DNA from: an uncultured Clostridia bacterium
GTDB lineage: Bacteria > Bacillota > Clostridia > Oscillospirales > Ruminococcaceae
NCBI GenBank assembly: GCA_947627205.1
Contig: CANQVE010000015.1
Location: forward strand, 1 to 42,569
DNA: 42,569 nucleotides
Reading direction: 5' to 3'
Below, in pieces: positions 1 to 42,569 of the stretch. The first letter of the stretch is position 1; each line of letters opens with the position of its first letter. A model generated the notes under the pieces. That model was given only the letters and a program-made list of their open reading frames with translations, had not been told where the DNA came from and did no database searches. Position numbers and translations under genes: made by a program.

Positions 1-61
1 AATTCCTATCCTCAACTTTATTTTGATCTCCTTATTTTTTTATATTTTTTGTCTCACATCA

Positions 62-235
62 TTGACAAAAGTACATTAAAAGGCAGAGGCAAGAATTTAA
101 ATTCTTACCCCTGTTGTCAATTGACAGTATACAATGTACAGTAATAGCCTAAAGGCTGTTTGCTGAATTAAACGTATAAAAAGGCTAGAATTTAAACTCT
201 AGCCTCTTTTTTTAATACTGATTTTTTGTAACGCT
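62..235. repeat. Dispersed repeat copy A, ending in a terminator
   Basis: This non-coding stretch between the window edge and the symporter gene shares several blocks with 32760-33110. The shared blocks are a CTGTTG-CA-TTGACAG segment followed by ACAATGTACAGT (copy B: ACAGTGGACAGT), then AGGCTGTTTGC, then TTTAAACTC-AGCCTCTTT. The blocks occur in the same order with different spacers. No open reading frame is convincing here. The element looks like a degenerate intergenic repeat of unknown origin. Confidence 0.5.
182..213. terminator. Bidirectional intrinsic terminator
   Basis: The arms AGGCTAGA (182-189) and TCTAGCCT (198-205) form a perfect 8-bp stem around an 8-nt loop. On the plus strand a CTTTTTTT tract follows, and on the minus strand the stem is followed by TTTTTATA. 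It can therefore end the minus-strand symporter transcript and any plus-strand transcript entering from outside the window. Confidence 0.75.
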
Positions 236-1786
236 TTATCCAAGCTCTTTTTTGCAATCCTCAAGGAGCTTTTCGTCCTTTTCAAGATTTTTGTTTTTGG
301 TAACTGCACTTACTATCGGGACAATTATCAGTCCGAAAAGCATTGCGATCGCGCCTGCGTTTATCGGAGAAGCGAGGTTAAGCGGGAGCGCCGCCGCCGC
401 TTTTGTCGCTTCGGGGAAGAAACCGAGGCTGAATATAAACATGTGCACGACTGTTATGCCTACGCCCGAGATAAAGCTCGCCCAGACGGCGGCTTTTGTT
501 ATCTTCTTTGAGAACAGTCCGTAGAGGAAAGGCGCAAGGAATGCTCCCGCAAGAGCGCCCCATGAAATTGACATAAGCGTTGTTATATAAGCGTTGGGGT
601 TAAGAGCGATTATTACGGATATAAGCAGGAACACCGCGATAAGTATTCTCATTATGAGCACCTGCTTTTTGTCGCTCATACCTTTCTTCATCATGGGCTT
701 TATCAGGTCAATGGTGAGCGTTGAGCTTGAAGTCAGCACGAGCGAGGACAATGTAGACATTGAAGCCGACAGAACAAGCACTACCACTACTCCTATCAGG
801 AATTCGGGGAGCGCGTCTTTTAGCATTTGAGGCACGATAGAGTCAAACGCCAGTTTTCCGTTTACACTTTCAATAAGCGTTTCGCCGTTTGCGCCCGTTC
901 CGTAAAGTCTGCCGAAACCGCCCATGAAATACGAACCGCCCGCTACTACAAGCGCGAAGATAGTAGAAATTATAGTACCGCGCTTTATTGCCGAGTCGTC
1001 CTTTATCGCATAGAACTTCTGCACCATCTGCGGAAGTCCCCATGTGCCGAGAGATGTCAGAATTACAACACCTATAAGGTTTATCGGATCGGGACCGAAA
1101 AGCGTATTGAGAGAATTTGCGGGAACGCCTTTATCGGTTATCTGTCCGAGACCGTTAAGCGCTTCGGTAAATCCGCCCTTTCCGTTTACAACGCAGACAA
1201 CGACCGCAACAATTCCTATAAGCATGATTATTCCCTGTACAAAGTCGTTTATTGCAGTCGCGGTATATCCGCCGAGAATAACGTATGCCGCCGTAAGCAC
1301 CGCCATGCCTATAAGGCATGCTTCATAAGGCAGATCGAACGCCATGTTGAACAATCTCGAAAGACCGTTATAAACAGACGCCGTATACGGGATAAGGAAA
1401 ACGAAAACAATTATTGCCGAAACTATCTTCAGCGCCTTTGAGCTGTAGCGCTTCTCGAAAAATTCGGGCATGGTAGAAGCGTTTAATTGTTTTGTCATAA
1501 CTCTGGTTCTTCTGCCCATTATTATCCACGGGAGCATAGAACCGATAATTGCGTTTCCTATGCCTATCCATGTAGCCGAAACGCCGTAGCTCCAGCCGAA
1601 CTGTCCCGCATAGCCTATAAATACGACCGCCGAGAAATAGGACGTTCCATAGGCAAACGCCGTAAACCAGCCGCCGATGTTTCTTCCTCCGAGAACAAAG
1701 TCTGACACGGAGGACGCTCTCTTGCGGCAGTATATTCCTATGCCGATCATTACCGCAAGGTATACTGCCAGAATTACATAAGTCAT
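236..1786 (-). CDS. Sodium:solute symporter (SSS/PutP family)
   Basis: The 516-residue product is a polytopic membrane protein with about a dozen hydrophobic segments, typical in length for the SSS family (Na+-coupled uptake of proline, pantothenate or other small solutes). The N-terminus shows the family's first helix and an F-V-L-G-G-R-N loop similar to the D-Y-x-L-G-G-R motif. A G-Y-T-A-T-A-x-N-D segment matches the conserved core around helix 5-6. The substrate cannot be read from sequence. The start is taken at 1786 rather than the longer frame at 1828, because GGAAAGGATC lies just before this ATG and the upstream codons sit in the leader. It is transcribed alone from the promoter at 1858-1886. 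Confidence 0.9.
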   Translation of the reverse strand: MTYVILAVYLAVMIGIGIYCRKRASSVSDFVLGGRNIGGWFTAFAYGTSYFSAVVFIGYAGQFGWSYGVSATWIGIGNAIIGSMLPWIIMGRRTRVMTKQLNASTMPEFFEKRYSSKALKIVSAIIVFVFLIPYTASVYNGLSRLFNMAFDLPYEACLIGMAVLTAAYVILGGYTATAINDFVQGIIMLIGIVAVVVCVVNGKGGFTEALNGLGQITDKGVPANSLNTLFGPDPINLIGVVILTSLGTWGLPQMVQKFYAIKDDSAIKRGTIISTIFALVVAGGSYFMGGFGRLYGTGANGETLIESVNGKLAFDSIVPQMLKDALPEFLIGVVVVLVLSASMSTLSSLVLTSSSTLTIDLIKPMMKKGMSDKKQVLIMRILIAVFLLISVIIALNPNAYITTLMSISWGALAGAFLAPFLYGLFSKKITKAAVWASFISGVGITVVHMFIFSLGFFPEATKAAAALPLNLASPINAGAIAMLFGLIIVPIVSAVTKNKNLEKDEKLLEDCKKELG

Positions 1787-1857
1787 AAAAGATCCTTTCC
1801 GCTTTAACAGTTTTGCGCATAAAAGCATACAAGCGTTAAAGCAATGAAGTACAACTT

Positions 1858-1886
1858 ATTATAACATATCGTCCAAAAAATGTCAA
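1858..1886 (-). promoter_or_regulatory. Sigma-A-type promoter of the symporter gene
   Basis: On the minus strand TTGACA (1881-1886) and TATAAT (1858-1863) are separated by 17 bp, a perfect consensus. The 5' leader is about 65 nt. Confidence 0.75.
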
Positions 1887-1935
1887 GTAGCAATATCGGG
1901 CTTCCTGATAATCTTTAATTATATACAATATGTAT

Positions 1936-1977
1936 AAAAACCGTGCAAAGCCTTTGAAATAAACGGACTTTACACGG
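1936..1977 (-). terminator. Intrinsic terminator after the Cys-rich protein gene
   Basis: In minus-strand RNA CCGTGTAAAG pairs with CTTTGCACGG (10 bp with one G-U), and the stem is followed by TTTTTATAC. It lies just downstream of the stop codon at 2005. Confidence 0.7.
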
Positions 1978-2004
1978 CTGTTCAATTATTTTAACTGAAT
2001 AGGC

Positions 2005-2181
2005 TTACTGACGCTTTTTACAGGAGCTTTCGGCGCTGTGACACTTAGAGCAGTCACCGCAGCATGAGCCTTTTCCCGAGCGCCTGTCCTTTACAAGTTT
2101 TACTACCGCCGCTGTCAGTGCCAATAATAACAAGACGGCTACAACTATTGTTCCCCAATTCTCCGAAAGAAAATCAAGCAT
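2005..2181 (-). CDS. FeoB-associated-type Cys-rich small membrane protein
   Basis: This short frame encodes 58 residues: a short N-terminus, one strongly hydrophobic helix (about residues 11-28), a basic KDRR stretch, then a Cys-rich tail with CC, C-x2-C and a further Cys, ending in KKRQ. The layout matches the small FeoB-associated Cys-rich membrane proteins (PF12669 type), thought to assist ferrous iron uptake. No feoA or feoB is visible nearby, so an iron role is inference. Support for a real gene is strong: a GGGAAG ribosome site, a perfect promoter at 2202-2230 and a terminator at 1936-1977. Confidence 0.8.
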   Translation of the reverse strand: MLDFLSENWGTIVVAVLLLLALTAAVVKLVKDRRSGKGSCCGDCSKCHSAESSCKKRQ

Positions 2182-2201
2182 AATATCACTTCCCTGCTCT
2201 T

Positions 2202-2230
2202 ATTATATACCGATTTTCCGTTTATGTCAA
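2202..2230 (-). promoter_or_regulatory. Sigma-A-type promoter of the Cys-rich protein gene
   Basis: On the minus strand TTGACA (2225-2230), a 17-bp spacer and TATAAT (2202-2207) precede the ATG at 2181 by about 20 bases. Confidence 0.75.
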
Positions 2231-2289
2231 TGTATAAAATTCAATGTCAAGTTTAATTTTCGGACAATGACAAAAATTTTAAAAAACTA

Positions 2290-2318
2290 TTGAAATTTAA
2301 AAGCGGATATGGTACAAT
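2290..2318 (+). promoter_or_regulatory. Promoter of the radical SAM gene
   Basis: TTGAAA (2290-2295), a 17-bp spacer and TACAAT (2313-2318) lie 48 bp upstream of the start codon. Confidence 0.65.
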
Positions 2319-2365
2319 ATATGGTGATATGATTTGAAATTACAAGCAGGAGGTTTAAAAATTAT

Positions 2366-3883
2366 ATGACGCCAAAAAGAATGCTTCTTATCTATCCCGA
2401 TTTTCTTGAAGAGGGAAAATATAACAAAACGCGCCTCGGAAACTACAGCGAGGGGCTTGCTTCAATTTCCGCGGTATTAAAACAGGGCGGATATGATGTT
2501 CAGCTTTATCATGAGCTTTATATGCCCGAAAAGGACGAATTTATCGCAAAGGTAAAATCATTCGCTCCCGATACTATCGGCTTTACTTTAAGAACAACTG
2601 CTGTTCCGTTTGTATCGGAGATGTGCGGGTGGCTGGACGACGAGCTTCCCGATATTCCCGTATCGGTCGGCGGTTATCATGCGATACTTGTTCCCGACGA
2701 GTGCATTAAAATTCGCGGTGTGGATATGGTCACTGTCGGCGAGGGCGAATATCCCCTGCTCGAATATATGGACAGTCTGCGCGACGGCGTAAAAAGGACC
2801 GACATTCAGAGCATGTATTTCAAGCTCGAAAACGGCGAGATAATAAAAAATCCCGTGCGTCCGCTTATTGAGGACTTGGACGAGCTTCCTTTCCCCGACT
2901 TTGAGCTTTTCGACTATGACAATCTTGACCGCTCGAAAAACTATACGGCGATGGTAATGCTCTCCAGAGGCTGTCTGTTTGCCTGCACATACTGCGGAAA
3001 CTCGCAGTTCCGCAACATCTATCCGAACAAATTAAAATACTGCCGTTTCAGAAGCCCGAAAAAGGCAATTGAGCTTCTTGAGCTTCTTATCAAAAAGCAC
3101 CCTTGGATAAAGTTCATAGAATTCCGCGACGCTATCTTCAATATGTACAAAGACTGGTTCTATGAGTTTATGCCGATGTACATTGAAAAGATACATCTTC
3201 CGTTTAACTGCAACCTGCGTTTCGACATTCTTGACGAAGAGATGGTAAAGACGCTCAAAGAGGGCGGATGTTATATGATAGACATCGGTCTTGAAAACGG
3301 AAACGAGGAGTTCCGCAAAAAGTATCTCCACAGAAACATGAAGAACGACCACATGATAGAAGTATCAAAGTGGTTCAGAAAATACAAGATAACGGCGCTT
3401 ACTTACAACATAGTAGGCTTGCCTTATGAAACGCTTGAACTGTCGCTTGAAACAGTTAAGCTCAATGCAAAGCTCGATGTGGACAAGGTCATTCCGAACA
3501 TCTTCTACCCCTATCCCATGACGATACTCGAAAAGACGGCGCGCGACGGAGGATTTATAGATCCGACTGTTGATCCGAACGATCCCGTTCAGCTCCGCAT
3601 GCCTCAGTATCCGAAATACGACATTCTCTATATGGCGTACAACTTCAACAAGCTCGTAAAGAAATACAAGGCTATATATGAGCTTCCCGAGGAAAAAGCG
3701 AAGATCGCCGAGGCTAAACTTGACAAAAAGATAACCTCGCCGAACTATCCGAGAAAGATGCTGTACAAGGCGGCAAAGGCGAAAGAGGACGCGTTTATCA
3801 AAGCGAAGAAAACGCTGAAAAAAGTCTCGCCGAAGATGTATATTTACTTGAAGAACAAAACAATGAAAGAAGTAAAAAGTTAA
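2366..3883 (+). CDS. B12-binding-domain radical SAM protein
   Basis: The product is 505 residues. The N-terminal ~150 residues look like a cobalamin-binding Rossmann domain, with S-V-G-G-Y-H-A and V-G-E-G-E motifs typical of BchE-like enzymes. The radical-SAM core follows, with the iron-sulfur motif C203-x3-C207-x2-C210. The C-terminal ~90 residues are lysine-rich and probably basic. Family members do methylations, ring closures or rearrangements with SAM and often cobalamin; the substrate here is not evident. A strong GCAGGAGG ribosome site lies 13 bases before the ATG. The gene is monocistronic, with its own promoter and terminator. Confidence 0.85.
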   Translation: MTPKRMLLIYPDFLEEGKYNKTRLGNYSEGLASISAVLKQGGYDVQLYHELYMPEKDEFIAKVKSFAPDTIGFTLRTTAVPFVSEMCGWLDDELPDIPVSVGGYHAILVPDECIKIRGVDMVTVGEGEYPLLEYMDSLRDGVKRTDIQSMYFKLENGEIIKNPVRPLIEDLDELPFPDFELFDYDNLDRSKNYTAMVMLSRGCLFACTYCGNSQFRNIYPNKLKYCRFRSPKKAIELLELLIKKHPWIKFIEFRDAIFNMYKDWFYEFMPMYIEKIHLPFNCNLRFDILDEEMVKTLKEGGCYMIDIGLENGNEEFRKKYLHRNMKNDHMIEVSKWFRKYKITALTYNIVGLPYETLELSLETVKLNAKLDVDKVIPNIFYPYPMTILEKTARDGGFIDPTVDPNDPVQLRMPQYPKYDILYMAYNFNKLVKKYKAIYELPEEKAKIAEAKLDKKITSPNYPRKMLYKAAKAKEDAFIKAKKTLKKVSPKMYIYLKNKTMKEVKS

Positions 3884-3890
3884 AAAGCCG

Positions 3891-3920
3891 ACCGCCGTGA
3901 TTTCTCACGGCGGTTATATT
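3891..3920 (+). terminator. Intrinsic terminator of the radical SAM gene
   Basis: ACCGCCGTGA (3891-3900) pairs perfectly with TCACGGCGGT (3905-3914) around a TTTC loop. A T-rich TATATTATT follows. Confidence 0.7.
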
Positions 3921-4000
3921 ATTGTATGAATTAAAAATTTTGTTGTAATATTTCATAATGTATGTCCATAGAATTTACAAAAAACGAAAGGACAAACGTT

Positions 4001-4474
4001 ATGAAAAAATGTAAGATAAGCGACCTGTTGATCTTTATTCTCTCGACGGAGCTTGCGGGTGTTCTGTCGAGCCTGTTTTCGGGGAATTTCGGCGATATTT
4101 ATTCAGCCCTCGAAAAGCCTCCGCTTTCGCCTCCGGGAATAGTTTTTCCTATTGTCTGGACGATACTGTACGCGCTTATGGGCATTTCGGCTTGTATAGT
4201 CTATTCTTCGTATGCCGAGCAGAAACAAAAACAAAGCGCGCTTAGAATTTATTGGATACAGCTTATTGTCAATTTCTTCTGGAGCATAGTTTTCTTCAGG
4301 TTCATGGCGCTCTGGACTTCGGTCATTGTTATTCTGGCACTGCTTGTGCTGATAATCGTGATGATAGTGAAATTTTTCAGGATAGAGCGCGCTGCCGCCT
4401 ACATAAACATTCCCTATCTTGCGTGGGTAGCATTTGCGGCGTATCTTAATATTGCAACTGCAGTTATAAACTGA
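4001..4474 (+). CDS. tspO: TspO/MBR family membrane protein
   Basis: The 157-residue product has five hydrophobic segments. It carries the TspO signatures: a PPLSPPG motif after the first helix, then W-T-I-L-Y-A-L-M-G, N-F-F-W-S and a final A-Y-L-N. TspO proteins bind porphyrins and related ligands in the membrane; their role in anaerobes is unclear. The start is placed at 4001 rather than 3962 because GAAAGGA sits at the right distance and the upstream 13 codons are not conserved-looking. The 3' end overlaps the convergent ABC ATPase gene by 11 bp, and no terminator is visible between them. Confidence 0.88.
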   Translation: MKKCKISDLLIFILSTELAGVLSSLFSGNFGDIYSALEKPPLSPPGIVFPIVWTILYALMGISACIVYSSYAEQKQKQSALRIYWIQLIVNFFWSIVFFRFMALWTSVIVILALLVLIIVMIVKFFRIERAAAYINIPYLAWVAFAAYLNIATAVIN

Positions 4475-5030
4475 TAATTTCTTCCGCAAGGAAACTGCAT
4501 TCTTCCCTGTCGTGGGTGACAAAAATAACGGTCTTGCCCTCGGTCTTTCTGCGGACATATTCCATGACGGTATGCTTTGTGTCAAGGTCAAGCCCCTTAA
4601 AAGGTTCGTCCAAAAACAATATCTCGCTTTCGGCGAGCATTGCGCGGACAATTGCCGCGCGGCGTTTCATTCCACCCGAAAGCTCGCGGACGGGCTTTTC
4701 GGCGCAACCGTCAAGTCCCACAAGGCAAAGCTCTTTTTCAATATCCGCTTTTGAATAACGCTTTCCTGTGACAATGCGGATATTTGCGGAGACCGTGAGA
4801 TTATCGCAGAGCCTGTCCTCTTGGAAAACGGCGCTTATCATCCTTTCAAAGCCGACAAGCGTGCCGCTGTCGGGTTTTATTAAACCCATGAGAATTGACA
4901 GGAGCGTTGTTTTTCCGCAGCCCGACTGTCCGACTATTGCCGTTGTTTTGCCCTCGGCGAAATCATGTGTAAAGTTTTCGAGGACTGTTTTTTCGGAAAA
5001 TGATTTACAGATATTTTCGGCTTTAGGCAT
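4464..5030 (-). CDS. ABC transporter ATP-binding protein (SsuB/TauB-like, short)
   Basis: The 188-residue ATPase has all catalytic elements: Walker A GQSGCGKTT, a Q-loop in V-F-Q-E-D, signature LSGGM, Walker B I-L-F-L-D-E-P and an H-loop in V-T-H-D. Typical SsuB/TauB subunits run about 240-260 residues, so this one lacks most of the C-terminal extension. It is otherwise intact and need not be dead. The start at 5030 is chosen over 5072 because AAAGGAGA precedes it and it follows the permease stop by 13 bp. It is the last gene of the TM1266-lipoprotein-permease-ATPase operon. Confidence 0.88.
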   Translation of the reverse strand: MPKAENICKSFSEKTVLENFTHDFAEGKTTAIVGQSGCGKTTLLSILMGLIKPDSGTLVGFERMISAVFQEDRLCDNLTVSANIRIVTGKRYSKADIEKELCLVGLDGCAEKPVRELSGGMKRRAAIVRAMLAESEILFLDEPFKGLDLDTKHTVMEYVRRKTEGKTVIFVTHDREECSFLAEEIISL

Positions 5031-5043
5031 TTCGTCCTCTCCT

Positions 5044-5790
5044 TTACATTCTTTCAATTCTCTTTTGAGCAATGCTCACCAGAAGCAAAAACAGTTTTTC
5101 GCAAAGCAGGCTCAGCAGTATTACCGCCGCCGTCCAGGCGAAAAGGTCGGCTGTTTCGAGATAAATTTTCGACATAAAAAGTTTTTCGCCTATAGAGCCG
5201 TTTGGTATGCCTATTACTTCCGCCGCCGCTCCCGACTTCCAGCTAAGCCCTATTGCAAGAGCCGACGCAGAGCGAAAATACGGCATGAGCTGCGACAGGT
5301 AAACTCCCGAAAATCTTCGCCATGCGGGAATTTTAAAGACCTTTGACATTTCTTTAAGTTTGGGATCGAGGCTGTCTATTCCCGCCTGCATATTTGAACA
5401 TACAATTGGCGTGCATATAAGAAACGTTACCAAAACGGAAAGGTTCTCCGAATTTATCCAGAAAAGCGCAAGTATCGTAAACGACGCTACGGGTATGGAC
5501 TTCATAACGGAAATGAGCGGTGAAAAAATGACGCGCACAATGCGGAATTTTCCCGAAAGCACCGCGAGCGCCGTGCCTGCGGTAAGTCCTAGGAAAAAGC
5601 CGAGCATTATTCTCCCTGCGGAAAACAGTATGCTTCCCCAGAAATCCGCGGTAACTATAAGCTCCGCAAGCCTTTTTACAACGTCTATCGGAGATACGAG
5701 AAGTATGTCGCTTCCTATAAGCATTGCGGCGACCTGCCAGACAACGAGCCAGAAAACTATTCCCGCCGCCGTCAGCAATGTTTTTTTCAT
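5044..5790 (-). CDS. ABC transporter permease (SsuC/ThiX-like)
   Basis: The 248-residue inner-membrane permease has about six hydrophobic helices and the BPD_transp_1 cytoplasmic-loop region, with a glycine at the conserved position (S-A-L-A-I-G-L-S-W-K). The family imports sulfonates, nitrate, bicarbonate, thiamine precursors or similar small molecules; the sequence does not decide which. The ATG at 5790 follows a strong GGAGGTGAG site. Between this gene and the upstream lipoprotein gene lies the structured repeat at 5851-5959, which would be part of the operon mRNA. Confidence 0.88.
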   Translation of the reverse strand: MKKTLLTAAGIVFWLVVWQVAAMLIGSDILLVSPIDVVKRLAELIVTADFWGSILFSAGRIMLGFFLGLTAGTALAVLSGKFRIVRVIFSPLISVMKSIPVASFTILALFWINSENLSVLVTFLICTPIVCSNMQAGIDSLDPKLKEMSKVFKIPAWRRFSGVYLSQLMPYFRSASALAIGLSWKSGAAAEVIGIPNGSIGEKLFMSKIYLETADLFAWTAAVILLSLLCEKLFLLLVSIAQKRIERM

Positions 5791-5850
5791 GTGCTCACCT
5801 CCATTTTTAATAGTTTATAATGATAAACAACTCGGGGTTCGGTATTGACG

Positions 5851-5959
5851 TTCAGACTGTCGATAAAGCCCCATCTACTTTGTCAGCAGCCCAGCGGCAG
5901 GCACAAAGCCTAGCCGCAGGGCTGCTTCCTTGTATCTGGGGCTTTCTCTGCAGTCTGAA
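5851..5959 (-). repeat. Structured intercistronic repeat, copy 1
   Basis: This 109-bp element folds end to end. Outer arms are TTCAGACTG (5851-5859) and CAGTCTGAA (5951-5959). Inside are AAAGCCCC/GGGGCTTT, then AGCAGCCC/GGGCTGCT, then a terminal hairpin GCGGC-AGGC/GCCT-GCCGC around ACAAA. A second copy is at 30762-30868, about 89% identical in the core, with paired substitutions. Strand is given as minus because both copies lie between minus-strand genes and would be transcribed that way. This copy has no U-tract after it, so it does not look like a simple terminator. I do not recognise the family. Confidence 0.8.
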
Positions 5960-5985
5960 TATAATTTCCTAAACAGCAAGAATTA

Positions 5986-7047
5986 TCATGCTCCGTAATA
6001 AAAATCATCACCCGGCATTGCTCCGCCGACCGACTCGGGAAGCTGTTCAAACAGAACATTAAGATAGCCCGAGAGCTTTTCTTTCATTTCGCTTCCCTTT
6101 ATGCAGACGATATGGCAGTTTGGAATTGCCTTTTCTGCTACCGCCGCGGGAACAATGTTATATTTTCCTATGAGCTGTGCGGCGTCAGAAACGTTATTGT
6201 TTACATAATCGACCGACTCGCCGTAGCGCTTTAGGAACTCCTCTACCGCCTCGGGATATTCTTCCGCAAACGCTTTTCTTACGATAACAATTCCCGTGAG
6301 CAAAGAGCTTGAAAGACCGAGGTCGTCCCATGCGTCGTTAAGGTCTACCGCAACGCGCATATTTTCGTTTTTGCTCATTGCCGTGGTAACAAACGGCTGG
6401 GGGAGCATTGCGACCGCATCGGGGTTTGCCTCGAGTGCCGCTACGCACTCCGCGTGTTCGCTCTTCCACTCTATATTAACTTTGTCGAGGAGATCGTGGC
6501 TTTTGAGTACAAATTCAAGAGCATACTGTGGAGTAGCGCCTTTTCCCGCAGAATAGACGGTTTTTCCCTCGAGGTCTTCTATTGAATTTACGGTATTACC
6601 GTTTTCAACGATATACAGAACGCCCAAGGTATTTACCGCGAGCGTCTCTACTCCGCCTTTCGTTTTTGAATAAAGCACCGCGCCTAAATTAGCGGGAACG
6701 CACGCTATGTCTATCTCGCCTTTTACCAGCTTTGGCGTTATCTCGTCCGCAGCTCCCGCAAGCTCGAAATTATAGCCGTAGTTATTTTTCTCGTTGTCGT
6801 CCATGAGCTTTACCATGCCCATTCCCGTAGGTCCGTTCAATGCGGAGATATTTACCTTTTCGGGAGTTTTTTCGGGCGTACTTTCGGCTCCCGAACTTTC
6901 GCTCTCTGCAGATGAACTTACAGACGACGAACTGCTTGACGAGGCGGGAGATGAACTGTCCGGCGAGGAGCCGCCTCCGCCGTTACATGCGGAAAACGCA
7001 AACGCGCACACCGCCGCCAACAATACCGAACCTAACTTTTTCTTCAT
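5986..7047 (-). CDS. ABC transporter substrate-binding lipoprotein (NMT1/SsuA-like)
   Basis: The 353-residue product starts with a lipoprotein signal peptide ending in the lipobox F-S-A-C, with Cys about residue 20. A low-complexity Ser/Pro/Glu linker runs to about residue 65, then a periplasmic-binding-protein type 2 fold. Motifs such as A-L-N-G-P-T-G-M-G and G-E-I-D-I-A-C-V-P resemble the NMT1/THI5 and nitrate/sulfonate group. It would deliver a small ligand to the permease encoded downstream. AAAGGAAG precedes the ATG. The TM1266-type gene lies 43 bp upstream in the same operon. The ligand is unknown. Confidence 0.88.
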   Translation of the reverse strand: MKKKLGSVLLAAVCAFAFSACNGGGGSSPDSSSPASSSSSSSVSSSAESESSGAESTPEKTPEKVNISALNGPTGMGMVKLMDDNEKNNYGYNFELAGAADEITPKLVKGEIDIACVPANLGAVLYSKTKGGVETLAVNTLGVLYIVENGNTVNSIEDLEGKTVYSAGKGATPQYALEFVLKSHDLLDKVNIEWKSEHAECVAALEANPDAVAMLPQPFVTTAMSKNENMRVAVDLNDAWDDLGLSSSLLTGIVIVRKAFAEEYPEAVEEFLKRYGESVDYVNNNVSDAAQLIGKYNIVPAAVAEKAIPNCHIVCIKGSEMKEKLSGYLNVLFEQLPESVGGAMPGDDFYYGA

Positions 7048-7090
7048 AAAAATGCTTCCTTTCTTTCCGGCAATCTCTTTCAGTCAGCAC

Positions 7091-7339
7091 TCATTTTGAA
7101 TAGACCGCTTTGGATGTTACTCCGCTGAGTCTGCCGAGCTTTCCCGAAAGCGCGGATATGCTGTCCATAGGCGCGTCAATGACTATGCAGATTATGTTTA
7201 ATCCTCTCTCCCGATACGGAAGTCCCATTCTTCCGCGGATATAATCTCCGTATTCGTGGAGAAGCTCATTTACGCTTTGGATACTTTCCTTGTCGCTTAT
7301 TATCATTGAGATTATGGCGACACGGTTTTCCTTGTCCAT
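7091..7339 (-). CDS. TM1266-family small ACT/NikR-like regulatory protein
   Basis: The 82-residue protein begins R-V-A-I-I-S-M-I-I and ends in L-S-G-V-T-S-K-A-V-Y-S-K. This matches the small TM1266 family of ferredoxin-like (ACT) folds, often labelled an iron-only hydrogenase system putative regulator. Here it leads an ABC transporter operon rather than hydrogenase maturation genes, so it may sense the transported ligand (inference). AAAGGAGA is the ribosome site, placed immediately after the attenuator terminator at 7353-7389. Translation therefore depends on read-through. Confidence 0.75.
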   Translation of the reverse strand: MDKENRVAIISMIISDKESIQSVNELLHEYGDYIRGRMGLPYRERGLNIICIVIDAPMDSISALSGKLGRLSGVTSKAVYSK

Positions 7340-7352
7340 AGACGTCTCCTTT

Positions 7353-7514
7353 CATAAAAAACGCGTCTTTCGGATTGCCCGAAAGACGCAGTATCACCAT
7401 AATTTGTAATCAGCTGTCTTTCGGCGCAATAAATTTTACCGTCAGAGTTTACCGGATCTTTAATTTATAAAGCTGACGAAATCTCGGAAAATACCTCGAC
7501 TCCGAACACTTTAC
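7353..7514 (-). promoter_or_regulatory. Transcription attenuator leader with unidentified sensor region
   Basis: In minus-strand RNA a terminator is formed by GCGTCTTTCGG (7389-7379) and CCGAAAGACGC (7373-7363), followed by a run of U. Upstream, CCGAAAGAC (7424-7416) can pair instead with GTCTTTCGG (7387-7379), giving an antiterminator. The 90 nt before that contain further stems, for example CGTCAG...CTGACG enclosing CTTTA/TAAAG, and TCGGA...TCCGA. This is riboswitch-like architecture controlling the TM1266/ABC operon. I could not match the sensor domain to a known class. Confidence 0.65.
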
Positions 7515-7520
7515 GAATAT

Positions 7521-7549
7521 ATTATACACATTAACCGCGATTATGTCAA
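7521..7549 (-). promoter_or_regulatory. Sigma-A promoter of the TM1266/ABC operon, overlapped by an inverted repeat
   Basis: TTGACA (7544-7549), a 17-bp spacer and TATAAT (7521-7526) form a perfect promoter on the minus strand. The -35 hexamer lies inside the inverted repeat AACCGC (7533-7538)/GCGGTT (7550-7555), which could be a repressor operator. Confidence 0.75.
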
Positions 7550-7564
7550 GCGGTTTTTAAAAAA

Positions 7565-8494
7565 TCATGCTTTATTATTGTCGATATGTACATCGAGCTG
7601 TCTAAAGGGTATCTCGATATCGTTTGCAACAAGCGCCGCTTTTATCTGCTCGGTGAGGTCGAAATATACCGTCCAATAATCGCCTGTCTTACACCACGAA
7701 CGAACCGTGAGTATTACGGCGTTATCTCCGAGCGTGTTTATTCTTACGTCTATCGGCAGAGCCTTGTCGACCAGCTTATGCGCCTTTATAACGTCGGTTA
7801 TTACCTTTTGCGCCTTTTCAAAATCGCTCTTATAGGAAATTGAAATCGAAAGGTCAACACGGCGGGTGTCATTGCCCGAATTGTTTATAACGGTAGCATT
7901 TACCGCAAGACCGTTGGGAACAAATATCGCCTGGTTTGTAACGCTGTCGAGGCGGGTATGGAGAATGGATATCTGCGAAACAGTTCCCTCCACCCCGTTT
8001 GTAACGATATAATCGCCTATCTTAAACGGCTTTGTTATCATAAGCAAAAATCCGCCTGCAACGTTTGAAAGCGAGTTCTGCAATGCTAAGCCTATCGCAA
8101 CTCCTGCCGTACCTATAACGGTTATAATTGAAGTCGAGGGTATTCCGAGAATGCTCAGAACAATTGTAATAACCAGCACATAAAGCACTATCTTCGCTAT
8201 CTGGGTAGTAAACTTTACGACCGTAAGCTCGAGCTTTGTCTTTGAAAGTCCTTTTGACATCAGCTTTACGGCGAGCTTTGAAAGAATAAGACCTATGATA
8301 AGAACTACTATCGCAAGGATGATCGACGGGATAGCGTTTAAAAAGCTCTGCCAGAGACTTGCAAAAAATTCACCGATAGAACTTATAGCATCTTCGGGCT
8401 TGTTTACCAAGTCCTGAACAGCGTCGTTCAGCGTAGGCTCGGAATTTACTTCCGACTCCGCCGCTTCGCTCAATAGATATATTAAATTATTCAT
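7565..8494 (-). CDS. mscS: Mechanosensitive channel of the MscS family
   Basis: The 309-residue product has three hydrophobic segments, then the MscS core: a glycine/alanine-rich pore helix region (G-T-A-G-V-A-I-G-L-A-L-Q), then F-K-I-G-D-Y-I, and a beta domain with V-P-N-G-L. It is a small-conductance channel protecting the cell from osmotic downshock. The start at 8494 is preferred over 8524 because AAAAGGAG fits it and it leaves a 1-bp gap after the ACT gene. It is the last gene of the lysine operon, so it may be co-transcribed with dap genes. Confidence 0.9.
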   Translation of the reverse strand: MNNLIYLLSEAAESEVNSEPTLNDAVQDLVNKPEDAISSIGEFFASLWQSFLNAIPSIILAIVVLIIGLILSKLAVKLMSKGLSKTKLELTVVKFTTQIAKIVLYVLVITIVLSILGIPSTSIITVIGTAGVAIGLALQNSLSNVAGGFLLMITKPFKIGDYIVTNGVEGTVSQISILHTRLDSVTNQAIFVPNGLAVNATVINNSGNDTRRVDLSISISYKSDFEKAQKVITDVIKAHKLVDKALPIDVRINTLGDNAVILTVRSWCKTGDYWTVYFDLTEQIKAALVANDIEIPFRQLDVHIDNNKA

Positions 8495-8495
8495 T

Positions 8496-8942
8496 TTAAG
8501 ATAACTCCTTTTCAAATGCCGCACAAACTGCGTCTGCGTCGGCGTTTCTTATAAGAACGGAAATTTCGTCTATCCCCGTTGTTATCATAAGTATCATCGC
8601 CGAGAGCTTGTTCAGTATCTCAAAGACCTTTGCGGCATAACCCACATTGTTTGTCATTTTGCCTGTTTTTATGACGATCTTCCTGTTACCGCTGTTTATC
8701 ATCGGAGAAACGCAGTCTTTTTCACGGAGCTTTTTTACAACTCCGAGGAGCTTCGGAATTTCATCATCGTTGACCGTAAAACCAAAGCTGAATATCTCCG
8801 AAGTCGGCGCGGTCATTGATATCATATCGACGTTTATTCCCGCGTCTGCTACGATTTTCAGCGTATCTTCCATTATCGTCCTGTCGAGAGGAACGTTATA
8901 GAAAGAAACGGCGGAAACGTTTTCCGTAACATCAATCTTCAT
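8496..8942 (-). CDS. Orphan ACT-domain protein resembling the aspartokinase regulatory domain
   Basis: The 148-residue protein consists of two ACT repeats. Repeat 1 contains I-V-A-D-A-G-I-N-V-D-M-I-S. Repeat 2 contains V-G-Y-A-A-K-V-F-E-I-L and ends with a T-G-I-D-E-I-S-V-L-I segment. Both match the C-terminal ACT pair of aspartate kinases, but there is no kinase domain. Its start overlaps the end of dapB by 11 bp, and it is followed by mscS after 1 bp. In this lysine-riboswitch operon it could bind lysine or threonine, or act as a detached regulatory subunit for an aspartokinase encoded elsewhere (inference). Confidence 0.8.
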   Translation of the reverse strand: MKIDVTENVSAVSFYNVPLDRTIMEDTLKIVADAGINVDMISMTAPTSEIFSFGFTVNDDEIPKLLGVVKKLREKDCVSPMINSGNRKIVIKTGKMTNNVGYAAKVFEILNKLSAMILMITTGIDEISVLIRNADADAVCAAFEKELS

Positions 8943-9702
8943 TTTTGTCCTCCTTTATAAGATCGCTCATTGCATAAAGTCCCGCAGGCTTTCCGCAGAG
9001 GAAAACCGCCGCGTTTACCGCGCCCGCCGCAAAGACCTCGCGGCTCTGCGCGGAATGTGAAATGGTTATTACCTCGTCGTGTCCCGCGAATATGACGTCA
9101 TGCTCTCCGACTATTGTGCCGCCGCGGACGGAATGCATTCCTATCTCGCTCTTGTCGCGCGGTTTTCTGACGGAGTGGCGGTCGTAGACATAGTGCTTTG
9201 TGTTGTTTAATTCTTCGTTTATTGCTTCCGCTATCATAACGGCTGTTCCCGAGGGAGCGTCCTTTTTCTGATTGTGGTGTTTTTCCACTATCTCAATGTC
9301 GAACTCGTTTCCGAGTATCTGAGTTGCTTTTCTTGCAAGCTCAACAAGCAGATTTATGCCGAGCGACATATTGAACGTAAAGAAAACAGGTATCTCCGCA
9401 GAAGCGGAAGTTATCCTCGCGCGCTCCTCGTCCGAATATCCCGTAGTAGCAAAAACTGCGGGTACGCCGTTTATCTTGCAGTAAGAAAGCAAGTCGTCGA
9501 GAGCCGAGGGGTGGGAAAAATCAATGATAACATCGGGCTTTTCGGTCATGTCAAAAATGCTCTTATACACGGGAAAATCATCATACTTTTCGGCGAGCTT
9601 ATCTATTCCCGCAACGACCGTACAGTCCTCGCGCTCTTTACAAAGACGGGCGATAACTCTGCCCATTCTTCCGCAAGCGCCCGATATTGCAATTCTTGTC
9701 AT
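8932..9702 (-). CDS. dapB: 4-hydroxy-tetrahydrodipicolinate reductase
   Basis: The 256-residue enzyme reduces HTPA to tetrahydrodipicolinate with NAD(P)H in the DAP/lysine pathway. The N-terminal dinucleotide-binding motif is G-A-C-G-R-M-G-R. The family signature E-K-H-H-N-Q-K-K-D-A-P-S-G-T-A contains the catalytic His pair and Lys. Length is usual for the family. It lies 37 bp after dapA in the riboswitch-led operon. Confidence 0.97.
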   Translation of the reverse strand: MTRIAISGACGRMGRVIARLCKEREDCTVVAGIDKLAEKYDDFPVYKSIFDMTEKPDVIIDFSHPSALDDLLSYCKINGVPAVFATTGYSDEERARITSASAEIPVFFTFNMSLGINLLVELARKATQILGNEFDIEIVEKHHNQKKDAPSGTAVMIAEAINEELNNTKHYVYDRHSVRKPRDKSEIGMHSVRGGTIVGEHDVIFAGHDEVITISHSAQSREVFAAGAVNAAVFLCGKPAGLYAMSDLIKEDKNED

Positions 9703-9739
9703 TTTTTACTCCTTTTTAATTCGACAAAACAATATGCCT

Positions 9740-10630
9740 TTAAACTTTTCCAACGAGCGAAAGCTCTTCCATTACCGCCTTTAGCTTTGCTTTCATTTCC
9801 TCTGTCATAGAGCAGAGAGGAAGCCTGCATTCTCCCGCATTGAAACCCATGATATTAAGCGCTTCTTTTACGGGAATGGGGTTTACGTCCATAAACATAG
9901 CCTTGTCGAGAGCATAGAGCTTTTTTGCGAGCATAAGGGCTTCTTCGCGCTTACCCTCAAGATAAAGCGAAATTTCGTTGTGCTTTTCTTCGGGAGCGAC
10001 ATTCGACGTAACGGAAACAAGTCCTTTTCCGCCGAGAGCCATAACGCAGAGCGCCTCGTCGTCGTTTCCCGAATAGATATCAAGGTCCGTCTTTGCGGCG
10101 ATGCCCATAACGGCGCTCATATTTGCGCTTGCTTCTTTTACTGCTCTTATGTTCGGGTGCTTTGAAAGCTCGACATAAGTATCTACCGCGATATTACAGC
10201 CCGTTCTTGACGGCACGTTGTAGAGCATTATCGGGATATTGACCGCGTCTGCTACCGCCGTAAAATGCTTTATAAGACCGCGCTGGGAGGCTTTGTTATA
10301 ATAAGGCGTGACATGAAGAAGCGCGTCCGCTCCCGCTTTTTCGGCTTCTTTCGACAGCTCTACGGCATAAGCCGTATCGTTTGAACCTGCACCCGCTATT
10401 ACGGGAACGCGCTTATTTACGCGCTCTATGCCATAGCGGATAACGCCGATATGTTCTTCGTCCGTCATTGTCGCGCTTTCGCCCGTTGTTCCGCAGATAA
10501 CGAGCGCGTCTATCTTATGCTCTATCTGATAGTCTATAAGTCTTCCGAATTCCTCGTAGTTTATACTTCCGTCCGAATTCATAGGCGTTGCGATAGCCGT
10601 AGCGCAGCCCGTAAAAATAGTGTTGCTCAT
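9740..10630 (-). CDS. dapA: 4-hydroxy-tetrahydrodipicolinate synthase
   Basis: The 296-residue TIM-barrel aldolase condenses pyruvate with aspartate semialdehyde. The G-T-T-G-E-S motif (about residues 46-51), the catalytic Tyr in Y-N-V-P-S-R-T and the Schiff-base Lys in A-V-K-E-A-S are all visible. AGAAAGGTGA precedes the ATG. It sits 56 bp downstream of asd, which supplies its substrate. Confidence 0.97.
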   Translation of the reverse strand: MSNTIFTGCATAIATPMNSDGSINYEEFGRLIDYQIEHKIDALVICGTTGESATMTDEEHIGVIRYGIERVNKRVPVIAGAGSNDTAYAVELSKEAEKAGADALLHVTPYYNKASQRGLIKHFTAVADAVNIPIMLYNVPSRTGCNIAVDTYVELSKHPNIRAVKEASANMSAVMGIAAKTDLDIYSGNDDEALCVMALGGKGLVSVTSNVAPEEKHNEISLYLEGKREEALMLAKKLYALDKAMFMDVNPIPVKEALNIMGFNAGECRLPLCSMTEEMKAKLKAVMEELSLVGKV

Positions 10631-10686
10631 AAAATCACCTTTCTGTATTTATCGAAAAGTTTATGCACCAAAACAATTGCCGATGA

Positions 10687-11769
10687 TCAGTCAAGATAGC
10701 CCTTTGCGCAGAGAAGTTCAGCCATTTCGACCGCTCCTCCCGCGGCGCCTCTCAATGTGTTATGCGAAAGGCAGACGAACTTATAATCGTACTGCGTGTC
10801 GGGGCGAAGTCTGCCGATAGAGATTGCCATACCGTTTTCAAGATTGCGGTGGAGAGTGGTCTGGGGCATATTGTCCTCTTCAAAATAGTTTAAGAACTGC
10901 TTCGGAGCGGACGGGAGCTTTAACGCCTGGGGCTCGCCCGAATATTCTTTCCATATCTTCTTTATCTCGTCCATTGAGGGCTTGTTTTCAAATCTAACGA
11001 ATACCGCCGCGAAATGTCCGTTTGAAACGGGAACGCGCAGGCACTGCGTTGTAATCGACGGCTTTTCGGCGTTTACTATAACGCCGTCTTTAATCTCGCC
11101 CCAAACCTTGAGCGGTTCTTTTTCGGACTTCTCCTCTTCCCCGCCGATAAAAGGAATGATGTTGTCCACCATTTCGGGCCATGTCTTAAAGGTCTTTCCT
11201 GCGCCCGATATAGCCTGATATGTGCAGGCGAGAACGTCCGTTATGCCGAACTTTCTAAGCGGAGAAAGAGCGGGAACATAGCTCTGTATCGAGCAGTTGG
11301 ACTTTACCGAGATAAATCCGCGCTTTGTGCCGAGGCGCTTTCTCTGCGTTTCGATAACAGCGGCATGGTCGGCGTTTACTTCGGGGATTATCATGGGAAC
11401 ATCGGGAACGCCGCGGTTTGCGGAGTTATTTGACATAACGGGGCACTCGGCTTTTGCGTATTTTTCTTCGAGAGCCTTTATTTCGTCCTTTTTCATATTT
11501 ACAGCACAGAACACAAAATCGACCGACGAAGCTATTTCGTTTATATCGGCGTCAGCGTCCTTTACTATCATGTTCTCCATGCTCTTCGGCATAGGAACGT
11601 CCATAAACCAGCGTTCTCCCACAGCCTCTTTATAGGTCTTTCCCGCAGAGCGCGAAGAAGCCGCAAGGACCGTTACATTGAACCACGGGTGGTTTTCGAG
11701 GAGAATGGCGAAGCGCTGTCCGACCATACCCGTCGCGCCGATGATACCGACATTGTACTTTTCTTTCAT
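10687..11769 (-). CDS. asd: Aspartate-semialdehyde dehydrogenase
   Basis: The 360-residue enzyme makes aspartate semialdehyde from aspartyl phosphate. It has the N-terminal G-A-T-G-M-V-G-Q-R nucleotide-binding motif and the active-site Cys in K-S-N-C-S-I. Length and sequence style match the archaeal/fungal-type Asd group rather than the shorter classical bacterial type. It is the first gene after the lysine riboswitch, so its transcription should fall when lysine is plentiful. Confidence 0.95.
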   Translation of the reverse strand: MKEKYNVGIIGATGMVGQRFAILLENHPWFNVTVLAASSRSAGKTYKEAVGERWFMDVPMPKSMENMIVKDADADINEIASSVDFVFCAVNMKKDEIKALEEKYAKAECPVMSNNSANRGVPDVPMIIPEVNADHAAVIETQRKRLGTKRGFISVKSNCSIQSYVPALSPLRKFGITDVLACTYQAISGAGKTFKTWPEMVDNIIPFIGGEEEKSEKEPLKVWGEIKDGVIVNAEKPSITTQCLRVPVSNGHFAAVFVRFENKPSMDEIKKIWKEYSGEPQALKLPSAPKQFLNYFEEDNMPQTTLHRNLENGMAISIGRLRPDTQYDYKFVCLSHNTLRGAAGGAVEMAELLCAKGYLD

Positions 11770-11803
11770 AGTTGTTTCCTTTCAGTTATGTAATAAATTC
11801 GGG

Positions 11804-11833
11804 CAAAAATAAATCCGATGAAAACTCATCGGA
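11804..11833 (-). terminator. Terminator of the lysine riboswitch expression platform
   Basis: In minus RNA TCCGATGA pairs with TCATCGGA around GTTT, and TTTATTTTT follows. It lies between the aptamer and the asd start, as expected for lysine-dependent premature termination. Confidence 0.8.
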
Positions 11834-11859
11834 AATGCTTTTAATGCTCGTCATAATTT

Positions 11860-12020
11860 GATAGCACTCCATCAAGCAAGCCGATGACAGTCATACGCCT
11901 ATTTAACGCACAACCGGATAACACGCATTTTCGGACTGCGTACTCCTCGGCGGTAATGCCTTTCGCGGCGGCTCTCCGAAAAGCCTTTATACCGCTACTA
12001 TTCATCACCGCGCCTCTATC
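11860..12020 (-). promoter_or_regulatory. Lysine riboswitch (L-box) aptamer
   Basis: The minus-strand RNA begins GATAGAGGCGCG and closes P1 with GGAGTGCTATC (GATAG pairs with CTATC). Conserved internal pieces are present: ATGAATAGTA, GGAGAGCCGCCG-GAAAGG and ATGACTGTCAT. These match the lysine riboswitch consensus, and the operon below it (asd-dapA-dapB) is the expected target. The 161-nt length is also right. Confidence 0.93.
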
Positions 12021-12028
12021 TGTTCTTT

Positions 12029-12057
12029 ATTCTACCACATAACCCTGTTTTTGTCAA
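12029..12057 (-). promoter_or_regulatory. Promoter of the lysine operon
   Basis: On the minus strand TTGACA (12052-12057), a 17-bp spacer and TAGAAT (12029-12034) place the start just before the riboswitch. It is divergent from the queA promoter 40 bp away. Confidence 0.75.
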
Positions 12058-12098
12058 TAGATAAACTTAAAAAAATTCAAAAAATTGAACAAACAACA

Positions 12099-12127
12099 TT
12101 GACAAAAATTGTATAAAGTGATAAAAT
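12099..12127 (+). promoter_or_regulatory. Promoter of the queA operon
   Basis: TTGACA (12099-12104), a 17-bp spacer and TAAAAT (12122-12127) lie about 30 bp upstream of the queA start. Confidence 0.72.
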
Positions 12128-12155
12128 GATAATATTAAATGTATGGAGAAAAAAG

Positions 12156-13166
12156 ATGTTAAAAAGCGATTTTTATTACGAGCTTCCCGAGGAGCTTATT
12201 GCGCAGACTCCCGCAGAACCGCGCGACAGCTCCCGGCTTATGGTTATTTCAAGAGAAAGCGGGGATATAACACACGACCGCTTTTATAATATATGCAGTT
12301 ACCTTAAAAAAGGTGACCTGCTCGTTATGAACGACAGCAAGGTCTTTCCCGCGAGGATATTCGGCACAAAGCGCGATACGGGAGTGGTGAGCGAATTTCT
12401 GCTCTTAAAGCGCAGGAGCCTTAATGAATGGGAAACAATGGTAAAACCGGGACGCAGACTTAAACCGGGCGTTATTGTGGATTTTCCCGAGGGGCTTTCG
12501 GCGGAGATACTAGACACGCTTGAGGGCGGAAACAGGCTCGTAAGGTTTACGTTTGAGGGGGATTTTTTCAACATTCTCGACAAGATAGGACAAATGCCTC
12601 TTCCTCCTTATATAACAGAAAAACTAAAAGATAAAGACCGCTATAACACGGTCTACTGCCGAGAAACAGGCTCGGCGGCCGCGCCTACGGCGGGGCTTCA
12701 TTTTACGGAAAAGGAGCTATCGGAAGCGCGGGAGATGGGCGTTGATACGGCGTTTGTGACGCTTCATGTCGGCTTGGGAACATTCCGTCCCGTAAAAGAG
12801 GACAATATCCTCGACCACAAAATGCACACGGAGCATTATGTTATCCCCGAGGAAACTATTGAAAAAATAAAAGCCTGCAAGGAGCGCGGAGGGCGCGTTA
12901 TTTCCGTTGGAACTACCTCGTGCAGAACCCTCGAAAGCTATGCACAGACGGGAAAAACGACCGACGACACAAGCATTTTTATTTATCCCGGATACGAATT
13001 TAAATGCATAGACGGGCTTATTACAAACTTTCATCTTCCCGAAAGCACGCTCATTATGCTGGTTTCGGCGTTTCTGGGGCGCGAGAAAACGCTCAATGCT
13101 TATAAAACGGCGATCGAAGAAAAATACAGGTTCTTTTCTTTCGGCGACTGTACTTTTATAATTTAA
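12156..13166 (+). CDS. queA: S-adenosylmethionine:tRNA ribosyltransferase-isomerase
   Basis: The 336-residue enzyme transfers and isomerises the ribose of SAM onto preQ1-modified tRNA to make epoxyqueuosine. Recognisable family segments are the N-terminal F[13 protein letters not shown], then P-T-A-G-L-H-F-T and N-F-H-L-P-E-S-T-L. The start at 12156 is used, with GGAGAAAAAAG before it. The upstream in-frame ATG at 12126 overlaps the -10 box and cannot be transcribed from that promoter. Confidence 0.96.
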
Positions 13167-13192
13167 GTCATTAAGGATAAGAGGCGACAGTG

Positions 13193-13978
13193 ATGATAAT
13201 TGACGCGCACGTTCATATCTATCCCGAAAAAATTGCCGACAAGGCGGTAATGGGAATAGAAAACTTTTACAACATGCACATTGAATATGACGGCAGAGTT
13301 TCTACCCTTTTGCGCGAGGGAAAGAAAGCGGGAGTAGACAAGTTTATAGTGCAGAGTGTTGCGACGGTTTGGGAGCAGGTAAAGTCGATAAACAATTTTA
13401 TAAGCGAAAGCGTATCGGAAAACCCCGAGCTTATCGGCTTCGGAACAATGCACCCCGATTTTCCCGATATTCCCGAAGAAGTCGACAGGATAATTTTTCT
13501 TGGTCTTAAAGGAATAAAGCTCCACAGCGATTTTCAGCGGTTTGCGATTGACGACGAGAAAGCGTTTCCGATATACGAGGCGGCGGAGGGAAGACTTCCC
13601 ATACTTATGCACATGGGCGACACGAAAAGCGATCTTTCCGCTCCCGAAAGGCTCGTAAAGGTCATAGAAAAGTTTCCTAAGCTCACGGTCATAGGCGCGC
13701 ATTTTGCGGGCTGGAGCATGTGGGAAAGAGCCGAAAAAGCGCTCGCGGGGACGGGGATATACACCGACTGTTCGAGCTCGCTTTATGCCATGTCTCCCGA
13801 ACGCGCCGCGGAGCTAATACGAAAATTCGGCGCGGACAAAGTTATGTGGGGAACGGACTATCCGATGTGGAACTATTCGGACGAGCTTGAAAGGTTCAAT
13901 AAACTTCCTCTCACTGAAGAAGAACGAAATATGATACTTGGAGAAAACGCGCTCAGATTATTGACAAGCGGTAAATAA
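13193..13978 (+). CDS. Amidohydrolase-family TIM-barrel metal hydrolase
   Basis: The 261-residue protein has the amidohydrolase_2 layout: an N-terminal metal-binding D-A-H-V-H, a central H in L-M-H-M-G-D, a second in G-A-H-F-A-G, and the C-terminal W-G-T-D-Y-P with a catalytic-type Asp. Such proteins hydrolyse or decarboxylate varied substrates (the ACMSD-like group); the substrate is not evident. It follows queA by 26 bp and is probably co-transcribed with it. GTG at 13190 is an alternative start directly before the chosen ATG. Confidence 0.82.
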   Translation: MIIDAHVHIYPEKIADKAVMGIENFYNMHIEYDGRVSTLLREGKKAGVDKFIVQSVATVWEQVKSINNFISESVSENPELIGFGTMHPDFPDIPEEVDRIIFLGLKGIKLHSDFQRFAIDDEKAFPIYEAAEGRLPILMHMGDTKSDLSAPERLVKVIEKFPKLTVIGAHFAGWSMWERAEKALAGTGIYTDCSSSLYAMSPERAAELIRKFGADKVMWGTDYPMWNYSDELERFNKLPLTEEERNMILGENALRLLTSGK

Positions 13979-13989
13979 TGTGTTAAAAT
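13961..13989 (+). promoter_or_regulatory. Promoter of the AI-2E-family transporter gene
   Basis: TTGACA (13961-13966), a 17-bp spacer and TAAAAT (13984-13989) overlap the end of the amidohydrolase gene. Confidence 0.65.
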
Positions 13990-14025
13990 ATAATTAAATA
14001 TAGTTCTGGCCGGGAGTTTTTATTT

Positions 14026-15360
14026 ATGAAAATAAATTGGAATTCAAAATATCTTACGATCGCGGCTTATGCTCTGCTTACGATAGTTCTCGGAGCGCTC
14101 GCCGTTATGCTCATATTTAATGTTGACGCGGTCTTTGAAAAACTTTCTGTTTTTACGGGCATTGTCACGCCTATAATTATCGGAATTTTCTGCGCCTATC
14201 TGCTCAATCCGCTTATGGCGAAACTTGAAAACGGAATGTTCAGAAAGCTCTCGCATTCTTCCGATACAAAGAAAAAAGGAGCGGCGAGAGTTCTTGCGCT
14301 GACGCTTACAATGCTTATCATTCTTGCATTTCTGGCGCTTATCATAATTCTCGTAATTCCCCAGCTCGTCACAAACATAATCGCTATTTTCAGCAACATG
14401 GACACTTATATCGAAAATATCCGCGGATTTATCCAGGACATTTCCGACGATTATCCGCAGATAGCAGAGTTTCTCGGAAACCCGCTGAATGATTTCTCGA
14501 AGTTCATTTCCGATCTATGGGACAAGTATTCGGGAGAACTTATGAACTTTGCGGGAAACGTCGCGGCGGGTATCTGGTCGGTCATAAATACGCTCAGCAA
14601 CGTTTTCATAGGACTTGTACTTTCGGTATATCTGCTCGCGAAAAAAGAAATGTTTGTCGGACAGATAAAGAAAATAATATTTGCGTTTTTAAAAGTAGAA
14701 AAAGCACAGCGTTTTCTCGGTATCTGCGAAGAGGCTTCCGAAAAGTTTTTAGGCTCTATAATCGGAAAGATAATAGAGGCTCTGCTTGTTGCAATGCTTT
14801 ATTTCATAGGGCTTATATGCATGGGTATGCCGTATGCCCCGCTTATTTCGGCAGTTATGTTCGTCTTTAACCTCATACCGTTTATCGGTCCTACTATCGG
14901 CGCTATTCCCTGCTGTCTGCTCCTTGTACTGAGCGACCACCCGATAATGGCGCTCTGGTTTTTGATATTTGTCGTTGTGCTTCAGACGGTAGACGGAAAC
15001 ATCATTGCGCCTTGGATACTCGGCGACCAGACGGGGCTTCCTGCGGTATGGATACTTGTCGCGATAATTCTGGGCGGAGGATTTTTCGGCATGCTGGGAA
15101 TGTTCCTGGGCGTGCCTATATGCGCGGTCGTTTATATGCTGATAAAAGACTTCATTGAAAACAGGCTCAAAAAGCGACATCTTCCGCAAAACACAAACAA
15201 CTATATCGGAAAGGTCGATTATATCACTCCCGACTATGTTTACACCGAACCGCCCAAGCCCGAAAAAACGCCTGCTGAAACGGAAAAGAAAAAGCGCTCT
15301 ATAAGCACGAAAGTCAAAGATCTTCACAAAAGACTTACCGAAAAAAATAAAGATAAATAG
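14026..15360 (+). CDS. AI-2E family transporter (PF01594)
   Basis: The 444-residue polytopic membrane protein has about eight hydrophobic segments and a large loop in the first half. The conserved C-terminal half shows F-N-L-I-P-F-I-G-P-T-I-G, D-G-N-I-I-A-P and I-L-G-G-G-F-F-G-M-L-G. The last ~70 residues are a charged, Pro/Lys-rich cytoplasmic tail not typical of the core family. Members have been linked to autoinducer-2 export and Na+/H+ exchange, so substrate is open. GGGAG precedes the ATG. Confidence 0.88.
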   Translation: MKINWNSKYLTIAAYALLTIVLGALAVMLIFNVDAVFEKLSVFTGIVTPIIIGIFCAYLLNPLMAKLENGMFRKLSHSSDTKKKGAARVLALTLTMLIILAFLALIIILVIPQLVTNIIAIFSNMDTYIENIRGFIQDISDDYPQIAEFLGNPLNDFSKFISDLWDKYSGELMNFAGNVAAGIWSVINTLSNVFIGLVLSVYLLAKKEMFVGQIKKIIFAFLKVEKAQRFLGICEEASEKFLGSIIGKIIEALLVAMLYFIGLICMGMPYAPLISAVMFVFNLIPFIGPTIGAIPCCLLLVLSDHPIMALWFLIFVVVLQTVDGNIIAPWILGDQTGLPAVWILVAIILGGGFFGMLGMFLGVPICAVVYMLIKDFIENRLKKRHLPQNTNNYIGKVDYITPDYVYTEPPKPEKTPAETEKKKRSISTKVKDLHKRLTEKNKDK

Positions 15361-15403
15361 TCTTTCATGTGCAATATAAAAAGCTGAATTTTAAGAGGTC
15401 GAT

Positions 15404-16033
15404 ATGACAATTTTTTACGAATTTGAAAGAAAGATGTATATAAACATCACAAACGGCTGTCCATGCGACTGTGTTTTCTGCATAAGGAAAAACGGCGACA
15501 GCATTACCGACAACGACAGCCTTTGGCTTGAACATGAGCCGTCATTTGAAGAAATAACCGAGGCTTTCCAAAAATTCGACAAAACGGGCATAAGCGAGGC
15601 GGTTTTCTGCGGATACGGCGAGCCGACGGTGAGAGCGGATATGCTTTTGAAAACCGCGGAGTATATCAAGGCTAATTCCGAGCTTAAAATAAGGCTCAAC
15701 ACAAACGGTCTTGTAAGGCTCATTCACAAGGGTTTTGACATAACCCGCTTCAAGGGGCTTGTTGATTCGGTCTCTGTTTCGCTCAATGCGCCGAATGCCG
15801 AGCGTTATAATGAGGTAACGCGGCCGAACAAAGCCGTTTCGGAAAACAACAATGCGTTTGAAGAAATGCTGAAGTTTTCCGTTGAAATGAAAAACATGGG
15901 CATAAAAACGGGTTTTACGGTAGTTGACATTATTTCGCAGGAAGAGATCTCCGAATGCGAAAAGTTATCCGAAAAGCTCGGCATACCGCTTCGCGTAAGG
16001 CACTATGTGACAGACAACGAGAGCTATACATAA
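15404..16033 (+). CDS. TatD-associated radical SAM protein
   Basis: The 209-residue protein has a short N-terminus and then the iron-sulfur motif in N-G-C-P-C-D-C-V-F-C (C-x3-C-x2-C using the second, third and fourth relevant Cys). A G-Y-G-E-P-T motif and L-N-T-N-G follow, typical of radical SAM enzymes. The C-P-C-D-C-V-F-C-I-R pattern matches the small radical SAM proteins found beside or fused to TatD nucleases. No TatD gene is adjacent; the nearest metal hydrolase is at 13193-13978. The stop codon overlaps the ruvC start by one base, so it leads the ruv operon. Confidence 0.8.
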   Translation: MTIFYEFERKMYINITNGCPCDCVFCIRKNGDSITDNDSLWLEHEPSFEEITEAFQKFDKTGISEAVFCGYGEPTVRADMLLKTAEYIKANSELKIRLNTNGLVRLIHKGFDITRFKGLVDSVSVSLNAPNAERYNEVTRPNKAVSENNNAFEEMLKFSVEMKNMGIKTGFTVVDIISQEEISECEKLSEKLGIPLRVRHYVTDNESYT

Positions 16034-16539
16034 TGAGAATTTTAGGAATTGATCCGGGCTACGCCATTGTCGGATACGGCGTGCTGGATTTTGACAACGT
16101 GCGGTTTCGCACGGTAAACTACGGAGCGATAACGACGCCTGCGGATATGCCGTTTGACAGGCGGCTTACTGAAATATTCGACGACATGAACATCCTGCTC
16201 GAAAAGTTTTCACCCGACTGTATGAGCGTTGAAAAGCTGTATTTCAACACCAACACTACTACCGCCATTGACGTTGCGCAGGCGAGGGGCGTTATACTTC
16301 TTGCCGCGGCAAAAAAGAACATACCCGTTTTTGAATACACTCCGCTCCAAGTCAAAGTTGCGGTAACGGGTTACGGCAGAGCGGAAAAACACCAGATGCA
16401 GGAAATGACGAAAAATATCCTACATCTTGAGGCTGTACCAAAACTCGACGACACGGCTGACGCGCTGGCTATCGCCATTTGTCACGGGCATACGGGCGGC
16501 TCGAGACTGTCGGAAATAATAAGAAACAACAAGGAGTAA
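16033..16539 (+). CDS. ruvC: Holliday junction endonuclease RuvC
   Basis: The 168-residue nuclease resolves four-way junctions with RuvAB. The acidic active-site residues are in G-I-D-P-G, S-V-E-K and a C-terminal D-D-T-A-D-A. The start at 16033 (MRILGIDPG) overlaps the previous stop as TAATG, indicating translational coupling. The longer frame from 15955 lies inside the upstream gene and is rejected. Confidence 0.95.
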   Translation: MRILGIDPGYAIVGYGVLDFDNVRFRTVNYGAITTPADMPFDRRLTEIFDDMNILLEKFSPDCMSVEKLYFNTNTTTAIDVAQARGVILLAAAKKNIPVFEYTPLQVKVAVTGYGRAEKHQMQEMTKNILHLEAVPKLDDTADALAIAICHGHTGGSRLSEIIRNNKE

Positions 16540-16544
16540 GAGCT

Positions 16545-17132
16545 ATGATCTACAGTTTACACGGAGAACTTATGGGAACGGAGCCGGGACTTGCGGTCAT
16601 CGAATGTTCGGGAGTAGGATATGCCTGCCGCACGACAGCGAATACCCTTTCAAAGATCCGCGACAAAAAAGAAGTTGTTTTGTATGCTTATCTTCATCTG
16701 ACGGAAAATGCGGCGGATCTTTTCGGATTTGCGGATAAGTCGGAGCTTTCGTGTTTTAAACAGCTTATCTCTGTTTCGGGAGTAGGTCCCAAAGCCGCGC
16801 TTTCAATTCTTTCCGACTTGACGCCGACCGAGCTTGCTCTTTGCATTGCCACGGGCGACAGCAAGACGCTCACTCGTTCTCCGGGGATAGGTCCGAAGAT
16901 AGCGCAAAGGATAGTTCTTGAACTTAAAGATAAAATTGCAAAAGACGAACGGTTTTCTTCCGCAGATGTTGCGGGCGTATCAAAGGCGGGCTCGAACAAT
17001 ATTTCCGAAGCAATGGAAGCTCTGGCTGTTCTGGGATTTCTGCCATCGCAGATAAATTCGGCTCTTATGGGAGCGGATCCGAATGCTTCCGTAGAGGAGC
17101 TTATTAAACTTGCACTTAAAAATCTTGCATAA
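16545..17132 (+). CDS. ruvA: Holliday junction DNA helicase subunit RuvA
   Basis: The 195-residue protein binds the junction and recruits RuvB. The N-terminal OB-fold starts M-I-Y-S-L-H-G. Two helix-hairpin-helix motifs appear as V-S-G-V-G-P-K-A-A and S-P-G-I-G-P-K-I-A-Q-R. The C-terminal domain that contacts RuvB is at about residues 145-195. AAGGAG precedes the ATG, five bases after ruvC. Confidence 0.95.
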   Translation: MIYSLHGELMGTEPGLAVIECSGVGYACRTTANTLSKIRDKKEVVLYAYLHLTENAADLFGFADKSELSCFKQLISVSGVGPKAALSILSDLTPTELALCIATGDSKTLTRSPGIGPKIAQRIVLELKDKIAKDERFSSADVAGVSKAGSNNISEAMEALAVLGFLPSQINSALMGADPNASVEELIKLALKNLA

Positions 17133-17166
17133 TAATAATTAAAATTTTCGGAAAGGAGGATTTTTC

Positions 17167-18075
17167 TTGAACAGCAATAATAACAACGGAAACCGCGTAA
17201 CCGTAAATATCGCGGGTATGTGTCTGGGCATTATGATAGGTATAACCGCGGCGGGCGTTATGTTTGAATATGACGACATAATGCCTCTTCTGATAGTGCT
17301 GGCGGTGAGCGGTCCGTGTTATCTGGCGGTCGTTCTGACACAGGAATTTCTCCAGCCGTATCTTAAACGGAGAGACGCCGCCATAAAAGCTCTGGGAAAG
17401 GACGGCATAAAAATAATGCGGCACGACTATGCCGCAAAGCTCGCATATAAAGGCATTTATGCATTGTTCAAGGGAAAATATCCCGACGCCGAAAATTATT
17501 TACAGCAGGCTCTCTCAAACTCTACTATAAGGCAAAATCAGAAATTCTGTCTGGAATGGCTTATAAAGCTGTATGAAACGAAGCAGGACAGCGCAAAGCT
17601 CATGTGGTGTTTCAGAAAAGCCGTCGAATATACTCCCGACGACGCGGGAACACAGTCGAGGCTCGGTCATGCGTATCTGTCGGAGGGCGACCTCGACAGA
17701 GCGGAATATTGTTTTAATGAGGCGCTCAAATACAGCGCGAACGACGGTTATCCTTATTACAGTCTGGTGAGAATAGCTCTTATAAGGGGCGATTATGACA
17801 AAGCCCACGAACTGCTTGAAACGCTTATGAAAGTAAACGGAAATCACCCGCTGGCTCACGCGGAATATGCGAACTATTATGCCATGACGGGCAACAGCGA
17901 AAAAGCGCAGGAAGAATGTAAAAAGGCGCAGGTCTGCGGATATAAAGATCCCGAAGAGCTTAACCGCAGAATAAAAGCAATGATAAGTTTTGAAGAAACA
18001 GAGTTCAGCGGCGAGGATCTGCCGAAATTGTATTACAGGAGAATTGAAAGCAAAGGCGGTGAGAAAAATGCTTGA
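17167..18075 (+). CDS. TPR-repeat membrane-anchored protein in the ruv operon
   Basis: The 302-residue protein starts at TTG, supported by GGAAAGGAGG ten bases upstream. An Asn-rich N-terminus is followed by two hydrophobic segments (about residues 12-30 and 38-58). From about residue 90 onward there are tandem tetratricopeptide-like helices with repeated A-x-x-Y-F and L-x-x-G-D-Y-D-K-A patterns. TPRs bind protein partners. The gene overlaps ruvB by 8 bp, so it is firmly inside the recombination operon. Its function there is unknown. Confidence 0.82.
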
Positions 18076-19126
18076 GATGTCAGATGATGGAATTGATTTC
18101 AGCGACAGAGTCGTAGAGCCGAGGGCTGTCGAAAGCGACAGCGACATGGAACTTACGCTTCGTCCGAAATCTTTGGCTGAATATATAGGGCAGGACAAGG
18201 TAAAAGAAAATATGGCGGTCTATATCGAAGCCGCGAAGAAGCGCGGAGAATGTCTGGACCATGTTCTTTTATACGGTCCGCCCGGACTCGGAAAAACAAC
18301 GCTTTCGTGCATAATCGCAAACGAAATGGGCGTTAATATCCGCATAACTTCGGGACCTGCGATAGAAAAAGCGGGCGACCTTGCAGCGCTTCTGACAAAT
18401 TTACAGCCGAACGACGTTTTATTCATCGACGAGATACACCGCCTTTCAAGGCAGGTAGAAGAAGTCCTCTACCCCGCTATGGAAGATTATGCGCTGGATA
18501 TTGTCATGGGAAACGGTCCTGCGGCGCGCTCTATAAGAATTGATCTTCCGCATTTTACTCTCATAGGAGCTACAACGCGTTCAGGTCAGCTTTCCGCGCC
18601 GCTTCGCGACAGATTCGGCGTTGTGCAGAGGCTGGAGCTTTATACGCCCGAACAGCTCTGCGACATAGTTCAGCGGTCGGCTGTTATTTTAGGGATACCG
18701 TGCATGAAAGACGGCGCACTTGAAATAGCGAGGCGTTCGAGAGGTACTCCGCGAATTGCAAACCGCCTGCTTAAACGCGTAAGAGATTTCGCAGAGGTCA
18801 TAGGAAACGGAAAGATAACGCGCGAGATAGCAGACACTGCTCTTAAAAAATTAGAGGTAGACGCTCTTGGTCTTGACAGCCTGGACAGAAATTTTCTCGA
18901 AATGATAATCAAAGGCTATAACGGCGGACCTGTGGGACTTTCAACTCTCGCTTCGGCGCTGAATGAAGAAGCCGTAACGCTCGAAGACGTCTGCGAGCCT
19001 TATCTTATGCAACTCGGATTTGTGGCGAAAACTCCGAGAGGAAGAATAGCAACGGCACTTGCATATAAGCACCTCGGAATTGCATACAACGGCGACGACG
19101 ACCAGCAAACTCTTGAAGATAATTAA
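18068..19126 (+). CDS. ruvB: Holliday junction branch migration ATPase RuvB
   Basis: The 352-residue AAA+ motor has the [11 protein letters not shown] start of the domain, Walker [10 protein letters not shown], Walker B F-I-D-E-I-H-R and sensor G-A-T-T-R-S-G. The C-terminal winged helix carries P-R-G-R-I-A-T. The ATG at 18068 overlaps the TPR gene stop, with GGTGAG as the ribosome site. ATG 18077 is a possible alternative. Confidence 0.96.
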
Positions 19127-19161
19127 GCTGTTTTTTGTATACTGACAAGAAACGAGGACAA

Positions 19162-20097
19162 TTGTTATTAAGACGAGGTGGTTTTACGGCAAGCTCTGTT
19201 GAAGTCTGGATATGGCTGCTTATCGTTATGCAGCCGTATAACCCGAAAACGCTCGAAATTCTCGAACGTTTTGACTATAACACCGAAAAAACCGCCGCGG
19301 CTATCCGCGACGGAAAAGTTCAGCTTTCCGACGACGAAAAGAAACGCGCGGCAGAAACACGAAACGGCGCCGTGCGCGAGGTCCTTGACGTATGCCGAAA
19401 AAACGGCATAAGGATAATTACTCTCGGCGACAGCGAATATCCACAGATTTTAAAGAACATTGAAAACCCGCCGATAGTGTTGTTCTGCGCGGGAAATTTA
19501 AGCGGGCTCGATGACGCAATTACGGTTTCCGCTGTCGGCACAAGAAAACCCTCGGACTACAGCATTGCTGTTACAAGGAAAATTATCCCTCAGCTTTGCG
19601 AAGTCGGCGCAATAATTACGAGCGGACTTGCGGTGGGAATAGACCGCGAAGTCCACAGAGCCTGCCTTTACAGCGGCGGGAGGACAATAGGCGTTTTAGG
19701 GTGCGGAATTATGGTAAACTATCCCGCGGACAATGCAAAACTTAAACGCGCTATAGCAGAAAACGGCGGCGCGGTGATAAGCGAGCTTTTGCCCTATACA
19801 AGACCGTCCGCCGATTATTTTCAATACAGAAACCGCATTATCTCGGGCTTGTCCAAAGGAACTCTCGTCATTGAAGCAGATGAAAAAAGCGGAGCGCTCC
19901 TTACGGCAAATCACGCCTGCGAACAAGGCAGAGAGGTGTTTTATATCCCGCCGCACGACATACTGTCGCCGCGTTTTATGGGAGCGGTTTTGCTCGGACG
20001 CGACGGAGCTGTGCCTGTTTTCAGCTATCTTGACATTCTCGCTTCTTTGCTCAGACATGATGAGTTTGAAAAACTCGCGGAAAACCATCAGTCCTGA
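19162..20097 (+). CDS. dprA: DNA-processing protein DprA
   Basis: DprA loads RecA on single-stranded DNA during transformation and recombination. The product (about 311 residues) has the Rossmann core with V-G-T-R-K-P-S-D-Y-S, S-G-L-A-V-G-I-D-R-E-V-H and G-C-G-I-M-V-N-Y-P, then R-N-R-I-I-S-G-L-S. The first ATG comes too late (codon 32 of the open frame). The start is therefore probably TTG 19162, with GAGG five bases before it; TTG 19135 is the alternative. The gene follows ruvB closely and overlaps the convergent YolD-like gene by 10 bp. Confidence 0.9.
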   Translation: MLLRRGGFTASSVEVWIWLLIVMQPYNPKTLEILERFDYNTEKTAAAIRDGKVQLSDDEKKRAAETRNGAVREVLDVCRKNGIRIITLGDSEYPQILKNIENPPIVLFCAGNLSGLDDAITVSAVGTRKPSDYSIAVTRKIIPQLCEVGAIITSGLAVGIDREVHRACLYSGGRTIGVLGCGIMVNYPADNAKLKRAIAENGGAVISELLPYTRPSADYFQYRNRIISGLSKGTLVIEADEKSGALLTANHACEQGREVFYIPPHDILSPRFMGAVLLGRDGAVPVFSYLDILASLLRHDEFEKLAENHQS

Positions 20098-20285
20098 TCG
20101 TCGAAATACTTGTCAAACTCGGAGGTTGTTTCGGTCTCCCTTTCTTTTTTCGCCGTATCGTCAATTTTTTCCTCAAACCCTTTAAGCGCTGCAAACGACA
20201 TAAACTGCGCGGCTCTGTCATGAATTGACATAGGCTTTTCGGGCTTCGGACAAGAACGGTTTATTATATCTTCATTTTTATTCAT
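20088..20285 (-). CDS. YolD-like small protein
   Basis: The 65-residue soluble protein contains S-I-H-D-R-A-A-Q-F-M-S-F-A-A-L. This is close to the R-A-A-Q-F-x-P-F-A-A-L segment of the small YolD-like proteins usually encoded next to Y-family DNA polymerases in Firmicutes. No polymerase gene is adjacent here. An AAAGGAGA ribosome site and a perfect promoter with a ~130-nt leader support expression. The 3' end overlaps dprA convergently. Confidence 0.75.
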   Translation of the reverse strand: MNKNEDIINRSCPKPEKPMSIHDRAAQFMSFAALKGFEEKIDDTAKKERETETTSEFDKYFDDQD

Positions 20286-20416
20286 ATTCTATCTCCTTTA
20301 TCGCGGGCAAATTCTAAATTTCGTCAATATGTATAATTTTAAGCGTCTTTTTTCTACTTTCGTTTTATTCGATTTTCCGAAAGTATTTTTTCTTTTTGAA
20401 ATGCCCCTGCAACCCG

Positions 20417-20445
20417 ATTATATCACATTTCCGAAAAAAAGTCAA
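20417..20445 (-). promoter_or_regulatory. Promoter of the YolD-like gene
   Basis: On the minus strand TTGACT (20440-20445), a 17-bp spacer and TATAAT (20417-20422) lie about 130 bp upstream of the ATG. Confidence 0.65.
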
Positions 20446-20491
20446 TCGCAGTTTGACTTTAAACGGACGGCAAAATATTGAAAAAAATGTA

Positions 20492-20520
20492 TTGACAAAA
20501 GCGATAAAATACTATATAAT
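20492..20520 (+). promoter_or_regulatory. Promoter of nrdD
   Basis: TTGACA (20492-20497), a 17-bp spacer and TATAAT (20515-20520) form a perfect promoter. Its -10 region is covered by the upstream NrdR-like box. Confidence 0.78.
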
Positions 20521-20555
20521 AAGTACATGCACGATTTTTTTACAAGATATTGTGT
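20509..20555 (+). promoter_or_regulatory. Tandem NrdR-like boxes
   Basis: Two 16-bp sites resemble the NrdR consensus ACACWATATATWGTGT. Box 1 (20509-20524) matches at about 11 of 16 positions and overlaps the -10. Box 2 (20540-20555) matches at about 13 of 16. They are 31 bp apart (15-bp gap), the three-helical-turn spacing typical of NrdR pairs. Repression of nrdD at high dATP is the expected outcome (inference). Confidence 0.65.
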
Positions 20556-20583
20556 TAAAGACTAATTAAGGAGAGTATCGGGA

Positions 20584-22839
20584 ATGTCAATGATAACCAT
20601 GATAAAAAAGCGCGACGGACGTGAGGCTCCGTTCAATATCGAAAAAATTGCCAAGGCAATTTACAAAGCCGCAGAATCTGTCGGCGGACGCGATTATGCG
20701 GAAGCTATGGACCTTGCGGACAAGGTCTGCCAACAGCTTTCGGAGAGCATTATCGGACGCAATCCATCTGTCGAAGAAGTCCAGGATATGGTCGAAAAGG
20801 TCCTTATAGAAACAGGTCACGCAAAGACCGCAAAGGCGTTTATTCTCTACCGCGCAGAACGTACAAGAGCGCGCGAAATGAATACTCAGCTCATGAAAAC
20901 CTATGAGAACCTGACCTTTAAATCGGCGGGCGATTTCGACCTGAAGCGCGAAAACGCTAATATCGATGGCGACACCGCTATGGGTACGATGCTGAAATAC
21001 GGAAGCGAGGGCGCAAAGCAGTTCAACGAGCTTTATGTTCTTGACAAGGATCATTCCGAGGCGCATATAAACGGAGATATCCACATTCACGATCTCGACT
21101 TTTTGACGCTTACGACGACCTGCTGTCAGATAGATCTGCAAAAGCTGTTCCACAACGGCTTTTCAACAGGACACGGATTTTTGCGCGAGCCGAACGATAT
21201 TTCGAGCTACGCGGCGCTTGCGTGTATCGCTATTCAGTCCAACCAGAACGACCAGCACGGCGGTCAGAGCGTTCCGAATTTCGACTATGCAATGGCGGAC
21301 GGTATCAGAAAGACTTTCCGCAGGCTCTATACCGCAAACCTCATAAAGGGCGTATGGTATACTTTCGGCGGGGATTACAATGAAATAACCGAAAAGCTCA
21401 AAGGCGTTGCGGAGAAGATTTTTGAAGAATACGGTCTTTGCCCGAAACTCAGCAACAACGACGACTACAAGGCGAAAGAATGGGAGCTTATCGCTTCGGA
21501 ATACGGCGACAAGTTCTCACAGATACAGGACGAGGCGGAAAAGCTGGCAGAAGCCGAGACCGACAGAGCGACTTATCAGGCAATGGAAGCGCTTATTCAC
21601 AACCTCAACACCATGAACAGCCGTGCGGGCGCACAGAACCCGTTCTCCTCTATAAACTACGGCACGGATACTTCTCCCGAGGGAAGAATGATAATAAAGA
21701 ATGTTCTTCTTGCGGCGGAGGCAGGTCTCGGAAACGGCGAAACGCCTATATTCCCCATTCATATCTTTAAGGTCAAGGACGGGGTAAACTTCAACGAGGG
21801 CGAACCTAACTACGATCTCTTTAAACTTGCTATCCGCGTTTCGGCAAAGAGAATGTTCCCGAATTTCAGCTTTATTGACGCACCGTTCAATCTTCAATAT
21901 TACAAAGAGGGCGACTGCAACACCGAGATAGCCTATATGGGATGCAGAACGAGAGTTATCGCGAATAATCACGACAAATCGCGCGAGATAGTAACGGGCA
22001 GAGGAAACCTTTCGTTTACGACGATAAATCTTCCGAGGCTCGGAATTGAGGCTCACGGCGATATAAACAAGTTCTACAAAGAACTCGACAAGATGATGGA
22101 CATGGTTTTCCAACAGCTTCTGGACAGACTTGCCATTCAGTCGAGAAAGCATGTAAAGAATTATCCTTTCCTTATGGGACAGGGCGTATGGATAGACAGC
22201 GAAACGCTTTCGGAAAACGACGAGGTCGGAGAGATACTTAAACACGGAAGCCTTTCGACAGGCTTTATAGGACTTGCAGAAACGCTTGTTGCCCTTATCG
22301 GAAAGCACCACGGAGAAAGCGAAGAGGCGCAGAAGCTCGGTCTTGAGATAATCACGCACATGCGCGAAAAGGCTGACAGAAAGGGCAAGGAGACCGGTCT
22401 TAACTTTACGCTTCTTGCGACGCCCGCAGAGGGACTTTCGGGACGCTTTATTGCAATTGACAAAAAGCGCTATGGAATTATCCCGGGAATTACCGACAAG
22501 GATTTCTATACGAACTCTTTCCATGTTCCCGTTTACTATAACATCAGCGCGTTTAAGAAAATAAGGCTCGAAGCGCCCTATCATGCGCTTACAAACGGCG
22601 GTCACATAAGCTATGTCGAGCTTGACGGAGATCCGCTGAAAAACCTCGACGCATTTGAAAAGATAGTTCGCTTTATGAAAGAACAAGGTATCGGCTACGG
22701 CGCGATAAATCACCCGATAGACCGCGATCCCTGCTGCGGATTTACGGGAATAATCGACGACGAATGCCCGAACTGCCACCGCAAGGACAGCGAAGTTATA
22801 ATCGACAGAGTAGAGCGCCCGAAGAGATTTATGGTGTAA
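20584..22839 (+). CDS. nrdD: Anaerobic ribonucleoside-triphosphate reductase, apparently lacking the glycyl-radical tail
   Basis: The 751-residue product has an N-terminal ATP-cone (about residues 3-95), then the class III reductase barrel. T-T-T-C-C-Q, N-Q-N-D-Q-H-G-G-Q and M-G-C-R-T-R-V hold the expected active-site Cys residues. A C-terminal zinc-type segment C-C-G-F-T-G...C-P-N-C is present. The protein then ends D-R-V-E-R-P-K-R-F-M-V. The family normally continues with an R-[VI]-x-G-Y motif carrying the essential glycyl radical, and no G-Y codon pair of that kind occurs in any plus frame up to nrdG. AAGGAGAG precedes the ATG. It is otherwise full length and well conserved. Confidence 0.9.
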   Translation: MSMITMIKKRDGREAPFNIEKIAKAIYKAAESVGGRDYAEAMDLADKVCQQLSESIIGRNPSVEEVQDMVEKVLIETGHAKTAKAFILYRAERTRAREMNTQLMKTYENLTFKSAGDFDLKRENANIDGDTAMGTMLKYGSEGAKQFNELYVLDKDHSEAHINGDIHIHDLDFLTLTTTCCQIDLQKLFHNGFSTGHGFLREPNDISSYAALACIAIQSNQNDQHGGQSVPNFDYAMADGIRKTFRRLYTANLIKGVWYTFGGDYNEITEKLKGVAEKIFEEYGLCPKLSNNDDYKAKEWELIASEYGDKFSQIQDEAEKLAEAETDRATYQAMEALIHNLNTMNSRAGAQNPFSSINYGTDTSPEGRMIIKNVLLAAEAGLGNGETPIFPIHIFKVKDGVNFNEGEPNYDLFKLAIRVSAKRMFPNFSFIDAPFNLQYYKEGDCNTEIAYMGCRTRVIANNHDKSREIVTGRGNLSFTTINLPRLGIEAHGDINKFYKELDKMMDMVFQQLLDRLAIQSRKHVKNYPFLMGQGVWIDSETLSENDEVGEILKHGSLSTGFIGLAETLVALIGKHHGESEEAQKLGLEIITHMREKADRKGKETGLNFTLLATPAEGLSGRFIAIDKKRYGIIPGITDKDFYTNSFHVPVYYNISAFKKIRLEAPYHALTNGGHISYVELDGDPLKNLDAFEKIVRFMKEQGIGYGAINHPIDRDPCCGFTGIIDDECPNCHRKDSEVIIDRVERPKRFMV

Positions 22840-22897
22840 TAAGCTGTTTGATTGCAGGACAGTATTTAAAGTTTGATTTCCGAATATAATATAAAAG

Positions 22898-22944
22898 CAC
22901 CGCGCTTTAATTATCGGCTGAACAAGTCGTAAAGAGCGCGGTGC
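22898..22944 (+). other. Strong hairpin between nrdD and nrdG
   Basis: GCACCGCGC (22898-22906) pairs with GCGCGGTGC (about 22936-22944), extended inside by TTTA/TAAA and a small CGGCT/AGTCG hairpin. There is no U-tract, so it is more likely an mRNA stability or processing element than a terminator. Confidence 0.55.
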
Positions 22945-22973
22945 AGAAGTCAAAAGGCAAAAACGGAGGAAGT

Positions 22974-23480
22974 ATGGAAATAAGGATAGCGGGGACTGTA
23001 AGCGAGTCGATAGTAGACGGTCCGGGGCTTAGGTATGTAGTTTTTACGCAGGGCTGTCCGCACAACTGCGAGGGCTGTCAGAACCCCGAAACTCACGATT
23101 TTTCGGGAGGAAAAACTGTAGACACGGACGTTCTTTATAAAGAGTGTACGGAAGATCCGCTTCAGGAGGGCGTAACTTTTTCGGGCGGAGAGCCGTTTTG
23201 TCAGGCGGAAGCGCTGTATGAGCTGGGGAAAAGGCTTAAAAATGACGAATATCATCTGATGTGCTACACAGGGTGGACGTTTGAAGAACTGCAGAAAAAG
23301 AGCGAAAAAGAGGAATTTGTAAGAAAACTTTTAGGGATAACGGACATTCTTGTTGACGGAAGATTTATGATCGAAAAACGCTCGCTTGCGCTGAAATTCA
23401 GAGGAAGCGAAAATCAGAGGCTCATTGACGTACAGAAAAGCCTGAAACAAGGTCATATCGTTTTAGCGGAGAATATCTAA
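22974..23480 (+). CDS. nrdG: Anaerobic ribonucleotide reductase activating protein
   Basis: The 168-residue radical SAM enzyme installs the glycyl radical on NrdD. It has the motif C-P-H-N-C-E-G-C (C-x3-C-x2-C), followed by G-G-E-P-F. The start at 22974 (MEIRIAGTV) is supported by GGAGGA four bases before it; the ORF begins earlier at 22941. It is paired with nrdD, 134 bp downstream. Confidence 0.95.
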   Translation: MEIRIAGTVSESIVDGPGLRYVVFTQGCPHNCEGCQNPETHDFSGGKTVDTDVLYKECTEDPLQEGVTFSGGEPFCQAEALYELGKRLKNDEYHLMCYTGWTFEELQKKSEKEEFVRKLLGITDILVDGRFMIEKRSLALKFRGSENQRLIDVQKSLKQGHIVLAENI

Positions 23481-23499
23481 GAATTTTTTTGGAGTGAAT

Positions 23500-25083
23500 G
23501 TGAGAAAATTATTATGCGTGATACTTGCGGCGCTTATGGCTGTAACGATGATGAGCGGCTGCTCGGACGACGGACTTGACGCTGTTTTAGCCTATGATAT
23601 AGGGGAAAATCCGAAAACAATAGATCCCCAGCAAGCCAACGATCCGAATTCCGTACAGATAGTGCAGAATGTTTTTATGGGGCTTATGAGATACGGAGCG
23701 GACGGCTCTGTACAGCTCGGAGCGGCGGAAAGCTATACGGTGTCGGAAGATGAGCTGACATATAACTTTAAGCTGAAACAGGACGTTTTCTGGACAAACT
23801 GCGCCAAGCTCGAAAGACAATGCACGGCGAAAGACTTTGTTTTCGGCTTCAGAAGATTGTTTGATACAAACACAAATTCCCCGCGTGCAGAAGAATATTT
23901 CTGCATAAAAAATGCCGAGGAAATGTACAGCGGGAAATATATAAGCGAGGATAATTTCGGAGTAAAGGCAATAAACGATTTCGAGCTTGAAATTACGCTC
24001 GAATATGCCGATCCGCGCTTTTTACAGCTTTTATGCGAAGCGCCCGCTATGCCCTGCAACGAGGAATTTTTCAACGAAGCGCGCGGGAAATACGGGCTTT
24101 CCGCCGAATGTACCCCGTCAAACGGAGCGTTTTATGTGAGAGAATGGTATTTTGATCCTTATGCTTCTACGGACGTAAACCACGTTTTCTTGTACAGAAA
24201 TTCTAAAAACGCCGAAGTTTTCGAGGTCTGCCCCTCCGCAGTAAAGCTGTTTATCGAGGACAAGGAAGATTTTATAGGAGATTTTCTTAGCGGAGACACA
24301 AGCTGTATAGCCGTTTCAAACGAAGAAAGATCAAAAATTTCGGGGAATTATATTTACAAAGAATTTTCGAGCATAACCGTCGGAATTACATTCAATGAAA
24401 AATACGAGCTTGCCGAAAACTTAGATTTCCGAAAGGCGCTTGAGCTTTCCATTCCCCGCGAGAAATTAAATCAAGCCATGAAAGATTTCAAAGGCGCGGA
24501 GGGAGTTATCCCGCGCGGAACAAAGCTCTACGGCGAAAACTACAGAGAGCAGGCGGGAGTTTGCGATATTCCCGAATATGACCGCGGCGAAGCGGAAACG
24601 CTCTTTAAAACCATAAGGTCTGAAATTGACTCAAAGCTCCTGCGCGGCGCGAGGGTAATAACGAAAAGCGACGACGCTCACACGGCGGCGCAATATATAA
24701 CGCAGGAATGGCAAAGCCTCGGTTTTTACTGCCAGCTCGAAAACTTGTCCGAAAGCGAATTTAACAGCAGGCTTGCCGAGGGAACTTATGAAATGGCTAT
24801 AACAGAGCTTTCGGGCGGTTATGACAGCCCCGAAGCGTATCTTGGGCAATTAAACGCGGGCGAAAATAAAGAAGCGCTTGACTTGCTTTTAAGCTCGGCT
24901 TATCTCTCAAAAGACGGCGGAGCGGAAATTTATCGGAAAGCGGAACAGCTAATTATTGACAACTGCGTGTTTATTCCCATTTACTACAAGAATGAGTTTT
25001 TTATAACAGAGAAAGATGTTTCGGATGTAATTTACGATCCGTTTACTAAGACAATTGATTTTACACGCGGGAAAGTAAAATAA
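23500..25083 (+). CDS. Peptide-type ABC transporter substrate-binding lipoprotein (OppA-like)
   Basis: The 527-residue product has a lipoprotein signal peptide ending M-S-G-C (Cys about residue 20). The SBP_bac_5 fold follows, with the family opening G-E-N-P-K-T-I-D-P-Q and V-F-M-G-L. It would bind oligopeptides. No permease or ATPase genes are beside it, so it must use a transporter encoded elsewhere or have another role. The start is GTG 23500 with GGAG upstream; GTG 23494 is in frame but lacks a site. It lies 19 bp after nrdG. Confidence 0.87.
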   Translation: MRKLLCVILAALMAVTMMSGCSDDGLDAVLAYDIGENPKTIDPQQANDPNSVQIVQNVFMGLMRYGADGSVQLGAAESYTVSEDELTYNFKLKQDVFWTNCAKLERQCTAKDFVFGFRRLFDTNTNSPRAEEYFCIKNAEEMYSGKYISEDNFGVKAINDFELEITLEYADPRFLQLLCEAPAMPCNEEFFNEARGKYGLSAECTPSNGAFYVREWYFDPYASTDVNHVFLYRNSKNAEVFEVCPSAVKLFIEDKEDFIGDFLSGDTSCIAVSNEERSKISGNYIYKEFSSITVGITFNEKYELAENLDFRKALELSIPREKLNQAMKDFKGAEGVIPRGTKLYGENYREQAGVCDIPEYDRGEAETLFKTIRSEIDSKLLRGARVITKSDDAHTAAQYITQEWQSLGFYCQLENLSESEFNSRLAEGTYEMAITELSGGYDSPEAYLGQLNAGENKEALDLLLSSAYLSKDGGAEIYRKAEQLIIDNCVFIPIYYKNEFFITEKDVSDVIYDPFTKTIDFTRGKVK

Positions 25084-25088
25084 AAAAC

Positions 25089-25122
25089 GCGCTCTTCAGC
25101 GAAAATGAGGAGCGCTTTTTTT
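25089..25122. terminator. Bidirectional terminator between the lipoprotein gene and mfd
   Basis: GCGCTCTTCA (25089-25098) pairs with TGAGGAGCGC (25106-25115), giving 10 bp with one G-T. It is followed by TTTTTTT on the plus strand and by a TTTTTTATTTT tract on the minus strand. It serves both convergent genes. Confidence 0.85.
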
Positions 25123-25124
25123 GT

Positions 25125-28100
25125 TTAGTTAAGTTTATACATTGCATTTACGGTCTGCTTTATTGCTTCAAGGGTATTGCTGTCCTTATCGGGAAGCACG
25201 GTAAATCTCGGCTTTCCTATCGTTTCAACGCGCATTTTCTTTCCCAAAACCGCTCCTGCCGCCGCGAGCCTGTTCGGTTCAACTCTTGAAAGGAAGAACG
25301 TAAGCTCCTCGCCGGCTTGGGTTATCTCGCTTATTCCGCATTCTGACGCAATGTTTCTTAGCCTTGCCACTTCTATAAGTCCGACAACGCTTTCGGGCGG
25401 CTCGCCAAATCTGTCGATAAGCTCGTCGGTCATATCGAGAGCGTCCTCCTCGGTCTTTACACGGGCAATTTTCCTGTAGCAGTCTACGCGCTGTGCCTGG
25501 TTTGAAATATAATCTTCGGGGATATAGGCGTTTATTCTCACGTCTACAAGGCATTCTTCCTTATGAACGTCTTTCTCTCCGCGCTCTTCCCTTACGGCTT
25601 CGTCGAGAAGTTTTAAATACATATCGTATCCGATATTCGACAGATGACCGCTCTGAGATGAACCGAGGATATTTCCCGCACCGCGTATCTCAAGGTCGCG
25701 GAGCGCTATCCTGAAACCGCTTCCGAACTGCGTGAACTCGCGAATTGCCTCAAGTCGGCGGTGGGATATTTCAGAAAGTATCTTTCCGGGCTTGTAGGTG
25801 AAATAAGCATAAGCGCGCTTGTTTGTGCGGCCTACTCTTCCGCGGAGCTGGTGGAGCTGTGCAAGTCCCATATAATCCGCGTCCTCTATAATAAGCGTGT
25901 TTACGTTCGGAACGTCAACGCCCGTTTCAATTATCGTCGTGCAGACAAGCACGTCTATTTCCCCGTCCAACAACTTTCTCCAGACGTCGAGAAGCTCGTT
26001 TTCTGGCATTCTTCCGTGTGCAACTCCTATCTTTGCGTCGGGGAGCAATGCAGAGAGTTTTTCGGCACAGCCGTATATGCTTTCAATTCGGTTATGGATA
26101 TAATAAACCTGACCGCTTCGGCGAAGCTCTTTCTGTATTGCCGCGGCAATAACTCCCATATCATGCTCAATTACATAGCTCGAAACGGGCTGTCTGTCCT
26201 GCGGCGGCTCGTCAAGAACGCTCATATCGCGTATACCGCTCATAGCCATATTCAGCGTCCGGGGGATAGGCGTTGCAGAAAGCGAAAGAATGTCAACGCC
26301 CGTAAAAGTCTCTTTGAATTTATCCTTGTGCGCGACGCCGAAACGCTGTTCCTCGTCGATTATAACAAGACCGAGGTCTTTGAATTTCACGTCGTTCTGG
26401 ACAATTCTGTGCGTTCCGATAACAAAGTCAATTCTCCCCGAAGCAATTCCGCGGAGTATCTCCTTTTGCTCCTTGGGTGTCTTATATCTCGAAAGCAGAG
26501 CAATATTTATCGGAAAGCCCTCCATTCGGGAAGTTGCCGTCTGATAATGCTGCCAGGCAAGGACGGTCGTCGGCGCAAGAAGCGCGCACTGTTTCCCGCC
26601 CTCTATGCATTTAAACGCTGCTCGGAGCGCAACTTCGGTCTTTCCAAAGCCGACATCTCCGCAAAGCAGGCGCTCCATAGGCTGTTCGCGCTGCATATCC
26701 GACTTTATTTCATCTATGCATCTAAGCTGTGAATTTGTTTCAATATACGGGAAATGCTGTTCAAAATCCTCCTGCATTTCATCATCTTCTGGGAACGCAA
26801 AGCCCTTGCTTTTCATTCTCTCGGCATAGAGCTTTATAAGCTCCGCCGCCATTTCCTTTACGGCGGCTTTGGCTTTTGCCTTGGATTTCTGCCACTGTTC
26901 GCCGCCGAGCTTATTGAGCTTTACGGAGGAATTATCGCCCGTTCCGATATACCTTGAAACAAGGTCGAGCTGTGTTACGGGGACATGGAGAACGTCCGTT
27001 CCTGCGTATTTTATGCGGATATAGTCCTTTGAAACTCCGCCCGCATCTACCTTGTGAACTCCGTCGAAAACGCCGATACCGTGGGCGTAATGAACGACAA
27101 GGTCTCCTACGGCGATATCTTCGAGCGAGCGTATCTCCTCGCCTTTTTGCCGTTTGGGTATCTTTCGCCGCGCCGCGTGTACGGGGGTATGCGTAAATAC
27201 CGCGAGATCGCCGTATTCAAAGCCCGCTGAAAGAGTTCCCTCACAGACGACTATTTTCTTTTTTATAACGTTTTCGGGAGCGCCGTAATAATCGGCGTCA
27301 AAGCCGTCATCTTTCAGGTCGTTGGCGAGATTTTGCGCGCCCTTTTGAGTGCCCGCAAAAATGAAACAGCACTTGTTGTTATTGAGATAGTGTCTTAATC
27401 CGTCCTCAAGTATCTTATATTCTCCGCTCCAGGGGGAAGTCTGAATTGCGTTTAATGCCTTTACGGAAATGCCAAGCTCTATACCGCCTCCGCTCAAAAA
27501 GCTGTCGAAATAAATTTCAGCGCGCGACTTTAAAAGCTCGGTAAACTCGTTTTTTGAAAGCATAAAACGGTCTAAGCCCTTTGATATTTTCCCCTCGTCA
27601 AGAAGTATCTTTAAATCTTCCAAATGCTGAACGCAGGAGGCGCGGAAACTTTCGCGGACGGCGCTGTTTTCGCAAATGAAAACGCTCTTTGCATAATCAA
27701 AAACTGTTTCTTCCTTGTCATAGCAAAGCGGGAAATATTTATCGGGGCAAAGTATCTGCGCCCCGCCGCGCAAAAGGTCAACGTCATTTTCGAGATTTTT
27801 CTTTACTTCGGCGGAATTTTTAGAACGGAGCTTTTTTATTATCGCTTCTATTTTTTTGGCAAGCTCCTCGGCGCTGTCGAAAAGCGTTTCTCTTGCGGGA
27901 GAAATTTCAACGCTTTCGAGGACGGCTGTTCTTCTCTGCGAATCAGTTTCAAACTCGCAAAGGCTGTCTATCTCGTCTCCGAAAAGCTCAATTCTAACGG
28001 GCATATTCCTGTTGGGCGGGAAAACGTCTATTATCCCGCCTCTCACGGAAAACTGTCCCCTGCCCTCGACCTGGTCGCACTTTGAATATCCTGCACTAAA

Positions 28101-28577
28101 AAGCAACGAAACAAACTCGTCTTTTTCTATACTGCCGCCCGAAGAAAGAGTTATAGTCCTCTTTGAAAGCTCGCCGCGCGGAATGGTGAACTGTGCGGCG
28201 GCGAGGGCAGAGCCAACTGCTGCGAGGCATTTTCCGCTCTGCATAGCCGAAAGCGCTTCTATCCGCTTATGCTCGTAATCAAGCGAAGCGGCGTCCGTTC
28301 CCGTAAGGTTTAAGTCTTTTTCGGGATACAATAAAACGGCGTTTTCTCCGAGGAGCATATTTATGTCCGAAAGCAATTTGACTGCGTCGCTCTCGCTTTC
28401 GGTGATGATAAACGCGGGGAGAGCGTCAATGCGCTTCAGCAAAGAAGCAATATAAAACGCTTTATGGATATGCGAAACGCCCGTGACAAGCGCGGGCAGG
28501 GTGTGATTTGTTTTCAGATATTTCAGCAGCCTCAAAAATTCGTTATTCTGTTCGGCGGCGTTTACAAAAAAGTTCAT
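25125..28577 (-). CDS. mfd: Transcription-repair coupling factor Mfd
   Basis: The 1150-residue ATPase removes stalled RNA polymerase and recruits UvrA. The N-terminal UvrB-like domain is at about residues 1-330. The RNA polymerase interaction domain follows at about 470-560 (G-D-L-V-V-H-Y-A-H-G-I-G). The RecG-like translocase has Walker A G-D-V-G-F-G-K-T-E, a DEEQ box (I-I-D-E-E-Q-R-F-G) and Q-L-R-G-R-V-G-R. A TRCF C-terminal domain completes it. It starts 13 bp after pth and is probably co-transcribed with it. Confidence 0.97.
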   Translation of the reverse strand: MNFFVNAAEQNNEFLRLLKYLKTNHTLPALVTGVSHIHKAFYIASLLKRIDALPAFIITESESDAVKLLSDINMLLGENAVLLYPEKDLNLTGTDAASLDYEHKRIEALSAMQSGKCLAAVGSALAAAQFTIPRGELSKRTITLSSGGSIEKDEFVSLLFSAGYSKCDQVEGRGQFSVRGGIIDVFPPNRNMPVRIELFGDEIDSLCEFETDSQRRTAVLESVEISPARETLFDSAEELAKKIEAIIKKLRSKNSAEVKKNLENDVDLLRGGAQILCPDKYFPLCYDKEETVFDYAKSVFICENSAVRESFRASCVQHLEDLKILLDEGKISKGLDRFMLSKNEFTELLKSRAEIYFDSFLSGGGIELGISVKALNAIQTSPWSGEYKILEDGLRHYLNNNKCCFIFAGTQKGAQNLANDLKDDGFDADYYGAPENVIKKKIVVCEGTLSAGFEYGDLAVFTHTPVHAARRKIPKRQKGEEIRSLEDIAVGDLVVHYAHGIGVFDGVHKVDAGGVSKDYIRIKYAGTDVLHVPVTQLDLVSRYIGTGDNSSVKLNKLGGEQWQKSKAKAKAAVKEMAAELIKLYAERMKSKGFAFPEDDEMQEDFEQHFPYIETNSQLRCIDEIKSDMQREQPMERLLCGDVGFGKTEVALRAAFKCIEGGKQCALLAPTTVLAWQHYQTATSRMEGFPINIALLSRYKTPKEQKEILRGIASGRIDFVIGTHRIVQNDVKFKDLGLVIIDEEQRFGVAHKDKFKETFTGVDILSLSATPIPRTLNMAMSGIRDMSVLDEPPQDRQPVSSYVIEHDMGVIAAAIQKELRRSGQVYYIHNRIESIYGCAEKLSALLPDAKIGVAHGRMPENELLDVWRKLLDGEIDVLVCTTIIETGVDVPNVNTLIIEDADYMGLAQLHQLRGRVGRTNKRAYAYFTYKPGKILSEISHRRLEAIREFTQFGSGFRIALRDLEIRGAGNILGSSQSGHLSNIGYDMYLKLLDEAVREERGEKDVHKEECLVDVRINAYIPEDYISNQAQRVDCYRKIARVKTEEDALDMTDELIDRFGEPPESVVGLIEVARLRNIASECGISEITQAGEELTFFLSRVEPNRLAAAGAVLGKKMRVETIGKPRFTVLPDKDSNTLEAIKQTVNAMYKLN

Positions 28578-28590
28578 ACTGACCTCTGTT

Positions 28591-29217
28591 TTACGAATTG
28601 TATTTATTCATGGCTTCGTCCGTCTTTCCGTTTACCATGAGTTCAATGGACGAAACGGCATTGTCAAAGCATTTTTCGAGGGCTTCTTTGTCCTCTTTCT
28701 TAAAATGCCCCAGCACCCAATCAGCTAAATTATAGTCGGGGTGTGGCTTCGCGCCGACTCCCATTTTAATTCTCGGAAACATATCGCTTCCCGAAAGGTA
28801 GATTATGCTCTTTATGCCGTTATGACCGCCGTCGCTTCCCTTTCGGCGGATACGCAGATGACCGGGCTCGAGAGAAATGTCGTCAAATACAATTATAACG
28901 CGCTCGGGCGGTATCTTGTAGAAATTCATGGCTTCTACTACAGCCTCTCCGCTGTTGTTCATAAAAGTATGCGGTTTCATTATAAGACAGCGCTTTCCAG
29001 AAATAACTCCGTCGCAGGTGAGCGATTTGAACCTTATTTTCTTACAGCTGAGTTTATACTTCTCGCAGAGCGTGTCAATTGTCATAAAGCCTATATTGTG
29101 ACGAGTATTTTCATACTCCGTGCCGGGATTTCCAAGCCCGCAGATTATATATTCGACCACGCCTTTAGGCTCGTTTCTTTCGCTTTCAAGTTTATTAAAG
29201 ATATCGAAAACTGACAT
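28591..29217 (-). CDS. pth: Peptidyl-tRNA hydrolase
   Basis: The 208-residue enzyme recycles peptidyl-tRNA. It shows G-L-G-N-P-G-T-E-Y-E-N-T-R-H-N-I-G with the catalytic His, then P-H-T-F-M-N-N-S-G and D-D-I-S-L-E. The active segment begins only at about residue 27. The first ~25 residues form an unusual N-terminal extension compared with the ~190-residue family. AGAGGGAGA six bases upstream supports the ATG at 29217, over 29253. Confidence 0.94.
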   Translation of the reverse strand: MSVFDIFNKLESERNEPKGVVEYIICGLGNPGTEYENTRHNIGFMTIDTLCEKYKLSCKKIRFKSLTCDGVISGKRCLIMKPHTFMNNSGEAVVEAMNFYKIPPERVIIVFDDISLEPGHLRIRRKGSDGGHNGIKSIIYLSGSDMFPRIKMGVGAKPHPDYNLADWVLGHFKKEDKEALEKCFDNAVSSIELMVNGKTDEAMNKYNS

Positions 29218-29260
29218 TATTCTCCCTCTTGTTCTCGTTGTTTTTTTGCTCACGACTAAA

Positions 29261-29284
29261 CCCGCCCGAATTGCTCCGAGCGGG
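29261..29284 (-). terminator. Probable terminator after the SPFH gene
   Basis: In minus RNA CCCGCTCG pairs with CGGGCGGG (one G-U) and is followed by TTTAG. The U-tract is short, so confidence is moderate. Confidence 0.5.
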
Positions 29285-29337
29285 GGTAGTTATTTTGCCG
29301 AATGTTGCAGAATTTTATCAGGCAATAATGTACATTA

Positions 29338-30657
29338 TTAAACGATATCGTTTGAATCAAACGGATCTCCGCACTCGGGGCAGAATTTGGGAGGATTAGA
29401 GGGATCTGCAGGCTCCCAACCGCACTTGTCGCACTTAAAGAGCGGTACTCCCGCAGGCTTTGGCTTTCCGCAGTCAACGCAGAACTTTCCTTTGTTCTTT
29501 GCTCCGCAGGAGCAAGTCCAGAAATTGTCACCGCTTGGCGCAGGCTTTCCGCAGGAAGAACAGAACTTGCCCGTGTTTCCTGTTGCTCCGCAAGAGCAGG
29601 TCCAGCCGTTGTTCTGAGGCTGTGAGCCTTGCTGTTGAGCCTGCTGCTGTTGTGCAGCCATAGCGACCATATTGTTGGGCGTTATGCCGTTTGCCTGCTG
29701 AGCCATATTCATTCCCATAAAGCCCATCATTGCGCCGCCCGAATTGCCCGCGGCGATCTTCATAGCGTCGCTCTGCGCCATAGCGTAGTTTGCCGCCATC
29801 ATGCCGGGATCGCGCATAGCTCCGGTAGTCTGGAGCTTTTTGAGCATTTCCTGATCCTCGGGCGGGATAGAGGGAGCGTTCATGCTGAACGAGCTTATTG
29901 TAAGCCCGCGGAGGTCGCCCCACTTCTTGCTCAATACCTCATTGAGCGCTTCGCAGATCTCAAAAGTATGCGACGGAAGCGCGCTCGGTCTTACTCCGCT
30001 GTCGGAAATTTTTCCGAGGGCAGGCTGTAAAGCGGTAACAATTTCACTTTTCAGCATGCTGTCGATGTTTTTCTTGTCGTATCTTTCGGAGAAGTTTCCG
30101 CAGACGTTTGTATAGAACAGAATGGGGTTTGTTATCCTGTACGAATATTCGCCGTTGCAGCGAAGAGATACGTCGACGTCGAGATTTATGTTTCTGTCAA
30201 CAACTCTGAAAGGAATGGCATTCGCTGTTCCATAGAGGTTGCCCATAATTTCCTTTGTGTTTATATAATAAACTCTCTGATCGGTAGCAGCCTGTCCGCC
30301 GAACGTAAAGCGTTTTCCTATTTCCTTGAATGTATCGGCGATAGTCTCGCTCAGATTGCCGTAGAAAATGCTCGGCTGAACGGTGTTGTCATAAACGAAC
30401 TCTCCCGCTTCGGCGCAGACTTCTGCGACCTTTCCGCTTTCAACGATAAGGGCGCACTGTCCCTCGTTTACATTGATGATAGAGCCGTTTGAAATAACGT
30501 TATCGGAACCGTTTTTATTCGAGCTTTTGCCGCCGACCTTTTTGTGTCCGCGAACGGCAAGCGTCGAGTTGTCGATAGCGTCACAGTAGAAATAATCTCT
30601 CCAGCTGTCGCCCAGAACTCCCGAAAGAGCGCCTATACCTGCTTTTAATAAACCCAT
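29338..30657 (-). CDS. SPFH-domain protein with C-terminal zinc ribbons (YdjI-like)
   Basis: The 439-residue protein has an SPFH/Band-7-type domain over about residues 20-290, beginning D-Y-F-Y-C-D. It resembles B. subtilis YdjI and the so-called virion core proteins. A Gln/Ala-rich linker follows (about 300-345). Three zinc-ribbon units end the protein: C-S-C-G...C-S-S-C-G, C-S-C-G...C-V-D-C-G and C-D-K-C-G...C-P-E-C-G. No transmembrane segment is obvious. YdjI-type proteins are linked to membrane-stress responses; the role here is inferred. AAAAAGGAGAG precedes the ATG. Confidence 0.85.
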   Translation of the reverse strand: MGLLKAGIGALSGVLGDSWRDYFYCDAIDNSTLAVRGHKKVGGKSSNKNGSDNVISNGSIINVNEGQCALIVESGKVAEVCAEAGEFVYDNTVQPSIFYGNLSETIADTFKEIGKRFTFGGQAATDQRVYYINTKEIMGNLYGTANAIPFRVVDRNINLDVDVSLRCNGEYSYRITNPILFYTNVCGNFSERYDKKNIDSMLKSEIVTALQPALGKISDSGVRPSALPSHTFEICEALNEVLSKKWGDLRGLTISSFSMNAPSIPPEDQEMLKKLQTTGAMRDPGMMAANYAMAQSDAMKIAAGNSGGAMMGFMGMNMAQQANGITPNNMVAMAAQQQQAQQQGSQPQNNGWTCSCGATGNTGKFCSSCGKPAPSGDNFWTCSCGAKNKGKFCVDCGKPKPAGVPLFKCDKCGWEPADPSNPPKFCPECGDPFDSNDIV

Positions 30658-30699
30658 AGTAAAACTCTCCTTTTTAAATAATAATAGTACGCTAATTTA

Positions 30700-30728
30700 A
30701 TTATACAACGTATAACGCATAAAGTCAA
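30700..30728 (-). promoter_or_regulatory. Promoter of the SPFH gene
   Basis: On the minus strand TTGACT (30723-30728), a 17-bp spacer and TATAAT (30700-30705) lie 43 bp upstream of the ATG. Confidence 0.7.
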
Positions 30729-30761
30729 GCAAAATTTTTCTAATTAGCCAAAAAATAAAAA

Positions 30762-30868
30762 ACAGGCTGGCGATAAAGCCCCATCTACGTCGTCAGAAGC
30801 CCTGCGGCAGGCACAAAGCCTAGCCGCAGGACTTCTTCCTAGTATCTGGGACTTTCTCACCAGCCTGT
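30762..30868 (-). repeat. Structured intercistronic repeat, copy 2
   Basis: This 107-bp element has the same fold as the one at 5851-5959. Outer arms are ACAGGCTGG/CCAGCCTGT, then AAAGCCCC opposite GGGACTTT, AGAAG/CTTCT, and the shared terminal hairpin GCGGC-AGGC/GCCT-GCCGC. In minus-strand RNA the outer stem is directly followed by TTTTTTATTTTTT, so this copy can also end the GGDEF transcript. Compared with copy 1, paired positions change together. Confidence 0.8.
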
Positions 30869-30888
30869 AATAAAACTCGCCTATTTCT

Positions 30889-32619
30889 TTAGTCATGCAT
30901 AGAAACGTCGAATACCTTTGCCGCTGTGGACAGCGCCATTATCTCGTATTCCGACCAGCTCTGACGGCGGGAAGCAGGCTTTGCGAACATAACATAGCCA
31001 GAAAACTTATCCGCGCGGTCAATTTTATAGAATATGGCGGCGTTTACGTCTTTCTTTTCGAGGCATTCTCTTATGTCGGGGCAATTTCCCTCCAGCTTAT
31101 AAAGACCGTCTAAAACAAGGATATTGTCCTTATTGAACAGCTCGGCAAAATCTTCTCCGGGCTTGAAGTGAACTATCTTTCCTATATCGGAGAATACTCC
31201 CTCGGGCGTCCACTGGAATGCCACTGTAAAGTTTTCGTAGATCATCAGTATCTCGCTAAGCACAAAAGCCTTTCCTATCTGCGAAAAGATCTTTTCGTTA
31301 TTGTAAGAATGCTGGGTGAGATAATTGTCCACGAGCCTGTGCATTATGCCTATTTTGTCGTTTATAAAGTCGTTCGTCTGCGAACTGTCGTTCTGCTCGG
31401 AATTTGCATAAAGATAGCGGTCGTGAAGCTCGGGCGTGTAGATTATATAACGGTTCTTGCCCTTTTCTTTTGCGACATAGAGCATTTTGTCGCATATCGC
31501 ATAGACCGTCTGAAAATCCTTTCCGTAGTCGGGAAACTCGCATACTCCCATAGAACAAGTTACGTTTATATCGCGCGGATCGTTTTTAAATGTCCACTCG
31601 ACTGTCGTTCTGATACTTCTGAGCATATTGCGAAGCTCGGTCTGATTTTCGACGTTTTCGGTCACTATCAGTATCTCGTCTCCACCCATTCTGCCGACAA
31701 TACCGCGCCCGACAATGTTTGAGTTTATTATCCTAGTTACGGTCTGGAGCACCTCGTCGCCGACAATATGACCGTATGTGTCGTTTACATTCTTGAAATT
31801 GTCGAGGTCAAGGAGAATGAAATAAACGTGCCTAAGCCCGCGCGACATAAGCCGTTCGGCTTGTTCTACTATCGCGCGCTTATTGAGCATATCGAGGAAA
31901 ACGTCCTTATCGTTTACTATGTCGATGTTTACATTTTTAAGGTCGTCCAACGGCTCAAATTCAACACAGCCTATGACCTTTGTTCCGACGATCTTGCACA
32001 AAACAGTGCAGAAAACATTCTCGTCGCCTTTAATGACTTTCAGCTTGGAGCGGAAGCTCTTTTCCGAAGTCCTGACATTTTTGAGAAGCTCTTCAAATTC
32101 GGAAAGATATTCGGGATAGATAGACTTTCTCTTGCTTTCGGCGACCTCGTCTAATTTGCCCGTTAAGATCTGACGGCGCTGTGAGTCGCTTATGTAAAAC
32201 ACCTCAAGCTCATCGCACTTACGGTCATATTCAACAAGAACATCGCCTATAACATCAAGATACGCCTCGAACAGCTTTTTCGTATCGTCGAAAATTTGTT
32301 TGTTTTCGGTGAGCAATGAAAGCTCGACAAACCTCATCTGCACAAGAAACTTCTTTTGTTCGGCGCTTTTCAGACTGCTCAGCGTAACAAGAAACGGATA
32401 GTATTTCCCGTCCGTCTTTTTTATACGCAAAACGACCTCAAAAGGCGCTTTCATTATCCTGTCTTCAATATTCGTTATCGACGGCAGATCGTCGGGATCT
32501 ACCACGCTTTTGATACAAGCGTTCATATCCAAACCCGTAAACTGTAAAAAGCCGTAATCCGCAGACTGGATATAGAGCTTGTCCGTTACGGTTATTTCTT
32601 TGAACAATTCTTTTCTCAC
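30889..32619 (-). CDS. GGDEF-domain protein (probable diguanylate cyclase)
   Basis: The protein is about 576 residues. The N-terminal ~110 residues are PAS-like. A second sensor-like region precedes the GGDEF domain (about 250-410), which has D-L-D-N-F-K-N-V-N-D-T-Y-G-H and the active loop G-G-D-E-I. The RxxD inhibitory site five residues before the loop is absent. The last ~165 residues look GAF-like. It would make cyclic di-GMP. The start is GTG 32619 with GGGAGGTAAT before it. The ATG at 32640 sits at the predicted transcription start and so cannot be used with that promoter. Confidence 0.85.
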   Translation of the reverse strand: MRKELFKEITVTDKLYIQSADYGFLQFTGLDMNACIKSVVDPDDLPSITNIEDRIMKAPFEVVLRIKKTDGKYYPFLVTLSSLKSAEQKKFLVQMRFVELSLLTENKQIFDDTKKLFEAYLDVIGDVLVEYDRKCDELEVFYISDSQRRQILTGKLDEVAESKRKSIYPEYLSEFEELLKNVRTSEKSFRSKLKVIKGDENVFCTVLCKIVGTKVIGCVEFEPLDDLKNVNIDIVNDKDVFLDMLNKRAIVEQAERLMSRGLRHVYFILLDLDNFKNVNDTYGHIVGDEVLQTVTRIINSNIVGRGIVGRMGGDEILIVTENVENQTELRNMLRSIRTTVEWTFKNDPRDINVTCSMGVCEFPDYGKDFQTVYAICDKMLYVAKEKGKNRYIIYTPELHDRYLYANSEQNDSSQTNDFINDKIGIMHRLVDNYLTQHSYNNEKIFSQIGKAFVLSEILMIYENFTVAFQWTPEGVFSDIGKIVHFKPGEDFAELFNKDNILVLDGLYKLEGNCPDIRECLEKKDVNAAIFYKIDRADKFSGYVMFAKPASRRQSWSEYEIMALSTAAKVFDVSMHD

Positions 32620-32649
32620 TATAACATTACCTCCCAACATACTACTTTT

Positions 32650-32678
32650 ATTATATCCTTTTTTTATTTATTTGTCAA
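32650..32678 (-). promoter_or_regulatory. Promoter of the GGDEF gene
   Basis: On the minus strand TTGACA (32673-32678), a 17-bp spacer and TATAAT (32650-32655) lie about 30 bp upstream of the GTG start. Confidence 0.75.
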
Positions 32679-32759
32679 TAAGCATAAAGAAAACAAAAAT
32701 AATTTTGTATTTTTTCACAAAATTTTATGCCATATATTGTATAGTTTCAAATTAAACCT

Positions 32760-33110
32760 CTGCTTCTAGAGATTAGATGTTAGAGGCAAGAGGTTAGAAT
32801 TTTTTAGCCGTAAAGCACTTTTCCTGTTATTGCGAATTACTGTATAAAAACCTATTTGTGGTTCTTTTTAAACGCAGTTTCTCTCAATAACGTTTACTCG
32901 CCCTATCCCCCTGCCCCCTTTCCCGAGGGGAAAGGGGGAGAGAGCGGGACGCCCCGCGCCCCGTGCCCCGCCTGTTGGCAGTTGACAGGGTACAGTGGAC
33001 AGTATGCAGTGACACACGAAAAGTTGTATAATAAAAGATGACGCACGAAACAATGAATAATATAAGGCTGTTTGCCTAACTGAAGTTTAAACTCCAGCCT
33101 CTTTCTCCGA
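32760..33110. repeat. Non-coding repeat region with dispersed repeat copy B and a GC-rich palindrome
   Basis: This stretch has no credible gene. It holds a G-rich palindrome, CCCCCTTTCCC (32924-32934)/GGGAAAGGGGG (32938-32948), set in unusually GC-rich sequence. Next come a CTGTTGGCAGTTGACAGG block with GGACAGT repeats (about 32970-33010) and an AGGCTGTTTGC...TTTAAACTCCAGCC block (about 33062-33103). The last two match blocks at 95-206. It appears to be a mosaic of small dispersed elements. Confidence 0.55.
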
Positions 33111-33198
33111 AAACCGTACAACTTTTTCTCTCAAAAGTTCTCCAATATTCTTACCTCTTACATCAGTTTAATTTTAAACCTTTTAAAATAAAAAGCTC

Positions 33199-33227
33199 TT
33201 GACTATTTATTTTATTTATGTTAAAAT
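33199..33227 (+). promoter_or_regulatory. Promoter of the GltD-like gene
   Basis: TTGACT (33199-33204), a 17-bp spacer and TAAAAT (33222-33227) give a ~90-nt leader before the ATG at 33324. Confidence 0.7.
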
Positions 33228-33323
33228 GTAGATGAATTCAATGTACATAAAGTCAAACTTCAAGCTGTTGAACAGTTGACTTGTTGTACGTCTGTTGAAA
33301 TAAAAAATAAGGAGAGTATTACA

Positions 33324-34541
33324 ATGTCTGTTTATGTAAAGGAAACTGCCGACCGCTGTCTTGGCTGTAAAGTTCCTATGTGCCAGAGGGGCTGCCCCGT
33401 GCATACCTCTATCCCGCAGGTAATAAAACTGTTTAAGGAAAACAAATTGCGCGAAGCGGGAAAGATATTGTTTGAAAACAATCCTATGTCACTGGTATGC
33501 TCTATCGTCTGCGATTATGACCAGCAGTGCAGAGGAAACTGCGTTCTCGGAAAGAAAGGCGTTCCCGTAAACTTCAACGCCATAGAGAAATTCGTTTCCG
33601 ACGCTTATTTCGACAGCATGACCATTGAGAAAAAAGCTCCGAAAGGAAAGAAAGTTGCCGTTATAGGCGGAGGTCCCGCGGGCATAACGGTTGCATTCAA
33701 GATGATTGCCGAGGGATATGACGTAACTATCTTTGAAGCGCGCGACGGCATAGGCGGAGTACTTCGCTATGGTATTCCCGATTTCCGTCTTCCCCGCTCT
33801 ATCTGCGACCGCTACACCAAAAAGCTCCTTGATACGGGAGTTAAGATCCGCCCGAATACCACTATAGGCGGTGCTCTTGAAATAAGCGACCTGTTCAGAG
33901 ACGGATATTCCGCTGTTTTCGCGGGAACGGGCGTATGGCGCTCGAAAACTCTCGGCATAAAGGGCGAGAGTCTCCCGAACGTTCACTACAGCATGGACTA
34001 TCTCGTAAATCCCAACGGCTATGATTTGGGCGAAAGAGTTGCGATAATCGGCGTTGGAAACGCGGCGATGGACGTTGCGAGAGTTGCGCTGAGGCACGGC
34101 TCGACGAGCGTTGTGCTTTACGCAAGAAGCAAGAGAATTACCGCAAGCCCGCGCGAAGTTGAATATGCTACAATGGAGGGCGCGGAAATGATCTTCGGCA
34201 AGGAGATAATGGAGATAACCGAAAAAGGTCCTGTTTTCCGCACGGCTATTCTTGACGAAAACAACAAGGTCACGGGATATGAGGACGGGCTTGAACAGGT
34301 CGAAGTAGACTCGACTGTTATATCCATAAGCAACGGTCCCAAGAACAAGCTGATACTTACGACTCCGGGACTTCAGGCAAACGAAAAAGGTCTGCTCATA
34401 ACTGACGAAAACTGTATGACGACTGTTCCGGGCGTATTTGCGGCAGGCGACGTTGTACAAGGCGCGCACACTGTTGTACATGCGGTAGAAGAGGCTAAGA
34501 GAGCTTCCGAGGGTATGATGCGTTATCTTGAACAAAACTAA
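33324..34541 (+). CDS. GltD/PreT-like NAD(P)-dependent FAD oxidoreductase
   Basis: The 405-residue flavoprotein has an N-terminal Cys-rich iron-sulfur segment (C-L-G-C-K-V-P-M-C-Q-R-G-C-P, then C-S-I-V-C and C-R-G-N-C). The FAD motif G-G-G-P-A-G-I-T follows at about residue 113, then the NAD(P) motif G-V-G-N-A-A-M-D and the C-terminal F-A-A-G-D-V. This is the layout of the glutamate synthase small subunit and of PreT in dihydropyrimidine reduction. Neither gltB nor preA is adjacent, so the partner is unknown. AAGGAGAG precedes the ATG; the ORF start at 33276 is rejected. Confidence 0.88.
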   Translation: MSVYVKETADRCLGCKVPMCQRGCPVHTSIPQVIKLFKENKLREAGKILFENNPMSLVCSIVCDYDQQCRGNCVLGKKGVPVNFNAIEKFVSDAYFDSMTIEKKAPKGKKVAVIGGGPAGITVAFKMIAEGYDVTIFEARDGIGGVLRYGIPDFRLPRSICDRYTKKLLDTGVKIRPNTTIGGALEISDLFRDGYSAVFAGTGVWRSKTLGIKGESLPNVHYSMDYLVNPNGYDLGERVAIIGVGNAAMDVARVALRHGSTSVVLYARSKRITASPREVEYATMEGAEMIFGKEIMEITEKGPVFRTAILDENNKVTGYEDGLEQVEVDSTVISISNGPKNKLILTTPGLQANEKGLLITDENCMTTVPGVFAAGDVVQGAHTVVHAVEEAKRASEGMMRYLEQN

Positions 34542-34566
34542 TTCAGACAGTTTGGAAATTTTATTA

Positions 34567-34595
34567 TTGACATATCATGATAAAAGAACTATAAA
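34567..34595 (+). promoter_or_regulatory. Promoter of the glycosyltransferase-GtrA gene
   Basis: TTGACA (34567-34572), a 17-bp spacer and TATAAA (34590-34595) lie 20 bp upstream of the ATG. Confidence 0.7.
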
Positions 34596-34615
34596 CAACA
34601 GAGGGTATAAGCTAA

Positions 34616-35674
34616 ATGAATGTTCCTGTCATAATCCCGACATTTAATCCAAAAGAAAAAATATTTGAAGTCATAGACGGTCTTTCCAAAAAGGGCTTTG
34701 AAAATATCATTATAATTGACGACGGAAGCAAGGCGGAATGCGCGGATATTTTCAAAAGGATAGAGAAGATACCCGAATGCATTTTGCTTCGCCATGAGGT
34801 AAACAAAGGAAAAGGCCGAGGACTTAAAACGGGATTTGAATATGTTCTAAAGAATTTTCCCGACTGCGACGGAGTTGTAACGACCGACGACGACGGTCAG
34901 CATACCCCCGACGACATTATGCGGTGCGCACAAAGAATGGCAAAGGACAAAAAGGCTGTTCTCGGCGCAAGGGATTTCAAGCAGGACAACGTTCCCCCGA
35001 AAAGCAAATTCGGAAACAATATGACGCGCATTGTTTTCAGGCTTGTCTGCGGGATAAAAATAACCGACACCCAGACGGGGCTTAGAGCCATTCCGACAGA
35101 TTATCTTCCCCTGCTTTGCAAAATAAGCGGAGAAAGATTTGAATATGAAACGAATATGCTTCTCGAAATGAAAAGAGCGTCGCTTGAATTTGAAGAGGAG
35201 ACTATAACCACGATATACTCCGACAACAATTCGGGCACGCACTTCAATCCCCTCACAGACTCGATAAAAATTTACGCGATAATCTTAAAATACGCCGCAA
35301 GCTCGCTTATATGCTCGCTTATTGACATAGGGCTGTTTACGCTGATAAACCTGCTGGCTATTCCCGTTTTCGGGGAAAACGAAACGTTCAGAGTGTTTAC
35401 GGCGACGGCGATAGCGAGAATTATCTCCTCGCTCACAAACTATTTTGCAAACCAGCGCGGAGTTTTCCAGTCGAAGCAGTCGGTAAAGAAAAGCATTGTG
35501 AGATACTACATTCTGGCGGCAGGACAGCTTTTGGTGTCGTTCCTGCTGGTAAACGGGCTGTCAATGCTTTTCGGCGCACAGAGCAGCGGCTGGCAGTCGC
35601 TAATTAAGATCATAATCGACACGATACTGTTCTTCTTCAGCTTTTCAATTCAGCGTGATTGGGTGTATAAATAA
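34616..35674 (+). CDS. Glycosyltransferase family 2 fused to a GtrA-like membrane domain
   Basis: The 352-residue fusion has a GT-A domain (about residues 1-215) similar to dolichyl/undecaprenyl-phosphate sugar synthases. It includes I-I-P-T-F-N-P, I-I-D-D-G-S, the metal-binding T-D-D-D-G-Q-H and an acidic T-Q-T-G-L-R-A. A GtrA-like domain with four hydrophobic helices follows (about 225-350), including N-Y-F-A-N-Q-R-G-V-F. It likely makes and flips a lipid-linked sugar for cell-surface glycosylation. GAGGG precedes the ATG, and the gene has its own promoter and terminators. Confidence 0.88.
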   Translation: MNVPVIIPTFNPKEKIFEVIDGLSKKGFENIIIIDDGSKAECADIFKRIEKIPECILLRHEVNKGKGRGLKTGFEYVLKNFPDCDGVVTTDDDGQHTPDDIMRCAQRMAKDKKAVLGARDFKQDNVPPKSKFGNNMTRIVFRLVCGIKITDTQTGLRAIPTDYLPLLCKISGERFEYETNMLLEMKRASLEFEEETITTIYSDNNSGTHFNPLTDSIKIYAIILKYAASSLICSLIDIGLFTLINLLAIPVFGENETFRVFTATAIARIISSLTNYFANQRGVFQSKQSVKKSIVRYYILAAGQLLVSFLLVNGLSMLFGAQSSGWQSLIKIIIDTILFFFSFSIQRDWVYK

Positions 35675-35691
35675 AAAAGATCATAAACAGA

Positions 35692-35724
35692 GCGTCTTGC
35701 ATTTTGTGCAAGGCGCTTTTTTTG
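35692..35724 (+). terminator. Intrinsic terminator of the glycosyltransferase gene
   Basis: GCGTCTTGCA (35692-35701) pairs with TGCAAGGCGC (35707-35716) over 10 bp with one G-T, and TTTTTTT follows. Confidence 0.85.
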
Positions 35725-35754
35725 TTGTTGATAATGTCACATCGGCTCATGTCA

Positions 35755-35788
35755 GCGCGCGATTTTTTTCGCGCGCGTATTTTTATTT
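35755..35788 (+). terminator. Second tandem terminator or hairpin upstream of spoIIGA
   Basis: GCGCGCG (35755-35761) pairs with CGCGCGC around a T-rich loop, followed by TATTTTTATTTT. Together with the terminator before it, it isolates the sporulation genes from upstream transcription. Confidence 0.6.
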
Positions 35789-35876
35789 TCGTGCCAAAAA
35801 ACCTTTATACGACAGGCAAATTCGGCATAAACCGCGGGTGAAAGGCTGTATAATAAGTACAAGCGAGGTGAAAGCC

Positions 35877-36698
35877 GTGGTAATTTACGCCGACGTTCTT
35901 GTTGCTTTAAACCTTTACATAAACTTTCTTTTGCTTTATGCGACGGCTTTGATTTTAAAGCGCGGTATTTCCCGGAAAAGGCTTGTCTTGGCGGCGCTTG
36001 CGGGAGCTTTCGGAGCGCTCGTTATTCTGCTTCCGACGCTGAATTTTTTTGTTTCGCTCGTTTACAAAATGCTCCTCGGGGCGGCAATGACGCTTATTGC
36101 CTTTGGGAAACAAAAGCCCGCGGACTTTGCGGTCTGCGCTTTGTTTTTTCTGCTGGTGAACTTTATTTTCGCGGGAGTTATAAACGCGCTCTGGGCGCTG
36201 TTTTCGCCGATAGGAATGATATACGAAAACGGCGTTTTCTATTTCGATATTCCTATCGCTGCAATTATAGCTTTTACCGCCTCGGCATTCTTTATAATAA
36301 AACTGATAAAGCTGATCATGGGCAGGCATTCCCATAAAAAGAAAATATGCGAAGTAAAAATAACCGCCGAAAACGGCAACGCAACACTTAGAGGGCTTTG
36401 TGATACAGGCTGCGGGGCGAAAGACCTGTTTTCGGGAACGCCCGTTATAATATGCGAATTTGAAAAGATAGCGGAAATTGTTCCGCAGAACATAAAGGAT
36501 CATTTTTCGGGAAAACCCGTGGAAAAAATACGTCTTATACCTTTGAGCACAGTCTCGGACGAAACGCTTCTGCCGATATTCAGAGCGAAAAGCGTCTTTA
36601 TAAACGGAAAAAACACCGACGCTCTTATCGGTGTTTCAAGGAAAAAACTCGGCGAGGATTTCGACTGCGTTTTCGATCCCGAGATAATTTCATTATAG
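35877..36698 (+). CDS. spoIIGA: Sigma-E processing peptidase SpoIIGA
   Basis: The 273-residue protein has five N-terminal hydrophobic helices (about residues 5-155), then an aspartic-protease-like domain with the catalytic C-D-T-G motif (about residue 184). It cleaves the pro-sequence of SigE in the mother cell. The start is GTG 35877 with GCGAGGTGA before it. The open frame reaches back to 35655, but that part is the upstream terminator region. A TATAAT at 35849-35854 has no good -35 at 17 bp, as expected for an activator-dependent (Spo0A-type) promoter, though this is inference. Confidence 0.9.
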
Positions 36699-36709
36699 GG
36701 GGAACTGTT

Positions 36710-37417
36710 ATGCTAAAGAAACTATTCAGGAAACTGCTCGGATTTTTCAATCGCAGGAAAAAGAACTATGTTCACTATATAAACAGCTCGGAGCAGCTTC
36801 CCCCGCCGCTTTCAAAAGAGGAAGAAGAAAAAGCTCTCGATATGCTTGACACGGATTTTGAAAAAGCGAGAGATACGCTCATTATCCACAATCTAAGGCT
36901 TGTCGTATACATAGCAAAAAAGTTTGAGAACACGGGAATATGGCTCGAGGACCTCACTTCTATCGGGACTGTGGGGCTTATAAAAGCCGTCAGCACATTC
37001 AGCAAGGACAAGAACATAAAGCTCGCTACTTATGCTTCGAGATGTATAGAAAACGAGATACTTATGTTTCTAAGAAAGTACAGTCAATACCGCTATGACG
37101 TTTCGATCGACGAGCCTTTAAACGTTGACTGGGACGGAAACGAACTGCTTTTGTCTGATGTTCTCGGAACGGAAAGCGACTGTGTCAATTCCCGAATAGA
37201 GGACGAAGTTGAAAAACAGCTTCTGCATGAAGCGGTGGATCATCTCGGAGCGCGGGAAAAGAAAATAATGGAAATGCGCTTCGGGCTGAACGGCTGTAAG
37301 GAAAAAACACAGAAAGAAGTTGCCGACGAGATAGGCATATCCCAGAGCTATATCTCAAGGCTTGAAAAGCGCATTATTAAACAGCTGAGAGAAGAACTTG
37401 AAAAAGTGTGCAACTAA
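36710..37417 (+). CDS. sigE: RNA polymerase sporulation sigma factor SigE (pro-form)
   Basis: The 235-residue sigma-70-family factor directs early mother-cell transcription in sporulation. The first ~25 residues form a basic, amphipathic pro-sequence removed by SpoIIGA. Region 2 follows ([12 protein letters not shown], then [14 protein letters not shown]) and then region 4 with a helix-turn-helix ([16 protein letters not shown]). It starts 11 bp after spoIIGA in the same operon. sigG, which usually comes next in Bacillus and Clostridia, is not here; the accessory island is found instead. Confidence 0.96.
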
Positions 37418-37483
37418 AAAGAAATAGCCGTTGTTTTTTATTTCAAAGCCGAAAAGCGTTTATTGTCCACTGATGTTATCAAA

Positions 37484-38098
37484 TTATCGGATAATCTGCT
37501 CTGCAGGAATAAACGGCAGAGTCGCCGTAAAAACCTCTTCTGTCAGAACAAAATCGGGCTTTACATCTGCATTTGAATAACACAGGTCTGTAATTTCGTG
37601 CGCTTTGGCAATATAACCCAGACGGGAAAAAATTTTCTGAAGCTCGCTGTCGGGCTTCGGGCAGGATACCGAAACGATAACTTTATCGGAGCAGACGCTG
37701 ACCGTAACGGGAGAGCTGTTTTCATAATTCTTATTTACAACGGCATTTGTTATCGTTTCTCTAAGCGCTTTTACCGGCACTGCCGGAACATACTCCCGCC
37801 GGATACCGTTCAGATACGACATTCCGGGGAGCATTCCTGCGACGTAATTTGTACATTGATCTGCCTGCATAACAACGGGACCCATAAACTCGTTTATTGA
37901 CCTCAGCGCCGAGCCGAAATCTCCCGAAAACGAAGCGGCTTTTATAATTACAGGACAATTGTCCGAAAACAAAACGCCAATATTACTATATCCGCCCTCG
38001 GAAGTTCTGAAAACTTCGGGGTCAAAATCCATGCCCCTGTCGGCGAATATTTTTTTGGACAAAGTATAGGTAAGATTGCCGTAATTCATGACAGACAT
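37484..38098 (-). CDS. AlbA_2/RecG-like regulator fragment (GHKL-type core without DNA-binding domain)
   Basis: The 204-residue protein matches the middle of the putative DNA-binding AlbA_2 (RecG-like) family: Y-S-N-I-G-V-L-F-S-D-N-C-P, then A-L-R-E-T-I-T-N-A-V-V-N-K-N-Y, then V-S-V-C-S-D-K-V-I-V-S-V. The second segment is the helix of the ATPase-like domain (usually R-E-A-x-x-N-A-x-x-H-R-D-Y). The N-terminal AlbA_2 domain and the C-terminal winged helix are both missing. A good ribosome site (GAGGTG) argues that it is an expressed short form. It is the last gene of the five-gene island. Confidence 0.7.
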   Translation of the reverse strand: MSVMNYGNLTYTLSKKIFADRGMDFDPEVFRTSEGGYSNIGVLFSDNCPVIIKAASFSGDFGSALRSINEFMGPVVMQADQCTNYVAGMLPGMSYLNGIRREYVPAVPVKALRETITNAVVNKNYENSSPVTVSVCSDKVIVSVSCPKPDSELQKIFSRLGYIAKAHEITDLCYSNADVKPDFVLTEEVFTATLPFIPAEQIIR

Positions 38099-38107
38099 AT
38101 ATACACC

Positions 38108-38572
38108 TCAACTGCCCGCAGACAGATAATTTATTGCGGCGAGCAGGTATTCTTTATAAGAATCAACAATGGTATCGGAATTTAATATCCTTATTTTAAA
38201 AGGCTCTTCAAATTTCATAATATACCCCAGGCGAATTCTTATATCCTTTTGCTCGGCAATTTTCAACAGCCAGGGAGCAGCTAAATTTCCCATGGCGTTT
38301 GCGTTGAATATCTTCTCCGGAAAATTGTTTATAAGAACAAGCGTTTTTACCGTACCCGAAAGATACGACGGCGGTATTGCGCCGAGTATGGGGCTTTGTA
38401 TTAAATTGCAACTGATAACTTCCGACTTATCAATTGCTTTTATCATTTCCCGCTCTAAGGCGCCGGTGATAAACTCTTCCCCGCCCTGATTGTCAAACCA
38501 TGGATCGGGCTGACTGATATATTCATCAAACGGCACATCATACGGGCTTTCACTAAACCATATATTTAACAT
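38108..38572 (-). CDS. DUF4869-family protein
   Basis: The 154-residue soluble protein starts M-L-N-I-W-F and contains I-D-K-S-E-V-I, S-P-I-L-G-A-I-P-P, L-S-G-T-V-K-T-L and W-L-L-K-I-A-E. These match DUF4869, a small family of unknown function found in gut Clostridia, as I recall it. It lies 9 bp before the AlbA_2-like gene and 12 bp after the mini P-loop gene, so co-translation is likely. GAGGAAG is the ribosome site. No catalytic residues are evident. Confidence 0.75.
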   Translation of the reverse strand: MLNIWFSESPYDVPFDEYISQPDPWFDNQGGEEFITGALEREMIKAIDKSEVISCNLIQSPILGAIPPSYLSGTVKTLVLINNFPEKIFNANAMGNLAAPWLLKIAEQKDIRIRLGYIMKFEEPFKIRILNSDTIVDSYKEYLLAAINYLSAGS

Positions 38573-38584
38573 TACAGCACTTCC

Positions 38585-39001
38585 TCACTTATCGCAAACA
38601 ACAAACTCCGATACGCCGTTTTCTGTTTTGACTGCGCATTTTTCCGTATCGCATGGTTTTAAGAACTTCGGCGTATCTCTTGTTATCATGACAAGATAAC
38701 ACCCCGTTTGCATAAACAAATCGGCAAATTCCTTTGTCAGAGCGAAGTGGTGATATTCATCGGTAAAGAATATCTGCCGTTTGTTTTTGCAGTATTCCAA
38801 AGCCGCGCGCCATGTAAATTCCGTCAGCGGTATAAGCTCACACGACGTACTTATCTCAACGCCCGCCCTGAAACTTAAAAGCCTGTACAATGTCGACTTT
38901 CCTGTAGCGCCGTCGTCCGCCAGAACAGTAACGGGTTTTCTCAATGTAAAGTCATAACAGCACCTATGGCTTTCTATATGAATATGAACGCTGCCCTGCA
39001 T
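38585..39001 (-). CDS. Mini P-loop NTPase of the accessory island
   Basis: The 138-residue protein has a Walker A-like D-D-G-A-T-G-K-S-T (residues 29-37) preceded by a short beta strand. A Walker B-like hydrophobic strand ends in D-E (I-F-F-T-D-E, residues 77-82), and a further strand L-V-M-I-T-R-D resembles a sensor. It looks like a minimal ABC/AAA-type nucleotide-binding fold without a signature motif. The start at 39001 follows AAGAGG and lies 10 bp after the previous stop; the longer frame to 39265 overlaps the upstream gene and is rejected. Function is unknown. Confidence 0.7.
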   Translation of the reverse strand: MQGSVHIHIESHRCCYDFTLRKPVTVLADDGATGKSTLYRLLSFRAGVEISTSCELIPLTEFTWRAALEYCKNKRQIFFTDEYHHFALTKEFADLFMQTGCYLVMITRDTPKFLKPCDTEKCAVKTENGVSEFVVCDK

Positions 39002-39011
39002 ACAAAACCTC

Positions 39012-39449
39012 TTATTCCAACGGTTCAGCCCAGCCGTCACTGAACAGCACTTTTTCTGTAAATTCGGGCAAAACTTCAAAAAGAAATTCATGTATTCCCC
39101 ACCAGAAAGCTCCGTGCATATTAAAATAAATTCCGTAGGTAAATCTGCCTGTCGCTTTGTCATAAGACGTGTTATATTTTCCTTGCCATTCATCTTTAAT
39201 ATTATCATGACTCCAGCGTATAAGCGGTATAAAATTCCTCGAAATATACTTGTCAATATTATCAAACTTATACTCGTACATCTCGTTCAAATCATTTTCA
39301 TTAACATTTTCCAGAACGATATCCAAAATATATTGTTTCAACAGCGGATTAGTTACCGCTAAATATCTTTCCTCAAAGAAATAACCGAAGTCCTCTCTGA
39401 ATTCGGGCTTTATAATTACTTCTCCGACATCTGCTACATAATAAGACAT
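39012..39449 (-). CDS. Hypothetical protein of the accessory island
   Basis: I do not recognise this 145-residue protein. It is acidic, soluble, and rich in aromatic residues (many Tyr, Phe and Trp), with no signal peptide or membrane segment. Notable stretches are E-D-F-G-Y-F-F-E-E-R-Y and F-N-M-H-G-A-F-W-W-G-I-H. TAGGAG six bases upstream supports the ATG at 39449 over the frame start at 39506. It sits 69 bp after the FtsH-like gene, behind an inverted repeat. Confidence 0.65.
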   Translation of the reverse strand: MSYYVADVGEVIIKPEFREDFGYFFEERYLAVTNPLLKQYILDIVLENVNENDLNEMYEYKFDNIDKYISRNFIPLIRWSHDNIKDEWQGKYNTSYDKATGRFTYGIYFNMHGAFWWGIHEFLFEVLPEFTEKVLFSDGWAEPLE

Positions 39450-39466
39450 TTTTACTCCTAATAAAT

Positions 39467-39501
39467 GTGTTACACCCGGCATTGTATGACGAGTGTAACA
39501 C
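39467..39501. promoter_or_regulatory. Inverted repeat between the FtsH-like gene and the next gene
   Basis: GTGTTACAC (39467-39475) and GTGTAACAC (39493-39501) are exact reverse complements, 17 bp apart. In minus-strand RNA they form a hairpin just before the ribosome site of the 145-residue protein gene. As DNA they could be an operator. TGTTACAC occurs again upstream of the island promoter at 42513-42520. Confidence 0.5.
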
Positions 39502-39518
39502 TGCATAACTATCTATGG

Positions 39519-42380
39519 TTATTTTTTATTGTCATATATCCAACGATAACTTTCATCATCTATCGAGCCAAGCTCCACTAATTTTTTTAGAGTTTCGGGA
39601 TAAAGTTCATGCTCCATTTTGCTGATGATCATCTCCTTTGTCTCTTTATATAGTTTCTGACACTCCTCTTCCGCCTTTGCGCAAACTTCGGGAGAATCTG
39701 CGCTTCGTACCGTCAGGGTATCGCCTAATCCGCCCTGAGCATAAGCGTTTCTTAAGAGGGCTGTTACATGGCTGATATCACCGCTGCAGCCGTTGGAAAC
39801 ATTGCCTTTGTAATAAATATCTTCCGCCGCTCTGCCTCCAAGAGATATGCGGACTTCCTTTTTAAGTTCATCAAGTGTAAGCGGTGCGCCCTCCTGACGG
39901 GTTGTTATCATTTTAGTATAACCGCCTACTCCGCTTTCACGAGCAACAATCGTACAATATCCTACCTTGCGTCCGCTTCGTACAGCGGCAATTGTATGCC
40001 CTAATTCGTGAACGGCAATTCTCTCCAGAGTTTCCTTATCTCTTGTGTCATTCTCTATCTTGCGCCCAAGTAATTCATCATAAATTCTGTCGTAAATCAG
40101 CGTTTTAGTTATCGTTTTATTTTCTTCACCGCGCAAATCATCAACTACATTTGTAACAACTTTCTGTATCCTGTCAAACGACATTCCTTCCATTTCGTCT
40201 GACAGTTCCTCTTTGGCATTATCATCAAAGCCCTCAGCCGTATATTCTTTCGGCAACGTTTTCAGGCAATGTTCGAGCATTGCGGCTCTGTCTTCGCGGT
40301 CAGGAAGTCTGATGTCAACTCTTGTTCCAAGCCTGCGTTTAAGCGCGGGATCAAGCATATCATAGCAGTTTGTGGCTGTTATAAGTATAAGCTTGTTCTT
40401 GCGGGTTGTAAAGCCGTCAAGCCTTGTCAGCAGCTTATTCAGCGCCTGGTTTCCGAGCGTGTCAATATTGCCCGCCTCTCTCGCTTTTCCTATGGCGTCT
40501 ATTTCGTCAATAAACAGCACGCACCGTTTATATCCGTCTACCCTGTCGAAAAGTTCTCCCAAAGCAACGGCGCCCTGTCCGCTGTAATTCTGGATATAGT
40601 CATTTCCCGCTTTTGAAATGAACTTTGCGTTTGCCATGCTTGCAACAACTCTTGCCATAAACGTTTTTCCGCAGCCCGGCTCGCCCGTCAGGCACACAGC
40701 GCGCATTCCCGTTTCGTCCGATTTCATCCACTCCAGGCACTTTTCGAGTTCCTTTATCGCCGTCTTGTTTCCAACGACGTCGTCAAACGTCAGTTTCTTG
40801 TCCGAACGATCCTTTTCTGCGACGACCTGTGAACTCAGTACCATACCGGTCTTTTCAAATTCGGCTTTTAGTTTTTCGCAGACTTTCTTTACTACGGGCG
40901 CTTTTATATACATAGAACCGGGATCTTCCCTACCATTTTCGCTGGTCAGGACTTCCGCCAGTCTTGCCGCAAAATATCCGTTTGCAAGTTCGCCTCCTAC
41001 GCTTACATTATACTCGTCCTGGTCTTCACTCTCCTTAGGGCAGTGCGCCGCCGTCAATATCAGATCTTTCAGGCTTTCGCGTATTTCTTCTTTTATTGAA
41101 TAATTATCTGCTTCAAGATAGCGGGAATAGAGATTGCTTAATATCCAGTTAAGTACCTCTATCTCATTGTCAACAGTATAGTTTTTAAATGCAAAGCGCT
41201 TTGATATCAAGCCTCTCAGAGTATCGCTCGAACTTAACAGCTCGTCGATCGAACCTGTACTTGCGCTAAGAATTATCAGGCATCTTTCCCGGCAATTTTT
41301 TGTAGCCGCTATAAAAGAATTTAATAAATCTGTGTTCAGATAACCTTCCGCGTGGTTTATAAAGATCACGCAGTCGCCGTAAGCAGGAATCAGTCCTCTT
41401 GTATCTATTTCAATGTAATGCGGTTGAGAACATTCCTCTTCCGTCACGGGATCTATAAAATCATGCTCTCTGAAAACGTTTGATTTACAACTGTCTGCAA
41501 TCCTTTTTGCCAGCGTAGACCGCCCGCAGCCCGCTAAACCCTCGAATGTAATTATATGCGGATATGACTTTGAAGAAGTTATCAGAAACTGATTTTCGAT
41601 ATAATCGTTTATTTCATTTAGGAAATCCTCATCAAAACCCTTAATGCCGTCAATACCTGCTTTCTTATTCTTATCTATATTTTCAATAAATGAAGCGGTA
41701 TCTACAAGCTCATCGGTTGTTCGTCTAGAAAGTATTGTATCAATTTCACTGCCATAACATATCCTTCGCGCGTCCTGATAAATATGCCTGTACACAGAAT
41801 ATTCATAGTCAAAAGCTTTCCCCACAGAAGCCGGATCTCTTTTGTAACTTTCAGAATTTTTTGGCGAGCTATTTTCTTTCAGACTACAATTTTTAACGAA
41901 CCCATAGTACGTATTATTGTCGATGTCATACGATTTTTCATTTTTTATACAATCAGTTATGATCTTAATAAAACTTTCTTCATATTTATCGGTCTTTAAA
42001 ACAAACAGAAGTGTACAACTCAGCTTAGCATAATTCTGTAAATTTATCAAATCACCTTTTTTGAAGAGATCGCCGATCCTATAACCATAATACATGTCAT
42101 TATGATAGGCACGCTTTGGCTCGGTCTTGGTACTTAATGTCAAATAGAAACGATAATACGTTTTTTGATCTTCGAAAAGCCCACTCATAGTCATAATTGT
42201 ACTTTTGTCAATATCAATGTCGGGAATATATTTATTAAACCACTTGAATATATTAACTATACTTTCTCTAAGTTTAACAAAGTACTCCGATTTACAGTTG
42301 ACAAAACCTTTACATGGAACATCCCCACTGAACCATTTTTTAATAAAAATACTTACGCCGTCTACTTGAACTACTTTCAT
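39519..42380 (-). CDS. FtsH-like AAA+ zinc metalloprotease with an extra N-terminal ATPase module, no visible TM helix
   Basis: The protein is 953 residues. Residues 1-~230 are not recognised. A first ATPase module (~245-500) has G-L-A-G-C-G-R-S-T, with Arg in place of the Walker A Lys. A full AAA+ domain follows, with Walker A G-E-P-G-C-G-K-T (~566), Walker B V-L-F-I-D-E-I-D and second region of homology A-T-N-C-Y-D-M-L-D-P-A-L-K-R-R. A peptidase M41 domain ends it: H-E-L-G-H (~789-793) and an acidic ligand in C-S-G-D-I. FtsH normally has two N-terminal membrane helices and ~640 residues; none are seen here. It probably unfolds and degrades proteins in the cytosol. The start at 42380 has GAGAGGTG before it. 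Confidence 0.85.
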   Translation of the reverse strand: MKVVQVDGVSIFIKKWFSGDVPCKGFVNCKSEYFVKLRESIVNIFKWFNKYIPDIDIDKSTIMTMSGLFEDQKTYYRFYLTLSTKTEPKRAYHNDMYYGYRIGDLFKKGDLINLQNYAKLSCTLLFVLKTDKYEESFIKIITDCIKNEKSYDIDNNTYYGFVKNCSLKENSSPKNSESYKRDPASVGKAFDYEYSVYRHIYQDARRICYGSEIDTILSRRTTDELVDTASFIENIDKNKKAGIDGIKGFDEDFLNEINDYIENQFLITSSKSYPHIITFEGLAGCGRSTLAKRIADSCKSNVFREHDFIDPVTEEECSQPHYIEIDTRGLIPAYGDCVIFINHAEGYLNTDLLNSFIAATKNCRERCLIILSASTGSIDELLSSSDTLRGLISKRFAFKNYTVDNEIEVLNWILSNLYSRYLEADNYSIKEEIRESLKDLILTAAHCPKESEDQDEYNVSVGGELANGYFAARLAEVLTSENGREDPGSMYIKAPVVKKVCEKLKAEFEKTGMVLSSQVVAEKDRSDKKLTFDDVVGNKTAIKELEKCLEWMKSDETGMRAVCLTGEPGCGKTFMARVVASMANAKFISKAGNDYIQNYSGQGAVALGELFDRVDGYKRCVLFIDEIDAIGKAREAGNIDTLGNQALNKLLTRLDGFTTRKNKLILITATNCYDMLDPALKRRLGTRVDIRLPDREDRAAMLEHCLKTLPKEYTAEGFDDNAKEELSDEMEGMSFDRIQKVVTNVVDDLRGEENKTITKTLIYDRIYDELLGRKIENDTRDKETLERIAVHELGHTIAAVRSGRKVGYCTIVARESGVGGYTKMITTRQEGAPLTLDELKKEVRISLGGRAAEDIYYKGNVSNGCSGDISHVTALLRNAYAQGGLGDTLTVRSADSPEVCAKAEEECQKLYKETKEMIISKMEHELYPETLKKLVELGSIDDESYRWIYDNKK

Positions 42381-42436
42381 CTTTAAACACCTCTCACAAT
42401 AATAAAATATCCGAAACAATTGTTTGTCTCCTTTAC

Positions 42437-42464
42437 ATTATACCAAAAATGGGGAAAAAGTCAA
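42437..42464 (-). promoter_or_regulatory. Promoter of the accessory island
   Basis: On the minus strand TTGACT (42459-42464), a 16-bp spacer and TATAAT (42437-42442) lie 57 bp upstream of the FtsH-like start. A second TTGACA lies further upstream, near 42503-42508. Confidence 0.65.
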
Positions 42465-42569
42465 CAAGTTTTAGTAATTTTACAATAAAATTTTGTACGT
42501 TTGTCAATGATATGTTACACTTTTCTCAAAAAAATATGATGCTAATAACTTTGAACGAAATCAGCCGCT

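Follow-up and report, generated by a model that had tools for sequence, protein, structure and literature searches.

The five genes at the end of the window (the whole 42,569-nucleotide stretch analyzed here, contig C15 of its genome) appear to be the edge of a shuffled mosaic island lying between sigE and sigG, in which the first gene, g1, is a protease module of its own and the other four, g2 to g5, have a separate history; we regard this reading as fairly probable. Two findings we count as solid at the level of sequence comparison: g1 encodes an orphan soluble variant of the FtsH-type proteases, and DUF4869 and P-loop proteins form an undescribed two-gene unit that is common in gut bacteria.

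Results

Organization of the locus

The first-pass annotation had described five same-strand genes behind one promoter. All five are open reading frames (ORFs) on the minus strand (Table 1) and the promoter is convincing, but g1 stands apart by 69 bp. The other four are indeed tightly packed, with gaps of 10 bp (g2-g3), 12 bp (g3-g4), and 9 bp (g4-g5). Since the g1-g2 gap holds a perfect 9-bp inverted repeat and has a weak promoter-like site near it (9 of 12 matches, 39535-39508), the set reads as one gene by itself followed by a closely packed group of four; as g1 and g2-g5 are co-directional and only 69 bp apart, co-transcription is possible. The ATG of g1 is preceded by a GAGAGG-type ribosome site, recognized by eye.

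Table 1. Features at the window end next to sigE
Feature	Position	Strand	Evidence
sigE, chromosomal edge of the island	36710-37417	plus	NCBIfam SigE, 362.9 bits
g5, 204-aa protein	37484-38098	minus	ORF
g4, 154-aa DUF4869 protein	38108-38572	minus	ORF
g3, 138-aa P-loop ATPase domain protein	38585-39001	minus	ORF
g2, 145-aa protein	39012-39449	minus	ORF
Perfect 9-bp inverted repeat in the g1-g2 gap	39467-39501	minus	Sequence
g1, 953-aa AAA+/M41 protein	39519-42380	minus	ORF from ATG at 42380
g1 residues 782-920, M41 peptidase domain	39621-40037	minus	HELGH at 791-795 and downstream GD aspartate kept
g1 residues 521-745, FtsH-type AAA domain (D2)	40146-40820	minus	Both Walker motifs and the arginine-finger region intact
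g1 residues 241-520, degenerate SpoVK/CbbX-like AAA domain (D1)	40821-41660	minus	Genome search and motifs
g1 residues 1-240, no family match	41661-42380	minus	Pfam, NCBIfam, PADLOC, PHROG
Predicted g1 promoter, TTGACT-16-TATAAT, TG before -10	42437-42464	minus	Promoter-site scan and repeat copies
Intergenic repeat with several copies, at the contig end and upstream of the g1 promoter	42494-42569	minus	Near-identical copies elsewhere

The g1 promoter ranked best among 18 promoter-like sites, with 11 of 12 matches and a TG before the -10 element; the number of such sites was not above that in shuffled sequences (18 versus a mean of 14.0, SD 3.5). The promoter is convincing because its distance to the repeat at the contig end recurs: in each of the eight repeat copies compared, 45-46 nt separate the repeat from the best promoter-like site, which matches at 12 of 12 positions in four copies, at 11 of 12 in three (the window included), and at 9 of 12 in one. 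We take this predicted promoter as real. The other copies are in two close relatives, G005 (three) and G007 (three), and on contig C23 of the same genome (one); 6 of these 7 are no more than about 50 bp from a contig end, so that an assembly break at the end of the window is expected. A near-consensus promoter-like site stands beside every copy of the ~76-bp repeat (window 42434-42569), mostly ahead of unrelated genes, and the repeat could be a mobile element that is strict in its choice of target, or else an upstream control element that these genes have in common. An Rfam scan of positions 36000-42569 gave no match at gathering scores, and a tRNA search of the window found none.

A probable island between sigE and sigG

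The operon adjoins sigE, and sigG of the same genome is found on another contig, at C22:21418-22194. We read the operon as an island edge because the two sigma factor genes, separated here, are neighbors elsewhere: of the 28 sigE loci from the same genus, 23 have sigG within 383 bp, in either orientation (29 same-genus loci were compared, one being the G033 match to g2; five further same-genus genomes matching sigE fall outside the count). In G005 and G007 it lies 120 and 168 bp downstream of sigE, and four more distant genomes have different genes after sigE, of housekeeping appearance. The orientation of sigG relative to sigE varies among close relatives at this site, being tandem or convergent (L118-L146, L149, L150).

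The ~21 kb before sigG on C22 carry 28 mechanically called ORFs, all on the minus strand. Those over Pfam cut-offs match AAA_14 (two), HipA_C (one), Fic (one), a nucleotidyltransferase, Panacea, and HATPase_c_4; just below the cut-offs are HipA_C (two), Fic (one), and zeta toxin, and one more kinase-like ORF was recognized by similarity only. On this reading g1 lies beside an island of toxin-type genes, and the accessory setting proposed for it held. The simplest reading would be one island split by the repeat between C15 and C22, a join that we infer from synteny. A 343-bp segment beside sigG (about C22:21013-21355) recurs within the island (L013:4003-4344) at 91.5% identity, and together with other internal repeats this indicates that the island grew partly by duplication. 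A phage or conjugative element was considered and set aside, no integrase or transposase being present in the 20 of 28 C22 ORFs scanned with Pfam; four more are DUF4869 genes, and the rejection is not final because two P-loop genes and two short ORFs lie outside the scan.

Two other genomes carry inserts that include g2 and lack g1. G002 has 3.27 kb between sigE and sigG, a span that encodes a g2 relative, an AAA_14 protein, and a Fic-like one scoring below cut-off. Beside sigG, G033 has a HipA-like kinase gene, an AAA_14 gene and another resembling it by eye, an 89-aa gene, g2 (93% identity), and an internally deleted g3; its DNA becomes homologous to the window (91%) at position 39503, immediately beyond the end of g1. 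Several observations count against the island reading: in G033, sigE is absent from the 14 kb fetched and the other flank is not sigE, none of g1-g5 bears the terminal peptide of the C22 proteins described below, and the GC contents of g3 (0.444) and g5 (0.452) are like that of the core window (0.459), unlike that of the C22 island (0.351).

DUF4869 and P-loop genes form a two-gene unit

g4 is a clear DUF4869 member (PF16163, 125.9 bits; cut-off 28.9), as annotated. g2, g3, and g5 reach no Pfam cut-off. The description of g3 as a P-loop protein needs qualifying: it has a P-loop domain but matches no family at its cut-off, and alignment identifies it as the N-terminal domain of a longer, ~320-aa family (alignment A2, 20-34% identity).

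A phmmer search returned 93 relatives of the P-loop protein in 92 loci, the window and duplicate loci included. When genome_contigs was scanned with an alignment of three full-length P-loop proteins, at least 590 stretches matched, 387 encoded relatives, and the best 80 of the 387 were examined. In 79 of these best 80 loci a DUF4869 gene adjoins the P-loop gene, upstream in 78 of the 79 pairs and downstream in one (L070), with a median gap of 8 bp and median lengths of 322 aa (P-loop) and 149 aa (DUF4869); at the exception, L063, the P-loop gene stands at the start of its contig. Other neighbors are mostly unshared, the largest downstream cluster, ABC-transporter-like, accounting for 20 of the 85 loci clustered. 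DUF4869 itself exceeds its cut-off in 2 of 295 genomes of the order and 6 of 391 of the class, our genome being among both, and in the reverse check five of six loci over cut-off in other genomes hold a P-loop gene, one of them weakly; L108 lacks it. The 80 listed loci (L024-L103, the best 80 of 387) come chiefly from Clostridia of the gut or rumen; Coriobacteriaceae, Selenomonadaceae, and Erysipelotrichaceae supply some and Flexilinea one record, and the P-loop gene also occurs in five "Bacteriophage sp." fecal records and in three from plasmids. Scanning viral_contigs for DUF4869, which reaches close relatives only, found no relative, and no paper turned up in a literature search for that name.

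g3 and g4 are likewise adjacent. The unit usually has DUF4869 first, followed by the ~320-aa P-loop gene, whereas in the window the P-loop gene is 138 aa in product length and comes first. On these comparisons, g3-g4 is a trimmed, reordered form of the undescribed pair. In 74 family members chosen by length, the C-terminal part carries invariant E167-D168, D212-G-A-A-x-G, and P239-E-S-x-E-W residues; g3 lacks this part of ~180 residues. By eye we suspected a TOPRIM domain there, and 13 of the 74 members match the PADLOC ATPase-Toprim model and 7 weakly match GajA; we do not claim this identity because no Toprim family appears among the Pfam or NCBIfam rows listed. PADLOC matches of the family were partial only, mostly to ATPase domains. 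Searched against the PDB, the P-loop family gave a single P-loop hit, at E 5.5e-6 over 41 positions, plus 13 further rows at E 0.02-0.4, and the DUF4869 alignment gave nothing.

The loss of the C-terminal part raises a tentative possibility, that g3-g4, perhaps with g5, are decaying, functionless remnants of the canonical pair. The truncation is measured against length-selected members, and it is joined by the internally deleted g3 of G033 and by short P-loop versions at L104 and L106. Against decay, both Walker motifs are, by eye, retained in g3, and a similar 150-aa P-loop gene lies between two DUF4869 genes on C22, so the short form recurs. Our genome has five DUF4869 copies, four of them on C22, where they adjoin P-loop genes of 150, 332, and 349 aa. 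The C22 order DUF4869, 150-aa P-loop, DUF4869, HATPase_c_4 protein resembles g3-g4-g5, with the weak g5 match described next.

g5 had been annotated as a trimmed AlbA_2-like protein. It gave no AlbA_2 hit and matched PHROG 12156 ("DNA helicase") instead, at E 5.4e-8; it also matched the PADLOC PNTD model (E 4.5e-4) and weakly resembles the HATPase_c_4 protein at L013:221-967 (BLASTP E 0.007 over 29 residues). It probably represents a C-terminal portion of an AlbA_2/RecG-C-like protein. For g2, searches of Pfam, NCBIfam, and PADLOC listed nothing at E 1 or below, its best PHROG match was at E 0.093, and tblastn against phages and plasmids found no match. It is present in 3 of 100 genomes: its own, G033, and G002 (58% identity).

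g1 encodes a predicted soluble FtsH-type protease

The AAA and M41 domains annotated in g1 were confirmed with Pfam. In a PDB search its best-scoring rows were p97-type AAA domains, and solved FtsH chains, among them entry 2ce7, FtsH of T. maritima, align to residues 523-925. Like FtsH, g1 places M41, with HEXGH and a downstream aspartate, after an FtsH-type AAA domain. Aligned to the ordinary FtsH of the genome, D2 has Walker A (GEPGCGKT), Walker B (LFIDEID), and the arginine-finger region, and M41 has HELGH and the aspartate as third ligand. g1 differs from FtsH in lacking a membrane segment, in 520 additional N-terminal residues, and in its NCBIfam FtsH_fam score, 198.8 bits versus an equivalog cut-off of 600. 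Its best 19-residue hydropathy is 1.06, against 3.25 in the ordinary FtsH, a separate 647-aa membrane protein encoded on contig C1. g1 is predicted to be soluble and is distinct from the housekeeping enzyme, as the first-pass annotation had it, and the idea that it is simply the ordinary FtsH of its clade among random neighbors is excluded.

The label "double ATPase" fared worse. D1 has the motifs GLAGCGRS and IFINHA, in which, on alignment, R replaces the Walker A lysine and N and H replace the Walker B D and E, leaving D2 as the only intact Walker A/B site. As D1 is degenerate, the label is probably wrong; degenerate motifs do not prove that ATP use has been lost. D1 also gives g1 a weak likeness to AAA+ proteins of the SpoVK/CbbX/EccA type, from which it differs by these lost residues and by its fusion to a protease. 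A published account describes SpoVK as a chaperone dedicated to the activation of MurG (PMC10659427).

Relatives of g1 are scarce. At E 1e-60 the full-length protein found itself alone in 100 genomes (none in the 99 others), and at E 1e-6 its N-terminal half found itself alone in 391 genomes of the class. In 396 genomes of the family, at E 1e-4, the N-terminal half found three: its own and two with SpoVK-like ORFs, in L112 and L113 (E 4.5e-5 and 7.4e-5), which match NCBIfam spore_V_K at 293 and 219 bits, below the cut-off of 423; these three genome sets overlap. Against the 14-kb subject that holds one of the two, tblastn with g1 gave E 1.8e-8 (that subject alone), and D2 matches the same place at 1.4e-6. 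Single-protein pattern scans of genome_contigs and viral_contigs, which reach close relatives only, found no relative. Searches with tblastn returned 60 phage and 1079 plasmid records, none covering 80% of the query, and among the matches listed (20 phage and 20 plasmid) alignments start at residue 418 or later. A literature search, with preprints and most subscription journals outside its reach, found no soluble FtsH of this make-up in the texts it covered. An extra FtsH besides the core one is known from Pseudomonas aeruginosa clone C, whose xenologous FtsH2 is horizontally acquired and reportedly degrades fewer substrates than core FtsH (PMC10850787). That FtsH2 is described as associated with the inner membrane, whereas g1 is soluble and has an unrelated N-terminus.

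The same genome encodes a second FtsH-type fusion, of 1153 aa (L014:9795-13256, on C23). Like g1, it has an N-terminal AAA+ domain, an FtsH-type AAA domain, and M41, with no membrane segment (hydropathy 1.11); it differs in that the N-terminal AAA is Clp-like (ClpA/ClpB-like), in an identity to g1 of 33% over the shared part, and in its neighbors. From its N-terminus it carries Clp-like AAA_2, then a middle part that looks receiver-like by eye, then FtsH-type AAA and M41, and the genes near it are presumably macrodomain- and sirtuin-like. This second soluble fusion would suggest that such moves off the membrane arose more than once.

The N-terminal half of g1 is richer in AT than the C-terminal half (GC 0.375 versus 0.459, the latter also the value for window positions 1-37417), which suggests that g1 may be a chimera of differing halves. 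Conceivably the chimera is recent, an FtsH-type C-terminal half joined to an AT-rich N-terminal half and drifting under no selected function. Its singleton status in the genome sets searched, the GC step, and the degenerate D1 are compatible with drift; with a 953-codon open frame behind a promoter and the catalytic motifs of D2 and M41 kept, we consider drift rather unlikely.

The five genes are not co-conserved

The first-pass annotation had proposed that the five genes make up one dedicated regulated-proteolysis module, a proposal that co-conservation in other genomes could check. The genes proved not to be co-conserved, which argues against a single module. DUF4869 and the P-loop gene form their own pair in 79 of the 80 loci, and no g1 relative was found in any of the 80 (flanks up to 9 kb, E 1e-3). 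g2 occurs without g1 in G002 and G033, both covered by the full-length g1 search and giving no g1 match, and on C22 a relative of g3-g4-g5 stands without g1 or g2. Together with the start of the G033 homology within the g1-g2 gap, the occurrence of g2 without g1 indicates that g1 and g2-g5 differ in history.

One dedicated system is, on this evidence, unlikely. A version in which the genes serve stress or defense, g1 as the effector protease and g2-g5 as sensor and adaptors, would fit the common strand, the tight g2-g5 spacing, the only strong promoter-like site lying ahead of g1, and the location beside toxin-type genes; set against the separate occurrence of g2, the homology break, the 80 loci without a g1 relative, and a 69-bp gap with an inverted repeat and its own weak promoter-like site, it seems to us quite improbable. 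PADLOC models run along g1-g5 identified no known anti-phage system: matches of g1 were confined to the ATPase portions of IetA, TRIP13, and others, those of g3 and g5 were weak, and g2 and g4 gave none.

A terminal peptide on C22 island proteins

The most surprising lead is a shared terminal peptide. T-x-[IVL]-F-[DNSTG], a pattern defined after the C22 island proteins had been seen, occurs in the last 14 residues of 7 of the 28 C22 island ORFs and in the first 14 residues of two more. Among 1060 ORFs of the 80 P-loop loci it was found at no C-terminus and at four N-termini, and among 35 window ORFs at neither end; g1-g5 lack it, as do the two G033 homologues compared. The nine toxin-type proteins that bear it are encoded in L013 (G000:C22:1-20000) and L163:325-843. 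Searched for as DNA, the exact T[DN]IF[NS]-stop form matched 20 times across 150 genomes, equal to the count for its reversed control, so that it is not enriched overall; in frame, only two matches, both from our genome (Fic and a 523-aa kinase), end convincing ORFs. These two ends share 46 bp of DNA and the other peptide ends differ at the DNA level, and a DNA repeat was rejected as the source since it would account for only 2 of the 7 C-terminal copies. That the HipA-like kinases, Fic, P-loop ATPases, and Panacea share a docking or degradation peptide, with g1 or the DUF4869/ATPase proteins as its reader, is very doubtful.

Discussion

We favor the mosaic reading, under which an island would have been inserted between sigE and sigG, both of them sporulation genes, and built by shuffling small modules. 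g3-g4 would be a cut-down copy of a two-gene ATPase/DUF4869 unit, and g1 a module of its own, a soluble, probably ring-forming, ATP-dependent zinc protease. Its orphan N-terminal part and the degenerate SpoVK-like AAA domain may choose substrates, D2 would unfold them, and M41 would cut; the most likely targets would be proteins of the island's own toxin/antitoxin-type modules. Ring assembly and substrate choice, like any link to stress or defense, we infer.

If g1 works as read here, FtsH-type proteolysis would have moved off the membrane and gained a new, non-catalytic AAA layer that chooses substrates. The DUF4869/P-loop pair is a compact two-gene unit, small enough for a direct test, and the peptide shared by the C22 proteins offers a cheap test for a common address label of a toxin-type island.
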